Of a stretch of DNA of 47,947 nucleotides, positions 1 through 47,947 are shown piece after piece; the stretch's first letter is position 1, and each line of letters begins with the position of its first letter. The position numbers were made by a program, and so were the translations under genes. The DNA comes from Sebaldella sp. S0638 (lineage in GTDB: Bacteria > Fusobacteriota > Fusobacteriia > Fusobacteriales > Leptotrichiaceae), in NCBI RefSeq assembly GCF_024158605.1, contig NZ_JAMZGM010000024.1, positions 1 through 47,947 on the forward strand, written 5' to 3'. The notes beneath the pieces are model-generated. The model did no database searches and was not told where the DNA came from. It saw only the letters and a list, made by a program, of their open reading frames with translations.

Positions 1-3
1 CAT
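1..3 (-). CDS. start codon of a gene that leaves the left edge
   Basis: Only the start codon (ATG read on the minus strand) lies in the window. A strong Shine-Dalgarno, AGGAGG on the minus strand at 12-17, sits 8 bases upstream, which supports a real start. The product cannot be told from this window. Confidence 0.5.
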
Positions 4-131
4 AATAAAGTCCTCCTGTTTTTAGTTTATCATAAAAAGATTTTTTTATTTACAGACTTTTTATCACAGGCTCGGGATTATTAAAACGGGATATTTGGAG
101 TTCTGTATAAAATCTAATAAAATTATGTGAG

Positions 132-149
132 CAGGGATTTTGATCCCTG
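132..149 (+). terminator. orphan hairpin with T-run on the plus strand
   Basis: CAGGGAT and ATCCCTG are 7-bp arms around a 4-base loop, followed directly by seven T. It has the form of a plus-strand intrinsic terminator, but no plus-strand gene precedes it in the window. It may end antisense transcription, or be a chance hairpin between two minus-strand genes. Confidence 0.4.
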
Positions 150-233
150 TTTTTTATTCAGGTATACCTTTCTCCACAAAACTGATAAATTTTAGTTTTT
201 GTATTTTTATAAAAAAATAAGTTTATAAGAAAA

Positions 234-266
234 CAGAACCTCTCAGTTTTTAACTGTCAGGTTCTG
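234..266 (-). terminator. terminator of the ferredoxin gene
   Basis: Arms CAGAACCT and AGGTTCTG, with a further inner CAGTT/AACTG pairing, lie about 50 bases after the ferredoxin stop. On the minus strand the hairpin is followed by a T-rich stretch. Confidence 0.75.
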
Positions 267-315
267 CTTTAATACTGTATTTGTTAAACTAAAAATCTAT
301 GTGAAGTTTATTTCT

Positions 316-498
316 TTATTCATTAATACCAGAATATATTACTTCCATTGGACAGACACCTTCACAAGCACCGCATTCAATGCAAAGATTAGGATCTATC
401 AGGTATTTCCCGTCATCTTCCATTATGGCATCTACAGGACAGACAGGTTCACACGCTCCGCATGCTATGCACGCTTCTTTGTCAATTACATATGCCAT
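316..498 (-). CDS. 2[4Fe-4S] ferredoxin
   Basis: This 60-residue clostridial-type ferredoxin is a low-potential cytoplasmic electron carrier, probably serving pyruvate:ferredoxin oxidoreductase, hydrogenase or similar enzymes. Two CxxCxxCxxxCP motifs are complete (Cys10, 13, 16, 20 and Cys39, 42, 45, 49) and would bind two [4Fe-4S] clusters. The length is normal for the family. The start is supported by AGGAGG about 8 bases upstream. The gene appears to be transcribed alone, with its own terminator downstream (234-266) and a hairpin between promoter and RBS (529-556). The partner enzyme is not visible here. Confidence 0.95.
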   Translation of the reverse strand: MAYVIDKEACIACGACEPVCPVDAIMEDDGKYLIDPNLCIECGACEGVCPMEVIYSGINE

Positions 499-528
499 TA
501 CAAAACCTCCTTCCTAAAATAAATAAAA

Positions 529-556
529 TGACCTATTTATTCAGATAAATAGGTCA
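529..556 (-). promoter_or_regulatory. 12-bp perfect hairpin with U-rich tail in the ferredoxin leader
   Basis: TGACCTATTTAT and ATAAATAGGTCA form a perfect 12-bp stem with a 4-base loop. On the minus strand it is followed by TTTTATTTATTTT and then the ferredoxin RBS. A possible -10 (TATACT, 598-603) lies upstream, so the hairpin would be in the 5' untranslated region. It could be an attenuator or an mRNA-stabilising 5' stem. It could also be an operator, because a TTGAC sits in its first arm. Confidence 0.5.
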
Positions 557-762
557 AATCTATTTACTAATTTTGATATTTGTAGAGTAATGTGACTAGT
601 ATATCATATTTTTTTATATACAAAATTAAAAGATAGTAAAATCTATTAATTATAATTTCTAATTAGTGTATAAAGTTACAGTTGGAACAACAATAATGAT
701 AAAAATATATTTAGAAAACCATATTACACTTCCTACATTTACTAACTTCCCATATTTTAAAA
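557..762. other. AT-rich spacer without a gene
   Basis: This is the rest of the 304-base gap between ferredoxin and the autotransporter. Apart from the possible ferredoxin -10 (598-603) I see no ORF, RNA gene or repeat. Confidence 0.5.
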
Positions 763-794
763 GAACATTTCCAAATAAAAATCCGGAAATGTTC
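763..794 (-). terminator. terminator of the autotransporter gene
   Basis: GAACATTTCC and GGAAATGTTC form a perfect 10-bp stem 8 bases after the autotransporter stop. On the minus strand it is followed by TTTT. Confidence 0.8.
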
Positions 795-802
795 TCACTT
801 TC

Positions 803-3800
803 TTAAAATACTGCTTTTAATATTATACTTGTTCTGTATTCATCCTGGCTGTTATCACCTGCTCCATACTCTCCTGTAAGGAATATTCCGTATCTGTCCT
901 TCACTTCTACTCCCACCGATGCCCTAGTTCTAAAAACGCCGCCCTCTTCTTCCGGTTTAGGCAAGTCATAATATTGCATCTTTACTGCACTTAATTTTGC
1001 CCTTTCTGTCACATTTGTATCCCCTAATTCATACTCATATGCTAAATCTAACTTTCCGCTTAGTTTCCACTGTTCTTTTTTCCCTAAAGGACTTTCTGCT
1101 TTTAATTCTACACCGACTCTCGGCTTTATACTCCATGCATCATTCCCTTCTATTTCCAGACCTTCTTTTCCTTCTTCTTCAAATCCCGGTCTTGTTATAT
1201 ACATGAGTCTAAAAGCTTCATACGGAGTTATCCACTTATCTTTTCCTAATGCTATTTCTCTGCCTGCTATATTATCAAGACTAAAACTGTAAGTTTCAAA
1301 TGTCCCGTTCATCTCTGATCTTTGAGATTTTCCCCAGTCTATATTTCTATCTATATTGTGAAAACTTATTCTTCCGGTTAAATCATTTCGCAAAATCCAA
1401 TTGTCTGCTTCATATCTGTTATGTCCCCCTATTTGTATTGTATCTACCCATTCTTCACTTTCATTGCTATCATCAAACTCGAATCCGGTATGTAAATATC
1501 CTAAAGAATACCCGATTTTATGTTTATAGCTCTTCTCTGTTTCTTTCAAGGCTAAAACTCCTGCCGTAGTATAATCATAACCTACAACTCCGGCTTTATT
1601 TTCTCCTGTAGCTCCCTTACCTGCAATTATATTAATTTTTACACTTTCATCTGTGTTATTTTTCGAACTTTGAAGTAAGTCTAATGATTCATCAAATGTT
1701 TTAGCAATGTCGTACTCTCTCTGATTTATATTAGCATAAACATTTCCTGCGATATTTCCGATAATTTTATTTAACTCGCTGATATTTTCTATCATATCTA
1801 ATTTATCATAAAATAGTAAAGATTCGCCTTGTGCATCCTCGTAATTTTCATCTAAGCTTTTAGCAAAGCTTTCCCACCAGCTTCCCTTCGCTATATCAGA
1901 ATATAGAATTCTTTCCATCCAAATATCTAAATTACCGTCAGAATTAACATTTGGAATAGCACTCCAAAATATCCCTTTACTCACTATATCCGAACCCCCG
2001 CTGTTTAGACCCCCATTTTGTGTGGTTGGCTTAAATACCTCTTCTAATTTATATACATTTACATTTGTTCCTTGAGAAAAATCAGGTGTTACTTCTACAT
2101 TTCTCAAAACAAATTCTGGTGCTATAAATTTTACAGCGTCTGATACCAAAAATTTCCCGTTTATATCTTCCGGAGCATAATCAGACGGCAGAGGATTTGC
2201 TGCTCTTACTGTGCCGGGGTCGACTTTTATCTGAACAACTGCATTTTCCGGAACTAAAAACTTTTCATTTACTTTTATTACTCCGGCATTGATTATACTG
2301 GGCAAATCATATTTAGACCCTGAATTCAAATAATCTACTGGTGCCAAAACTGATGAATCTGTCACTATTAATTGTCCTCCGTTACTTAAATCAGCATTTA
2401 TTATTCCTGAATTTACTAACGTAGAACCATTTTTCATTAATATCCCTATTCCGTTTTTACCAGTTACAGTAATTAAGCCTTTATTTTCTATTGCTGTATT
2501 CTCATCAGCATATATGCCTACACTATTCTCTCCTGTTAAATTAATTATTCCTGCAGAATCATTTGTGATTTTAGCATTATTTACACCGGCTATCCCTACA
2601 GAGTTATTTCCAGTCAGGACTATGTTTCCTCTATTAATAAATTCATTCCCCAGTCCTGTTTCTATAAAAACTCCTACAGTTTGTTCACCGCCAGAACTTA
2701 TTACACCGTTATTCTCTATTTTGTCCATTGGTTTATATGAATAAATTCCTATTCCCTTTACTCCGGTTTCTATAGTTCCTGAATTTATCATATTTAAATT
2801 ATTATAGCCGTATATTCCAGCTGCAAAATTATTAACTTCTGAATTATTAGGATCAGTATAAGTATTTCCTGCTCTTATAGTTCCCTGATTATCGACTCTG
2901 CTCTCACCGGCATAAATTCCCAAACTAACATCTCCTGTTGATATAATACCTGTGTTAATAATAACGGAATTATTGTCACCATACATACCTATTATTGAGT
3001 TATCTGAGTTACTTGCTGTTCCTGAATTAGAAATTTTATTACCGTTTATAATAGTAGAATTATAAGCATACATACCCACAGAACTCATGCTTACATTTAT
3101 ATCTGCATTATTTACTAGTGTACTTCCATTTCTTCCTACATATCCAAAACTTCCGACTGTTGAAGTGTTATTACCTACATTTATGATTCCCGCTGCTGTA
3201 ATAGTTGCTCCATCTGTCCCGTAAAACGCTGCCGAATTATCTCCTGCTGCATTCACCACACTGTTATTTAATTGTATCTGTCCGCCTTTTCCATAAAATC
3301 CTATTCCGTTTTCTTCTATATCAGTAACTCCATTTATTTGATTTACCAAAATTTGATTCCCGTAAATACCCACCGAATCTTTTCCGACAAACAGGTTTCC
3401 TGTATTATTAATAACCGAATTTTTCTCTCCGTATACTCCGACACTGCTGTTAGAAACACTTATCATTCCGCTGTTATTTATTTCTAACTGCCCTGTCCCG
3501 TCAGTAGTTCCATAAATTCCTACTGAAGATTTTCCGGCCACGCTCACATTTCCAAAATTTTCCATTTGTCCTGTCACAGTACCATCTGCATCTACAGCTA
3601 ATATCCCAATAGATTTTTCACCTGATACCATTGTTTCTCCAAGGTTTAAAACTCTTCCGTCTTCTTGGATAATACCAGTTGCTTTATTTCCCAGAACATT
3701 TACTTTATTATCAAAAGTTATCTGTTTCAAAGAATTAAAATCAGTCTTTAATACAGAACCAGTCTGTTCATTTTCGATATTTAAAGTAATTCCTGAAATA

Positions 3801-6800
3801 GTCATATTATCTAATGTTAAATTTTTTCCGTATATTCCTATTGACCCGGTTCCTTCCCTTATATAAATTGTCTTATTGGAAAAGACATCTCCCTCTGATG
3901 TATAAATTCCAAATTGATTCATCTTATTTAGATCATAAATACCGCCGGAAGTATCTGTTAAAGAAATTCCTGCTACAGAAGAAATCTCTCTTTTTATATA
4001 ATTATAAACAGAATTTGCCCCTGTTTGTATATTTCCGGAAATAATTCTTACTTCAGAATCTTCAGTGTCTGCCACTGCTCCTATTCCGATAGAATTATCT
4101 CCGGTACTTATATTACCGCCATTCAAAGTAACTAAACTATCTGTCCCGAATATTCCGAGAGAATAATTTATTCCTGTAATCCCACTGCCCGCACTGATAT
4201 TCCCAGAGTTTGAAATATCTGTTCTTTTACCAAATATACCAAATGTACCGTATCCTGATAAATTGATATTTCCTGTATTATCAATCATCGACCTGTTATT
4301 TGGATCATGCCCTATAGAATATACTCCCACAGCATTATCAGCTGTAGATTCTATTATCCCGGCATTCTTTATCTTATTTTCTTTTCCTATTCCCAAAACT
4401 CCTGCTGCACCGGATATATTATCAGCATAAATTCCTACACCCTGATTTCCTACTAAAATTTTACCATTATTCTCTGCTGCGGAACCTAAAGTAACATACT
4501 CACCTACTCCAAAATCACCGCTGTTTATTATACCTGTTACATCATTTATAATATTTGAATAATATCCAAAAATTCCTATTCCTTCATCACCTAAATTTAT
4601 TTTATTTCTATTAATTCCAACTCCGAATTTTTCAGTGTAAATTCCTGTAGATTGAACTGCTTTTGTTCCTGAAAAAATTTTAGACTCTATTTCTCCATCA
4701 TTTATAACCGCAGAATTTCTGGCAAATATTCCTATACTGCTATTTGGAACTGCTATTTTCGTTCCTGAGTTATTTATATATGCGGAATCTTCTACCCTTA
4801 ATATTATCATTCCATTATCTGGTGTTATTATTTCTGTTGTTGGCGAAACATTAATAATTCCGTTATTTTGTATTGCAAATACCACACCTTTTCCTGTCAT
4901 TTCAATTGTCCCGTTATTTATATTTAGCGCTGCACCATCTACTCTCACTGCAATTGTTTCGTCACCGTTTACCTTTAGATAAGTATTATTTAAATCTAAA
5001 ATATTATCATTATTCAAAGATTTTGCATATATCCCTACTGCCGGGTATATTCCTCCGAATTTTCCAATCTCTATATCAGGAGCTGCCAAACCTGATCCAT
5101 TATAAATCATCTTGCCAGAACTCAAAGTATCCACATAATAAATCCCTACTGCTCCGTCTCCGCCATATAAACCGGCAGACAAACTTTTCGTTCCAATTAA
5201 ATTTTGAATGCTTAAAACTATCGGCTGGATATTTGAAAGAGTCTTATCTCCGATTTTTATATTTTTTATCGAACTATCTATATTTGAATCTCCTGTCATT
5301 AAAACACCTGACAGATCATCTCCGAACACCATGTTTTTTGACCCTAGAGAACTTTTTAAACTTCCATTTTCTAAAAAATACCCGTTACTCCCCGCTCCTA
5401 AATAAAACCTGCTCTCATCTGCCGAAGCATTATCAAATAACCCTGATTTTACATAGATCCCTACACTATTTCCTCCGGTAGTTATACTGTCTATACTATC
5501 AATATAACTGGAATTCTCAGTATAAAGCCCTATGCTGTTTATTCCTGACTCTAGTTTCCCTAATTTAATAGTTCTTAAAGTATCTGCACTATTCAGATAA
5601 ACCGCTGCCCCATAATCTCCAACCCTGATAATTCCGCCTGTTGAGTTATCTATATTAGAATTTTTTATATAGACACCTAATGAACCGCTGTTTGAACCAC
5701 CAGACTGTAAAATACTGACTCCGCTGTTCAAACCGTTAAATCCTAAAAGACTAATTCCATTTACTCCTATAATAATATCTGCCTTTTCGCCTATTGATGC
5801 CAGACCTAAACTTTTCGCCCCGCTTAATTGTGTTATCTCATTTCCTGTTGTTCCTATTCTCAGAGTAGTTTTTACGGTATTATCAGCACTTCCATTTAAG
5901 TATACTCCTATCCCGCCTTCTCCTAACTCTATATTACTGTTAAATTCCGCTTCTCCCTGATTTACATATAGTCCGATATTTTTAGAAACTGAGGATACTT
6001 TTATACTTCCAGTTCCCGAAACTTTCAAATTCTCATTTTTTGAATATACTCCAAAACTTCTGTTCAGCGAGTTATCTGTATTATCAATAATTCCATTATT
6101 TACAATTTCTAAATTATCCGTGATATTATAAATACTGGAATTTAGAACTATTCCAAATCCACCGTCCATTATGTTTATTTTATTATTATTCTCAAGTTTT
6201 TTTAGACCTGTATTTCCATTGTCTAGTATATATATACCCGTTCCTTGATCAGAATTTATTATCCCTGCATTATTTACTACAGGTGCTATACTGCTAACAG
6301 GTGAGTTATCTGTAACTTCATATAAAATACCTATTCCTTTTTCTCCAGATAGATTTATAATATTGCCGGATGAAAAATTTATACTGTCCCAGCCGGAATA
6401 AATACCAACACTTTGACCTCTTAGCGTAAAAATTGTATTTAATAAATTTAGTGTATTTGAAGCAGCAGAGTCTAAATAAATTCCATAATCATACTTATCA
6501 TCTGTACTCACACTTTCTATACTTATATTTCCTCCGGTATTTAATATGCTGTTATTTTTCACGTATATTCCTATATCATTTCCATTTGTATTTAATTTGA
6601 GACTGCTGTTTACCCCTAAATTTACTATCCCTGCTTTACTGTAAACAGCCATATTGCTAAATGAATCCGTGCTGTTTAAGGCTGTTGAATTTAATTCTAT
6701 ACTCCCGTCATTCTGGAATTTAGAATTAATATTTACAATACCTATATTTTGTGCTGAAATATCAGTTAAATTTAAAATCACTTGCCCGGTATTCTTAACT

Positions 6801-8410
6801 GTGTTACTTGTAAGTCCGCCGTCAACTCCATACATTCCTATATTTTTACTGTTTGTTGAGTTGATTCTTATTACTCCATTATTAGTAATTGCTGAAGGAC
6901 CATCTATATTAGCAGCTACCATACCTGCGGAATTGAAAACATTTCCATTTAAATCAATTATACCAGTATTTGAATTTATGCTAGTTCCGTTATCTACCCG
7001 TATCCCATTGTTGTTTGTACCGCTTATTATTATACTCCCGTCATTTATAAAAGGCTTATTAGCAATACTTTGGTATATCCCCGTAGAATTATTTCCGCTT
7101 ATAGTTATTTTCCCGCCATTTAACACTGTATTATCCGGAAATTTTGCTAAGCCGTTCACTACTATGCCGTAATCATCAGATCCATATAAGTTTATTTCCC
7201 CGTTTTGGATGAATTTATTAGTAAAAATTATACTAGGATCTATATTTGTTGCTGTTTGGACAACTGTATTCGAGAAATCTCCATTATTTAAATAAAATCC
7301 GTAACTTCCATTACCGTATAAATTTATTTTCGCATTAGATTTGTTTACTATTCCAATTGTAGCTGTGGCATTAAGCACTTCAAATCCAATACTTGTATCA
7401 CCCATCAAAGTTATAGAACCCCAATTTTCTGCATGAAGTAAATTTCTTGATCTGATAAAGTCTACACCAATTACATTATAACTTGTCGGATCAGAAATTA
7501 TATTTCCTTGATTAACATAAGATATATCTCCGCGTCCGCTGTAACCATGCTCAATCTCCAGTGCTTTAGCATTATTAGTATTTACTGTAAGATTCCCGGT
7601 TGTAGTCAATGATATTACCTGATTTGTATTCCCGGCAAGCGAACCTGCTTCTCCTCTGTGACTTTCCATTGCTATTATACGTGACCCTGACCGATTCGTT
7701 CCTATATCTGATGTTATGACATTAGTTAAACTTCCGCTTCCGCCAGTTGGATTTGTGTAAGTCGAACCTTTTGTACCTATTAACTGCAGCAAGGCTGTGT
7801 GTGTATCTGTACTTGACAAAAACGTCCCCTGAGCAAAATTATCAATATTCGTATATAAATTTTGAGCACTGGAACCAGCATTATATCCATTGCCATTTTG
7901 TTCTAAATTCAGTGCTGGTATGACTATTCTTTCAAATGTTTTAGGAACAATTTCTTGATTTAATAATACAATATTTATATCTCTATCTACATTAATATCA
8001 CTTATTTGTATTGAAGTAATTCCTTGAATTGCTATATCAGGGAGATCAGTCAGATTAGGAACATTTATATTTATTGGTTTCTTGGTAATACTAATATCTG
8101 ATATTTCTGGAATCAAAGGTATTGCTAAATCTAGATTTTTATCATTAAAGGCAATGAATCTTTTTCTTATTCTTGGCAACAGCTCAAAAGTTTTTACTTC
8201 TGAAAGAGCCATATCTTTGATTTCAGAGTTCGATTTTGATTTTCCGCTTTTATTATTGTAGAAAGCAGTAAAAAACACCTGCCATTCTAAGTTATCAGCA
8301 TCATACAAGTCATAAATACTATTTCTATCCTCTGTTTCTTTTATTAATGTTTGTTTTTCACTTAACACAATGCTGCCTAATAGAGCCATTAATGCTATAA
8401 TTTTTTTCAT
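803..8410 (-). CDS. giant type V autotransporter (2,535 aa)
   Basis: A surface-exposed or secreted type Va autotransporter. The N-terminus (MKKIIALMALLGSIVL) is a short signal sequence. Residues about 20-270 lack the repeats and may be a family-specific N-terminal region. Residues about 270-2100 are a repetitive passenger rich in N, G, S, I and V, with dozens of short units of the type GxNSVGIYG or xIxNSGxI, as expected of a long beta-helix. The last about 275 residues are an autotransporter barrel (PF03797-like) that alternates amphipathic strands and ends in Val-Phe, a classic outer-membrane C-terminus. There is one long open frame with no internal stop, AAGGAG 6 bases before the ATG, and its own terminator. 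By analogy with other fusobacterial autotransporters a role in adhesion or host contact is likely, but the ligand is unknown. Confidence 0.93.
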   Translation of the reverse strand: MKKIIALMALLGSIVLSEKQTLIKETEDRNSIYDLYDADNLEWQVFFTAFYNNKSGKSKSNSEIKDMALSEVKTFELLPRIRKRFIAFNDKNLDLAIPLIPEISDISITKKPININVPNLTDLPDIAIQGITSIQISDINVDRDINIVLLNQEIVPKTFERIVIPALNLEQNGNGYNAGSSAQNLYTNIDNFAQGTFLSSTDTHTALLQLIGTKGSTYTNPTGGSGSLTNVITSDIGTNRSGSRIIAMESHRGEAGSLAGNTNQVISLTTTGNLTVNTNNAKALEIEHGYSGRGDISYVNQGNIISDPTSYNVIGVDFIRSRNLLHAENWGSITLMGDTSIGFEVLNATATIGIVNKSNAKINLYGNGSYGFYLNNGDFSNTVVQTATNIDPSIIFTNKFIQNGEINLYGSDDYGIVVNGLAKFPDNTVLNGGKITISGNNSTGIYQSIANKPFINDGSIIISGTNNNGIRVDNGTSINSNTGIIDLNGNVFNSAGMVAANIDGPSAITNNGVIRINSTNSKNIGMYGVDGGLTSNTVKNTGQVILNLTDISAQNIGIVNINSKFQNDGSIELNSTALNSTDSFSNMAVYSKAGIVNLGVNSSLKLNTNGNDIGIYVKNNSILNTGGNISIESVSTDDKYDYGIYLDSAASNTLNLLNTIFTLRGQSVGIYSGWDSINFSSGNIINLSGEKGIGILYEVTDNSPVSSIAPVVNNAGIINSDQGTGIYILDNGNTGLKKLENNNKINIMDGGFGIVLNSSIYNITDNLEIVNNGIIDNTDNSLNRSFGVYSKNENLKVSGTGSIKVSSVSKNIGLYVNQGEAEFNSNIELGEGGIGVYLNGSADNTVKTTLRIGTTGNEITQLSGAKSLGLASIGEKADIIIGVNGISLLGFNGLNSGVSILQSGGSNSGSLGVYIKNSNIDNSTGGIIRVGDYGAAVYLNSADTLRTIKLGKLESGINSIGLYTENSSYIDSIDSITTGGNSVGIYVKSGLFDNASADESRFYLGAGSNGYFLENGSLKSSLGSKNMVFGDDLSGVLMTGDSNIDSSIKNIKIGDKTLSNIQPIVLSIQNLIGTKSLSAGLYGGDGAVGIYYVDTLSSGKMIYNGSGLAAPDIEIGKFGGIYPAVGIYAKSLNNDNILDLNNTYLKVNGDETIAVRVDGAALNINNGTIEMTGKGVVFAIQNNGIINVSPTTEIITPDNGMIILRVEDSAYINNSGTKIAVPNSSIGIFARNSAVINDGEIESKIFSGTKAVQSTGIYTEKFGVGINRNKINLGDEGIGIFGYYSNIINDVTGIINSGDFGVGEYVTLGSAAENNGKILVGNQGVGIYADNISGAAGVLGIGKENKIKNAGIIESTADNAVGVYSIGHDPNNRSMIDNTGNINLSGYGTFGIFGKRTDISNSGNISAGSGITGINYSLGIFGTDSLVTLNGGNISTGDNSIGIGAVADTEDSEVRIISGNIQTGANSVYNYIKREISSVAGISLTDTSGGIYDLNKMNQFGIYTSEGDVFSNKTIYIREGTGSIGIYGKNLTLDNMTISGITLNIENEQTGSVLKTDFNSLKQITFDNKVNVLGNKATGIIQEDGRVLNLGETMVSGEKSIGILAVDADGTVTGQMENFGNVSVAGKSSVGIYGTTDGTGQLEINNSGMISVSNSSVGVYGEKNSVINNTGNLFVGKDSVGIYGNQILVNQINGVTDIEENGIGFYGKGGQIQLNNSVVNAAGDNSAAFYGTDGATITAAGIINVGNNTSTVGSFGYVGRNGSTLVNNADINVSMSSVGMYAYNSTIINGNKISNSGTASNSDNSIIGMYGDNNSVIINTGIISTGDVSLGIYAGESRVDNQGTIRAGNTYTDPNNSEVNNFAAGIYGYNNLNMINSGTIETGVKGIGIYSYKPMDKIENNGVISSGGEQTVGVFIETGLGNEFINRGNIVLTGNNSVGIAGVNNAKITNDSAGIINLTGENSVGIYADENTAIENKGLITVTGKNGIGILMKNGSTLVNSGIINADLSNGGQLIVTDSSVLAPVDYLNSGSKYDLPSIINAGVIKVNEKFLVPENAVVQIKVDPGTVRAANPLPSDYAPEDINGKFLVSDAVKFIAPEFVLRNVEVTPDFSQGTNVNVYKLEEVFKPTTQNGGLNSGGSDIVSKGIFWSAIPNVNSDGNLDIWMERILYSDIAKGSWWESFAKSLDENYEDAQGESLLFYDKLDMIENISELNKIIGNIAGNVYANINQREYDIAKTFDESLDLLQSSKNNTDESVKINIIAGKGATGENKAGVVGYDYTTAGVLALKETEKSYKHKIGYSLGYLHTGFEFDDSNESEEWVDTIQIGGHNRYEADNWILRNDLTGRISFHNIDRNIDWGKSQRSEMNGTFETYSFSLDNIAGREIALGKDKWITPYEAFRLMYITRPGFEEEGKEGLEIEGNDAWSIKPRVGVELKAESPLGKKEQWKLSGKLDLAYEYELGDTNVTERAKLSAVKMQYYDLPKPEEEGGVFRTRASVGVEVKDRYGIFLTGEYGAGDNSQDEYRTSIILKAVF

Positions 8411-8491
8411 TTATTCTCCTTCTTAATTTATCTGTAAAAGAAATAACAATAAAAGTTCAGACAATTGTTCAAGATAATCTTTAACTCAAAC

Positions 8492-8518
8492 ATTATAACT
8501 TCAGAACATTATTTTCAA
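8492..8518 (-). promoter_or_regulatory. possible promoter of the autotransporter
   Basis: On the minus strand TTGAAA (8513-8518) and TATAAT (8492-8497) lie upstream of the gene. The spacer is only 15 bp, which is short of the optimum, so the call is tentative. Confidence 0.35.
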
Positions 8519-9042
8519 TTTTACAGATAAACTAATTACATTGATATCAACCGCTGATAATCAACATTATAATACATTTCAGACTGATATTCTTAGCTCT
8601 CCTAATCAATTCTGTTTATTTTAATTATATTTCCAAATTTTTCCATGCTCTACTAGGCTTAAATATCTTAATTTTTCTTGTATTTTTTTTATATTAAATG
8701 ATGATTTATCATAAGAATTCCATTACTTTAAGATGTTATTACTCACTTTTTCCGCTTTTCATTTAGAACATTTGTTCTAACTTTATTTGTGAATAAACTG
8801 TAATGACTACACATCTTATTTCATTCCACTATTTTTATTATACAACCATATATTTATTTTTGTCAATATTATTTTATATGTATCTGCCTTATTTTTTTAG
8901 TATTTCCAAATGAATTATAAGTGTAATTTTTTTCAAAAATATCGTAGTTATAATACATTATGTTAATTTATTGTAATAAAAGAAGTGAAGCATCTCTGCT
9001 CCGTATTTATTTTTATTTAATTACTTAATATACAAACTAAAA
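8519..9042. other. AT-rich intergenic stretch
   Basis: No ORF with a credible RBS and no RNA gene is recognisable between the autotransporter promoter region and the small ORF at 9043. The only clear structure is the 18-bp palindrome at 8763-8780. The end of the stretch, from 8989, is open in the frame of the downstream recombinase-like fragment. Confidence 0.5.
8763..8780. promoter_or_regulatory. palindromic operator-like site, SOS-box-like
   Basis: TTAGAACATTTGTTCTAA is an inverted repeat with perfect 8-bp arms around a 2-base centre. Its core GAAC-N4-GTTC matches the Gram-positive LexA (SOS) box pattern. It lies 350 bp upstream of the autotransporter and 280 bp before the ORF remnant, so its target is unclear. 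Confidence 0.4.
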
Positions 9043-9204
9043 ATGACAGGAAAAAAAGAAGACAATTTAAAAACCCTCCAAACTGTTTTAGCGAACATGG
9101 AGGACTCTGATCGTGAGGATCTATATAATTTATTCAAACTACTTATTGAGAAAATCGACCTAATAAGTAGAGATCCTATTATTTTAAAAATTTATATAAA
9201 ATAG
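9043..9204 (+). pseudogene. short ORF, probable C-terminal remnant of a site-specific recombinase
   Basis: A 53-codon ORF ending 15 bases from the encoded 3' end of tRNA-Leu. The protein is charged, and its end (LLIEKIDLI..., ...ILKIYIK) resembles the extreme C-terminus of large serine recombinases, where a helix precedes a final beta strand. The frame stays open back to 8989 without a start codon, and no RBS precedes the ATG. This fits a decayed 3' end better than an intact small gene. The position against a tRNA 3' end is typical of an integration site. The family assignment is by eye and weak. Confidence 0.35.
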
Positions 9205-9218
9205 TGTGTGGATTGGCA

Positions 9219-9305
9219 TGGTGCGAAAGACGGGACTTGAACCCGTACAGCCTTATCGGCCACAAGGCCCTCAACCTTGCGTGTCTACCATTTCACCACT
9301 TTCGC
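9219..9305 (-). tRNA. tRNA-Leu(GAG)
   Basis: An 87-base class II tRNA with acceptor stem GCGAAAG/CTTTCGC, a D-arm, a 5-bp anticodon stem CAAGG/CCTTG, and loop TTGAGGG giving anticodon GAG (9270-9272), which reads CUU/CUC. There is a long variable arm and the T-arm GGGTTCAAGTCCC. Discriminator A is followed by a genome-encoded CCA. TTGAAA and TATAAA boxes upstream on the minus strand are a plausible promoter. Confidence 0.95.
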
Positions 9306-9522
9306 ATACCTTTATAGTTTATAGTATTTTAGAAAATTTTTCAAATTAAAATTGGTTAAAAATGCATCTCCAAGCTGATTTCTCATCCTATATTCCTGTA
9401 TAATCCGTTTATCAGCACTAATAATTCTACATCTGCACACTCAGACATTCCATAATCCCTCTCCAATCCCTGCCAAAAACAATCCATAAATAAAACATAT
9501 AGCAAATATGAAATTTAAATAT

Positions 9523-9551
9523 TTGACTTATCTTTTAAAAAGTTATATATT
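9523..9551 (+). promoter_or_regulatory. promoter of the Met-rich leader and metNIQ
   Basis: TTGACT (9523-9528), a 17-bp spacer, then TATATT (9546-9551), a near-consensus sigma-70 promoter. Transcription would begin near 9558, only about 25 bases before the small ORF. It is the only good promoter before metN. Confidence 0.7.
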
Positions 9552-9582
9552 TAATCATATAATTTAATGAGGAGGAAATCAA

Positions 9583-9735
9583 ATGTCTGCAATATTCTTT
9601 AATTTTATTTCAGTAAACACAATGTATATGATGTTAATGTGCATGTCTATGATGATGTACACTTTTTTACATACTGAAATAAAACAGAGAATAAAAAAAG
9701 ATATTTTGAATTACTTATTAATAGAATTAGACTAA
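9583..9735 (+). CDS. Met-rich 50-aa small protein, candidate leader peptide of metNIQ
   Basis: GAGGAGG lies 7 bases before the ATG, one of the best ribosome binding sites in the window. The product has 50 residues. Nine are Met, eight of them in the 12-residue stretch at positions 14-25 (MYMMLMCMSMMM). The first half is hydrophobic and could span a membrane; the second half is charged (residues about 32-41 are EIKQRIKKDI). Downstream are an intrinsic terminator (9772-9806) and then metN, with no room for another promoter. The layout matches amino-acid leader peptides (his, trp, phe type), where translation of a run of the cognate codon sets transcription read-through. The alternative is a small membrane protein that is merely co-transcribed. 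No homologue is known to me. Confidence 0.7.
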   Translation: MSAIFFNFISVNTMYMMLMCMSMMMYTFLHTEIKQRIKKDILNYLLIELD

Positions 9736-9771
9736 TTATTACAGTTTAAAATTATTTAATAATAAATAACG

Positions 9772-9806
9772 AAAAATACTTTGGAATTTTCTGAAGTATT
9801 TTTTTT
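9772..9806 (+). terminator. intrinsic terminator inside the metNIQ leader (attenuator candidate)
   Basis: AAAAATACTT and AAGTATTTTT pair over 10 bp. The intervening 12 bases can extend the stem (two G-U pairs, then G-C and A-T) to a tetraloop. The 3' arm runs into eight T (9799-9806). It lies between the Met-rich ORF and the metN RBS (9820-9825). The stem is AT-rich, so termination may be partial, as suits an attenuator. Confidence 0.7.
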
Positions 9807-9832
9807 GTTGAATTACAGAAAGGAGTTTGCAA

Positions 9833-10846
9833 ATGATAAAAATTGAAAATATTAATAAATCATTTGATCATAAAAATGTACTTGCTAACGTCAGCCTTGA
9901 AATACCAAAAGGGAGTATCTATGGTATTATCGGCTACAGCGGCGCAGGAAAAAGCACCCTTGTGCGTATTATCAATGCATTGGAAAAACCGGATTCAGGA
10001 AAAGTTTTTATTGATAATACCGACTTGTATTCCCTTGATGAAAAAACTGTCCGAGATGAAAAGAAAAAAATTGGGATGATTTTTCAGCACTTTTATCTTT
10101 TGAACAGTAAAACTGTTTTTGATAATGTAGCAATTGCGCTGAAAATAAATAAAGCAGGAAAAAATGAAACTGAAAGCAGAGTTATGGAAATACTAAAGTT
10201 CGTAGGACTGGAAAATTACAGGGATAATTATCCTGAGCAGCTTTCAGGGGGACAAAAGCAGAGAATCGGAATAGCAAGAGCATTGGTCAACAATCCGAAA
10301 ATTCTTTTGTGTGATGAAGCTACAAGCGCTCTTGACCCTGAAACAACCAAGCAGATTCTCGAACTTTTGCAGAAAGTAAACAGGGAACTTGGAGTAACTA
10401 TAGTACTGATAACACACCAGATGGAAGTGGTAAAAAATATATGCGACAGGGTTGCTGTTCTGGAAAATGGTTATATTATTGAAGAAAATGATGTTTTTAA
10501 TATTTTTGCCTTCCCAAAAGAAGCTACAACGCAAAAATTCGTAGAAAGTATACTTCATCAGGACATACCTGATTCTGCTTACAGGCATCTTATAGACGGG
10601 AGGCTTTATAAGCTGACATTCTCAAAGGGGCATGTTGATGAGCCGGTCTTATCAAACATTACTGCTGAAACCGGTGTTAATTTCAGTATTTTGCAGGGAG
10701 TAGTCACAGAAATACAGGAACATTTTTTCGGACAGCTTGTAGTAAAGCTTTCATCTGCAGGTGAACAGACAGACATTGCTTTGGAAAAACTGAAAACCTA
10801 CGGCGTGGAGGTACAGGAAATCGGAAAAGGAGGAAATACAATATGA
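9833..10846 (+). CDS. metN: methionine ABC transporter ATP-binding protein MetN
   Basis: This 337-residue ATPase powers D/L-methionine uptake through MetI. An ABC domain fills residues about 1-245, with Walker A GYSGAGKST, Q-loop, signature LSGGQKQR, Walker B LLCDEA and the H-loop. A C-terminal NIL (ACT-like) domain at about 260-337 in this family binds methionine and inhibits transport (trans-inhibition). ATG 9833 is chosen because AAGGAG ends 7 bases upstream; the in-frame TTG at 9827 is too close to it. The stop overlaps metI by 4 bases. Transcription must come through the leader terminator, so expression is probably set by attenuation. Confidence 0.96.
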   Translation: MIKIENINKSFDHKNVLANVSLEIPKGSIYGIIGYSGAGKSTLVRIINALEKPDSGKVFIDNTDLYSLDEKTVRDEKKKIGMIFQHFYLLNSKTVFDNVAIALKINKAGKNETESRVMEILKFVGLENYRDNYPEQLSGGQKQRIGIARALVNNPKILLCDEATSALDPETTKQILELLQKVNRELGVTIVLITHQMEVVKNICDRVAVLENGYIIEENDVFNIFAFPKEATTQKFVESILHQDIPDSAYRHLIDGRLYKLTFSKGHVDEPVLSNITAETGVNFSILQGVVTEIQEHFFGQLVVKLSSAGEQTDIALEKLKTYGVEVQEIGKGGNTI

Positions 10847-11493
10847 ATGTTTCATTTGAACAAATAATTAACGCTACATGGATAACTGTTTACATATCAG
10901 TATTATCATTTATTCTCGGTACATTGATTGCTTTTTTTCTGGGATTTACGTTATATTTCACCAGAAAAGGAGGAATATATGAAAATAGAAAATTATATGT
11001 AACTCTGGATATAATAATTAATTTTATCAGATCACTGCCGTTTGTGGTTTTACTGCTTTTACTTATTCCTGTAACAAGACTTCTAGTAGGGAGTGCTATA
11101 GGCCCCAATGCAGTAATTGTATCACTGACATTTTTTGCAGCACCGTATATTGCAAGGCTTGTAGAAAGTTCTCTTTTGGAGATAGATCATGGAATTCTGG
11201 AAGTAGCAGATTCGCTGGGGGCAAATACACAGGAACTCATCACCCACTTTCTGCTTCCTGAGGCTGCCTCATCTTTAATATTTAATTTGTCCATTGCCTT
11301 TGTAAGTATAATAGGTGCAACAGCAGTGGCAGGAACTATAGGCGGCGGAGGGCTGGGTGACCTTGCCATTTCATTCGGGTATAACAGATATGATTATATT
11401 ACCCTTGTTACAGCTGTGGGAATAATAGTAATATTGGTGCAACTGGCACAGTTTTTAGGAAAGTATTTATCTAATAAAGCAAAATATTTATAA
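10843..11493 (+). CDS. metI: methionine ABC transporter permease MetI
   Basis: A 216-residue inner-membrane permease with about five membrane segments. A BPD_transp_1 domain is clear, including the EAA-type coupling loop (EVADSLGANTQELITHFLLP) that docks onto MetN. The start codon overlaps the metN stop (ATGA), implying translational coupling. It is followed by metQ after 18 bases. Length and order are typical of metNIQ operons. Confidence 0.95.
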   Translation: MNVSFEQIINATWITVYISVLSFILGTLIAFFLGFTLYFTRKGGIYENRKLYVTLDIIINFIRSLPFVVLLLLLIPVTRLLVGSAIGPNAVIVSLTFFAAPYIARLVESSLLEIDHGILEVADSLGANTQELITHFLLPEAASSLIFNLSIAFVSIIGATAVAGTIGGGGLGDLAISFGYNRYDYITLVTAVGIIVILVQLAQFLGKYLSNKAKYL

Positions 11494-11511
11494 AATTCAG
11501 GAGGAAAATAT

Positions 11512-12330
11512 ATGAAAAAAAGAAATTTATTACATTTGATCGCATTGCTGATTCTGGCATTTTTTATTACGGGATGCGGATCAGGTTCAGGTAAAAAGTA
11601 CAAAGTTGGTGTAAATGGTTCTAATTCCAAACAATGGGAATATATAAAGGAAGAAGCTGCTAAAAAAGGGATAAATCTTGAAATAGTTTATTTCTCTGAC
11701 TATGTTCAGCCAAACAGGGCTCTTGTGGATAAGGATGTGGATATTAATGCCTTCCAGACTCTCTCATTCCTAAATACATTTAACGAGACTAACAAACAGG
11801 ACATTGTTCCTATTGGCACTACGATACTTGCTCCTATGGGAATTTATTCAAAGAAACTAAAGTCCCTTGACGAACTTCCGGAAAAAGCGAAAGTAACTAT
11901 ACCTAATGATCCTTCTAATCAGGGAAGAGCATTAAAACTTCTGGAAAAAGCCGGTTTAATAAAACTGAAAGACAGCGGCGGAAAAATCATAAGCAACAAT
12001 GATATTACAGAAAATCCAAAACAGCTGGAAATAATACCTATGGCTGCGAATCAGCTTCCCCAGACTCTGAATGATACTGAAATATCAGTTATTAATAACG
12101 GAGTAGCAGTAGATGCCGGTTTCTCACTTAGTCAGGCTATTTTCAAAGAAGATAAACTGGCAAAGGACTATATAAATGTCATTGCAGCGAGACAGGATAA
12201 TAAAAATGATGAAAATCTTCTGGAAATAGTAAAGTTATATCAAACTGAAACTGTGAAAAAAATTATAGAAGATGATACAAAAGGAAATTCTGTTCCTACA
12301 TTTATACCATTATCAGAAATAGGATTTTAG
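11512..12330 (+). CDS. metQ: methionine-binding lipoprotein MetQ (NlpA family)
   Basis: A 272-residue substrate-binding lipoprotein anchored outside the inner membrane. It has a signal peptide with lipobox ITGC (lipidated Cys22), then an NlpA/MetQ domain that begins with the typical KVGVNGSNSKQWEYIKEEA. GGAGG precedes the ATG by 9 bases. It is third in the operon. NlpA proteins bind L-Met, D-Met or Met-containing dipeptides. Context (MetN with a NIL domain, Met-rich leader) favours methionine. The neighbouring amidohydrolase hints that N-acyl or dipeptide forms may also be used. Confidence 0.93.
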   Translation: MKKRNLLHLIALLILAFFITGCGSGSGKKYKVGVNGSNSKQWEYIKEEAAKKGINLEIVYFSDYVQPNRALVDKDVDINAFQTLSFLNTFNETNKQDIVPIGTTILAPMGIYSKKLKSLDELPEKAKVTIPNDPSNQGRALKLLEKAGLIKLKDSGGKIISNNDITENPKQLEIIPMAANQLPQTLNDTEISVINNGVAVDAGFSLSQAIFKEDKLAKDYINVIAARQDNKNDENLLEIVKLYQTETVKKIIEDDTKGNSVPTFIPLSEIGF

Positions 12331-12346
12331 AAAAGAGGAAGATAAT

Positions 12347-13540
12347 ATGGCAAAAACAGAAAAAGATTTAATAATAGACTTTATAGATGAGAATAATAAA
12401 TCCCTTATAGAAACCGCAGAATTTATTCATAATAATCCCGAACTGGGAAATCATGAGTTTGTATCCAGCAAGGCTCTTGCTGATCTTCTTGAAAATCAGG
12501 GTTTTACAGTAACATATAATATCGCAGGACATGAAACAGGTTTTATCGCTAAAAAAACTTCGGCTAAATCCGGTCCGAAAATTGCTTTTCTTGCGGAATA
12601 TGATGCCTTACCTGAGATAGGCCACGGATGCGGGCATAATCTTATTGGAACTGCAAGTGCAGGAGCCGCTGCGGCAATAGGAAATATTATAGATGATCTG
12701 GGTGGAGAAGTTATAGTTTTCGGCAGTCCTGCTGAAGAAGGCGGTGATAACGGCAGTGCTAAAGCAAGTTATGTGAATAACAGTCTGTTTAATGACGTAG
12801 ATGCTGCACTTATGTTTCATCCTGCCAACAAAAATTCTGTTACACAAAAAACACAGACTGTAGAGCCTGTAGATATAGAATTCTTTGGAAAAACTGCACA
12901 TGCCGCGGGGAATCCTGAAAAAGGCATAAATGCCCTGCATGCGCTCATACATTTTTATAATATTTTACACACATATCAGCTGGGAAAATTCAAGAATCTT
13001 AATATACACGGCGTTATAACTGACGGCGGCAAAGCTCCCAATGTAATACCTGATTATGCCAAAGCAAGATTTTATATACGCGGCGCGACTTCCAAAGAAA
13101 GTCAGGAAGCCGTAAATATTATAGAAAACATACTAAAAGGCATTGATACATCTTTTGGTACTACATCAAAACTTACATATTTTCAAAACAGAGTGGATCA
13201 TTTTATACTTACTCCTGAATTTGATAAATTATTTCAAAAAATTTATGGAGAATGTACAGGAAATACAATAGATACCGGACAGACAAAACCCGGCGGTTCC
13301 ACTGATGCTGCCAATGTAAGCCATGTCATACCGGTAATACACCCGTATCTCGCAATTGGTGATTCTTCACTAACAGGACATACAATTGAATTTACCAATG
13401 CAGCATGTTCTGAAAAAGGTTTTGAGACTCTAATTCTGGCTGCAAAGCTGCTAAGCCTCACGGCTCTGGAACTTTACAAGGATTCTGAATTACTTCTGAA
13501 TATCAAAAACGACTGGAATAACAGCATTAGTTCACAATAA
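12347..13540 (+). CDS. M20 family amidohydrolase/peptidase
   Basis: A 397-residue zinc-dependent hydrolase of the M20D type, close to AbgB/PM20D2-like proteins. The metal-binding stretch HGCGHN (residues 93-98), the following PAEEGG motif, and a central dimerisation domain (about 180-290) are visible. There is no signal peptide, so it is cytoplasmic. It follows metQ by 16 bases with its own RBS (AGAGGAAG) and ends at a terminator, so it is the last gene of the metNIQ operon. Inference: it frees methionine or another amino acid from N-acyl or dipeptide forms taken up by MetNIQ. The family has many substrates, so the exact one is unknown. Confidence 0.85.
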   Translation: MAKTEKDLIIDFIDENNKSLIETAEFIHNNPELGNHEFVSSKALADLLENQGFTVTYNIAGHETGFIAKKTSAKSGPKIAFLAEYDALPEIGHGCGHNLIGTASAGAAAAIGNIIDDLGGEVIVFGSPAEEGGDNGSAKASYVNNSLFNDVDAALMFHPANKNSVTQKTQTVEPVDIEFFGKTAHAAGNPEKGINALHALIHFYNILHTYQLGKFKNLNIHGVITDGGKAPNVIPDYAKARFYIRGATSKESQEAVNIIENILKGIDTSFGTTSKLTYFQNRVDHFILTPEFDKLFQKIYGECTGNTIDTGQTKPGGSTDAANVSHVIPVIHPYLAIGDSSLTGHTIEFTNAACSEKGFETLILAAKLLSLTALELYKDSELLLNIKNDWNNSISSQ

Positions 13541-13580
13541 TAAAAGGGTTTATATAAATTTTTCAAAATAACTAAAAAGG

Positions 13581-13599
13581 GGCTGTAATTTTTACAGCC
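13581..13599 (+). terminator. terminator of the metNIQ operon
   Basis: GGCTGTAA and TTACAGCC form an 8-bp stem with a 3-base loop, followed by TTTTCTTATTT on the plus strand. The preceding AAAAGG can pair with CCTTTT and lengthen the stem. Confidence 0.8.
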
Positions 13600-13639
13600 T
13601 TTTCTTATTTATAAATTTATCAGTATTTTTGCTAAAAGA

Positions 13640-13701
13640 AGAGACTGCCGGAAAAACAGACCTCCGATATTATCAGAAATTACTGTTCTCTGGCAGTCTC
13701 T
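13640..13701 (-). terminator. long hairpin, probable terminator after the flavodoxin/DUF2023 pair
   Basis: AGAGACTGCCGG and CTGGCAGTCTCT pair over 12 bp (one G-U). AACAG and CTGTT pair inside the 38-base loop. On the minus strand it is followed by TCTTCTTTT. It faces the metNIQ terminator, as expected between convergent operons. Confidence 0.6.
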
Positions 13702-13766
13702 CTAATTGGAAGATAAAGAGAATTTTCTTTATTTTAGCTATATATAATATAATCTAAAATACGATA

Positions 13767-14129
13767 TTAATTGCTGTCCGCCTTAAACTTCAAATATCTT
13801 TTGCTTTGTTTAAGCGGATCATAACCTAGTAGTATACCCAGAATAAAATCTTCTTCGGCTGTATATTTTCTCAATGAAGTTTTGTTAAACTTCTTTATTA
13901 TATCTATACATTCTTTTTCTCCAAAAAATAAGTTACATTTATCGTCACTTACCTTTTGTACAAAAAATGAAATGGAATTTTTCTCTAATTTTTTCACCAT
14001 ATATCCCATAGTATCTACAGGAGCAGTATGCAAAACCAAGTGCCTCAATCCCTTGTTCAGTTCATAGATATGATGGGCAAAAAGTTCGTAGTTATATTTT
14101 ATAAGGCTTTTTTTATCTCCTCTGTCCAT
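13767..14129 (-). CDS. DUF2023 family protein, flavodoxin partner
   Basis: A 120-residue protein resembling DUF2023 (PF09633), a small family commonly encoded next to or fused with flavodoxins. The characteristic FAHHIYELNKGLRHLVLHT segment (residues about 17-35) is present. Its molecular role is not established. The only in-frame start is the ATG at 14129, giving a 31-base overlap with the flavodoxin stop. The family core begins about 10 residues later, and an AGGAG lies inside the overlap just past that ATG, so a rare start codon cannot be excluded. Overlap implies translational coupling and a shared task with the flavodoxin. Confidence 0.75.
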   Translation of the reverse strand: MDRGDKKSLIKYNYELFAHHIYELNKGLRHLVLHTAPVDTMGYMVKKLEKNSISFFVQKVSDDKCNLFFGEKECIDIIKKFNKTSLRKYTAEEDFILGILLGYDPLKQSKRYLKFKADSN

Positions 14130-14593
14130 TTTTCTACCCTTTCATCAGTTAAATCTGACTGATTTACGTCATCTATTGCCAATCCTAAAAACTTCCCGTC
14201 TTCTACACCTCTTGATCCGTCAAATTCGTATCCGTCTGTGTCAGTCTCTCCTATTAATGTAATTCCGCTATCCTTTATTTTTTCATGTATAATTCCTATA
14301 CCGTCAATAAAAGTATCACTAAATGATGACTGATCCCCTGTTCCGAAATAAGCTACTTTTTTCCCGCTCAAATTTAATGAAGGCATGTCATCTAATACTC
14401 CTAACCAGTCGTCCTGCAGATCCCCATAACCCCAAGTCGAAGTTCCCATTACCAGTACATCATAATCATTCATTTTCTCAAGATTACCTGCTATATTATG
14501 CACATCTGCATTATCTAATTTTGCTGATATTTTATTTGCGACATCTTCAGTAACACCTGTAGTTGATCCGTAAAATATTCCTATTTTAGCCAT
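14099..14593 (-). CDS. fldA: flavodoxin (long-chain)
   Basis: A 164-residue FMN-binding electron carrier that can replace ferredoxin under iron limitation. The N-terminal phosphate loop GSTTGVTED and the WGYGDLQDDW loop that stacks on the flavin are present. The STWGYGD segment and a later loop insertion place it in the long-chain group. Start 14593 is preferred: AGGAGG lies 7 bases upstream, whereas the ATG at 14599 touches the RBS. It is transcribed with the overlapping DUF2023 gene. The iron-sulfur ferredoxin at 316-498 is a likely functional counterpart. Confidence 0.93.
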   Translation of the reverse strand: MAKIGIFYGSTTGVTEDVANKISAKLDNADVHNIAGNLEKMNDYDVLVMGTSTWGYGDLQDDWLGVLDDMPSLNLSGKKVAYFGTGDQSSFSDTFIDGIGIIHEKIKDSGITLIGETDTDGYEFDGSRGVEDGKFLGLAIDDVNQSDLTDERVEKWTEEIKKAL

Positions 14594-14622
14594 TACCATA
14601 CCTCCTGTTATTATTTAATAAT

Positions 14623-14651
14623 ATAACATCAAATTTTATTTTGATTGTCAA
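14623..14651 (-). promoter_or_regulatory. probable flavodoxin promoter
   Basis: A perfect -35 TTGACA (14646-14651, minus strand) with TGTTAT 17 bp downstream as -10. TATATT at a 20-bp spacing is an alternative -10. Confidence 0.45.
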
Positions 14652-14705
14652 ATATTTTTATCAATATTTTGGAAAATAATTTTTATTTGCAAAGTAATAA
14701 AAAAA

Positions 14706-14730
14706 TCACTTCTCATATTATGAAAAGTGA
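14706..14730 (-). terminator. terminator of the D-Ala-D-Ala carboxypeptidase gene
   Basis: TCACTT and AAGTGA with inner TCA/TGA pairing form a symmetric hairpin. On the minus strand seven T follow. It sits 23 bases past the stop at 14753. Confidence 0.8.
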
Positions 14731-14752
14731 CTCATTTCTGCCTTAAATCATT

Positions 14753-15826
14753 TTACTTTGATATACCAATTTTATCAGGTTCTTTATATTGTAGTTTTCC
14801 TTTATATTCGTTTCCTTCATAAACTGCTGTATAATCTCCCAAAACTTCCCCGTTTTTTATTCTTCTAGGGACGGTTTTTATTACGTTGAATTTATATTCT
14901 ACCTTAGAATCATTGAAGTTATTTACATTAATTATTTCTTCTACATCTTCGCTTGGATACAGATCATAGTCTTTATTGCTGATTTTTATTGTAGCTACTG
15001 CTTTATTACTGTCTACGATTTTGCTTTTCTTATAAGTGGAAAAGAATGAATTAATCTCATCAGCACCTATAGTATCTCTGTTTTTAGACTTTTCAGAACC
15101 CATAACCACTGCTATCATTCTTAATCCGTCTCTTTCAGCTGTTAATACAATATTTGATCCCGCAGCTCTGTGATATCCTGTTTTCAGTCCGTCTACACCT
15201 TCTACTTTTCCAAGAAGATTATTCGTAGCTTTCAGCTGTATCGCACCGCCTTTTATGTAATCCGAGCTTTTATCAGCTATTTTCATATATTCAGGATACT
15301 GTATCGCAGTCATTGCCAGTTTGTAAATATCATATGCACTTCCCTGATCCATACATGTCCCTGTATCACCCGGCGGCAGTCCGTGCGGCGTACAGTAACG
15401 CAGTGAATTCAGCCCCATGCTTCTTGCTCTTTCATTCATATTGTCCACAAAATTATACACATCTCCGTGGCTTACATATTCTGCAAGTGCATAAGCTGCA
15501 TTATTCGACGATCTTATTGCTGTGGCTTTCAAAAGCTCTTCCACTGTGAATGTCTCACCGGCGTTCATTTTCACACCATATGGAACCTTTGAAGCCGTAT
15601 ATGAAATTGTTACATTATCATCTAAAGATATTTCTTTCGCATTAACTTTGTCTAATGTTAATAAAATAGTCATTACCTTTGTCATTGATGCTAAAGGTCT
15701 TACCTCGTAGATATTGTCCTGAACATAAATATTTCCTTTAGTGTCTCCTACTAACAACTCTTTATAATCATAAGAAAAAATAAATGCTGATAATAATAAC
15801 ATCAAACTTAAAATTTTTGTTTTCAT
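14753..15826 (-). CDS. D-alanyl-D-alanine carboxypeptidase (S11, PBP5/DacA family)
   Basis: A 357-residue penicillin-binding protein that trims the terminal D-Ala from peptidoglycan stem peptides in the periplasm. It has a signal peptide (about residues 1-18). The catalytic motifs are SxxK (Ser47-Met-Thr-Lys50), SxN (Ser106-Ser-Asn108) and KTG (Lys215-Thr-Gly217). After residue about 270 there is a PBP5-C-like beta domain. No clear C-terminal amphipathic anchor is seen, so it could be soluble or only weakly attached. AGGAGG lies 5 bases before the ATG. It is a single-gene unit between terminator 14706-14730 and its own upstream region. Confidence 0.92.
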   Translation of the reverse strand: MKTKILSLMLLLSAFIFSYDYKELLVGDTKGNIYVQDNIYEVRPLASMTKVMTILLTLDKVNAKEISLDDNVTISYTASKVPYGVKMNAGETFTVEELLKATAIRSSNNAAYALAEYVSHGDVYNFVDNMNERARSMGLNSLRYCTPHGLPPGDTGTCMDQGSAYDIYKLAMTAIQYPEYMKIADKSSDYIKGGAIQLKATNNLLGKVEGVDGLKTGYHRAAGSNIVLTAERDGLRMIAVVMGSEKSKNRDTIGADEINSFFSTYKKSKIVDSNKAVATIKISNKDYDLYPSEDVEEIINVNNFNDSKVEYKFNVIKTVPRRIKNGEVLGDYTAVYEGNEYKGKLQYKEPDKIGISK

Positions 15827-15977
15827 GTTTCCTCCTTAATTGACTTACCCTTTATTCTACTAGTTTTTTTACATTTTTGCAAGTCATATTAAAGCCTTTG
15901 ATTCATCAGCTGTTTGTGAATAAGAAGCGGTAATTTTCCCGAAAACACAGATTAAAAAAATTTTTACTTTATCAAAA

Positions 15978-16006
15978 AATGACTTTCAAAAAAACTGAAA
16001 GCCATT
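15978..16006 (-). terminator. terminator of the sugar ABC/kinase operon
   Basis: AATGGCTTTCA and TGAAAGTCATT (minus strand) pair over 11 bp with one G-U around a T-rich loop. TTTTTT follows. It lies 10 bases past the kinase stop. Confidence 0.8.
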
Positions 16007-16015
16007 TTTAATTAT

Positions 16016-16948
16016 TTATTTCTTATGAATATTATCTATTTCCTCTTTTGTAAGATTTCCTTCCATGGGTCCCTGTTTGGTAACTGAATATGCCCCTGCA
16101 AGATTAGCGTAAAATAATGCTTCTTTATAACTGTATCCCTGAGAAACCAATGATACAAAAGTTCCGCCAAAACAGTCGCCGGCTCCTGTAGGGTCTACTT
16201 CTTCCACTTTTACCGGATCTACATTTATCTGTTCTGTTTCACTGTAAAGAGTCGCACCTCTGTCTCCTCTCTTCACTACCACTGCCATAGTCCCGTCTTC
16301 AAGAAGTTTTTTTACTGCTTCTTTTTCTGTTTCCATTCCTGTAAGGTCAAGAAGTTCCTGTTCTCCTGGAAGAATTATATCGGCATTCTGCATTATCTTC
16401 ACTATTAATTCTTTTATTCTGGGATTTTCCATGAATTCTTTTCTGAAATTCGGATCAAAAGTCACCTTTATCCCTCTTCCTTTTAATTCGGGAAGAATAT
16501 TATTAAATAAATCTATCATATTTTCATTAAATACTGAACACCCCATGATATGAAAATATTCACACCCGTCAAGACAGCTCTTGTCAATTTTATCATAATT
16601 CAGTTCCTGAAGCGCAGAATCTTTTATAGTAAAAATAAAGTCTCTGCTCCCGCTCTCCTGATAAACTACAAATGCTGCAGCTGTGGTTTTTTCTTCTGAT
16701 ACATATACCTGTGAAACATCCACGCCGTCTTTTTTCAGTCTGTCAGTATTTATTCTTCCGAAATCATCATTTCCTATAACAGAGATTATCCCTGTACTTC
16801 CTCCCATTTTAGCTGCCTGATCTATAAAAATAGCCGGTGCTCCGCTGGGATAAGGCCCTGTGAATTCTCCAGTTTCCCTGAAAGTCTGATTCTTTTTAGT
16901 TCCCATGATTTCTACCAATACTTCTCCTGCTGTTAATATCTTAGGCAT
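16016..16948 (-). CDS. PfkB family sugar kinase
   Basis: A 310-residue cytoplasmic kinase of the ribokinase/PfkB family, which phosphorylates a sugar after uptake. Visible are the N-terminal GEVLVEI segment, the GPYPSGAPAIF sugar-binding region, the PGEQE motif (194-198), and the signature VDPTGAGDCFGG with catalytic Asp258. It is the last gene of the operon, 18 bases after the permease. Ribokinase, fructokinase and tagatose/sorbose kinase are all possible, and the sequence read by eye does not decide between them. The absence of RbsD argues mildly against a pure ribose system. Confidence 0.9.
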   Translation of the reverse strand: MPKILTAGEVLVEIMGTKKNQTFRETGEFTGPYPSGAPAIFIDQAAKMGGSTGIISVIGNDDFGRINTDRLKKDGVDVSQVYVSEEKTTAAAFVVYQESGSRDFIFTIKDSALQELNYDKIDKSCLDGCEYFHIMGCSVFNENMIDLFNNILPELKGRGIKVTFDPNFRKEFMENPRIKELIVKIMQNADIILPGEQELLDLTGMETEKEAVKKLLEDGTMAVVVKRGDRGATLYSETEQINVDPVKVEEVDPTGAGDCFGGTFVSLVSQGYSYKEALFYANLAGAYSVTKQGPMEGNLTKEEIDNIHKK

Positions 16949-16966
16949 CTTTCCTCCTGTGTCATT

Positions 16967-17914
16967 TTATTTTTTCTTCTTTTTGCTCTGCACATCGAAA
17001 TAAACTGCAAGTATTATTACCAGTCCTTTTACTATTAACTGATAAAAATATGTTATGTTTAAAAGATTCATTCCGTTATTAATAACTCCTATTATTATTG
17101 CTCCTATAAATGTTCCTGTAATAGTTCCATAACCTCCGCTCAGACTGGTACCTCCCAGTACTGCCGCAGCTATGGCATCCAGTTCATATCCTGTTGCCGA
17201 GTTCGGCTGTCCCGAATACAGTCTTGAAGCAAGAATAATTCCGCTCAAAGAGGCAAGGAAACCAATAAGCATATAAATATAGACCTTTACCTTTTTTACA
17301 TTTATCCCTGAATACATTGCTGCTTCTTCATTACCGCCTATAATATAAGCCTGTCTCCCGAATTTTGTTTTTCCTAAAATTATGTTCATAATAATAAATA
17401 CTACAATTAATATAACAATAGGAAACGGTATTCCGAATAATTTTTCATTTCCCAGATAAAGAAACTTTTCATTTGCTATCTGTACAGGTCCTCCCCCTGT
17501 TAATATATAAGCAATTCCTCTGAATATTCCCATTGTAGCAACTGTTACTATAAATGCTGGAATTTCAGCCTTTGAAATGAGAAATCCATTTATAAATCCA
17601 AGAATAATTCCCATAAGCAGACACAAAACCAGTGCCAGTGCAAACGGAACTTTCATATTCAAAAGCAGTGCTGCTGTCGTTCCTGATAATGCTATTGTAG
17701 AACCGATAGAAAGATCAATTCCCGCTATTATCAGTGCGAATGTCATTCCAAAAGCACTTATTGCTATTATTGATACCTGCAGAATTATATTCAGTATATT
17801 GTTAAATTCTCTAAAACTTGGCGACAAGAAAGAAAATACAATAATAAGAGCAATCAGACCGATTAATATTCCCCCGTACATCTTAAATATTTTTCTAAAG
17901 TTTATCATTTCCAT
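16967..17914 (-). CDS. sugar ABC transporter permease (RbsC type)
   Basis: A 315-residue inner-membrane permease of the BPD_transp_2 (RbsC/AraH) family with about eight to ten hydrophobic segments. The conserved GIDLSIGS and AAVLGGTSLSGGYGTITGT stretches are intact. The start overlaps the ATPase stop by 20 bases. AGGAGG is 11 bases upstream of ATG 17914, better than the ATG two codons later. It probably works as a homodimer with the ATPase and binding protein encoded upstream. Monosaccharide specificity is unknown. Confidence 0.92.
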   Translation of the reverse strand: MEMINFRKIFKMYGGILIGLIALIIVFSFLSPSFREFNNILNIILQVSIIAISAFGMTFALIIAGIDLSIGSTIALSGTTAALLLNMKVPFALALVLCLLMGIILGFINGFLISKAEIPAFIVTVATMGIFRGIAYILTGGGPVQIANEKFLYLGNEKLFGIPFPIVILIVVFIIMNIILGKTKFGRQAYIIGGNEEAAMYSGINVKKVKVYIYMLIGFLASLSGIILASRLYSGQPNSATGYELDAIAAAVLGGTSLSGGYGTITGTFIGAIIIGVINNGMNLLNITYFYQLIVKGLVIILAVYFDVQSKKKKK

Positions 17915-19409
17915 CTAAGTTTACACCTCCTGTTGAATATCTCATTATTTCCTCCTGAGTTGTCAGTTCCGGATTCAGCTCTTTTACTATTTTTTTCTCT
18001 CTCATTACAAAAAGTCTGTCACTCATAAATAATACCTCGGATAATTCCGAAGATATCATTATTATTCCTACACCTTCACTTGCCAGTCTTCTCATTATTT
18101 CATATATTTCGTGTTTGGCTCCTACATCTATTCCTCTTGTAGGCTCATCTAAAATCAATATATCCGGTTTAGTTTCCAGCCATTTTGCCAGTATTACTTT
18201 CTGCTGGTTCCCTCCGCTCAGATTTCTTATATGCTGGTCACTCCCTGATGTTTTTATTCTCAGATTTTTTATTTCATCTTTGGCAATGTTTTCTTCTTTT
18301 TTATTATCAATAAGTTTTAGCTTTCCTATTATTTTGTCTATTGTAGCCATGGTAATATTGACTTTTACATCGTTATCCAGAACTACTCCTTCTTCTCTTC
18401 TGTTTTCTGTTATAAATACTATCTTATTCTTTATGGCATCTTCAGGAGATTTTATCTTTACTTTTTTATCATTTATAAAAATCTGCCCGTTATCCAGAGA
18501 AGCAACTCCGAATATTGCCTTCGCCACATCACTTCTTCCGGCTCCCACAAGCCCGAAGAACCCCACTATCTCCCCTTTTTTCACATCAAAGCTTACATTT
18601 TCAAAATAGTCTTTCTTTGATAATGACTCTACTTTCAGAATAGTTTCTTTTCCTGTAGGATAATCTTTTTTAGGGTAAATATCTTTCATTTCCCTTCCTA
18701 CCATCATCTTGATAAGTCCGTCAATATCTGCTTTTTCTCTGGGAACTGTTCCGATATATTCACCGTCTCTCATTACTGTTATATTATCGGATATTCTAAG
18801 AAGTTCATCCATTCTGTGTGATATATAAATTATTGATACACCGTCTTTTTTCAGCTTATCTATAATTTCAAAAAGCTTTTCAGATTCTTTCAGACTAAGC
18901 GAAGATGTCGGCTCGTCCATAATTATTATATCAGCTTTGAAAGCCACTGCTTTGGCTATTTCTATCATTTGTCTCTCTGAAATACTGAGTTCCTGTACCA
19001 AAGTCGAAGGATCCATTTTTACATCAAGATACTCCAGTATTTCCTTACTTTTTTTTGTCATTTCTTTATAATTAACAAAAAGATTATTCATTGGTTCCCT
19101 GTTTGCAAAAATATTTTCCGATATACTCATATTCGGACACAGGCTTAATTCCTGATATATTATACTTATCCCCAGATTCTGTGATTCTTTGGGATTTTTT
19201 ATATCAGTTTTTTCACCTTTTAATATTATCTGTCCTTCATCAGGGGTATAAACCCCTGACAAAATTTTCATAAGTGTAGACTTCCCTGCTCCGTTTTCCC
19301 CAAGCAAAGTATGTACCTCACCCTTTGCTAGCTTTAAGTCTACATTTGATAATGCTGTTACACCGCTAAATCTTTTTGTAATACCCTTCATTTCCAAAAT
19401 GTATTCCAT
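17895..19409 (-). CDS. sugar ABC transporter ATPase (RbsA/MglA type, two ABC domains)
   Basis: This 504-residue ATPase has two tandem ABC domains, the hallmark of CUT2 monosaccharide importers. The first carries Walker A GENGAGKST, signature LSISERQM and Walker B IIMDEPT. The second has a degenerate P-loop GLVGAGRSD, signature LSGGNQQK and Walker B LILDEPT. The arginine replacing Lys in the second P-loop is usual for the family. It lies between the binding-protein and permease genes, 22 bases from the former. Length is normal. Confidence 0.93.
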   Translation of the reverse strand: MEYILEMKGITKRFSGVTALSNVDLKLAKGEVHTLLGENGAGKSTLMKILSGVYTPDEGQIILKGEKTDIKNPKESQNLGISIIYQELSLCPNMSISENIFANREPMNNLFVNYKEMTKKSKEILEYLDVKMDPSTLVQELSISERQMIEIAKAVAFKADIIIMDEPTSSLSLKESEKLFEIIDKLKKDGVSIIYISHRMDELLRISDNITVMRDGEYIGTVPREKADIDGLIKMMVGREMKDIYPKKDYPTGKETILKVESLSKKDYFENVSFDVKKGEIVGFFGLVGAGRSDVAKAIFGVASLDNGQIFINDKKVKIKSPEDAIKNKIVFITENRREEGVVLDNDVKVNITMATIDKIIGKLKLIDNKKEENIAKDEIKNLRIKTSGSDQHIRNLSGGNQQKVILAKWLETKPDILILDEPTRGIDVGAKHEIYEIMRRLASEGVGIIMISSELSEVLFMSDRLFVMREKKIVKELNPELTTQEEIMRYSTGGVNLDGNDKL

Positions 19410-19431
19410 TCAGGACAGCCTCCGTCACAAT

Positions 19432-20373
19432 TTATTTTTTTTCTCCCTCTTTTGTGAAGATTCCTGGTGTTACCGGTATATTCTTTTCTACCTGTTCACC
19501 TTTTAAGATTTTTAAAGTAGTATCTACTGCGATTTTCCCCATATCTCCAGGATACTGTGTGATTACTGCCACAAAAGATTTTTCTTTAGTTACTGCATCT
19601 CTTGCTTCCTGCATTCCGTCGAATCCTATTACTTTTATCTGGTCTTCTTTACCAGCTGATTTTACTGCTGCCACTGCTGCAAGGGCCGCATCATCACCAA
19701 ATCCGAATATTCCTCCAAGATTTTTATTTGCCTGAATCATATTCTGTGCTGCTGTCAGAGCTTCCGGTCTTGTGATTCCTGCCTGTACTGCTACTATTTT
19801 TATATCAGGATAATTAGCTATTACTTCTTTGAATCCTTCTATTCTCTGTACTACTGAATCTACTGTAGGGTACTCTATAATTGCTACTTCACCTTTACCG
19901 TTAAGAAGTCTTGCCATTTCTTCCCCTGCTATTTTTCCGCCTGTGTAGTTATCTGTAGCCACGTGTGCTGCTACGTCTACTCCTATAGCCGGAACGTCCA
20001 CTGTTATTACAGGTATATTAGCTGCCTCGGCTTTTTTCACCGCTGCCAGAACTCCCTTAGAATCCACCGGGCTGATAATGATTGCATCTACTTTTTTCGT
20101 GATAAAATCTTCTATATCTGAAATCTGCTTATTTAAATCCTGATTTGCTATTGAAACATTTAATTTTACATTTTGTGCCGCTGCTTCTTTTTCGATTGCA
20201 TCTTTCAGACTAAGATAGAAAGGGTGCTGCTGTGTCAAAAGCGATACTCCTATTGTATAAGTTTTTTCCCCTGATTCCGCAGGTTTGTCTTCTGTTTTCC
20301 CTGCTGCCTGTTCCTTTGATCCGCATGAAAAGATAAATAACATTGCCATTAATACTAATAAGATTTTTTTCAT
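19432..20373 (-). CDS. sugar-binding lipoprotein (RbsB type)
   Basis: A 313-residue periplasmic binding protein of the Peripla_BP_4 family, lipid-anchored through lipobox FSCG (Cys17). The mature part starts with TIGVSLLTQQHPFY, typical of ribose/allose/galactose-type binding proteins, and keeps the ISPVDSKG and GFGDDAALAA segments. It is translated from AGGAGG 5 bases upstream, 17 bases after the regulator gene. It delivers the sugar to the permease and ATPase encoded next. The ligand cannot be named from the sequence alone. Confidence 0.92.
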   Translation of the reverse strand: MKKILLVLMAMLFIFSCGSKEQAAGKTEDKPAESGEKTYTIGVSLLTQQHPFYLSLKDAIEKEAAAQNVKLNVSIANQDLNKQISDIEDFITKKVDAIIISPVDSKGVLAAVKKAEAANIPVITVDVPAIGVDVAAHVATDNYTGGKIAGEEMARLLNGKGEVAIIEYPTVDSVVQRIEGFKEVIANYPDIKIVAVQAGITRPEALTAAQNMIQANKNLGGIFGFGDDAALAAVAAVKSAGKEDQIKVIGFDGMQEARDAVTKEKSFVAVITQYPGDMGKIAVDTTLKILKGEQVEKNIPVTPGIFTKEGEKK

Positions 20374-20390
20374 ATTGTTTCCTCCTGTTT

Positions 20391-21398
20391 TTATTTCAAT
20401 TTTTTTATAGATTCTGTTATTACCAGTTTTGTTTCCAGTATTTTCACATTGCTTTTCCCCGAACTTCCGTTATTTGTTTCTTCCAGAATACTTTTTGCCG
20501 CTTCTGTTCCTATAAGCTGTGTAGGCTGATATATAACCGATATCTGCGGTTTTATCATTTTGAAAAGATCACTCTGATCATATCCCAAAAGTGATATATC
20601 CTCACCTATTGTCAAACCTTCGTCATAGATATATCTCAAACATCCGAGTGTTGTCTTATAGTTAGTGGCAAATACAGCTGTGGGCTTTTCTTTCATACTC
20701 ATCAGTTCCTTAATTGCCCTGTAGCCTTCCAGTTCTGTATAATCTGTATACTTCACGTAATTATTATCAAGTTTAATACTGTTTTCCTTTAGCGCCATTT
20801 TATATCCTTCAAATCTGTTTTTGGCAGTATAGACTGTTTTTGGCCCGTTTATTATACCTATTTTTGTATGCCCTCTTTTTATAATCTCTGAAACTCCCTC
20901 ATAACTCCCCGTAACATTGTCACAGACTACGGCATTCAGTGATACTCTGTCAAATATCCTGTCTATGAGAACTAGCGGGATGTTGTTCTTTTCAAATTCT
21001 TTTATATGTTTATATATACTAGAGGTAGGCATCAGAATAATTCCGTCTACCTTTTTTTTCCTTAAAAAGTCTAATTTTTCGCTCTCTATATTCCACTGAT
21101 TTTGTGAACTGCATATTATCGTGCTGAAATTCTGTTCATTCAGGACTGTTTCTATCCCTTCTATTACCTGCGTCACGAAAATATCTCCTATATCCGGTAC
21201 AAGGACTCCTATTGAGTTTGTTTTCTTGCTTCTAAGACCCTGCGCAAGATAATTGGTTTCGAAATTTAATTTCTTTATCGCCTCCTCAATATGTTTTTTA
21301 TTCTTTTCTTTTACAGAAAATCCATTAATGTACCTCGATACTGTTCCTATAGAGACTCCAGCCATTTTAGCAACTTCCTTAATAGTAGATTTTCCCAT
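20391..21398 (-). CDS. LacI family repressor of the sugar operon
   Basis: A 335-residue LacI/GalR regulator. The N-terminal helix-turn-helix and hinge (TIKEVAKMAGVSIGTVSRYI) is followed by a periplasmic-binding-protein-like effector domain (about 60-335). Start 21398 is chosen because AAGGAG lies 5 bases upstream. The in-frame ATG at 21425 lies inside an operator and would put that operator in the coding region. It is the first gene of the five-gene operon, so it likely represses itself and the transporter until the sugar or its phosphate binds. Two TGAAACGTTTCA-type operators flank its leader. Confidence 0.94.
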   Translation of the reverse strand: MGKSTIKEVAKMAGVSIGTVSRYINGFSVKEKNKKHIEEAIKKLNFETNYLAQGLRSKKTNSIGVLVPDIGDIFVTQVIEGIETVLNEQNFSTIICSSQNQWNIESEKLDFLRKKKVDGIILMPTSSIYKHIKEFEKNNIPLVLIDRIFDRVSLNAVVCDNVTGSYEGVSEIIKRGHTKIGIINGPKTVYTAKNRFEGYKMALKENSIKLDNNYVKYTDYTELEGYRAIKELMSMKEKPTAVFATNYKTTLGCLRYIYDEGLTIGEDISLLGYDQSDLFKMIKPQISVIYQPTQLIGTEAAKSILEETNNGSSGKSNVKILETKLVITESIKKLK

Positions 21399-21412
21399 AA
21401 TTTCTCCTTTTT

Positions 21413-21424
21413 TGAAACGTTTCA
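21413..21424. promoter_or_regulatory. LacI-type operator O1
   Basis: TGAAACGTTTCA is a perfect 12-bp palindrome with the central CG typical of LacI-family operators. It lies just upstream of the regulator's RBS. Confidence 0.8.
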
Positions 21425-21521
21425 ATTTTTTTTCAAAAATAAAATAAGAATAATTTCTTGTAACAGATTTATAAAATCCTTTATATAGAATGGTTTATCT
21501 TATTTTTCATCTCCACTTTTT

Positions 21522-21533
21522 TAAAACGTTTCA
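21522..21533. promoter_or_regulatory. LacI-type operator O2
   Basis: TAAAACGTTTCA differs from O1 at one position. It lies where transcription should start, about 14 bp after the -10. Its centre is 109 bp from that of O1, a spacing that allows DNA looping. Confidence 0.75.
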
Positions 21534-21546
21534 ATTTTTATATTAT

Positions 21547-21574
21547 AATATACCTCGTTTTTTTTTAAAGTCAA
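21547..21574 (-). promoter_or_regulatory. promoter of the LacI/sugar ABC operon
   Basis: On the minus strand TTGACT (21569-21574), a 16-bp spacer, and TATATT (21547-21552); an overlapping TATAAT is at 21542-21547. Operator O2 covers the expected start site. Confidence 0.6.
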
Positions 21575-21662
21575 ATTTTTTTTACGTATTATTTTTTCAT
21601 ATATTGAAAAATACCGTTATTGTACAATGATTTTATTACATTATTTTTTTTGCATAAAAAAA

Positions 21663-21687
21663 CCGGAGATATTTTTATCATCTCCGG
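21663..21687 (-). terminator. terminator after the serine hydrolase pseudogene
   Basis: CCGGAGAT and ATCTCCGG form a perfect 8-bp stem. On the minus strand eight T follow. Confidence 0.85.
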
Positions 21688-21704
21688 AATACATGAGAAT
21701 CATC

Positions 21705-22829
21705 TTACCAGAACACTGCTCTCCAGTAGATAATCCATATGAAAAATAAAATATTAACAGTTATTATAAAGTATTGTTTTTTTAATTCTGCTTTATTTTT
21801 TTGTATAAAAATAAGTATAAGCTCTGCTAATGTCAAAATCACAGCAAATAACGGCATTGCAAAGACTGCCAGCATCAAAGCATTTACTCCCTGTGAATAT
21901 GCAGGCATTCCCGGACTCATTCCTATTATCATAACAGCAGGAAAATATAATGACAAAAATAATATATTTAAAATATCAATAATTCCCGAAACGAAGTCAT
22001 ATCTGCCGGACTCTTTTTTCATCAGTTTGCGAATTCCCGTATACAGTAAATGAATAAAAAATATACCGCTGAACCCTAAGTATAAAAATTTGTGAAAGAC
22101 CGGATTATGATACCAATTCTGTATCTTCACGAAAGAACCATGGTAGCCTGACCCTGAATACAGATATGTTATTTTTCCTTTTTCATCTTCGCCGAAAGCT
22201 ATATACTGTTCTTTATCCATACTTTTAAATAATAATGGTTTTATCTGGTAAAATATCTGCTCTCCCCCCAGATCTCCAAATGGCTCTTCACCCAAAGACT
22301 TTACTGTTATAGTTCCGTCATTATTTGAAATAACCTGTATACCCAAAAAAATCCTGAATATCTTGGTAAAATCATCTCTGGGAAATTGTGCATAATCATA
22401 CACTCCCTCATATTTTTTTGTATCCTCTGTTATACGATTTTTATATGTATAGCTTGTCTCATCAGGATAAAATCTGTCATAAAAAGCATTTATAAATTTA
22501 CTGCTTACTTCGCTGTAATCACTGTTATTTAAAATTACTATCCCTGTATTCTGCTCCGGCAGTAAGAATATTTTTGCTTTTGCACCCTCGGAATCCCCTG
22601 TACGATAAAAATATGTATTACTTTTATATCTCTGTTCCAAAAAACCATAGGTTACACCTGATAATTCAGGATGCGGACGATATTGCACCTTTGTCATTTT
22701 TTCCAGTGTTTCTTTTCTGAATACAGAATTTTCATTCTGAAAAACCAGCAGAAACTTTGCCAGATCCGCAGCAGTACTGTGCAGTCCGCCGGCTGAAACC
22801 ATATGCGAATATGAAACCGGAACAGCCAT
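21705..22829 (-). CDS. 3' fragment: C-terminal half of the serine hydrolase
   Basis: 374 codons in the second frame. The frame is open for about ten codons before its first ATG, with sequence that continues the family alignment, so this ATG is probably not a natural start, and no RBS precedes it. It contains the AGGLHSTAADLAKFL segment, the rest of the hydrolase domain and four C-terminal membrane helices. Confidence 0.5.
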   Translation of the reverse strand: MAVPVSYSHMVSAGGLHSTAADLAKFLLVFQNENSVFRKETLEKMTKVQYRPHPELSGVTYGFLEQRYKSNTYFYRTGDSEGAKAKIFLLPEQNTGIVILNNSDYSEVSSKFINAFYDRFYPDETSYTYKNRITEDTKKYEGVYDYAQFPRDDFTKIFRIFLGIQVISNNDGTITVKSLGEEPFGDLGGEQIFYQIKPLLFKSMDKEQYIAFGEDEKGKITYLYSGSGYHGSFVKIQNWYHNPVFHKFLYLGFSGIFFIHLLYTGIRKLMKKESGRYDFVSGIIDILNILFLSLYFPAVMIIGMSPGMPAYSQGVNALMLAVFAMPLFAVILTLAELILIFIQKNKAELKKQYFIITVNILFFIWIIYWRAVFW

Positions 22830-22858
22830 AAAACTTCCGTCTCTATAACGGTATTCAG

Positions 22859-23593
22859 TTATTTTTTGTTTCTGATATTTTCGGGAACGGGCTGTTTGAA
22901 ACTGCTGTCATTCATGCCAAGCGGACTGAAAATTTCTTTTTTTACATATTCGCTGTAAGTTTCCCCTGTTACATCCTCTATAAGTACACCCAAAAGGGCT
23001 GATGCATGATTTCCATACGTTATTATCACACCCGGCTCTATGAATCTTTTGGGCATTGTTCTTTCCACAAATCTTCCTAAATCCTGCAATTTTGTGTAGT
23101 CCAAAGTTTTCCCGCCTATACTTTTCTGTGTAAAGCCTTCTGTATGTGTGAGTAAATGGCGGACTCTTACAGGCTCTTTATATCCCTTATCACTGATCTT
23201 AAATCTTTTCAAATAATCATTTACAGGTGCATCAAGATCAATTTTCCCTTCCTCTGCGAGTTTCATTACAGCGGCGGCTGTGATAAGCTTTGCTATTGAT
23301 GCTACTCTGAAAACAGAGTCTTCGGCACTGAGATTAGTCTGATTTTCTACATTTCCGTATCCGTATCCTTTTGAAAAAACAATTTCCCCGTTCTGAATTA
23401 TAACAACTGCAACTCCCGGAATATTATTCTCTCTCATCTCATACTGCATAAATTTATCTGTAAATTCTCTGTATTTATCCTGTTTTTCATCTGCTGTACC
23501 AATACTGAAACAAAATATAAATAAGCATAAAATAATTAATACATTTATGTACTTATCAAATATTTTAATTAATTTTCTCCCCATAATCCACAC
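22859..23593 (-). CDS. 5' fragment: N-terminal half of the serine hydrolase
   Basis: 244 codons with an N-terminal signal anchor and the SxxK and YxN catalytic motifs. GGAGG lies 3 bases before GTG 23593 and 12 bases before ATG 23584, so the start is uncertain. Translation stops at a TAA created by the frameshift. Without the second half a fold lacking the third motif would result. Confidence 0.6.
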   Translation of the reverse strand: MWIMGRKLIKIFDKYINVLIILCLFIFCFSIGTADEKQDKYREFTDKFMQYEMRENNIPGVAVVIIQNGEIVFSKGYGYGNVENQTNLSAEDSVFRVASIAKLITAAAVMKLAEEGKIDLDAPVNDYLKRFKISDKGYKEPVRVRHLLTHTEGFTQKSIGGKTLDYTKLQDLGRFVERTMPKRFIEPGVIITYGNHASALLGVLIEDVTGETYSEYVKKEIFSPLGMNDSSFKQPVPENIRNKK

Positions 23594-23705
23594 AGACCTC
23601 CAATTTTATATCAAAAATAGTTTAGTTATTCTTTTATATTCTAACATAAAACCATATTTAGTTTAATACATTTTGTATTTTACATAAATTTCTGATTACT
23701 AAAAA

Positions 23706-23739
23706 AACTGCTCTGAAAATAAATGTTTTCAAAACAGTT
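23706..23739 (-). terminator. terminator of the EamA/DKNYY-like pair
   Basis: On the minus strand AACTGTTTTGAAAA pairs with TTTTCAGAGCAGTT (14 bp with G-U pairs) around a 6-base loop, followed by a run of T. It lies 8 bases past the stop at 23747. Confidence 0.75.
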
Positions 23740-23746
23740 CTTATGA

Positions 23747-25138
23747 TTATTTCCCTATAATATAAGAATCCAGTAATATTTCACTTACATGTTTTATACC
23801 TGTAAGCTCTGCCACATCACCTTTATACTCATCCAAAAGAATATAATATTTTTTATTTTCAGGATTATAAAATAAATTTCTTTTTACATTTTCCGTATTA
23901 TTCAATAATTTTATTTTTTCATTTTCAATCTTTTGAAATTGATATCCTGTATCTTCTCCGCTGTAAAAATAATAACCGTTTTTATCACTGGCAATTTTTA
24001 AATATTCATTTTTATTGTAAACCAGCTTAAAAGTATTAGTATCAAATTTTGATTCCATAATACCAAACATTGGAGATATGAAATATATCTTCCCGCCGTT
24101 TCTAAATAAACTCCCGCTGTCTAACCACATAAAATCCTGTAACTTAGCGGTTTTCACATCTGAATACGGATCATAATAATAGTTTTCATCATCCAAAATC
24201 CAGACTGTATATCTGGCATTCACCGGAATATCTCTTTTTTCTATCTTTGCCTTTGAGTCGTATTCACGAAAAATATAAACCTGTTTTTCATCTCTAAAAA
24301 CAGTTTTCCCCATGATCTCCGCTTTCCCTTTCAAAGCTTTACTGCTTATTTTCTTTCCGTCATAATATACTCCGTCTTTGCTGTAACCAATGGTAAAAAC
24401 CATAGGCTCTGTATTCCATAACTTCAAAATCTTGAATCCGTCAATATCTTTTACATTAAGCTTTTTGTTTTTATAATACACATTTTTCACGTCTTTAGCA
24501 TAATTCTCATCTAATACCTGAAAAGTTTTTTCATCTGCACCTTTTACCTTTTGAAAATCCGGCTCTTTTGAATATTCACCAGAAAAAGTATAAGAATATA
24601 TTCCATTTTTATCTTTAAAATAATTGTTTTTGATCTGCTCTATACTATTTAGATCAATATTATTGGTATCTACTCTGTCTTCTCCGGAAAAAATTGTCAG
24701 ATCAGGCATATCATACATCTTACCGTCTTTTAAAACCAAATAGCCTAAATACTTATCCAAAATCACATCTCCGCCGAATCCGCCGAATATTTTCAAATCT
24801 TTCAAGACCTCATATGGTTTATCTTTATCATATATACGAACAACATAACTGCCCTCAGGATAACTCGTCCATATATCATCAGTTATTTTATCCATAAGAA
24901 TATAACCTGTGGAACTCATAACAGCAGCTTTGTATTTTTCACCTTCAGTTTTATTTTCTTTTCCGTTCACATAAAATTTTCCGCCGTTTTCAAGCATATC
25001 TCTTTCATTAATAACAGATGTCTTTTCACTTTTCCCAAGATTCAAAACCGTCCCGTCTTTTTCCACATAATATACATTCTCTGCAAACCCGCTCCAAATA
25101 CATATTACAAATACTAAAAAAATATAAAACCTTTTCAT
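23747..25138 (-). CDS. secreted DKNYY-repeat-like protein
   Basis: A 463-residue exported protein with a clear signal peptide (cleavage after about residue 19, ...SGFA). The rest is rich in Lys, Asp, Tyr and Asn, with recurring short units such as DKNGIY, DDENYYYD and DKNGYYFYSG. These resemble DKNYY-family repeats, predicted beta-rich modules of unknown function in surface proteins. No catalytic motif is visible. AAGGAG lies 6 bases before the ATG. It follows the EamA gene by 27 bases, so the two are probably co-transcribed, although no functional link is obvious. Confidence 0.7.
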   Translation of the reverse strand: MKRFYIFLVFVICIWSGFAENVYYVEKDGTVLNLGKSEKTSVINERDMLENGGKFYVNGKENKTEGEKYKAAVMSSTGYILMDKITDDIWTSYPEGSYVVRIYDKDKPYEVLKDLKIFGGFGGDVILDKYLGYLVLKDGKMYDMPDLTIFSGEDRVDTNNIDLNSIEQIKNNYFKDKNGIYSYTFSGEYSKEPDFQKVKGADEKTFQVLDENYAKDVKNVYYKNKKLNVKDIDGFKILKLWNTEPMVFTIGYSKDGVYYDGKKISSKALKGKAEIMGKTVFRDEKQVYIFREYDSKAKIEKRDIPVNARYTVWILDDENYYYDPYSDVKTAKLQDFMWLDSGSLFRNGGKIYFISPMFGIMESKFDTNTFKLVYNKNEYLKIASDKNGYYFYSGEDTGYQFQKIENEKIKLLNNTENVKRNLFYNPENKKYYILLDEYKGDVAELTGIKHVSEILLDSYIIGK

Positions 25139-25165
25139 TAATTCTCCTTTATTAAAATACTTTTT

Positions 25166-26047
25166 CTAATTATTTTGTTTCTTCTTCGCTCCGAACCCCA
25201 GTTTTGTCTCTGATACTATAACAGAAAGCAGAATAAGAGCTGCTCCTGCTATTGCTTTTGGTGTCAATACCTCATGCAGTATAAGAAATGATAAAACAGG
25301 TGCGAACAATGACTCAGTACATAAAAGTATCGAGGCTCTTGCCGGCGTTGTATACTGCTGACATGTAGTCTGAAGCAGAAAACAAATTCCTGTGGAAAAA
25401 ATCCCGAGATACAATACTGCCAAAAACTGTGTCTGAGTTACATTCAATGTTATGCTTCCGTTAAATACACATGTAATAAATGAAAATGCAGTCATGGTAT
25501 ACATCTGAACCAGATTCAGTCTTATTGCATCTACTTTTTTTGATAATATTCCGGTAAATGTTATATGACATGCAAAAAACACAGCACAAATCATCGTAAG
25601 CACATCACCCTTATTAAGCGAAAAATCTGTACCTGTAAGACTTAGCATACCAATTCCGCCAAGGCACAGTATTGCTGACAAAACAGCAAATATATCAGGT
25701 CTTTTCTTATAAAACATCCAGTATAAATACGGCACCAAAACCACATTTACAGCTGTAAGAAAAGCATTTTTAGATGCAGTTGTGTACACCAGACCCACAG
25801 TCTGAAATGAAAAACCGAGATATAAAAATACTCCCAGAAGAACTCCTGCCAAAATCTCTCTTTTGCTCACATTACGAATCTCCCTGAAAAAGATCATACT
25901 CATAAATATTGATGCAAATGCTGCCCGGAGAAACATCATATAATACGGAGTAATTCCGCCGTCTAAACCTATTTTAGTCGCTATAAATCCTGTACCCCAA
26001 ATAAACCCTACCAATAACAGCCCTAAATCAGCCGAATACTTTTTCAT
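25166..26047 (-). CDS. EamA/DMT superfamily transporter
   Basis: A 293-residue inner-membrane protein with about ten hydrophobic helices in two EamA halves (about 8-140 and 155-285). The family includes exporters of amino acids, purines and other metabolites (RhaT/YdcZ-like fold). Conserved GFIWGTGFIATK near the N-terminus and the duplicated helix pattern support the call. GGAG lies 5 bases before the ATG. It is first of a two-gene unit with the DKNYY-like gene. The substrate cannot be deduced. Confidence 0.88.
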   Translation of the reverse strand: MKKYSADLGLLLVGFIWGTGFIATKIGLDGGITPYYMMFLRAAFASIFMSMIFFREIRNVSKREILAGVLLGVFLYLGFSFQTVGLVYTTASKNAFLTAVNVVLVPYLYWMFYKKRPDIFAVLSAILCLGGIGMLSLTGTDFSLNKGDVLTMICAVFFACHITFTGILSKKVDAIRLNLVQMYTMTAFSFITCVFNGSITLNVTQTQFLAVLYLGIFSTGICFLLQTTCQQYTTPARASILLCTESLFAPVLSFLILHEVLTPKAIAGAALILLSVIVSETKLGFGAKKKQNN

Positions 26048-26123
26048 ATTTCTCCATTCTGTAAAATATCATTTTGTTATTTGATACTTACTTCAATAAA
26101 TCAAACATTGAATTTTATATTTT

Positions 26124-28190
26124 TTATTTTATCAGATTTTCACCTTCATGAAATTTTCTGTATATATCGCTCTTCAAATATTCATTTTCCACATATCCGT
26201 TATTTTCTTCAAGATACTTCAAAACAAAATCCCTTATATACTTTATTTCTTTTATATTTTTTATAATATCTGTAAGAAGAAGATCAGATACCCCGCTTTG
26301 CTTCGTACCGAATATCTCTCCCGAGTTTCTTAATTTCAAATCTTCTTCGGCAATTTTGAATCCGTCTATTGTATTTTCCATTATTTCCAGACGTTTTTCA
26401 GATATCTCATTAATAGTCTCAGATTCCAGAAAACAGTATGACCTGTATTCTCCTCTCCCTACACGGCCGCGAAGCTGGTGAAGAGAGGAAAGCCCGAATC
26501 TCTGCGCATCTCTAATAACCATAATTGTGGCATTAGGCACATTTACCCCTACTTCTATTACAGTGGTAGATACAAGAATATTCAGTTCTCCTTTTCTGAA
26601 TTTTTCCATTACTTCCTGTTTATCTTTATTTTTCATTCTTCCGTGAATCAGAGCTATCTGCATCCCCTGAAAAATCTCTGAATATTCTTCAAATGTAGAT
26701 TCCGCAGACTTTACATTGAGTGTCTCGCTCTCTTCTATCAAAGGAGAAACAACATACACCTGTCTTCCTTCTCTGATTTTTTCTTTGATAAAATCATACA
26801 TTATATTTTTTTCTTCCTGATCCTTGATCCACTTTGTCTTTATCTGCTTTCTTCCGGCAGGTAGCTCGTCAATAACAGAAACATCGAGATCTCCGTATAT
26901 GGTAAGAGCAAGAGAACGCGGTATTGGCGTAGCACTCATAACTATAAGGTTAGCAAGCTCCCCCTTGTCTCTCAGCAGTTTTCTCTGCACCACGCCGAAT
27001 CTGTGCTGCTCATCTATTATTATAAGTCCCAGACTGTGGAATATTATATCATTTTCTATAAGTGCATGTGTACCGATAACTATATCCACGAGACCCGCCT
27101 CTATTTCTTTCAGAAGCTTTTCCCTCTTCTTTCCTTTGACACTTCCTGTGAGAAGTTCCACACGTACATTAAGATTGTTAAATTCATCCACTATCCCGAG
27201 ATAATGCTGTGTGGCAAGTATTTCAGTGGGTGCCATTATTGCTCCCTGATAATTATTTTCCACCATATACAAAAGCATAATAAGTGATACTATAGTCTTT
27301 CCCGAACCTACATCTCCCTGAATAAGTCTGTTTAGTATCTTTCCTTTTACCAGCTCGTTGTAAATTTCTTTTATTACCTTTTTCTGTGCTTTTGTAAGCT
27401 CATAAGGGAGTTCTTTTATAAACTGCTTCACCAGTTCCTTATTATTCTCTATCTTATACAGCCCTTTATTAGCCTTGTCTACTTCAAAACGGCTTTGCAG
27501 TATTCCCATTTCCAGCAGAAAAATTTCCTCAAGCATAAACCGCCGCAGGGCTTTTTGCTTCAGCTCCTCACTTTCAGGAAAATGAACATTAATTACAGCT
27601 TCTTTCCTTGGAATAAGTTTCTCTTTTTTCATAAGCTCCTCAGGCAGATTTTCCTCAAGCAGATAGCCGAAATTCAGTATAGCTTCGTGTATTATCTTCC
27701 GGAGATCTCCCTGTTTTAATGATGAAGTAGATGAATATATAGGAAGTATCTGACTTCCGGGAACCAACGAAACTGCAGCAGCAGTTTTATACTCAGGATT
27801 AACTATCTGCATCCTCATTCCCTTTTTCGCCTTTCCGTAAACAATCATCTCATCGCCGATTTTTATATTTTTCTGGACAAATCTGTTATTAAACCATGTA
27901 AGTTCTATTACTCCTGTATCATCACCAAGCCAGGCACGGTACATATACCTTCCGCCTTTTATATAATTATTCGCGGCTTTTAGTATTTTTCCCTTTAAAA
28001 CCACAAATTCATCACCTAAAACTTCGTTTATGTTCTTGCTGTTGCTTCTGTCCTCATAAGCTCTGGGGAAAAAATAAAGGAGATCATATAATGTACGGAC
28101 ATTTAATTTATTCAATTTAGAAACATTGGCTTTCCCCAGTCCTTTTATTTTTAATTCGTCTAAATTTTTAAACAATAAATTATATGTCAT
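26124..28190 (-). CDS. recG: ATP-dependent DNA helicase RecG
   Basis: This 688-residue branch-migration helicase remodels stalled forks and Holliday junctions. The order is an N-terminal wedge/OB domain (about 1-240), helicase domain 1 with Walker A GDVGSGKT and DEQH box IIIDEQHRFG, the MSATPIPRSLALTIYGDLD motif III, helicase domain 2 with the QLRGRVGRG motif, and the C-terminal TRG region (FGTKQSG). Length is typical. ATG 28190 has AAGAAGG 8 bases upstream; the GTG at 28199 overlaps it. It is separated from neighbours by short gaps and probably belongs to a run of minus-strand housekeeping genes. Confidence 0.97.
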   Translation of the reverse strand: MTYNLLFKNLDELKIKGLGKANVSKLNKLNVRTLYDLLYFFPRAYEDRSNSKNINEVLGDEFVVLKGKILKAANNYIKGGRYMYRAWLGDDTGVIELTWFNNRFVQKNIKIGDEMIVYGKAKKGMRMQIVNPEYKTAAAVSLVPGSQILPIYSSTSSLKQGDLRKIIHEAILNFGYLLEENLPEELMKKEKLIPRKEAVINVHFPESEELKQKALRRFMLEEIFLLEMGILQSRFEVDKANKGLYKIENNKELVKQFIKELPYELTKAQKKVIKEIYNELVKGKILNRLIQGDVGSGKTIVSLIMLLYMVENNYQGAIMAPTEILATQHYLGIVDEFNNLNVRVELLTGSVKGKKREKLLKEIEAGLVDIVIGTHALIENDIIFHSLGLIIIDEQHRFGVVQRKLLRDKGELANLIVMSATPIPRSLALTIYGDLDVSVIDELPAGRKQIKTKWIKDQEEKNIMYDFIKEKIREGRQVYVVSPLIEESETLNVKSAESTFEEYSEIFQGMQIALIHGRMKNKDKQEVMEKFRKGELNILVSTTVIEVGVNVPNATIMVIRDAQRFGLSSLHQLRGRVGRGEYRSYCFLESETINEISEKRLEIMENTIDGFKIAEEDLKLRNSGEIFGTKQSGVSDLLLTDIIKNIKEIKYIRDFVLKYLEENNGYVENEYLKSDIYRKFHEGENLIK

Positions 28191-28257
28191 TATTCTCACC
28201 TTCTTTATTATTTTAAAAACTCCCTAAGAACCTTTTCGTCATTAGAGAGTCTATATT

Positions 28258-28896
28258 TTATTTGAATTCTTTTTCCAGATAAAACGTCACATAATTAGAG
28301 CCGCCATGCACTCCGTTTATCAGACCGAAAATACCGGATCTGTGTGAGATTCCCACGCCTCCGTAAAAATCATCAAGCGGTTCTATTCTTGTGATATCTC
28401 TCAGATTCACTGCTATTCCAAATTCCAGATAATTCAGAAAATTAGAATGCTCTTTACCTTCAAAATCAAGATTTTCCTTTTCCAGATAAGGAATCTTATT
28501 CGCATAAGACAGACCTTCCAGTACATATACCTTTGTTCTTACATATTTAGACCACGGAAATTTTTTCCATGTAAATTTCACTCCTGCATTATACTGAAAG
28601 AAGTCATCCTGATAACCATTCTCCAGATGATATATTAATCCAGCCTGAGCACTGATATCAAGTGATCCGTTCCATATGTTTGTCCATAAATATTTTTCCC
28701 CTGATAATCCTACTAATGATGTCTTTGCAGGATCTCTGTTATAATCCCAGTCAATAACCAGATTTTGAAGTGTTGACTTATATCCGTTACCATACATTAA
28801 TTTAATTCCATATTTTGGCTCATCCGGTTCAAACCCCGAATCCGAAAATGAAACCAAAAAAGCTAAGAAAAATAATCCAATGATTACTTTTTTCAT
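28258..28896 (-). CDS. predicted small outer-membrane beta-barrel protein
   Basis: 212 residues with a signal peptide (about residues 1-19) and alternating aromatic and polar strands with no long hydrophobic helix, as in small outer-membrane barrels. The C-terminal region GGVGISHRSGIFGLING...GGSNYVTFYLEKEF looks strongly conserved in style and recalls PagL-like (lipid A deacylase) or similar eight-strand barrels, but I cannot confirm a catalytic His-Ser pair. The gene lies between yebC and recG on the same strand. Function unknown. Confidence 0.65.
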   Translation of the reverse strand: MKKVIIGLFFLAFLVSFSDSGFEPDEPKYGIKLMYGNGYKSTLQNLVIDWDYNRDPAKTSLVGLSGEKYLWTNIWNGSLDISAQAGLIYHLENGYQDDFFQYNAGVKFTWKKFPWSKYVRTKVYVLEGLSYANKIPYLEKENLDFEGKEHSNFLNYLEFGIAVNLRDITRIEPLDDFYGGVGISHRSGIFGLINGVHGGSNYVTFYLEKEFK

Positions 28897-28931
28897 TCTT
28901 CCTCCTTATTTTTATCTTTTTCCTATATATT

Positions 28932-29684
28932 TTAAGCATCTAACTCTGTCATGATTGCATCTGCAATATCAAAATTACTGTATATTTCCTGTACATCTTC
29001 ATTTTCTTCCAGATCATCATAAAGTTTCATTAGTTTTTTTGCTGTCTCAAGATCGGTAATTTCTATTTCCGTAGCGGGATGCATAGTTACTTCCCCCTCT
29101 TCATAGACTAATTTATTAGTATCAAATGCTTCTTTTACTGCATCAAAATCATTGGAATCAGTAATTACCAACCATGATTCCGGCTTTTCCACTACATCTT
29201 CAGCTCCGGCATCCAGTGCAGTTTCCATCAGTACATCTTCAGTTATCCCGTCTTTTTTAAATTCAAAAATACCTTTTCTGTCAAATAAAAAAGACACTGA
29301 CCCTGTTTCTCCCAAATTCCCGTCATTTCTTGAAAAATTCATTCTTACTGTTGATGCAGATCTGTTTTTATTATCTGTAACCACATCTACTAAAAAAGCC
29401 ACTCCTCCCGGTCCGTATCCTTCATATCTGATCTCCTGATAGTCTACGCCTTCCAGTTCTCCAGTTCCCTTTTTAATAGCTCTTTCCATATTATCCTTAG
29501 GCATATTTGCTGCTTTCGCCTTATCCACTGCCAGTCTCAGTCTCGGGTTAAAACCAATATCCCCGCCGCCGAGCTTAGCTGCTATAGTCAATTCTTTTCC
29601 TATTCTAGTAAAAACCTTGGCTCTTTGGGCATCCTGTCTGCCTTTTCTATGCTTTATATTAGCCCATTTACTATGTCCTGCCAC
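28932..29684 (-). CDS. YebC/PmpR family protein
   Basis: A 250-residue member of the TACO1/YebC family. Some members act as transcription regulators and others as ribosome-associated factors that help translate proline-rich motifs. The N-terminus AGHSKWANIKHRKGRQD is diagnostic, as is GYGPGGVAFLVDVVTDNKNR. GTG 29684 is the proper start: GGAGG lies 8 bases upstream, and the in-frame ATG at 29699 contains part of that RBS. The length is as usual for the family. It probably heads a unit with the outer-membrane protein gene. Confidence 0.95.
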   Translation of the reverse strand: MAGHSKWANIKHRKGRQDAQRAKVFTRIGKELTIAAKLGGGDIGFNPRLRLAVDKAKAANMPKDNMERAIKKGTGELEGVDYQEIRYEGYGPGGVAFLVDVVTDNKNRSASTVRMNFSRNDGNLGETGSVSFLFDRKGIFEFKKDGITEDVLMETALDAGAEDVVEKPESWLVITDSNDFDAVKEAFDTNKLVYEEGEVTMHPATEIEITDLETAKKLMKLYDDLEENEDVQEIYSNFDIADAIMTELDA

Positions 29685-29751
29685 AAAAATTACCTCCACA
29701 TTTTTTGATTATTATACCATATTTATAATACTTTGAAAAGATTCCATATAC

Positions 29752-29791
29752 CTGAAAATTAACTGAAAAGTTTTTTTACAGCTAATTTTCG
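29752..29791 (-). terminator. hairpin after the TPR lipoprotein gene
   Basis: CTGAAAATTA and TAATTTTCGG pair over ten positions, with CTG/CAG inside. It lies 28 bases past the stop at 29819. The T-run on the minus strand is weak, so termination may be partial. Confidence 0.45.
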
Positions 29792-29818
29792 GTAAAAATA
29801 TGATAATAATTATTTTTA

Positions 29819-30760
29819 TTAAAATTTTATCTTTTCCCAGTTTTCTTTCCCGAGTTCCTGTTTAGCTGCCTTCTCTATTTCATCTGCCTTTTCTTTATTT
29901 CCTTCTTCTATATTTATTTTGTAAAGATATGCGTAGGCATCGCCAAGATAGCTGAGATTATTTGCCTTCTTATACATAGGCACTACTTTTTCCAAATATT
30001 TCAATGCTTGTTTAAAGTCCCTCTTATAATAATAATTCACACCAGCACCAAAATAATTTTCTGCTTCCTCAGGATCGGCTTTTATACCTTTAAGGTTATT
30101 CTTTAGTGCATTGTCAAATTCTTTATCTTCAAAATAAAAATTTGCCAGCTGGCTGTAAAAATATCCTTTATCTAGACCTTTTGAAATAGATGTACTGAGA
30201 AAATCCCTTGCTTTTTCCCTCTCACCCTGATCCAGATATGTAAAATAAAGCTGTCTGGCTGCTTTATCAGCCTTCTCATCTACATCGGCTTTTTTATAAA
30301 GATTAATTGCCTTTTCCAGATAACTTTCCGCCTTTGCGTATTCTTTCATATTTGAATACATAACACCTGCACCATAGAAATTTCCCGCCATTTCAGGATC
30401 TTTTTCTGTTCCTTTTATATAAATTTCCAAAGCCATATCACTTTTATCCTGAATACTGTACAAATAACCAAGTTCATTATATGCAAAACCTTCATTCTCA
30501 TTTATTTCCAAGGCCTTTTTCAATATAGATTCAGCCTTTTCATAATCTTTATCTTCTATATAATAATATCCTGTCTTAGCTAAATAATACGCCTTATTGA
30601 GCGGCTCTTCCCTTCCCATTTTCTCAAGATAAGCCACTGTTTCTTTTATTCCTGATGTTTGATAAATTTTCAGATCTTCAGGTATATCTTCTTCCTTTTT
30701 AGTTGTTTCACATGATAAAACCATACATACCAATAATATAATAAAAAATATTTTTTTCAT
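29819..30760 (-). CDS. TPR-repeat lipoprotein
   Basis: 313 residues, exported and probably lipidated at Cys17 (lipobox VLSC). It contains about six tetratricopeptide-like repeats, with recurring YxKAExYLEKAxxxY and AYNELGYLYSIQDKSDMALEIY patterns. TPR solenoids mediate protein contacts, here at an envelope surface. The C-terminal 95 residues are very similar to the end of the upstream TPR protein (shared NYFGAG...YYYK and YLG.AYA.LYK segments), showing a tandem duplication. The genes are 33 bases apart and co-directional. No partner is identified. Confidence 0.8.
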   Translation of the reverse strand: MKKIFFIILLVCMVLSCETTKKEEDIPEDLKIYQTSGIKETVAYLEKMGREEPLNKAYYLAKTGYYYIEDKDYEKAESILKKALEINENEGFAYNELGYLYSIQDKSDMALEIYIKGTEKDPEMAGNFYGAGVMYSNMKEYAKAESYLEKAINLYKKADVDEKADKAARQLYFTYLDQGEREKARDFLSTSISKGLDKGYFYSQLANFYFEDKEFDNALKNNLKGIKADPEEAENYFGAGVNYYYKRDFKQALKYLEKVVPMYKKANNLSYLGDAYAYLYKINIEEGNKEKADEIEKAAKQELGKENWEKIKF

Positions 30761-30793
30761 ATCTCTCTCCTTTATTTCAATTTTGTATATTAT

Positions 30794-32059
30794 TTATTTT
30801 TTCTTTCTTTCCCATTCCATACTTCCAAGATCATTTTTTGCAGCATTTTCTACTTCTGCGGCTTTTTCCCCGTCATTATTTTCTATGGCGGTTTTATATA
30901 AAAAAGCATACGTTTCACCTAAATATTCCTTATTATCTGTTTTACGATAAAGCTTTGCCGCTTCTTCAAAATATTTCACGGCATTATCCAGCTCACCTTT
31001 ATAATAGTAACTTATTCCGGCGCCGAAATAATTCTCCATACTGTATGAATCTGCCTTTATTCCTTCAAGATTATACTTTAAAGCATCACTGAATCTTCTT
31101 TCTTTTATATAAAAAGCTGCCAGATGTGAACAAAAATTAGCTTTATTTACATTATTTCCTATTGATGTTTTCAAAAATTCCTCAAGTTCATCTTTTGTTC
31201 CCGAATAATTTTTTATATAATAAATTCCGTCATAAGCACGCGCTATTCCGGAATCATTTCCTTCATCACTGTACAATTTCACTGCCTGACGAAAATACTC
31301 TTCCGATTTTTTATACTTCTTTGTTTCATAATACAGAACTCCTGCGAGATAATAATTATCAGGATGTTCAGGTTCGTCCCTCATTCCTATATGTATATAT
31401 CTGAGGGCAGTTTTGCTCATTCCCTGTGCATAATATAACTCGGAAAGCTTTCTGGAAAAAACAGCTTTGTTAATATCCCGCTCAATTGCCCTTTTCAGAA
31501 ACTTTTCCATTTTTTCATCATCACCAATAGAATCATATGAATAATAAAGCAGTATAACAGCTCTGTTCAGCTGTTCTTCCTTATTTTCCATTTTATACAT
31601 ATTAACGGCTCTTTCCAGATATTCAGCAGCTTTTTCAAAATTATCCATATCAAAATATGAAACACCTGCACCAAAAAACATATCAGGATATTTTTCTTTC
31701 AGCTTTGTTCCGGCAAGATAATATTCCAGTGCCTTTGCACTCTGTCCCTGCAAAGTGTAAAGCGCTCCGAGCTTAAGATATACTTCTTCCATTTCAGGAT
31801 CTTCCGAAAGTGCTTTTTTCAGCATTTTTTCGGCATTCCTGTAATCTTTTTCCTCATAGTAATAATAACCCATCTTAGCATGGTAAAGAGCTTTTCTGCT
31901 GCTTTCCACCTTAGTCATATTTTCCAGATATTTTATTGTCTCGTCAATTCCTTTGGAATAATAAATATCATGGTCATAATCTGATATACGTACCAGCGGG
32001 CCGCTTTTATACTGTGATGTTATACCTAAAAAAAATAATACCAATAATAATTTTTTCAT
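30794..32059 (-). CDS. exported TPR-repeat protein, paralogue of the next gene
   Basis: 421 residues with a short N-terminal hydrophobic signal (about residues 1-15) but no lipobox Cys, then about nine TPR-like repeats (for example AEKMLKKALSEDPEMEEVYLKLG). It is about 108 residues longer than its paralogue because it carries extra central repeats. It opens the TPR pair and is divergent from the secreted JAMM-like gene. Function unknown. The lack of a lipobox suggests it is free in the periplasm while its paralogue is anchored. Confidence 0.78.
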   Translation of the reverse strand: MKKLLLVLFFLGITSQYKSGPLVRISDYDHDIYYSKGIDETIKYLENMTKVESSRKALYHAKMGYYYYEEKDYRNAEKMLKKALSEDPEMEEVYLKLGALYTLQGQSAKALEYYLAGTKLKEKYPDMFFGAGVSYFDMDNFEKAAEYLERAVNMYKMENKEEQLNRAVILLYYSYDSIGDDEKMEKFLKRAIERDINKAVFSRKLSELYYAQGMSKTALRYIHIGMRDEPEHPDNYYLAGVLYYETKKYKKSEEYFRQAVKLYSDEGNDSGIARAYDGIYYIKNYSGTKDELEEFLKTSIGNNVNKANFCSHLAAFYIKERRFSDALKYNLEGIKADSYSMENYFGAGISYYYKGELDNAVKYFEEAAKLYRKTDNKEYLGETYAFLYKTAIENNDGEKAAEVENAAKNDLGSMEWERKKK

Positions 32060-32264
32060 ATGCTGATCCTCTACTTTTTTACTAATTATATCACAACTTT
32101 TTAGGATTTTTGAGTATTTAATTAAATTTTTGTTTTAAAATGTTGTTTTATAAGGATAAAGATTTTTTTATTTTCTTCTGTATTTGGTAAATAGATAATA
32201 TTTTTAGAGTAGATTTTACTTAATTTTTCTTATATAATATAAAAAATTAAAGAGAGGAGTTTTT

Positions 32265-33107
32265 ATGAAAAAAATTATTTTATTATTAGCATTAACTGTT
32301 TCTTTTGTTGTATTTGCGGGAGAAAAATACAGCAGAGAATATCTGGACAATCAGGCAAAACAAATTATGGCAGAGGCAAATGAACTTTATCTGTTGGAAC
32401 GCGGAGCATGGGTAGGTACTGACATGCTTTCTGAAAAATTTCCAAAACAGGTTAAAAATCTCGGTGGTTATGTCACATATCTCTCTGACAACAATACTAT
32501 AACATCAGTATTTTACACAAAAGACCCTGTCCCGATGACAATTGCCGTTTTTACTTTTGATATTCATGCAAGATTAAGAGATGCGAAAATTGATTCAAAA
32601 GAGAGAAAGCTGACTAAACTTGAAAATGAACTTCGTCTGATCCGTGAGAGTGTATATAAAGAGATGAAAAATACATCTTTTTATCAATTTTATTCAAATA
32701 CATCACCAAATATAATACCTATTATAAAAAATAATGAGAAAAAAGCTTATATTCTAACAGGTCCTTCGCTTGATAATATTCTTATCATGGGCAACGATTT
32801 TCTCCTTACTTTTAATGATGACTATACTTTGAAAAATACTGAAGCTTTTCATAACAGTATGGTAGTTCAGAATACGGCACTTCCGGAGATGAAAGATGCT
32901 GTTTCTGCAGTGCATACACATGTTAAAGGGAAAAGCGAATTTATCACCCCTACTGATTTGTGTACTTTGAGACTTTATGCTTCCATGCTTAACCTTGAAT
33001 CATACTCTGTTATTTCTGCTGACTATATTTCTGTATGGGATTTCAAGAAAAATACTCTTACTATTTCATCTATAGAAGACTGGAAAAAGAAATATAATTT
33101 GAAATAA
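32265..33107 (+). CDS. secreted protein with a JAMM/MPN-like metalloprotease motif
   Basis: 280 residues with a signal peptide (MKKIILLLALTVSFVVFAG). Residues about 215-265 contain HTH, eight residues, then TPTD, followed by a helix and a strand pair (YSVISADYISVWDF). This matches the JAMM pattern HxH-x7-SxxD with Thr for Ser, and the order of elements in JAB/DUF4329-like domains. A catalytic Glu upstream is not certain. The N-terminal 200 residues are unassigned. RBS GAGAGGAG lies 6 bases before the ATG, and TATAAT is at 32233-32238 without a clear -35. It is a single gene ending at a strong bidirectional terminator. The proteolytic or isopeptidase function is an inference. Confidence 0.7.
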   Translation: MKKIILLLALTVSFVVFAGEKYSREYLDNQAKQIMAEANELYLLERGAWVGTDMLSEKFPKQVKNLGGYVTYLSDNNTITSVFYTKDPVPMTIAVFTFDIHARLRDAKIDSKERKLTKLENELRLIRESVYKEMKNTSFYQFYSNTSPNIIPIIKNNEKKAYILTGPSLDNILIMGNDFLLTFNDDYTLKNTEAFHNSMVVQNTALPEMKDAVSAVHTHVKGKSEFITPTDLCTLRLYASMLNLESYSVISADYISVWDFKKNTLTISSIEDWKKKYNLK

Positions 33108-33125
33108 CTTTATTAACTATAAAAA

Positions 33126-33162
33126 GCCGGCAGCAAAGTTTTTAATTATCTTTGCCGCCGGC
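33126..33162. terminator. bidirectional terminator between convergent genes
   Basis: GCCGGCAGCAAAG and CTTTGCCGCCGGC form a 13-position stem with one mismatch. It is flanked by five A on the left and TCCTTTTATTT on the right, so it can stop transcription from both sides. Confidence 0.88.
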
Positions 33163-33188
33163 TCCTTTTATTTACAATTATCTAAAAT

Positions 33189-33833
33189 TTATAGTTTTTT
33201 CCCGTAAGGTTTAAATTTTTCAAGAAATTCATCCATCTCCTCTGGTTTCAACGGAATCGGCTCACCTACACATTTTGCCTTATAATATAATTCAGCCACA
33301 AACTCTGTTTCTTCAGCTGTATCAAAAGCATACTCCACAGTTCCTCCTATTGCCAGCAAACCATGATTTGCAAGAAGGCATGCATTTCTGTCCTCCATTG
33401 CTTTAAGTGCCGCCTGTGCGAGTTCTTCTGTACCAAACAGTTCATAAGGAGCACACTTTACATTTTTTCCTGCATATCCTATAAGATAATGAACAGGTTC
33501 TATTTCCCAGTGCAGTGTTGCCAATACTCCGGAATATGTGGAATGTGCATGTACTACCGCCCCTACATCATCTCTGTCTCTATAGAATATTCTATGCATA
33601 AAATATTCACTTGAAGGTTTTTTATCCCCGTCTACCTGCTTTCCGTATAAATCAAGCACTGCTACATTTTCAGACTTTGTCTCAAAGTAATCTATTCCGC
33701 TGGGACTTATTGCCATCAAACCTTCTTCTTTATTATAGATACTTATATTCCCCCCTGTCCCTTTGGTAAGTCCGTGTGTTATCAGTTTTTTCCCGTATTC
33801 CACTATAAGTTCTCTCTCTTTTTGTAAAATCAT
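33189..33833 (-). CDS. class II aldolase (L-fuculose-phosphate aldolase type)
   Basis: A 214-residue zinc aldolase/epimerase of the FucA/AraD family. Zn ligands HAH (His95, His97) and His157 and the likely catalytic Glu76 are in place. SPSG and GTGGN form the phosphate-binding sites. It would cleave a phosphorylated sugar (for example a ketose or tetritol phosphate) into dihydroxyacetone phosphate or glycolaldehyde and an aldehyde. It is last in the PTS operon, 15 bases after the dehydrogenase remnant. Whether it acts on fuculose, ribulose, tagatose or another phosphate cannot be decided. Confidence 0.88.
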   Translation of the reverse strand: MILQKERELIVEYGKKLITHGLTKGTGGNISIYNKEEGLMAISPSGIDYFETKSENVAVLDLYGKQVDGDKKPSSEYFMHRIFYRDRDDVGAVVHAHSTYSGVLATLHWEIEPVHYLIGYAGKNVKCAPYELFGTEELAQAALKAMEDRNACLLANHGLLAIGGTVEYAFDTAEETEFVAELYYKAKCVGEPIPLKPEEMDEFLEKFKPYGKKL

Positions 33834-33848
33834 TTTTATATTTCCCTC

Positions 33849-34355
33849 CTATAATTTAAAATTTTCTGCTGCTTTTTGATTTATTATCATATCCATTTTT
33901 CCATTATTCAAAAATTCGTTCATTTCATTCACAAGAAGTTTTGGCGCCTTTGGTATTGCATCTACAGTATCTCCTGCTATATGTGTAGTCAGGGTAACAT
34001 TATCCAGCTTTAATATAGGGTGATTCTCAGGAATCGGTTCCTCCCAGAATACATCTAATGCTGCTCCTGCTATTTTCTTTTCACCAAGAACCTTTATCAG
34101 TGCTTCCTCATCTAGTATTCCTGCCCTTGCTGTATTTATCAGATAGGCATTTTCTTTCATAAGCGACAATAACCCCATATTAACGAAGTTTTTTGTCTGA
34201 TCTGTAAGTCTGATATGCAGTGATATAATATCAGAGTTTTTGAACAACTCTTCCAGTGATACCAGCTCCACATCCCCAAGTCCTTCTTTTTCCAGTTTTT
34301 CCTTATCCAGAAACGGATAGTGTTTTATTCCCCGGAAGAAGAAATGACGCTGCAA
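33849..34355 (-). pseudogene. truncated D-2-hydroxyacid dehydrogenase (C-terminal half)
   Basis: The frame encodes the second half of a D-isomer-specific 2-hydroxyacid dehydrogenase (SerA-like). The catalytic Arg (NTARAG), Glu (WEEP) and His (TTHIAGD) are present, but the N-terminal catalytic half and the GxGxxG NAD loop are missing. Family homology begins only at about YPFLDKEKLEKEGLG (near 34320). Everything before that in this frame is out-of-frame PTS IIC sequence. The ATG at 34355 is therefore not a natural start. A deletion joined the two genes and the product should be inactive. Confidence 0.8.
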
Positions 34356-35331
34356 GTATTATAGGAATTAACATTATTCCTGTAATCAGCGTGGCAGGCT
34401 CTCCATATCCCGCTGCATCATTTATCGCGAGATACCATTCTCTTGATTTTCCTCCGGCTTTCGCTGTTCCTCTTGATGCTTCAGTCAGAATCTGAAATGC
34501 TGAGGCAAATATTCCTGCTACTTTTGGAAAAATAGCCAAAACTGCCGCTGTACTTATTCCCACTGTTGCAATTTCTCCCCATGAAGCCAGCTGTCCCAAA
34601 TCTTTAAGATTTCCGAGAATTCCAAGAAAAAGTCCGAGAATCAACCCTAAAAACATAGGTTCCCCAAGCAGTCCGAGTCTTTTTTTCAGATTTTCCGGAT
34701 CAAGCTTTATTTTATTGGCTCCGAGTTTATTTAATATCCAGTCCATAACTATAGCATAAGGTACTGATTCAATATGATGCGGTGCTGTTATTGTACAATT
34801 CGGATATCCGTAATATTTTGACCATCTTTTCTGGACAACCTCGGCAAGAAGCAGTGTATAAAGGTTCATTACAAGCATACAGCCAAGTGACAGCCAGAGA
34901 TTCCCTGTTACAAAGTAGAGCATTGAACCCCAAAGCATGTATGAGTAATTATTCCAAAGATCTCCGGGCATGAATATATTTGTCCATTTAAGGAGAAATA
35001 ACACAGCCTGAAATAAAAGACCCAGCCCTACAAAGATCATTCCTATTTTGGTAGAATATCCCACTATTGCCGAAGCCTGCCATCCTGTGTCTATAACCGG
35101 CAGATTTATTCCTGTGATATCTACCATTTTCTGTACTGTAGGAACTATTACAGGAATATAAGCCCCTATAAGCATATTAAATCCTGTAAGACCAACACCG
35201 GCAAGCAGTGCAGAATTAAATGCTTTTTTGACATTTACTTTCATTATCAGTGCTATTATAAATAAAACTGCCGGAACAAATATTGCAGGCCCAAAGGTGT
35301 CAAAAATACTTTTCAAAGTCTGAAAAAACAT
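34303..35331 (-). CDS. PTS galactitol-type EIIC, truncated at the C-terminus
   Basis: 342 residues of a galactitol-family (GatC) PTS permease with about nine membrane segments. Family conservation runs to GYGEPATLITGIMLIPIILA and LPGNK near 34325. After that there are only five foreign residues and a stop, where full-length members continue for roughly 80-110 residues. The lost end contains the last membrane segments, so transport is probably lost. AAGGAGG lies 6 bases before the ATG. It is preceded by EIIB (11-base gap). Together with EIIA and the BglG-type regulator it formed an uptake system for a hexitol, pentitol or similar sugar. Confidence 0.85.
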   Translation of the reverse strand: MFFQTLKSIFDTFGPAIFVPAVLFIIALIMKVNVKKAFNSALLAGVGLTGFNMLIGAYIPVIVPTVQKMVDITGINLPVIDTGWQASAIVGYSTKIGMIFVGLGLLFQAVLFLLKWTNIFMPGDLWNNYSYMLWGSMLYFVTGNLWLSLGCMLVMNLYTLLLAEVVQKRWSKYYGYPNCTITAPHHIESVPYAIVMDWILNKLGANKIKLDPENLKKRLGLLGEPMFLGLILGLFLGILGNLKDLGQLASWGEIATVGISTAAVLAIFPKVAGIFASAFQILTEASRGTAKAGGKSREWYLAINDAAGYGEPATLITGIMLIPIILAASFLLPGNKTLSVSG

Positions 35332-35342
35332 AAAAATCCTCC

Positions 35343-35639
35343 TTATCCTTTAGAATTCAAAATTGTCAGTACTTCCTCAATAAACTCTTCTTCGCCGAAA
35401 CCGGTAAGAAATCCCATTGCACTTACTATAGGAACTCCGTAAACATCTTTTATCGGGCATGTATAAGCAATAAAGTCAAAGCTTCCCGATCCAAGAGCTG
35501 TTTCTATTCCTCCGGGATTTACCTCTGTGGCATTTACATTAAACCCGTGTTTCCCCAAATGTTCTTTTATTTTTGCAGAAAGCATTGAAGAAGTAACAGT
35601 ACCTGAACCGCATACTGATAAAACGTTGATTTTAGCCAT
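35343..35639 (-). CDS. PTS galactitol-type EIIB
   Basis: A 98-residue cytoplasmic EIIB that passes phosphate from EIIA to the sugar at EIIC. The phosphorylated Cys is Cys10 in the NVLSVCGSG loop. ATG 35639 is chosen: AAGGAG lies 8-9 bases upstream, whereas the GTG at 35648 overlaps that RBS. It starts 14 bases after EIIA. With EIIC truncated it may have lost its partner. Confidence 0.9.
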   Translation of the reverse strand: MAKINVLSVCGSGTVTSSMLSAKIKEHLGKHGFNVNATEVNPGGIETALGSGSFDFIAYTCPIKDVYGVPIVSAMGFLTGFGEEEFIEEVLTILNSKG

Positions 35640-35653
35640 GATTCTCACTCCTT

Positions 35654-36115
35654 TTATTTTATTTCGTTTAAAAAACTCAGTAATTCATATACTTCATCTA
35701 TAGAAGCAGCATTTTTTACATTTAATAATAATTCATGATTTTCAATAACTGTTACCAGCTTCTGGAGAAAATCTATCTGCATATCAGGATTATTAATTGC
35801 TATCATTATTATTACAGAAGCCTCTACCTTCTGCGCCGGTTCTCCCATCATGCAGAATTCCACGGGATTTTTCAGTACCGCAACAGCAATCTTAGGTTCA
35901 TTTACATGTTCTCCCGTAGTATGCGGAATTGCTATGCTTATATTTCTGCATAATATTCCTGTGGGAAACTCCTTTTCCCTGTCTACTATTGCCTGTGGAT
36001 AGGTCTCTTTTACTATATTTTCCGCAAGCAGTTTCCCGCCCATATATTTTAGTAAACTGTCCCTGCTGTTCTGTTCCACGTTTAATTCTATAAAATTTTT
36101 GTCTAGTAGTCTCAC
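35654..36115 (-). CDS. PTS EIIA (fructose/galactitol type)
   Basis: A 153-residue EIIA domain protein of the PTS_EIIA_2 family. The active His65 lies in the motif ISIAIPHTTGEHV. It takes phosphate from HPr and gives it to EIIB. It sits 14 bases after the regulator, with RBS GAAGGAGA, in the order regulator-IIA-IIB-IIC that is usual for self-regulated PTS operons. Confidence 0.92.
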   Translation of the reverse strand: MRLLDKNFIELNVEQNSRDSLLKYMGGKLLAENIVKETYPQAIVDREKEFPTGILCRNISIAIPHTTGEHVNEPKIAVAVLKNPVEFCMMGEPAQKVEASVIIMIAINNPDMQIDFLQKLVTVIENHELLLNVKNAASIDEVYELLSFLNEIK

Positions 36116-36129
36116 TTTTATCTCTCCTT

Positions 36130-38229
36130 CTAAATTTCAGTATACTTTTTTATAAGGCTGAAAACTGCTTCACTATCCCGGATATTTTCCATTTCCTTCA
36201 AAAACTCAGTATTTTCCGAAAGTTTTAATATGTCCTCAAATGATCCTGATAATTCGGCTTTTGAATGACAGGATATAGCAAGTATGTTTCTTACCATATA
36301 CATTCCCGGAAATTCCACAGGAATTTTTTTTCTTAAAAATGCAATTCCTGTCCTGAATACATTATTTTGCCTCTCTGCATGCAAAAGTATAAATTCATTT
36401 TTCAAAACCATATAAACTCCGTTTTTATTTATGTTGCCGATTATATTGTCTATGTATCCCTCATTTATATAACCGTTTTTCAGCAAAATCCCGCCGGCTG
36501 TATTAACAGTTTTGATCCAGTCTGCTTCTTCGTCTGAAACCATTATATTTTCCAGTGTCAGAAAGCTGCTGAGTCTTTCTTTGGAGGTATATCCGCCGTT
36601 TTCCCTGTCATCCAGAATTTTCCCTCCAAACTTATTTATCAATGAATCCCCAAGATTTTCCATATTTTGAAAATTTTCCGAACTTCTTAGTATTTCCAAT
36701 ATTTCAGTCAGTTTTATTTTTGACACTCTCTTATTTACTCCTGCATCCCGAATACTCTTCCTGTCTGAATCAGATAAAACCACTCCCACTTTTATTATAT
36801 TTATATTTTTTTTTATGATTTTTTTCTCTATATCTATTGTGGAAATAATCAGGTCTATATTGGAAAAATCATACTCAAACACTTTGTAATACGGTATTAA
36901 TTCTGCTATCTCTATGTTATATTCAGCCGAAAGCTGCTGTGACAAAAGATTTGACGTAGCGTATCCCGTACTGCACACAAGAAGTATTCTGTATATCTTC
37001 ACCTGTTTTTCCTTTGCCCTTTCTATAGCCAGCTTAAAGTGGACTGTAAATAATGCAGTTTCTATATTGCTTATTTTGCATCCTATATAATTTTCCAGTT
37101 CTGTCAGACTTTTTCTCACTGTTTCCAAAAGCTCTTTTTCTGTGCTGATTATCTCTTCCAAAACAAGACCGGGAAAGAATATATTGTTTTTTATTCTGTA
37201 TATTGTAGGTTTTATATGGTTTAGAAGTCCCTCATAAAGAAGCTCGTCTTTTGTTATTTCTATTTCTGTATTTTTATCTACTTCATTTATTATCTTTCTT
37301 ACAAGCAGTTCTGTTTCCACCCAGTTTTCATAAAATGAATAGTCAAAATTATATGTATGGCTTCCCAGAAGGTAATCCACTATTTTCAATACTTCATTTT
37401 TATGAATTGATATTTTGTACTTATTTTCCAGCTGATTTATCGAATTACTGACTACTTCATATTCTTTAGTCAAAAGAAGATACTCGTTTAAAATCTGTTT
37501 TTCCTGTGTATGGTTTCCTGTCTGAAGTCTTTTTACAAGTATCATGATGTATAAGACCAACACTTCATGTGCTTCGTTTGATACTATTTTGTCAAGACAG
37601 CTGCTCAAATTTTCCACATATTTATATAAATTCTCGGTATCTATATTCTTTTTGTAATCTATCAATATTTTTTTTATTTCAAATTTCAGAAAATCAGGAA
37701 TTGTTTCTGTATTATTTCTGCTATAGTCTATATTGTAGTCTACATAGTATTTCAGCTGTTTTTGACGGATTTTTTCCTCATCGCCGGTCAGTAAAAAACC
37801 TTTCTTTTTATCAAAATGCAAAACCAGTTCTTTGGCTTTTATCTCCTCCCTCAGGATTTTCAGATCCTTTTTTATTGTGAGCTCACTGACTCCCAGCTCA
37901 AAAGCAAATTTTTCCGTTGTAAGTTTCTCAAATGTATTGAATAATATTCGCGCTGTTATAAATTCCGTCCGTTCCCTTTCAGAAAATTTATAATCTGTTA
38001 TCTCCATATTCTTCAAAAAACTTTCAAGTTTAAAACCTTTTTGAAACCTTAGATATTTATTATCTTCTATAGTGGGCAGCTTATATTTTTTCAGATAATG
38101 ATTCAGGTTTTTTATGTCGTATCTTATTGTTTTCGGGACAGTGTACAGCTTTTCACTTAAAAATTTTACGTCGGTGTCCTTATGCACATTTAATATATCC
38201 AGTATTTTTATATGTCTTTCATTCAGAAT
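36130..38229 (-). CDS. BglG-type PTS regulator (HTH, PRD, EIIB, EIIA domains)
   Basis: A 699-residue transcription activator of the MtlR/ManR/GatR type. An N-terminal HTH (ILNERHIKILDIL... through TIRYDIKNLNHYL) is followed by a second HTH at about 95-150, PRD modules at about 190-410 (conserved His in LLNHIKPTIYR), an EIIB-like domain with the P-loop LVCSTGYATSN, and a C-terminal EIIA-like domain (about 560-699). PTS phosphorylation of PRD, EIIB and EIIA sites couples it to sugar supply. The first usual start is GTG 38187, but family sequence continues upstream in frame. AGGAGG lies 8 bases before ATT 38229, so ATT (or CTG 38226) is the probable start. Confidence 0.88.
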   Translation of the reverse strand: MLNERHIKILDILNVHKDTDVKFLSEKLYTVPKTIRYDIKNLNHYLKKYKLPTIEDNKYLRFQKGFKLESFLKNMEITDYKFSERERTEFITARILFNTFEKLTTEKFAFELGVSELTIKKDLKILREEIKAKELVLHFDKKKGFLLTGDEEKIRQKQLKYYVDYNIDYSRNNTETIPDFLKFEIKKILIDYKKNIDTENLYKYVENLSSCLDKIVSNEAHEVLVLYIMILVKRLQTGNHTQEKQILNEYLLLTKEYEVVSNSINQLENKYKISIHKNEVLKIVDYLLGSHTYNFDYSFYENWVETELLVRKIINEVDKNTEIEITKDELLYEGLLNHIKPTIYRIKNNIFFPGLVLEEIISTEKELLETVRKSLTELENYIGCKISNIETALFTVHFKLAIERAKEKQVKIYRILLVCSTGYATSNLLSQQLSAEYNIEIAELIPYYKVFEYDFSNIDLIISTIDIEKKIIKKNINIIKVGVVLSDSDRKSIRDAGVNKRVSKIKLTEILEILRSSENFQNMENLGDSLINKFGGKILDDRENGGYTSKERLSSFLTLENIMVSDEEADWIKTVNTAGGILLKNGYINEGYIDNIIGNINKNGVYMVLKNEFILLHAERQNNVFRTGIAFLRKKIPVEFPGMYMVRNILAISCHSKAELSGSFEDILKLSENTEFLKEMENIRDSEAVFSLIKKYTEI

Positions 38230-38401
38230 ATTACTCCCCTCCTTTTTTCCAGTACTATATGTTTACCATGGAAATTTTTATTTACAAGTAAAGTAAAGTC
38301 CTGAAAAACGGTAAATATTTATCCTATTCAAAAAATCTCCCCTGTTTTTCAGCAAAAAGTAACAATCCGCGGGAACTGCTCAGTATGATTTTTATTAAGA
38401 A

Positions 38402-38430
38402 TTGAAAAGTATTGGATTTCATTGTATAAT
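38402..38430 (+). promoter_or_regulatory. promoter of the potassium channel gene
   Basis: TTGAAA (38402-38407), a 17-bp spacer, then TATAAT (38425-38430) preceded by TG, an extended -10. This is close to the sigma-70 consensus. Confidence 0.8.
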
Positions 38431-38463
38431 ATTAAAAATTAAAATCAACACTGGAGGAAATTA

Positions 38464-39825
38464 GTGGCAGAAAAGAAAAAAAGAATGTCTGTGTATTCTG
38501 TTTTAATACTTTCATTCTTTTTCATAATTATTATAGGAACTATATTACTCAGTCTCCCTGTAGCAAGTTTTCCCGGGAAAAGACCTTCTGTGATAGACTC
38601 ATTATTCATCGCTACTTCGGCTGTAACTGTAACTGGTCTTGTAATCACTGATATAAATTACACATTCACTCTATTTGGAAAAACAGTCTTAATTATACTT
38701 GTCCAGCTTGGCGGATTAGGGGTAATGACTTTTTCATCTGTAATAGTATTGTTCCTGACCCATAAAATAGACTATACTGCAAAAAAAATCATACAAAAGG
38801 ATCTTAATTACAATACACTTTTTAATATACAGTCTTATATAAAAAACCTTATAAAAATAGTATTTCTAATAGAATTTATCGGCGCATTCTGTTTATTTTT
38901 TGTTTTCATAAAAAAATTCAGCTTTTTAAAAGCTGTTTACTACGCAGTATTTCATTCAATATCTGCATTTTGTAATACGGGATTTTCGCTGTTCCCCGGC
39001 AGTCTCAGCGAATACAGAACTAATATTCCCATAAATCTCATTATTCCAATGTTAATAACTCTGGGAAGTCTGGGTTTTACCACACTAAACAGTATTTATA
39101 CACTGCTTTTTCCAAAATTTAAAAGTGATAAAAAGAGAATCCGTCTTACTCTTACTGCCAGATTATCTGTTATAGTATCACTTATTCTTATTATTTTGGG
39201 AACCGTTTTAACACTTTTAATTGAAATGTCAAATCCTGATACACTGAAAAATTTTGTTTTTCACGATAAGCTTCTGCTCTCATTTTTTCAGAGTGTCAGT
39301 ATTAGAACAGCCGGTTTTCAGACCCTTGATTTGATACATATGAGAAAGCCTACTCTTATATTTTATATGATACTTATGTTTATAGGCGCTTCTCCGGGTT
39401 CTACGGGCGGCGGAATAAAAACAACAACAATTGCCGTAATTACACTTGGTGTTTATACTACACTTTCACACAGAAAAAACATCGAATTTCATAAGAGGGA
39501 GATAAGCTGGGGAGTATTTAACAGAGCAATTGCAATAGTTTTTATATCTATAATTTATATTTTTGTTATTGTTTTTACTTTGAGTTATATAGAAAAAAAT
39601 CAAAAATTTATCCTTCTGCTTTTTGAGGTGATTTCTGCTTTTGGAACAGCTGGTTTGTCATTGGACATAACTCCGGTACTTACGCCTATTTCAAAAATAT
39701 TAATTTCTCTTACTATGTTTCTTGGAAGAGTGGGACCGCTTACTGTTGCAATGGCACTTACCATGAAGCGCAGAAAAAAAGGAACATACAGCTACCCTGT
39801 TGATAAAATTCAGATTGGATGCTGA
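38464..39825 (+). CDS. TrkH/KtrB family potassium uptake protein
   Basis: A 453-residue inner-membrane K+ channel/transporter subunit built of four M1-P-M2 repeats. The pore loops TSAVTVTGL, CNTGFS, IRTAGFQT and GTAGLS carry the selectivity-filter glycines. The start is GTG 38464 with GGAGG 7 bases upstream. Ktr systems need a cytoplasmic RCK subunit (KtrA/TrkA), but no such gene is in this window, so it must be encoded elsewhere. Transcribed alone from a strong promoter and ending in an unusual hairpin shared with the convergent methyltransferase gene. Confidence 0.9.
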   Translation: MAEKKKRMSVYSVLILSFFFIIIIGTILLSLPVASFPGKRPSVIDSLFIATSAVTVTGLVITDINYTFTLFGKTVLIILVQLGGLGVMTFSSVIVLFLTHKIDYTAKKIIQKDLNYNTLFNIQSYIKNLIKIVFLIEFIGAFCLFFVFIKKFSFLKAVYYAVFHSISAFCNTGFSLFPGSLSEYRTNIPINLIIPMLITLGSLGFTTLNSIYTLLFPKFKSDKKRIRLTLTARLSVIVSLILIILGTVLTLLIEMSNPDTLKNFVFHDKLLLSFFQSVSIRTAGFQTLDLIHMRKPTLIFYMILMFIGASPGSTGGGIKTTTIAVITLGVYTTLSHRKNIEFHKREISWGVFNRAIAIVFISIIYIFVIVFTLSYIEKNQKFILLLFEVISAFGTAGLSLDITPVLTPISKILISLTMFLGRVGPLTVAMALTMKRRKKGTYSYPVDKIQIGC

Positions 39826-39838
39826 TTTATTAAAAAAA

Positions 39839-39927
39839 GGAGCTGAATTAAAACGGCAGTTATCAGAGATTAGCTTACCGGTATTGCGTAAATAAAATCC
39901 GAAGAAATACTGTTTTAATTCAGCTCC
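39839..39927. repeat. 89-base element with 16-bp perfect inverted repeats
   Basis: GGAGCTGAATTAAAAC and its exact reverse complement bound a 57-base centre that contains a little more pairing (AGT/ACT). It lies 14 bases after the K+ channel stop and 33 bases from the convergent methyltransferase stop. It may be an elaborate bidirectional terminator (seven A precede it) or a small mobile palindromic element. Confidence 0.6.
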
Positions 39928-39959
39928 TCTATATTTATATTTTTTTATGGTTCTTTATT

Positions 39960-40679
39960 TTAATTTTTCACAAAAACAAATACACTCTGTAAAGACTGGT
40001 CATTCCACTCTTCTTTTTTAAATGAAGAATATACACTTTCCAAAGTAAATCCTTCTTTTTCAGCAAGAAATATAAGCTCATCCTTTGTAAGCGAATAAAG
40101 CTCCTGATGGGATTCTATATCTCCGTCAGGCATTTTAAGTATTGTATGAAAGTCTATTATTCTGCTGTTTCCGTGTCTGTGATAATTTCTTATAAATTCT
40201 ATATCTTCATTTTTTATTGTGGGAAGAAAATTTATATTTTCATTAAGTATCCGGTTGTAATTAATAATCTGCACTACTAGTTTTCCGTTGTTCTGCATAA
40301 CTGAATTCAGTTCTCTAAGTGCTTTTTTTATTTTATTGGTAGAAGTCAGATGTACAAGTGAATTTCCTATGCAAAATACAGCATCAAATCTCTCCCTTTT
40401 GAATACACTGCTTAATTCCAGCATATTCCCGAATATGAATTTTATATTTTTCCTTTTATCAAATTTTTTCTCTGCTTCTTCGAGCATTCCTTTATCCAGA
40501 TCCACTCCTGTAATATCTCTATCATGAGTAAGCAGTGCATCTGAATATTTCCCGTCTCCGCATGCCAGATCCAGTATTTTCTTTTTCCCGTTGAATTCTT
40601 CCTCAAGAAATTTCACCGCAACCGGATTCAAAGGAAAAATTTTGCCATAATAAATGCTTATATCCTTGTAGAAGAGCAT
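39960..40679 (-). CDS. class I SAM-dependent methyltransferase
   Basis: A 239-residue cytoplasmic enzyme with a Rossmann methyltransferase domain. Motif I is KILDLACGDGKYS (residues about 34-46), followed by the acidic GVDLD (motif II) and DAVFCIGNSLVH (motif IV). The substrate is not evident; members of this group methylate small molecules or tRNA. AGGAGG lies 6 bases before the ATG. It is a lone gene; the 281 bases upstream (40680-40960) are AT-rich and show no other feature. Confidence 0.85.
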   Translation of the reverse strand: MLFYKDISIYYGKIFPLNPVAVKFLEEEFNGKKKILDLACGDGKYSDALLTHDRDITGVDLDKGMLEEAEKKFDKRKNIKFIFGNMLELSSVFKRERFDAVFCIGNSLVHLTSTNKIKKALRELNSVMQNNGKLVVQIINYNRILNENINFLPTIKNEDIEFIRNYHRHGNSRIIDFHTILKMPDGDIESHQELYSLTKDELIFLAEKEGFTLESVYSSFKKEEWNDQSLQSVFVFVKN

Positions 40680-40960
40680 TTATCCACCTCCTGATTTATT
40701 TTATGTATAGAACATTCTTTGCAATAAAAAACTGTTTTCTCCCATTCTATTACTGAAAAGTTCAAAAGATTATAATCTCAGCAATAGCATTTTCATATAT
40801 TAATCAATCTTTTTTACATACTGTTTTCTGTAATAGTCTGCTAAAAACTATTCAGATTTTTCTATATTCTCACATATCAAAATGAAATCATTAAAGTAAC
40901 ACTGTCAGTATCTAACATTCTGTCCGTTATCTCTGACTTTTTCAAAATTTATATATTATT

Positions 40961-42442
40961 TTAATTGCAAAGTACATAAAGCTTGCCGTACTTTTCTCTT
41001 AAATAATTTATATAATAGTTAGGATTAAACTTTTCCTTCGTAGTGTCCATTATCAGCTCTTCAGGATTTTTATATTTACCATACTGATGAATATTTTCTC
41101 TCAGATAGGCATTTATTTTCTCAAAACTTCCGCTTTTCAATTCTTTGTCCACATTGAATTCACTGCACATAGCGTGATAAAACTGGCTTGCGTAAGCACT
41201 TCCAAGAGCATAAGATGAAAAATACCCGAATGATCCTCCGGACCAGTGGACATCCTGTAATATACCCTCTTTAAAAGTCTCAGGTCTCACTCCCAGATAC
41301 TCCTCATATTTATCAGCCCATTTTTTAGGCAGTTCATTCACATCTACCTCTGTTTCAAATATCTCTTTTTCCAGCTCGTAACGTATAAGCACATGGATAG
41401 GATAAGTAAGCTCGTCTGCTTCTATTCTTATCAAAGAAGATTTTGAATCATTTACTATTCTGTAAAAACTTTCAAGTGTGATATCTCCCAGTTCCTCAGG
41501 AAATTTTTCCTTTAATTTAGGATACAAAGGAATCCAGAAATTCAGATTTCTTCCAAACATATTTTCATACATTCTTGACTGTGATTCATGCACTCCCATT
41601 GAAGTCCCCTCACCCAGAATGGTTTTGGAAATTTCATCTTTTATATTCTGTTCGTATATAGCATGTCCGCCTTCGTGTATTGTAGAAAACACAGCGCTTA
41701 AAGGGTCACTTTCATAATAGTGTGTAGTTATTCTTACATCTTTATTATCAAAATTCAGTGTAAAAGGATGTTCGCTTTCTTTGATTACACCCTTTGAAAA
41801 GTCAAATCCAATATACTCTGCAAGAAATTTTGCAAATTCTTTTTGCTTATCTATACTAAAAGTACCTTTTAATTTATTTTCGCCTTTATTTATTGTATTT
41901 ATCTTTTTTATCAGAGGTATTAGCTCCTGCTTTATTTTCTTGAAAAACTCATCGGTTTTTTCCACTGTCATTCCTTCTTCGTAGTCGTCAAGAAGTGTAT
42001 TATACGGATGATCCTTATATCCTCTGTATTTTATAAACTTTTTATTAAAGTTAATTATTTTCTCAAGATATGGTTTGAATATCTCGAAGTCATCGGCATT
42101 TTTAGCTTCTTCCCATTTAGCTGTGGCTTCTACTGTAAGCTGTGAATATTCTACATAGTCCTCTTTTGGTATTTTTTCCAGCTTTTCAAAATCTTTTCTG
42201 AGAGTTGTTATTACTTTTTTATCAAGATCTGATAAAGGCTCTGTATCTATATTATAAAGCATATTTTTAAATTCATCGTTTATTATCAGGCTGTAACTTT
42301 CTGCACTCAAAAATCCCATTGTTGCGGCTATTTTCTCCAGTGCCTTTTTGGGTGCTTCTGTTTCCAGATCCCAGTGCAGCAATGCTATTGCATGGTCAAA
42401 CGCCTTTTTTTTCTCTAATATTTCGAAAATCTTATCTTTCAT
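40961..42442 (-). CDS. M32 family metallocarboxypeptidase (Taq carboxypeptidase type)
   Basis: A 493-residue cytoplasmic zinc carboxypeptidase that removes C-terminal residues from peptides. The HEXXH motif is HEGGH (256-260) and the third ligand is Glu286 in HESQSR, both canonical for M32. The IRIEADELTYPIHVLIRYELE and GYFSSYALGSAYASQ segments are conserved. ATG 42442 is chosen because GGAGG is 6-7 bases upstream; the ATG at 42454 overlaps that RBS. Length is typical (about 500). Its likely role is peptide catabolism in an amino-acid-using anaerobe. Confidence 0.95.
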   Translation of the reverse strand: MKDKIFEILEKKKAFDHAIALLHWDLETEAPKKALEKIAATMGFLSAESYSLIINDEFKNMLYNIDTEPLSDLDKKVITTLRKDFEKLEKIPKEDYVEYSQLTVEATAKWEEAKNADDFEIFKPYLEKIINFNKKFIKYRGYKDHPYNTLLDDYEEGMTVEKTDEFFKKIKQELIPLIKKINTINKGENKLKGTFSIDKQKEFAKFLAEYIGFDFSKGVIKESEHPFTLNFDNKDVRITTHYYESDPLSAVFSTIHEGGHAIYEQNIKDEISKTILGEGTSMGVHESQSRMYENMFGRNLNFWIPLYPKLKEKFPEELGDITLESFYRIVNDSKSSLIRIEADELTYPIHVLIRYELEKEIFETEVDVNELPKKWADKYEEYLGVRPETFKEGILQDVHWSGGSFGYFSSYALGSAYASQFYHAMCSEFNVDKELKSGSFEKINAYLRENIHQYGKYKNPEELIMDTTKEKFNPNYYINYLREKYGKLYVLCN

Positions 42443-42577
42443 GCCAACCTCCATATATTTAGTCTTTTAATTCTTTATACCCCGTTATTCATATAGTATA
42501 GCAGTATTATTTTAATAAGTACAGCATTTATATTTTCACTGTAAAACGTATTTAAAAATCTGGTTTTTTTGAAAAAA

Positions 42578-42609
42578 AATGACCTTTATCCAACGGGATA
42601 CAAGTCATT
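42578..42609 (-). terminator. terminator of the DUF502 gene
   Basis: AATGAC/GTCATT with inner TATCC/GGATA pairing. On the minus strand eight T follow. It lies 12 bases past the stop at 42621. Confidence 0.8.
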
Positions 42610-42620
42610 CTTCTTTTCAT

Positions 42621-43253
42621 TTAATTACTTTCCTTATTTTTAACATACTTTTGCAAATATTCTTCTATCAGCACACTTGACCCCGAACCGCCGGACAGCA
42701 CTGTTCTCATTGTGTTTTCCACACCCTCTTCCAAAGGATACACCCGTTCTCTCGGCACATGGTATATAAATCCAGAAGTAGGATTAGGTGCTGTGGGACA
42801 GAAAATAGTTACATAATCTTCATGATCGTCATCACTTACTATACCTGTCATTAAAATATCATTATTATACAGTTTGAATAAAACTACTTTTGAGAAAGGT
42901 CTTGTTTTACGTTCAGTAGAAAGTATCTGACCCAATGCTCCTTTTACCATATTATAGCCGGGAATTTTTGCAAGAAGTTTTACTTCTATATTATTATGAA
43001 TCCAGTTCCCCACTTTGGTTTTTACAATAAGTCCCACGCAGAAGCAAATCAGTATTACTATTACCACTGCTATTATTACCGGAAGTATTCTGACATCTAT
43101 TATAAACATAGATACCAGCTTCGTTACAGGACTTATATACTTTATTATAAAGTTCACCACAATGCTGAATATCCATAATAACAGAGCTATTGGAAGAATT
43201 ACCAAAAGCCCTCCTATTATTGATGTAATAAAAAAATTCTTTAACCTTTTCAC
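42621..43253 (-). CDS. DUF502 family membrane protein
   Basis: A 210-residue inner-membrane protein of the DUF502 family (PF04367). Two membrane segments lie at about 10-35 and 50-80, followed by a soluble domain with the family's TKVGNWIHNN and CPTAPNPTSGFIYHVPRE segments. Molecular function is not established. It follows the CoA-disulfide-reductase-like gene by 15 bases and shares its transcript. Confidence 0.88.
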   Translation of the reverse strand: MKRLKNFFITSIIGGLLVILPIALLLWIFSIVVNFIIKYISPVTKLVSMFIIDVRILPVIIAVVIVILICFCVGLIVKTKVGNWIHNNIEVKLLAKIPGYNMVKGALGQILSTERKTRPFSKVVLFKLYNNDILMTGIVSDDDHEDYVTIFCPTAPNPTSGFIYHVPRERVYPLEEGVENTMRTVLSGGSGSSVLIEEYLQKYVKNKESN

Positions 43254-43268
43254 TTTTTGATTTCTCCT

Positions 43269-44609
43269 CTATTTAATTAATTTTCTGTATGCTACTAAAA
43301 GGGGATTCCATACGCTTGAATTAGTAGGAGAATAAGCAAAGTCTATTTCTATAAATCTTTCCACAGGTATTTCAAAATTTATTACTATTGCTATCTGATC
43401 CAAAAACTGCGCCACTGCCTCATATCCGGTTACTGTTCCTCCCAGAAGTACTTTTCTGTCTTTATCATATATCATTTCTACTTTATTCGGTTTAGAATCT
43501 TCAAAATCCGAATTCTTTGTCATGGCTCTCATTTCCAGCCTGTCTGCATTATATCCGTATCTTTTCGCTTCATCAAGTGTAAGTCCTGTCTGTGCGATTT
43601 TTATTTCATAAAAAGACGATGCGTAGCTTCTAAGTGCTCCTCTCCATGACACGTCTTCCCCTGACAGATATTTCGCCAGAATCATACCTTCTTTATTTGC
43701 TACATCTCCGAAAGGAGCGTACAGATATTCATTTGTAAGTATATTTCTGGTATATATGGCATCTCCAAGAGCATATACATCTTTAACATTTGTTTCAAAT
43801 TTGTCATTTACTATTACTTTTCCGTTCTTTGTTTCAATACAACTGTTTTCTATGAAATCTATATTTGGTGTTATCCCTATACTGAACAGGACTATATCAA
43901 AGCTCACTTCTTCGCCGCTTTCCAATACAAGTGCCGTAGCTTTTCCACCTTCGGATTTTACCTCTGTAACTCCTGAATTCAGTTTCAGTTCCACGCCTCT
44001 TGCTGCCATTTCTTTAATTATAGGCTCTTTCATCCCACTGCTTACTGTAGGAAGGATATCTCCCATTTTTTCAAGTATTGTTACCTCAAGTCCTCTTGTT
44101 TTAAATGCTTCGGCCATTTCCATTCCGATAAAGCCTCCGCCTACGACTATTGCTTTTTTTATATCATTTCTTGTATCAAGAAATTCTTTGATTTTCTCTG
44201 CATGCACAGCATGTGAAAGTGTAAATACATTTTCCAGTCCTTCTTTGTATCCTTTTATGTTAGGCACAAAAGATTTTCCGCCAAAAGCCAGAATTAACTT
44301 GTCATATTGAAAGGCTCCGCTTATTTCGGCTCCTTCAATTGTAAGTTCCTTATTTTCAAAGTCGACTTTCTTTACTTCATGATTTACCAGAACATTCAAA
44401 CCTCTTGCTCTGAATTCATCAGGTGTTCCCAGAACAACACTTCCAAATCCCAGTTCACCTGCAATATAATATGGTGTAGGACACCCTGCCCAAGCCACAT
44501 ATGGTGTTTTTTCAAAAATAAATATTTCGTCACCGGGATTCATTTTTTTATACTGTGTAGAGAACATCATACCTGCTGCTCCTCCACCAATTACTGCTAT
44601 TTTTGCCAT
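43269..44609 (-). CDS. FAD/NAD(P) oxidoreductase, CoA-disulfide-reductase-like
   Basis: A 446-residue flavoprotein of the NADH oxidase/CoA-disulfide reductase/peroxidase group. It has an N-terminal FAD GxGxxG (IGGGAAG, residues 7-13), a single redox Cys43 in WAGCPTPYYI, a second dinucleotide loop VVGGGFIGME, and a C-terminal dimerisation domain. The single Cys fits a CoA disulfide reductase or NADH oxidase/peroxidase, but the surrounding motif differs from the usual NCGLPYYI, so the substrate is open. A role in thiol homeostasis or oxygen removal is likely. Co-transcribed with the DUF502 gene. Confidence 0.85.
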   Translation of the reverse strand: MAKIAVIGGGAAGMMFSTQYKKMNPGDEIFIFEKTPYVAWAGCPTPYYIAGELGFGSVVLGTPDEFRARGLNVLVNHEVKKVDFENKELTIEGAEISGAFQYDKLILAFGGKSFVPNIKGYKEGLENVFTLSHAVHAEKIKEFLDTRNDIKKAIVVGGGFIGMEMAEAFKTRGLEVTILEKMGDILPTVSSGMKEPIIKEMAARGVELKLNSGVTEVKSEGGKATALVLESGEEVSFDIVLFSIGITPNIDFIENSCIETKNGKVIVNDKFETNVKDVYALGDAIYTRNILTNEYLYAPFGDVANKEGMILAKYLSGEDVSWRGALRSYASSFYEIKIAQTGLTLDEAKRYGYNADRLEMRAMTKNSDFEDSKPNKVEMIYDKDRKVLLGGTVTGYEAVAQFLDQIAIVINFEIPVERFIEIDFAYSPTNSSVWNPLLVAYRKLIK

Positions 44610-44681
44610 GTATATCGCTCCTTTTATTTATGATTGAATTTCTTACATTTGTTACAAAAATCTATATCCTATAAAATTATA

Positions 44682-45314
44682 TTACATATTTGACAGTAAA
44701 TGCTTCAGTCTTGTTGCTACCATTTTGATACCGATCTTATTATTACCTCCACGGGGAATAATAACATCAGCGTATCTTTTACTGGGTTCTACAAATTCCA
44801 GATGCATTGGTTTTACGGTTTTTCTATATTGATCCTTTATGTTGTCAAAGCTTCTTCCGCGTTCTTTCATATCACGTTCGATCCTCCTCAGAAGTCTCTC
44901 GTCATCATCAGTATCTACAAAAACTTTCACATCAAAAAGGCTTCTTAATTCTTCAAGCGTAAATAATAATATACCTTCTACCACTATTAATTTCGAAGGT
45001 CTTACTACTTCCACCTCACTTCTTCTATTATAAATTTTAAAATCATAAATAGGTTTTTCTATTTCATGCCCTGCGCTTAATTCTTTTATATGCTGAATTA
45101 ACAGCGGAAAATCAATCAAATCAGGATGGTCATAGTTCAGTTCCACCCTTTCAGAGAATGAAAGATGATCGTTTTTTACATAATAAGAGTCCTGTTCCAG
45201 TAATACAGGTTTTATTTCATAATTTTTCAGGTACTCAAGAATGTAATGTGCCACACTGGTCTTCCCTGAACCGGTTCCTCCCGCTATTCCTACTACTATT
45301 GATTTAGATTTCAT
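44682..45314 (-). CDS. udk: uridine kinase
   Basis: A 210-residue P-loop kinase that phosphorylates uridine and cytidine to UMP and CMP (pyrimidine salvage). Walker A GGTGSGKT is at 12-19. The DHPDLIDFPLL substrate segment, IYDFKIYNRR, and the RRIERDMKERGRS lid follow in canonical order. Length is as usual (about 210). It lies 72 bases upstream of the oxidoreductase gene on the same strand. No terminator is seen in between, so read-through is possible. Confidence 0.95.
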   Translation of the reverse strand: MKSKSIVVGIAGGTGSGKTSVAHYILEYLKNYEIKPVLLEQDSYYVKNDHLSFSERVELNYDHPDLIDFPLLIQHIKELSAGHEIEKPIYDFKIYNRRSEVEVVRPSKLIVVEGILLFTLEELRSLFDVKVFVDTDDDERLLRRIERDMKERGRSFDNIKDQYRKTVKPMHLEFVEPSKRYADVIIPRGGNNKIGIKMVATRLKHLLSNM

Positions 45315-45463
45315 AATACCTCCATTATATTTAGTATATAATATATGAGGTATGTTTTCAATGTTTTATTTACTATTTTTACAGTAAGATTTCCGGCACT
45401 TCCGGAGCCTGACTTCTAAGATTATTATACACCCTCCTGCTTTGTTTTTCCTTTATATAACAA

Positions 45464-45495
45464 AAAATCCGGCAATAAAACAAAAACCGGATTTT
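45464..45495 (-). terminator. terminator of the AraC/GyrI regulator gene
   Basis: AAAATCCGG and CCGGATTTT form a perfect 9-bp stem with a 14-base loop, followed by six T on the minus strand. Confidence 0.8.
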
Positions 45496-45535
45496 ATAAT
45501 TTTTTATGATACTTATTAGGTGCTTCATGCCTGCT

Positions 45536-46393
45536 TTATACTTTTACCACCGGAACCCATATTTCAGTGATATAATTTTCATCAGTTATATCACCGGACG
45601 GATATAATTCAAAGTCCGGTTTATTGTCATGCTTATACTCAGCTCCTGTAAGTACCTCTTCATAGATTTGTTTTGTCATAGACTGGACAGATTCGGGCAG
45701 TTTTCCCTTTGCTTCAAAAATCATCCATTCTGCTTCTGGAATCATATACTCCTGAAAATTCCCTTCTGCTCTGGAATTACTGCTTACACAAATCATATAG
45801 TCGTATCCTGTCCCTGTTCCATGAGGTATACATAACCCCAGAATCCCTTTCAGTTCCCCGTCCATTTTAGTGCAGATTTCTTCACACTCCCGGGAATTGT
45901 TAAATTCATTCCAGAATTTCGGTATATTTTCCATACCTTCTTCTACATTTTTATATGTACGTTTTACTCCAATTACCCTGAATTGCTCTTTTTTCATAAT
46001 TTTATTTTTCATTTCTTTTCCTCCTTTAATTATCATGGAGAAATGTAACTTTGGATAAGTTTTTAATTCATTGCTTCTCACTCTGCCGTCCTTTGGAGAA
46101 ATTCCGTGAAAATTTTTGAAAGCTTTAGAGAAAGCGTCTGCCGACTCATAGTTATATTTGAATGCTATATCTATTATTCTCATGTCTGTTTCCCTTATAT
46201 CCACAGCTGCTTTTGAGAGTCTGCGGTTTCTTATATATTCGCCGAAAGTTACTCCCGAAATTACAGAGAAAACCCTTTGTATATTATATTCGGAACATAC
46301 GCATATCTGAGCGATCTTTTTTATTTCCACTTCATTTTCAAGATTATTTTCTATATATTCCAAAGCTTTGTTTAAAGTGCTTATCCAGTTCAT
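45536..46393 (-). CDS. AraC family regulator with GyrI-like effector domain
   Basis: A 285-residue transcription regulator. The two AraC helix-turn-helix motifs occupy residues about 8-105 (IKKIAQICVCSEYNIQRVF and RIIDIAFKYNYESADAFSKAF). Residues about 125-285 are a GyrI-like/AraC effector-binding domain, as in Rob, SbmC and BmrR-type sensors of amphipathic or toxic small molecules. RBS AAAGGAG lies 6 bases before the ATG. It may respond to xenobiotics or stress. Its targets are unknown; the adjacent SDR gene has its own MerR-type control. Confidence 0.9.
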   Translation of the reverse strand: MNWISTLNKALEYIENNLENEVEIKKIAQICVCSEYNIQRVFSVISGVTFGEYIRNRRLSKAAVDIRETDMRIIDIAFKYNYESADAFSKAFKNFHGISPKDGRVRSNELKTYPKLHFSMIIKGGKEMKNKIMKKEQFRVIGVKRTYKNVEEGMENIPKFWNEFNNSRECEEICTKMDGELKGILGLCIPHGTGTGYDYMICVSSNSRAEGNFQEYMIPEAEWMIFEAKGKLPESVQSMTKQIYEEVLTGAEYKHDNKPDFELYPSGDITDENYITEIWVPVVKV

Positions 46394-46504
46394 TTCTTTC
46401 TCCTTTGTAATAATTATAGTATATTCAGAAATATAATGTATGTCTTATTATGCCCGGTTTTGAAGGAATCGAAATCAATATTTCCGATACAAAGTTTCTG
46501 CATA

Positions 46505-47269
46505 TTACAGCATCATTCCGCCGGATGCTTCAATACGCTGTGCATTTACCCAGCCCATATCATCTGTACAAAGGCTGGCAACAACCCCGCCGATATCTGT
46601 AGCTTCTCCTATTCTTCCAAGTGCAGTCTGTGCTCCTATCTGGTCTTTTATTTCCGGATGCTTAACATATCTGTCACCGCTGAACTCTGTATTAATTGCT
46701 CCCGGAGCTACCGTATTTACTCTTATTCCTCTTGCCCCCAGTTCTTTTGCCATATATTTAGTCAGTATCTCTACAGCACCTTTCATTGCTGCATATGCCC
46801 CTGACCCCGGAACTGTAAAACGTGTCAGCCCTGAGGAAATATTTACTATTCCTCCGTCGTCTGCAAGAACAGAAAGCAGTTTCTGTGTCAAAAAGAATAC
46901 TCCTTTAAAATGTACATTCATTAAGCTGTCAAACTGTTCCTCCGTGAGTTCTGCAACAGGTGAATATATTCCAAAACCTGCATTATTTATTAAAAAATCA
47001 AAATGTTTTTTCCCCCATTTTTTCTCCAACACTTCCAAAAATTGTAATTTAAAATTTTCAAAAGAAGATATATTCCCGGCATCAAGCTGTAATGCAGCTG
47101 CCTTCCCACCGATTTTTTCTATCTCTGCCACTGTTTCATCCGCTTTTTCCTTTTGTGAGTTATAAGTAATTACTACATCTATTCCTTTTTTCGCAAGGGA
47201 TATGGCAGAATCTCTCCCGAGTCCTCTGCTTCCGCCTGTGACCAGTGCTATTTTTCTTTGTTTATCCAT
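46505..47269 (-). CDS. SDR family NAD(P)-dependent oxidoreductase
   Basis: A 254-residue short-chain dehydrogenase. It has cofactor motif TGGSRGLG (11-18), NNAG (95-98), and catalytic Ser145/146, Tyr159 and Lys163. It resembles FabG and glucose-dehydrogenase-like SDRs, but the substrate is unknown. It is divergent from the merR-type gene, and its promoter has the 19-bp spacer and dyad of a MerR-activated promoter. That makes an aldehyde or other reactive carbonyl a plausible substrate, by analogy with AdhR/NmlR regulons. No clear terminator follows. Confidence 0.9.
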   Translation of the reverse strand: MDKQRKIALVTGGSRGLGRDSAISLAKKGIDVVITYNSQKEKADETVAEIEKIGGKAAALQLDAGNISSFENFKLQFLEVLEKKWGKKHFDFLINNAGFGIYSPVAELTEEQFDSLMNVHFKGVFFLTQKLLSVLADDGGIVNISSGLTRFTVPGSGAYAAMKGAVEILTKYMAKELGARGIRVNTVAPGAINTEFSGDRYVKHPEIKDQIGAQTALGRIGEATDIGGVVASLCTDDMGWVNAQRIEASGGMML

Positions 47270-47307
47270 AAAATTTCACTTCCTTTTCAGATTATGTAAT
47301 AAATCAC

Positions 47308-47336
47308 TTGAAAATATTCTAAATGTGATTTATATT
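47308..47336 (+). promoter_or_regulatory. promoter of the merR-type gene
   Basis: TTGAAA (47308-47313), a 17-bp spacer and TATATT (47331-47336). The start near 47343 lies just before the MerR dyad, so bound regulator should hinder its own transcription. Confidence 0.6.
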
Positions 47337-47337
47337 A

Positions 47338-47368
47338 ATACTAACACTTAGAGATATATCTAAGTCAA
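47338..47368 (-). promoter_or_regulatory. MerR-type promoter of the SDR gene (19-bp spacer)
   Basis: On the minus strand -35 TTGACT (47363-47368) and -10 TAGTAT (47338-47343) are separated by 19 bp, the over-long spacing typical of MerR-family targets. The dyad CTTAGA-N6-TCTAAG (47347-47364) fills most of the spacer. Confidence 0.75.
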
Positions 47369-47403
47369 GTATTTTTTTATAAATTTTAAAGGAGGTTTTT
47401 CAT

Positions 47404-47826
47404 TTGACTTATTCTATTAATGAAGTAGCAGAAAAATTCGGAATTTCAGCGCATACCATCCGGTTTTACGAGAAGGAAGGTGTTCTTCCGTTTGTTTCCA
47501 GAAGCAAGTCCGGGCATAGAGTATTCACTGAGGGTGACCTGACTTTGTTCAAACTTATCTGCTGTCTGAAAGATACAGGTATGCAGATCAAAAACATAAA
47601 AAAATATATTGATATGTGTATGTCAGGTACTTCTACAATAAGCAGCAGAAAAACTATGCTTTCCAAACATCGGGAAACGATAATCAGACAGATGGAAATC
47701 CTGAAAGAAAATCTGGATTTAATTGATTCAAAAATTGAAATCTATGAATCGCCTGATGCTGTGGAGATTGTCAGTGAAATGCTTGCTCATGCGGCTGAGG
47801 AGAAAAATAAGAATAAACTGATATAG
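47404..47826 (+). CDS. MerR family regulator, AdhR/NmlR-like
   Basis: A 140-residue MerR-type activator. A winged HTH (INEVAEKFGISAHTIRFYEKEG) fills the N-terminus, followed by HRVFTEGDL, CLKDTGM and a long dimerisation coiled coil (about 78-118) ending in KIEIYE. The layout matches the AdhR/NmlR subfamily that senses aldehydes or electrophiles through a conserved Cys near position 52-54; here Cys53-Cys54 occupy it. The start codon is TTG 47404 with AAGGAGG 8 bases upstream. It is divergent from the SDR gene, its likely target. No metal-binding Cys loop of the MerR/CueR type is seen at the C-terminus. Confidence 0.88.
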   Translation: MTYSINEVAEKFGISAHTIRFYEKEGVLPFVSRSKSGHRVFTEGDLTLFKLICCLKDTGMQIKNIKKYIDMCMSGTSTISSRKTMLSKHRETIIRQMEILKENLDLIDSKIEIYESPDAVEIVSEMLAHAAEEKNKNKLI

Positions 47827-47947
47827 AATTATTACTTTCAATACTAAAAAATCGACTTTAAAAGTAAATCTGGGAGTGTGCAAGAAAGTCTGTAAATTAA
47901 ATCTGATATAATAAAAGATTTGTTTTTCATATATTGATTTATCTATT

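Follow-up and report, generated by a model that had tools for sequence, protein, structure and literature searches.

The methionine transporter operon metNIQ of Sebaldella sp. S0638 is preceded by a small open reading frame (ORF) crowded with methionine codons, and then by a candidate terminator. The question raised by this arrangement is whether methionine import is controlled here by translation of a leader peptide. The stretch of DNA analyzed, referred to below as the window, comprises 47,947 nucleotides, and all positions are given in its numbering unless another contig is named. In ribosome-mediated attenuators of the his, thr, and trp type, a translated leader contains a run of codons for the cognate amino acid, and a terminator lies before the first gene. 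Methionine genes are controlled by the S-box and the Met T-box, in which RNA structure senses SAM or uncharged tRNA directly. To our knowledge, the residues usually listed as sensed by leader peptides do not include methionine, perhaps since methionine starvation also affects initiation. The original prediction for this locus, made from the sequence, was nevertheless a Met leader-peptide attenuator. The analysis described here indicates that the region before metNIQ is likely to be a ribosome-mediated transcription attenuator for methionine import.

The promoter, the ribosome binding site, the 50-codon ORF, and the 8 ATG codons in 12 were all found as originally described. ATG codons are located at positions 9583, 9622, 9628, 9631, 9637, 9643, 9649, 9652, and 9655, which places 8 methionines in codons 14–25. 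The leader ORF has no match in Pfam (E up to 1) or NCBIfam (E up to 0.001). Upstream of the promoter, on the opposite strand, there is a tRNA gene (9222–9305, minus strand), and a very long minus strand ORF of 2535 residues occupies 803–8410. The latter contains repeated short glycine-rich motifs, and by eye its C-terminal region resembles an autotransporter adhesin. For the three transporter genes, MetN, MetI, and MetQ are the best-scoring names, with scores under the NCBIfam curated cut-offs. The amidohydrolase that follows metQ, which we take to be a member of the M20 family, may release methionine or a related substrate.

The candidate terminator hairpin (about 9772–9803) contains 12–14 pairs with a folding energy of −9.6 to −11.2 kcal/mol, and a run of 8 T residues covers 9799–9806. 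The T-run ends 26 bases before the metN start codon at 9833, and 36 bases separate the ORF stop from the hairpin; both distances agree with the original prediction. What favors a terminator is that the element hardly varies among three genomes and has the 8-T tract, as the stem itself is weak and AT-rich. A consensus terminator scan returned 0 terminators, and it missed this hairpin because it needs three G-C pairs, of which the stem has two. The promoter scan gave no plus strand match within 9804–9832, the next ones beginning within metN, in line with the claim that no promoter follows the terminator.

Three further genomes of the genus, G024, G025, and G026, were compared with the window. 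In G026 (Sebaldella termitidis) and in the more diverged G024, the leader ORF lies directly upstream of a close metN, with a protein identity over most of the ORF of 90 and 68%, respectively. G025 (86% complete) gave no match to the leader ORF at E 1 and none to metN at E 1e-60, so that the comparison consists of three loci only, two of them close. The Met run holds 8 methionines in 12 codons at all three loci, despite two 3-base gaps within the run of G024. It recurs at the same position before metN together with the terminator in this alignment, a comparison that the original prediction had proposed for related Leptotrichiaceae. The promoter, read by eye, is also TTGACT-17-TATATT in G026 and is TTTACT-17-TATACT in G024. 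The sequence is almost unchanged in three blocks: the first part of the ORF, containing an arm that we call S1; positions 9677–9699, within a second arm, S2; and the terminator. The most variable stretch of the leader is situated between S2 and the terminator, and the C terminus of the leader ORF is frameshifted in G024. The amidohydrolase directly follows metQ in G024 too (72% identical). G026 and G024 likewise have a tRNA match on the minus strand upstream of metN. The window's genome contains two other MetN-like genes, with two counterparts in each of G026 and G024; the upstream regions of all these genes showed no Met leader. The features of the locus are listed in Table 1.

Table 1. Positions of the leader elements and operon genes in the window
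Feature	Positions	Strand	Basis
Sigma-70-type promoter, TTGACT-17-TATATT	9523–9551	+	Read from sequence; promoter scan
Ribosome binding site of leader ORF, GAGGAGG	9569–9575	+	Sequence; AGGAG kept in 3/3 genomes
Met-rich leader ORF, 50 codons, stop TAA	9583–9735	+	ORF list; sequence
S1 arm, before Met run	9593–9615	+	Folding; 21 pairs possible with S2
Met run, 8 ATG in 12 codons, presumed sensor	9622–9657	+	Sequence; kept in G026 and G024
S2 arm, after Met run, within ORF	9672–9707	+	Folding; 9677–9699 identical in 3 genomes
S2 as candidate antiterminator	9677–9707 with terminator (23 pairs); 9672–9693 with S1	+	Folding; duplex search
Candidate intrinsic terminator, hairpin and T-run	9772–9806	+	Sequence; folding; 1 hairpin difference among 3 genomes
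metN, ABC ATPase with NIL domain	9833–10846	+	NIL domain above Pfam cut-off
metI, permease	10843–11493	+	Best match, below curated cut-off
metQ, substrate-binding lipoprotein	11512–12330	+	Best match, below curated cut-off
Amidohydrolase (TIGR01891)	12347–13540	+	Profile match; likely same operon

No antiterminator had been seen by eye in the original prediction. Folding and a duplex search gave a candidate within the ORF, the pairing of S2 with the terminator, which is only modestly better than chance. Across the Met run, the predicted S1:S2 duplex has an energy of −19.5 kcal/mol in the window, −19.5 in G026, and −12.9 in G024, which loses 5 of the 21 pairs. The best duplex between the ORF start and the RNA after the run was matched by 0, 1–2, and 30–46 of 1000 shuffles in the window, G026, and G024, respectively. 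When the RNA after the run was paired with the terminator, the best duplex was formed by S2 in all three genomes (−13.5, −13.5, and −10.6, with 23, 23, and 22 pairs), and it was matched by 20, 23, and 129 of 1000 shuffles in the same order. This pairing covers both arms and the loop of the terminator, and it survives the frameshift in G024. Upstream pairing of the terminator region as a whole was equaled in 8, 7, and 3 of 200 shuffles. Among the three genomes, there is no two-sided compensatory change in S1, S2, or the terminator.

Folding for mutually exclusive structures, proposed as a check in the original prediction, did yield the two alternatives S1:S2 and S2:terminator; at equilibrium with the upstream RNA present, however, the terminator is the outcome. 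When S1 is present, S1:S2 dominates and the terminator forms. When S1 is omitted and the transcript ends at CTG or CTGAAG, the probability of S2:terminator is 0.95–0.98 in the window and G026 and 0.81–0.97 in G024 over five Met positions. It is weak before CTG (0.00–0.34) and falls again at CTGAAGTAT (0.02–0.91). For the complete leader with the upstream RNA kept, equilibrium folding gives a terminator probability of 0.999 in all three genomes at all single-ribosome positions tested. With the upstream RNA omitted, the values at the Met positions are 0.19–0.97 in the window and G026 and 0.88–0.995 in G024. A single ribosome on the first Met codon leaves S1:S2 at 0.73–0.83 and S2:terminator at 0.00–0.08. 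Adding a queued ribosome raises S2:terminator to 0.71–0.96, and only 0.00–0.03 remains after the 3′ arm of the terminator is complete, so the switch would have to act kinetically. In these models, the pairing results fit stalled and queued ribosomes that mask S1, and they do not fit a single stalled ribosome if the RNA behind it can pair with the RNA ahead of it.

The mechanism that we propose is as follows. Transcription would start near 9558, and the Met-rich ORF would then be translated. With ample charged elongator Met-tRNA, the ribosome would run through the leader, S1 and S2 would pair, and the terminator would end transcription ahead of metN. If charged Met-tRNA runs short, ribosomes would stall at the Met run, with others queuing behind them, and S1 would be covered. 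This would release S2 for pairing with the terminator sequence as it emerges, and metNIQ would be read. We regard it as likely that a Met leader attenuator of some kind operates at this locus. The exact S1/S2/terminator switch, as modeled, is put forward more tentatively and at somewhat less than an even chance. The Met run could instead control metNIQ by another RNA path, through hairpins in the spacer (9736–9770), Rho, or effects of the ribosome on polymerase pausing. Equilibrium folding, which lends no support to a single-ribosome S1/S2 switch, speaks for such a path, whereas conservation in the leader is lowest in the spacer between S2 and the terminator, with S1, S2, and the terminator kept, and we consider this route unlikely.

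A clearer version of Met leader attenuation is present in other genera of the family. A metN search in 33 family genomes matched 30, and the region upstream of the best locus of each was read. Ten metN loci (L006, L012, L016, L019, L020, L021, L030, L031, L032, and L062), spread over nine genomes and four other genera (g2, g8, g10, and g11), carry a short Met leader followed by a five-segment attenuator of classical design. The leader peptides are 11–16 residues long, for example MKYTTTFMMMHMYT, MKKFAKNMMMDM, and MKFAITLMMHM, compared with 50 codons in Sebaldella, an ORF that the original prediction had called longer than usual leaders. The segments A (AGCTTGTA), B (GGTACAAGCT), C (TGTGCC), D (CAGGCAC), and E (GCCTG and a T-run) permit the pairings A:B, B:C, C:D, and D:E, and in all ten loci the stop codon falls on segment A or only a few bases away from it. 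In the alignment of the ten loci, 91.4% of cells pair for A:B with C:D and 100% for B:C with D:E. No covariation beyond that of shuffles was detected in this element because the segments hardly vary.

The folding of the classical element depends on the ribosome position. For a transcript that stops after D and lacks the upstream RNA, placing a ribosome at the first Met codon gives a C:D probability of at least 0.98 in 8 of 10 loci (not L020 and L021). With a ribosome at the stop codon of the same truncated transcript, B:C exceeds 0.5 in 8 of 10 (not L006 and L019). Once the terminator is complete, the antiterminator C:D exceeds 0.5 at some Met position in two loci only (L019 and L031). A covariance model of the ten loci (R1), searched with stricter filters and 39 candidates scored per genome, found exactly those ten, all immediately before metN, in 9 of the 98 genomes of the phylum. 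It matched none of the four genomes of the window's genus at E 0.01, and the element itself matched no Rfam family.

The Sebaldella leader shares with the classical Met attenuator the family, the kind of operon, the run of Met codons, and a terminator, in Sebaldella a candidate, just before metN. The classical form differs by its short leader, by its five segments after the run, and by a different MetN lineage. A tree of 30 MetN rows from the family and 6 outsiders, which carries a long-branch warning and leaves out the second copy of G029 (L062), assigns three different positions to the Sebaldella MetN, to an eight-member classical group, and to the G029:C322 copy (L006). By eye, the start of the L062 MetN resembles that of the Streptobacillus-type MetN. 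The classical element therefore probably serves two MetN lineages. G029 carries it before two metN genes, at C322:3945–4042 (L006, L078) and C73:37331–37431 (L062, L070), which are seemingly of different lineages, and this suggests that the element has moved between paralogues. Because its MetN belongs to a separate lineage, the Sebaldella leader probably arose on its own. A possible history, at somewhat less than an even chance, is that Met attenuation of metNIQ arose at least twice in the family: once as a classical element that also reached a second, unrelated metN in one genome, and once as a Sebaldella design with its arms inside the ORF, in which queued ribosomes would mask the upstream arm.

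The conservation of the leader ORF could also be that of a real small membrane protein, made together with the transporter, with the terminator setting only a fixed lower level of metNIQ. The protein identity to G026 and G024 over most of the ORF is consistent with this, as are the hydrophobic Met-rich segment and the basic KIKQRIKK tail seen by eye and the weakness of the RNA switch in folding. The tail is, however, encoded by the S2 codons, all eight of which are unchanged between the window and G024. The chance of this is 0.006 as calculated from the per-residue codon conservation in four downstream genes (nucleotide identity 73.7%), for a stretch that was picked post hoc; identical runs of at least 23 bases between the two genomes also occur three times in those four genes. 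The frameshifted C terminus in G024 argues against a conserved protein as well, as does the lack of a family match. Outside the genus, the 33 family genomes gave no match better than E 0.03, and in nine of them metN is instead preceded by a Met leader attenuator. A small membrane protein is thus an improbable explanation. The Met run is kept as other residues and the C terminus change, and clear Met attenuators exist in other genera, so the best reading is a Met attenuator, and the original prediction is supported.

The Met run could further be a low-complexity accident next to a constitutive partial terminator. Among 51,741 stop-free windows of 12 codons in the six frames of the 48-kb window, 10 contain at least 5 methionines, and all 10 fall inside the leader ORF. 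As a background, we used 80 metN loci of other phyla, the best 80 of at least 586, with no member of the family among them. The test was for an ORF of 8–70 codons with at least 4 methionines in 8 codons within 500 bases upstream of metN, and it was passed by 1 of the 80 background loci versus 10 of the 13 leaders described here (3 from Sebaldella and 10 from other genera). The single background scorer has a tail of GGM repeats, presumably the end of GroEL, i.e. a false match. With a threshold of 3 methionines in 8, the counts are 8 of 80 versus 13 of 13. The rarity of the run, its retention in three genomes, and the separate Met leader system in other genera make an accident very improbable. 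In the same genome, the Met-run pattern has 6 matches, the leader included, versus 3 for the reversed pattern, and the other candidates were rejected: their ORFs have 4–7 codons, apart from L067, which has 25 codons and lies out of frame inside a 219-codon ORF. A match to the leader at G000:C33 (L002), also in this genome, proved on reading to be an AT-rich chance match.

A SAM riboswitch, a Met T-box, or another described RNA would be the usual control of such genes, and a SAM riboswitch is present elsewhere in the window's genome, before what we take to be the S-adenosylmethionine synthetase gene; the leader itself gave no Rfam match at gathering score, its sole match up to E 1 being to a snoRNA family (E 0.16, below its cut-off), so a described RNA can practically be dismissed. 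In the family, the SAM riboswitch occurs in 22 of 33 genomes, in none of the 9 with the classical element versus 22 of the 24 others. The remaining two are G023 (82% complete) and G025 (86% complete). A T-box-like RNA below the Rfam cut-off was observed at G000:C32:5926–6095 (L160) in the window's genome, upstream of a presumably asparagine synthetase-like gene, and matches to the T-box below the cut-off occur in G024 and G026 as well.

Compared with the his/thr/trp type, the Sebaldella leader has the same cognate codon run, candidate terminator, cognate operon, and candidate alternative pairings, and its translation is predicted. It differs in that methionine is the cognate residue, in the 50-codon ORF, and in that both arms seemingly lie inside the ORF and flank the run. 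The stop codon at 9733 is 25 bases past the end of S2 (9707), so a ribosome at the stop codon would not mask the antiterminator arm, unlike in the five-segment his/thr subtype. The S-box and the Met T-box would do the same physiological job as the Sebaldella leader, and neither matches there.

Attenuators are discussed in PMC1262725 and PMC2965389. The former reports that no RNA structure is conserved for the methionine operons of Actinobacteria, and the latter mentions a T-box preceding a gene for a methionine transporter of Lactobacillus sakei. PMC8079986 proposes a leader peptide, metL, of 29 residues before metNIQ in Streptomyces lividans, which resembles the Sebaldella leader as a methionine leader peptide for the same operon. 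Its authors term termination unclear, with no typical Rho-independent terminator, and by our count the printed peptide has Met at the start codon and at two other positions only. Among the literature matches listed, which largely exclude subscription papers, a Met leader peptide is proposed only in S. lividans and none for Fusobacteriota.

Met attenuators that are complementary to the SAM riboswitch in their distribution would show bacteria using charged Met-tRNA as the signal in place of SAM, and the Sebaldella form would extend the known layouts of attenuators by one with its arms inside the leader gene. The Met leader attenuators of the family provide ready-made test constructs. Outside the phylum, short ORFs with Met and Cys codons, such as MKNDNQNTNYYNSNMMCCATMRWYELAYI, were observed before a metN-like gene in Flavobacterium (L136, L139, L132, and L144). 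They are followed by a hairpin and T-run (AAAGCCTTTCA...GAAAGGCTTTTT) and are no more than about 320 bases ahead of that gene. L144 has lost the Met pair and keeps CC. Judged by their sequence, these loci are a possible Cys/Met leader attenuator.
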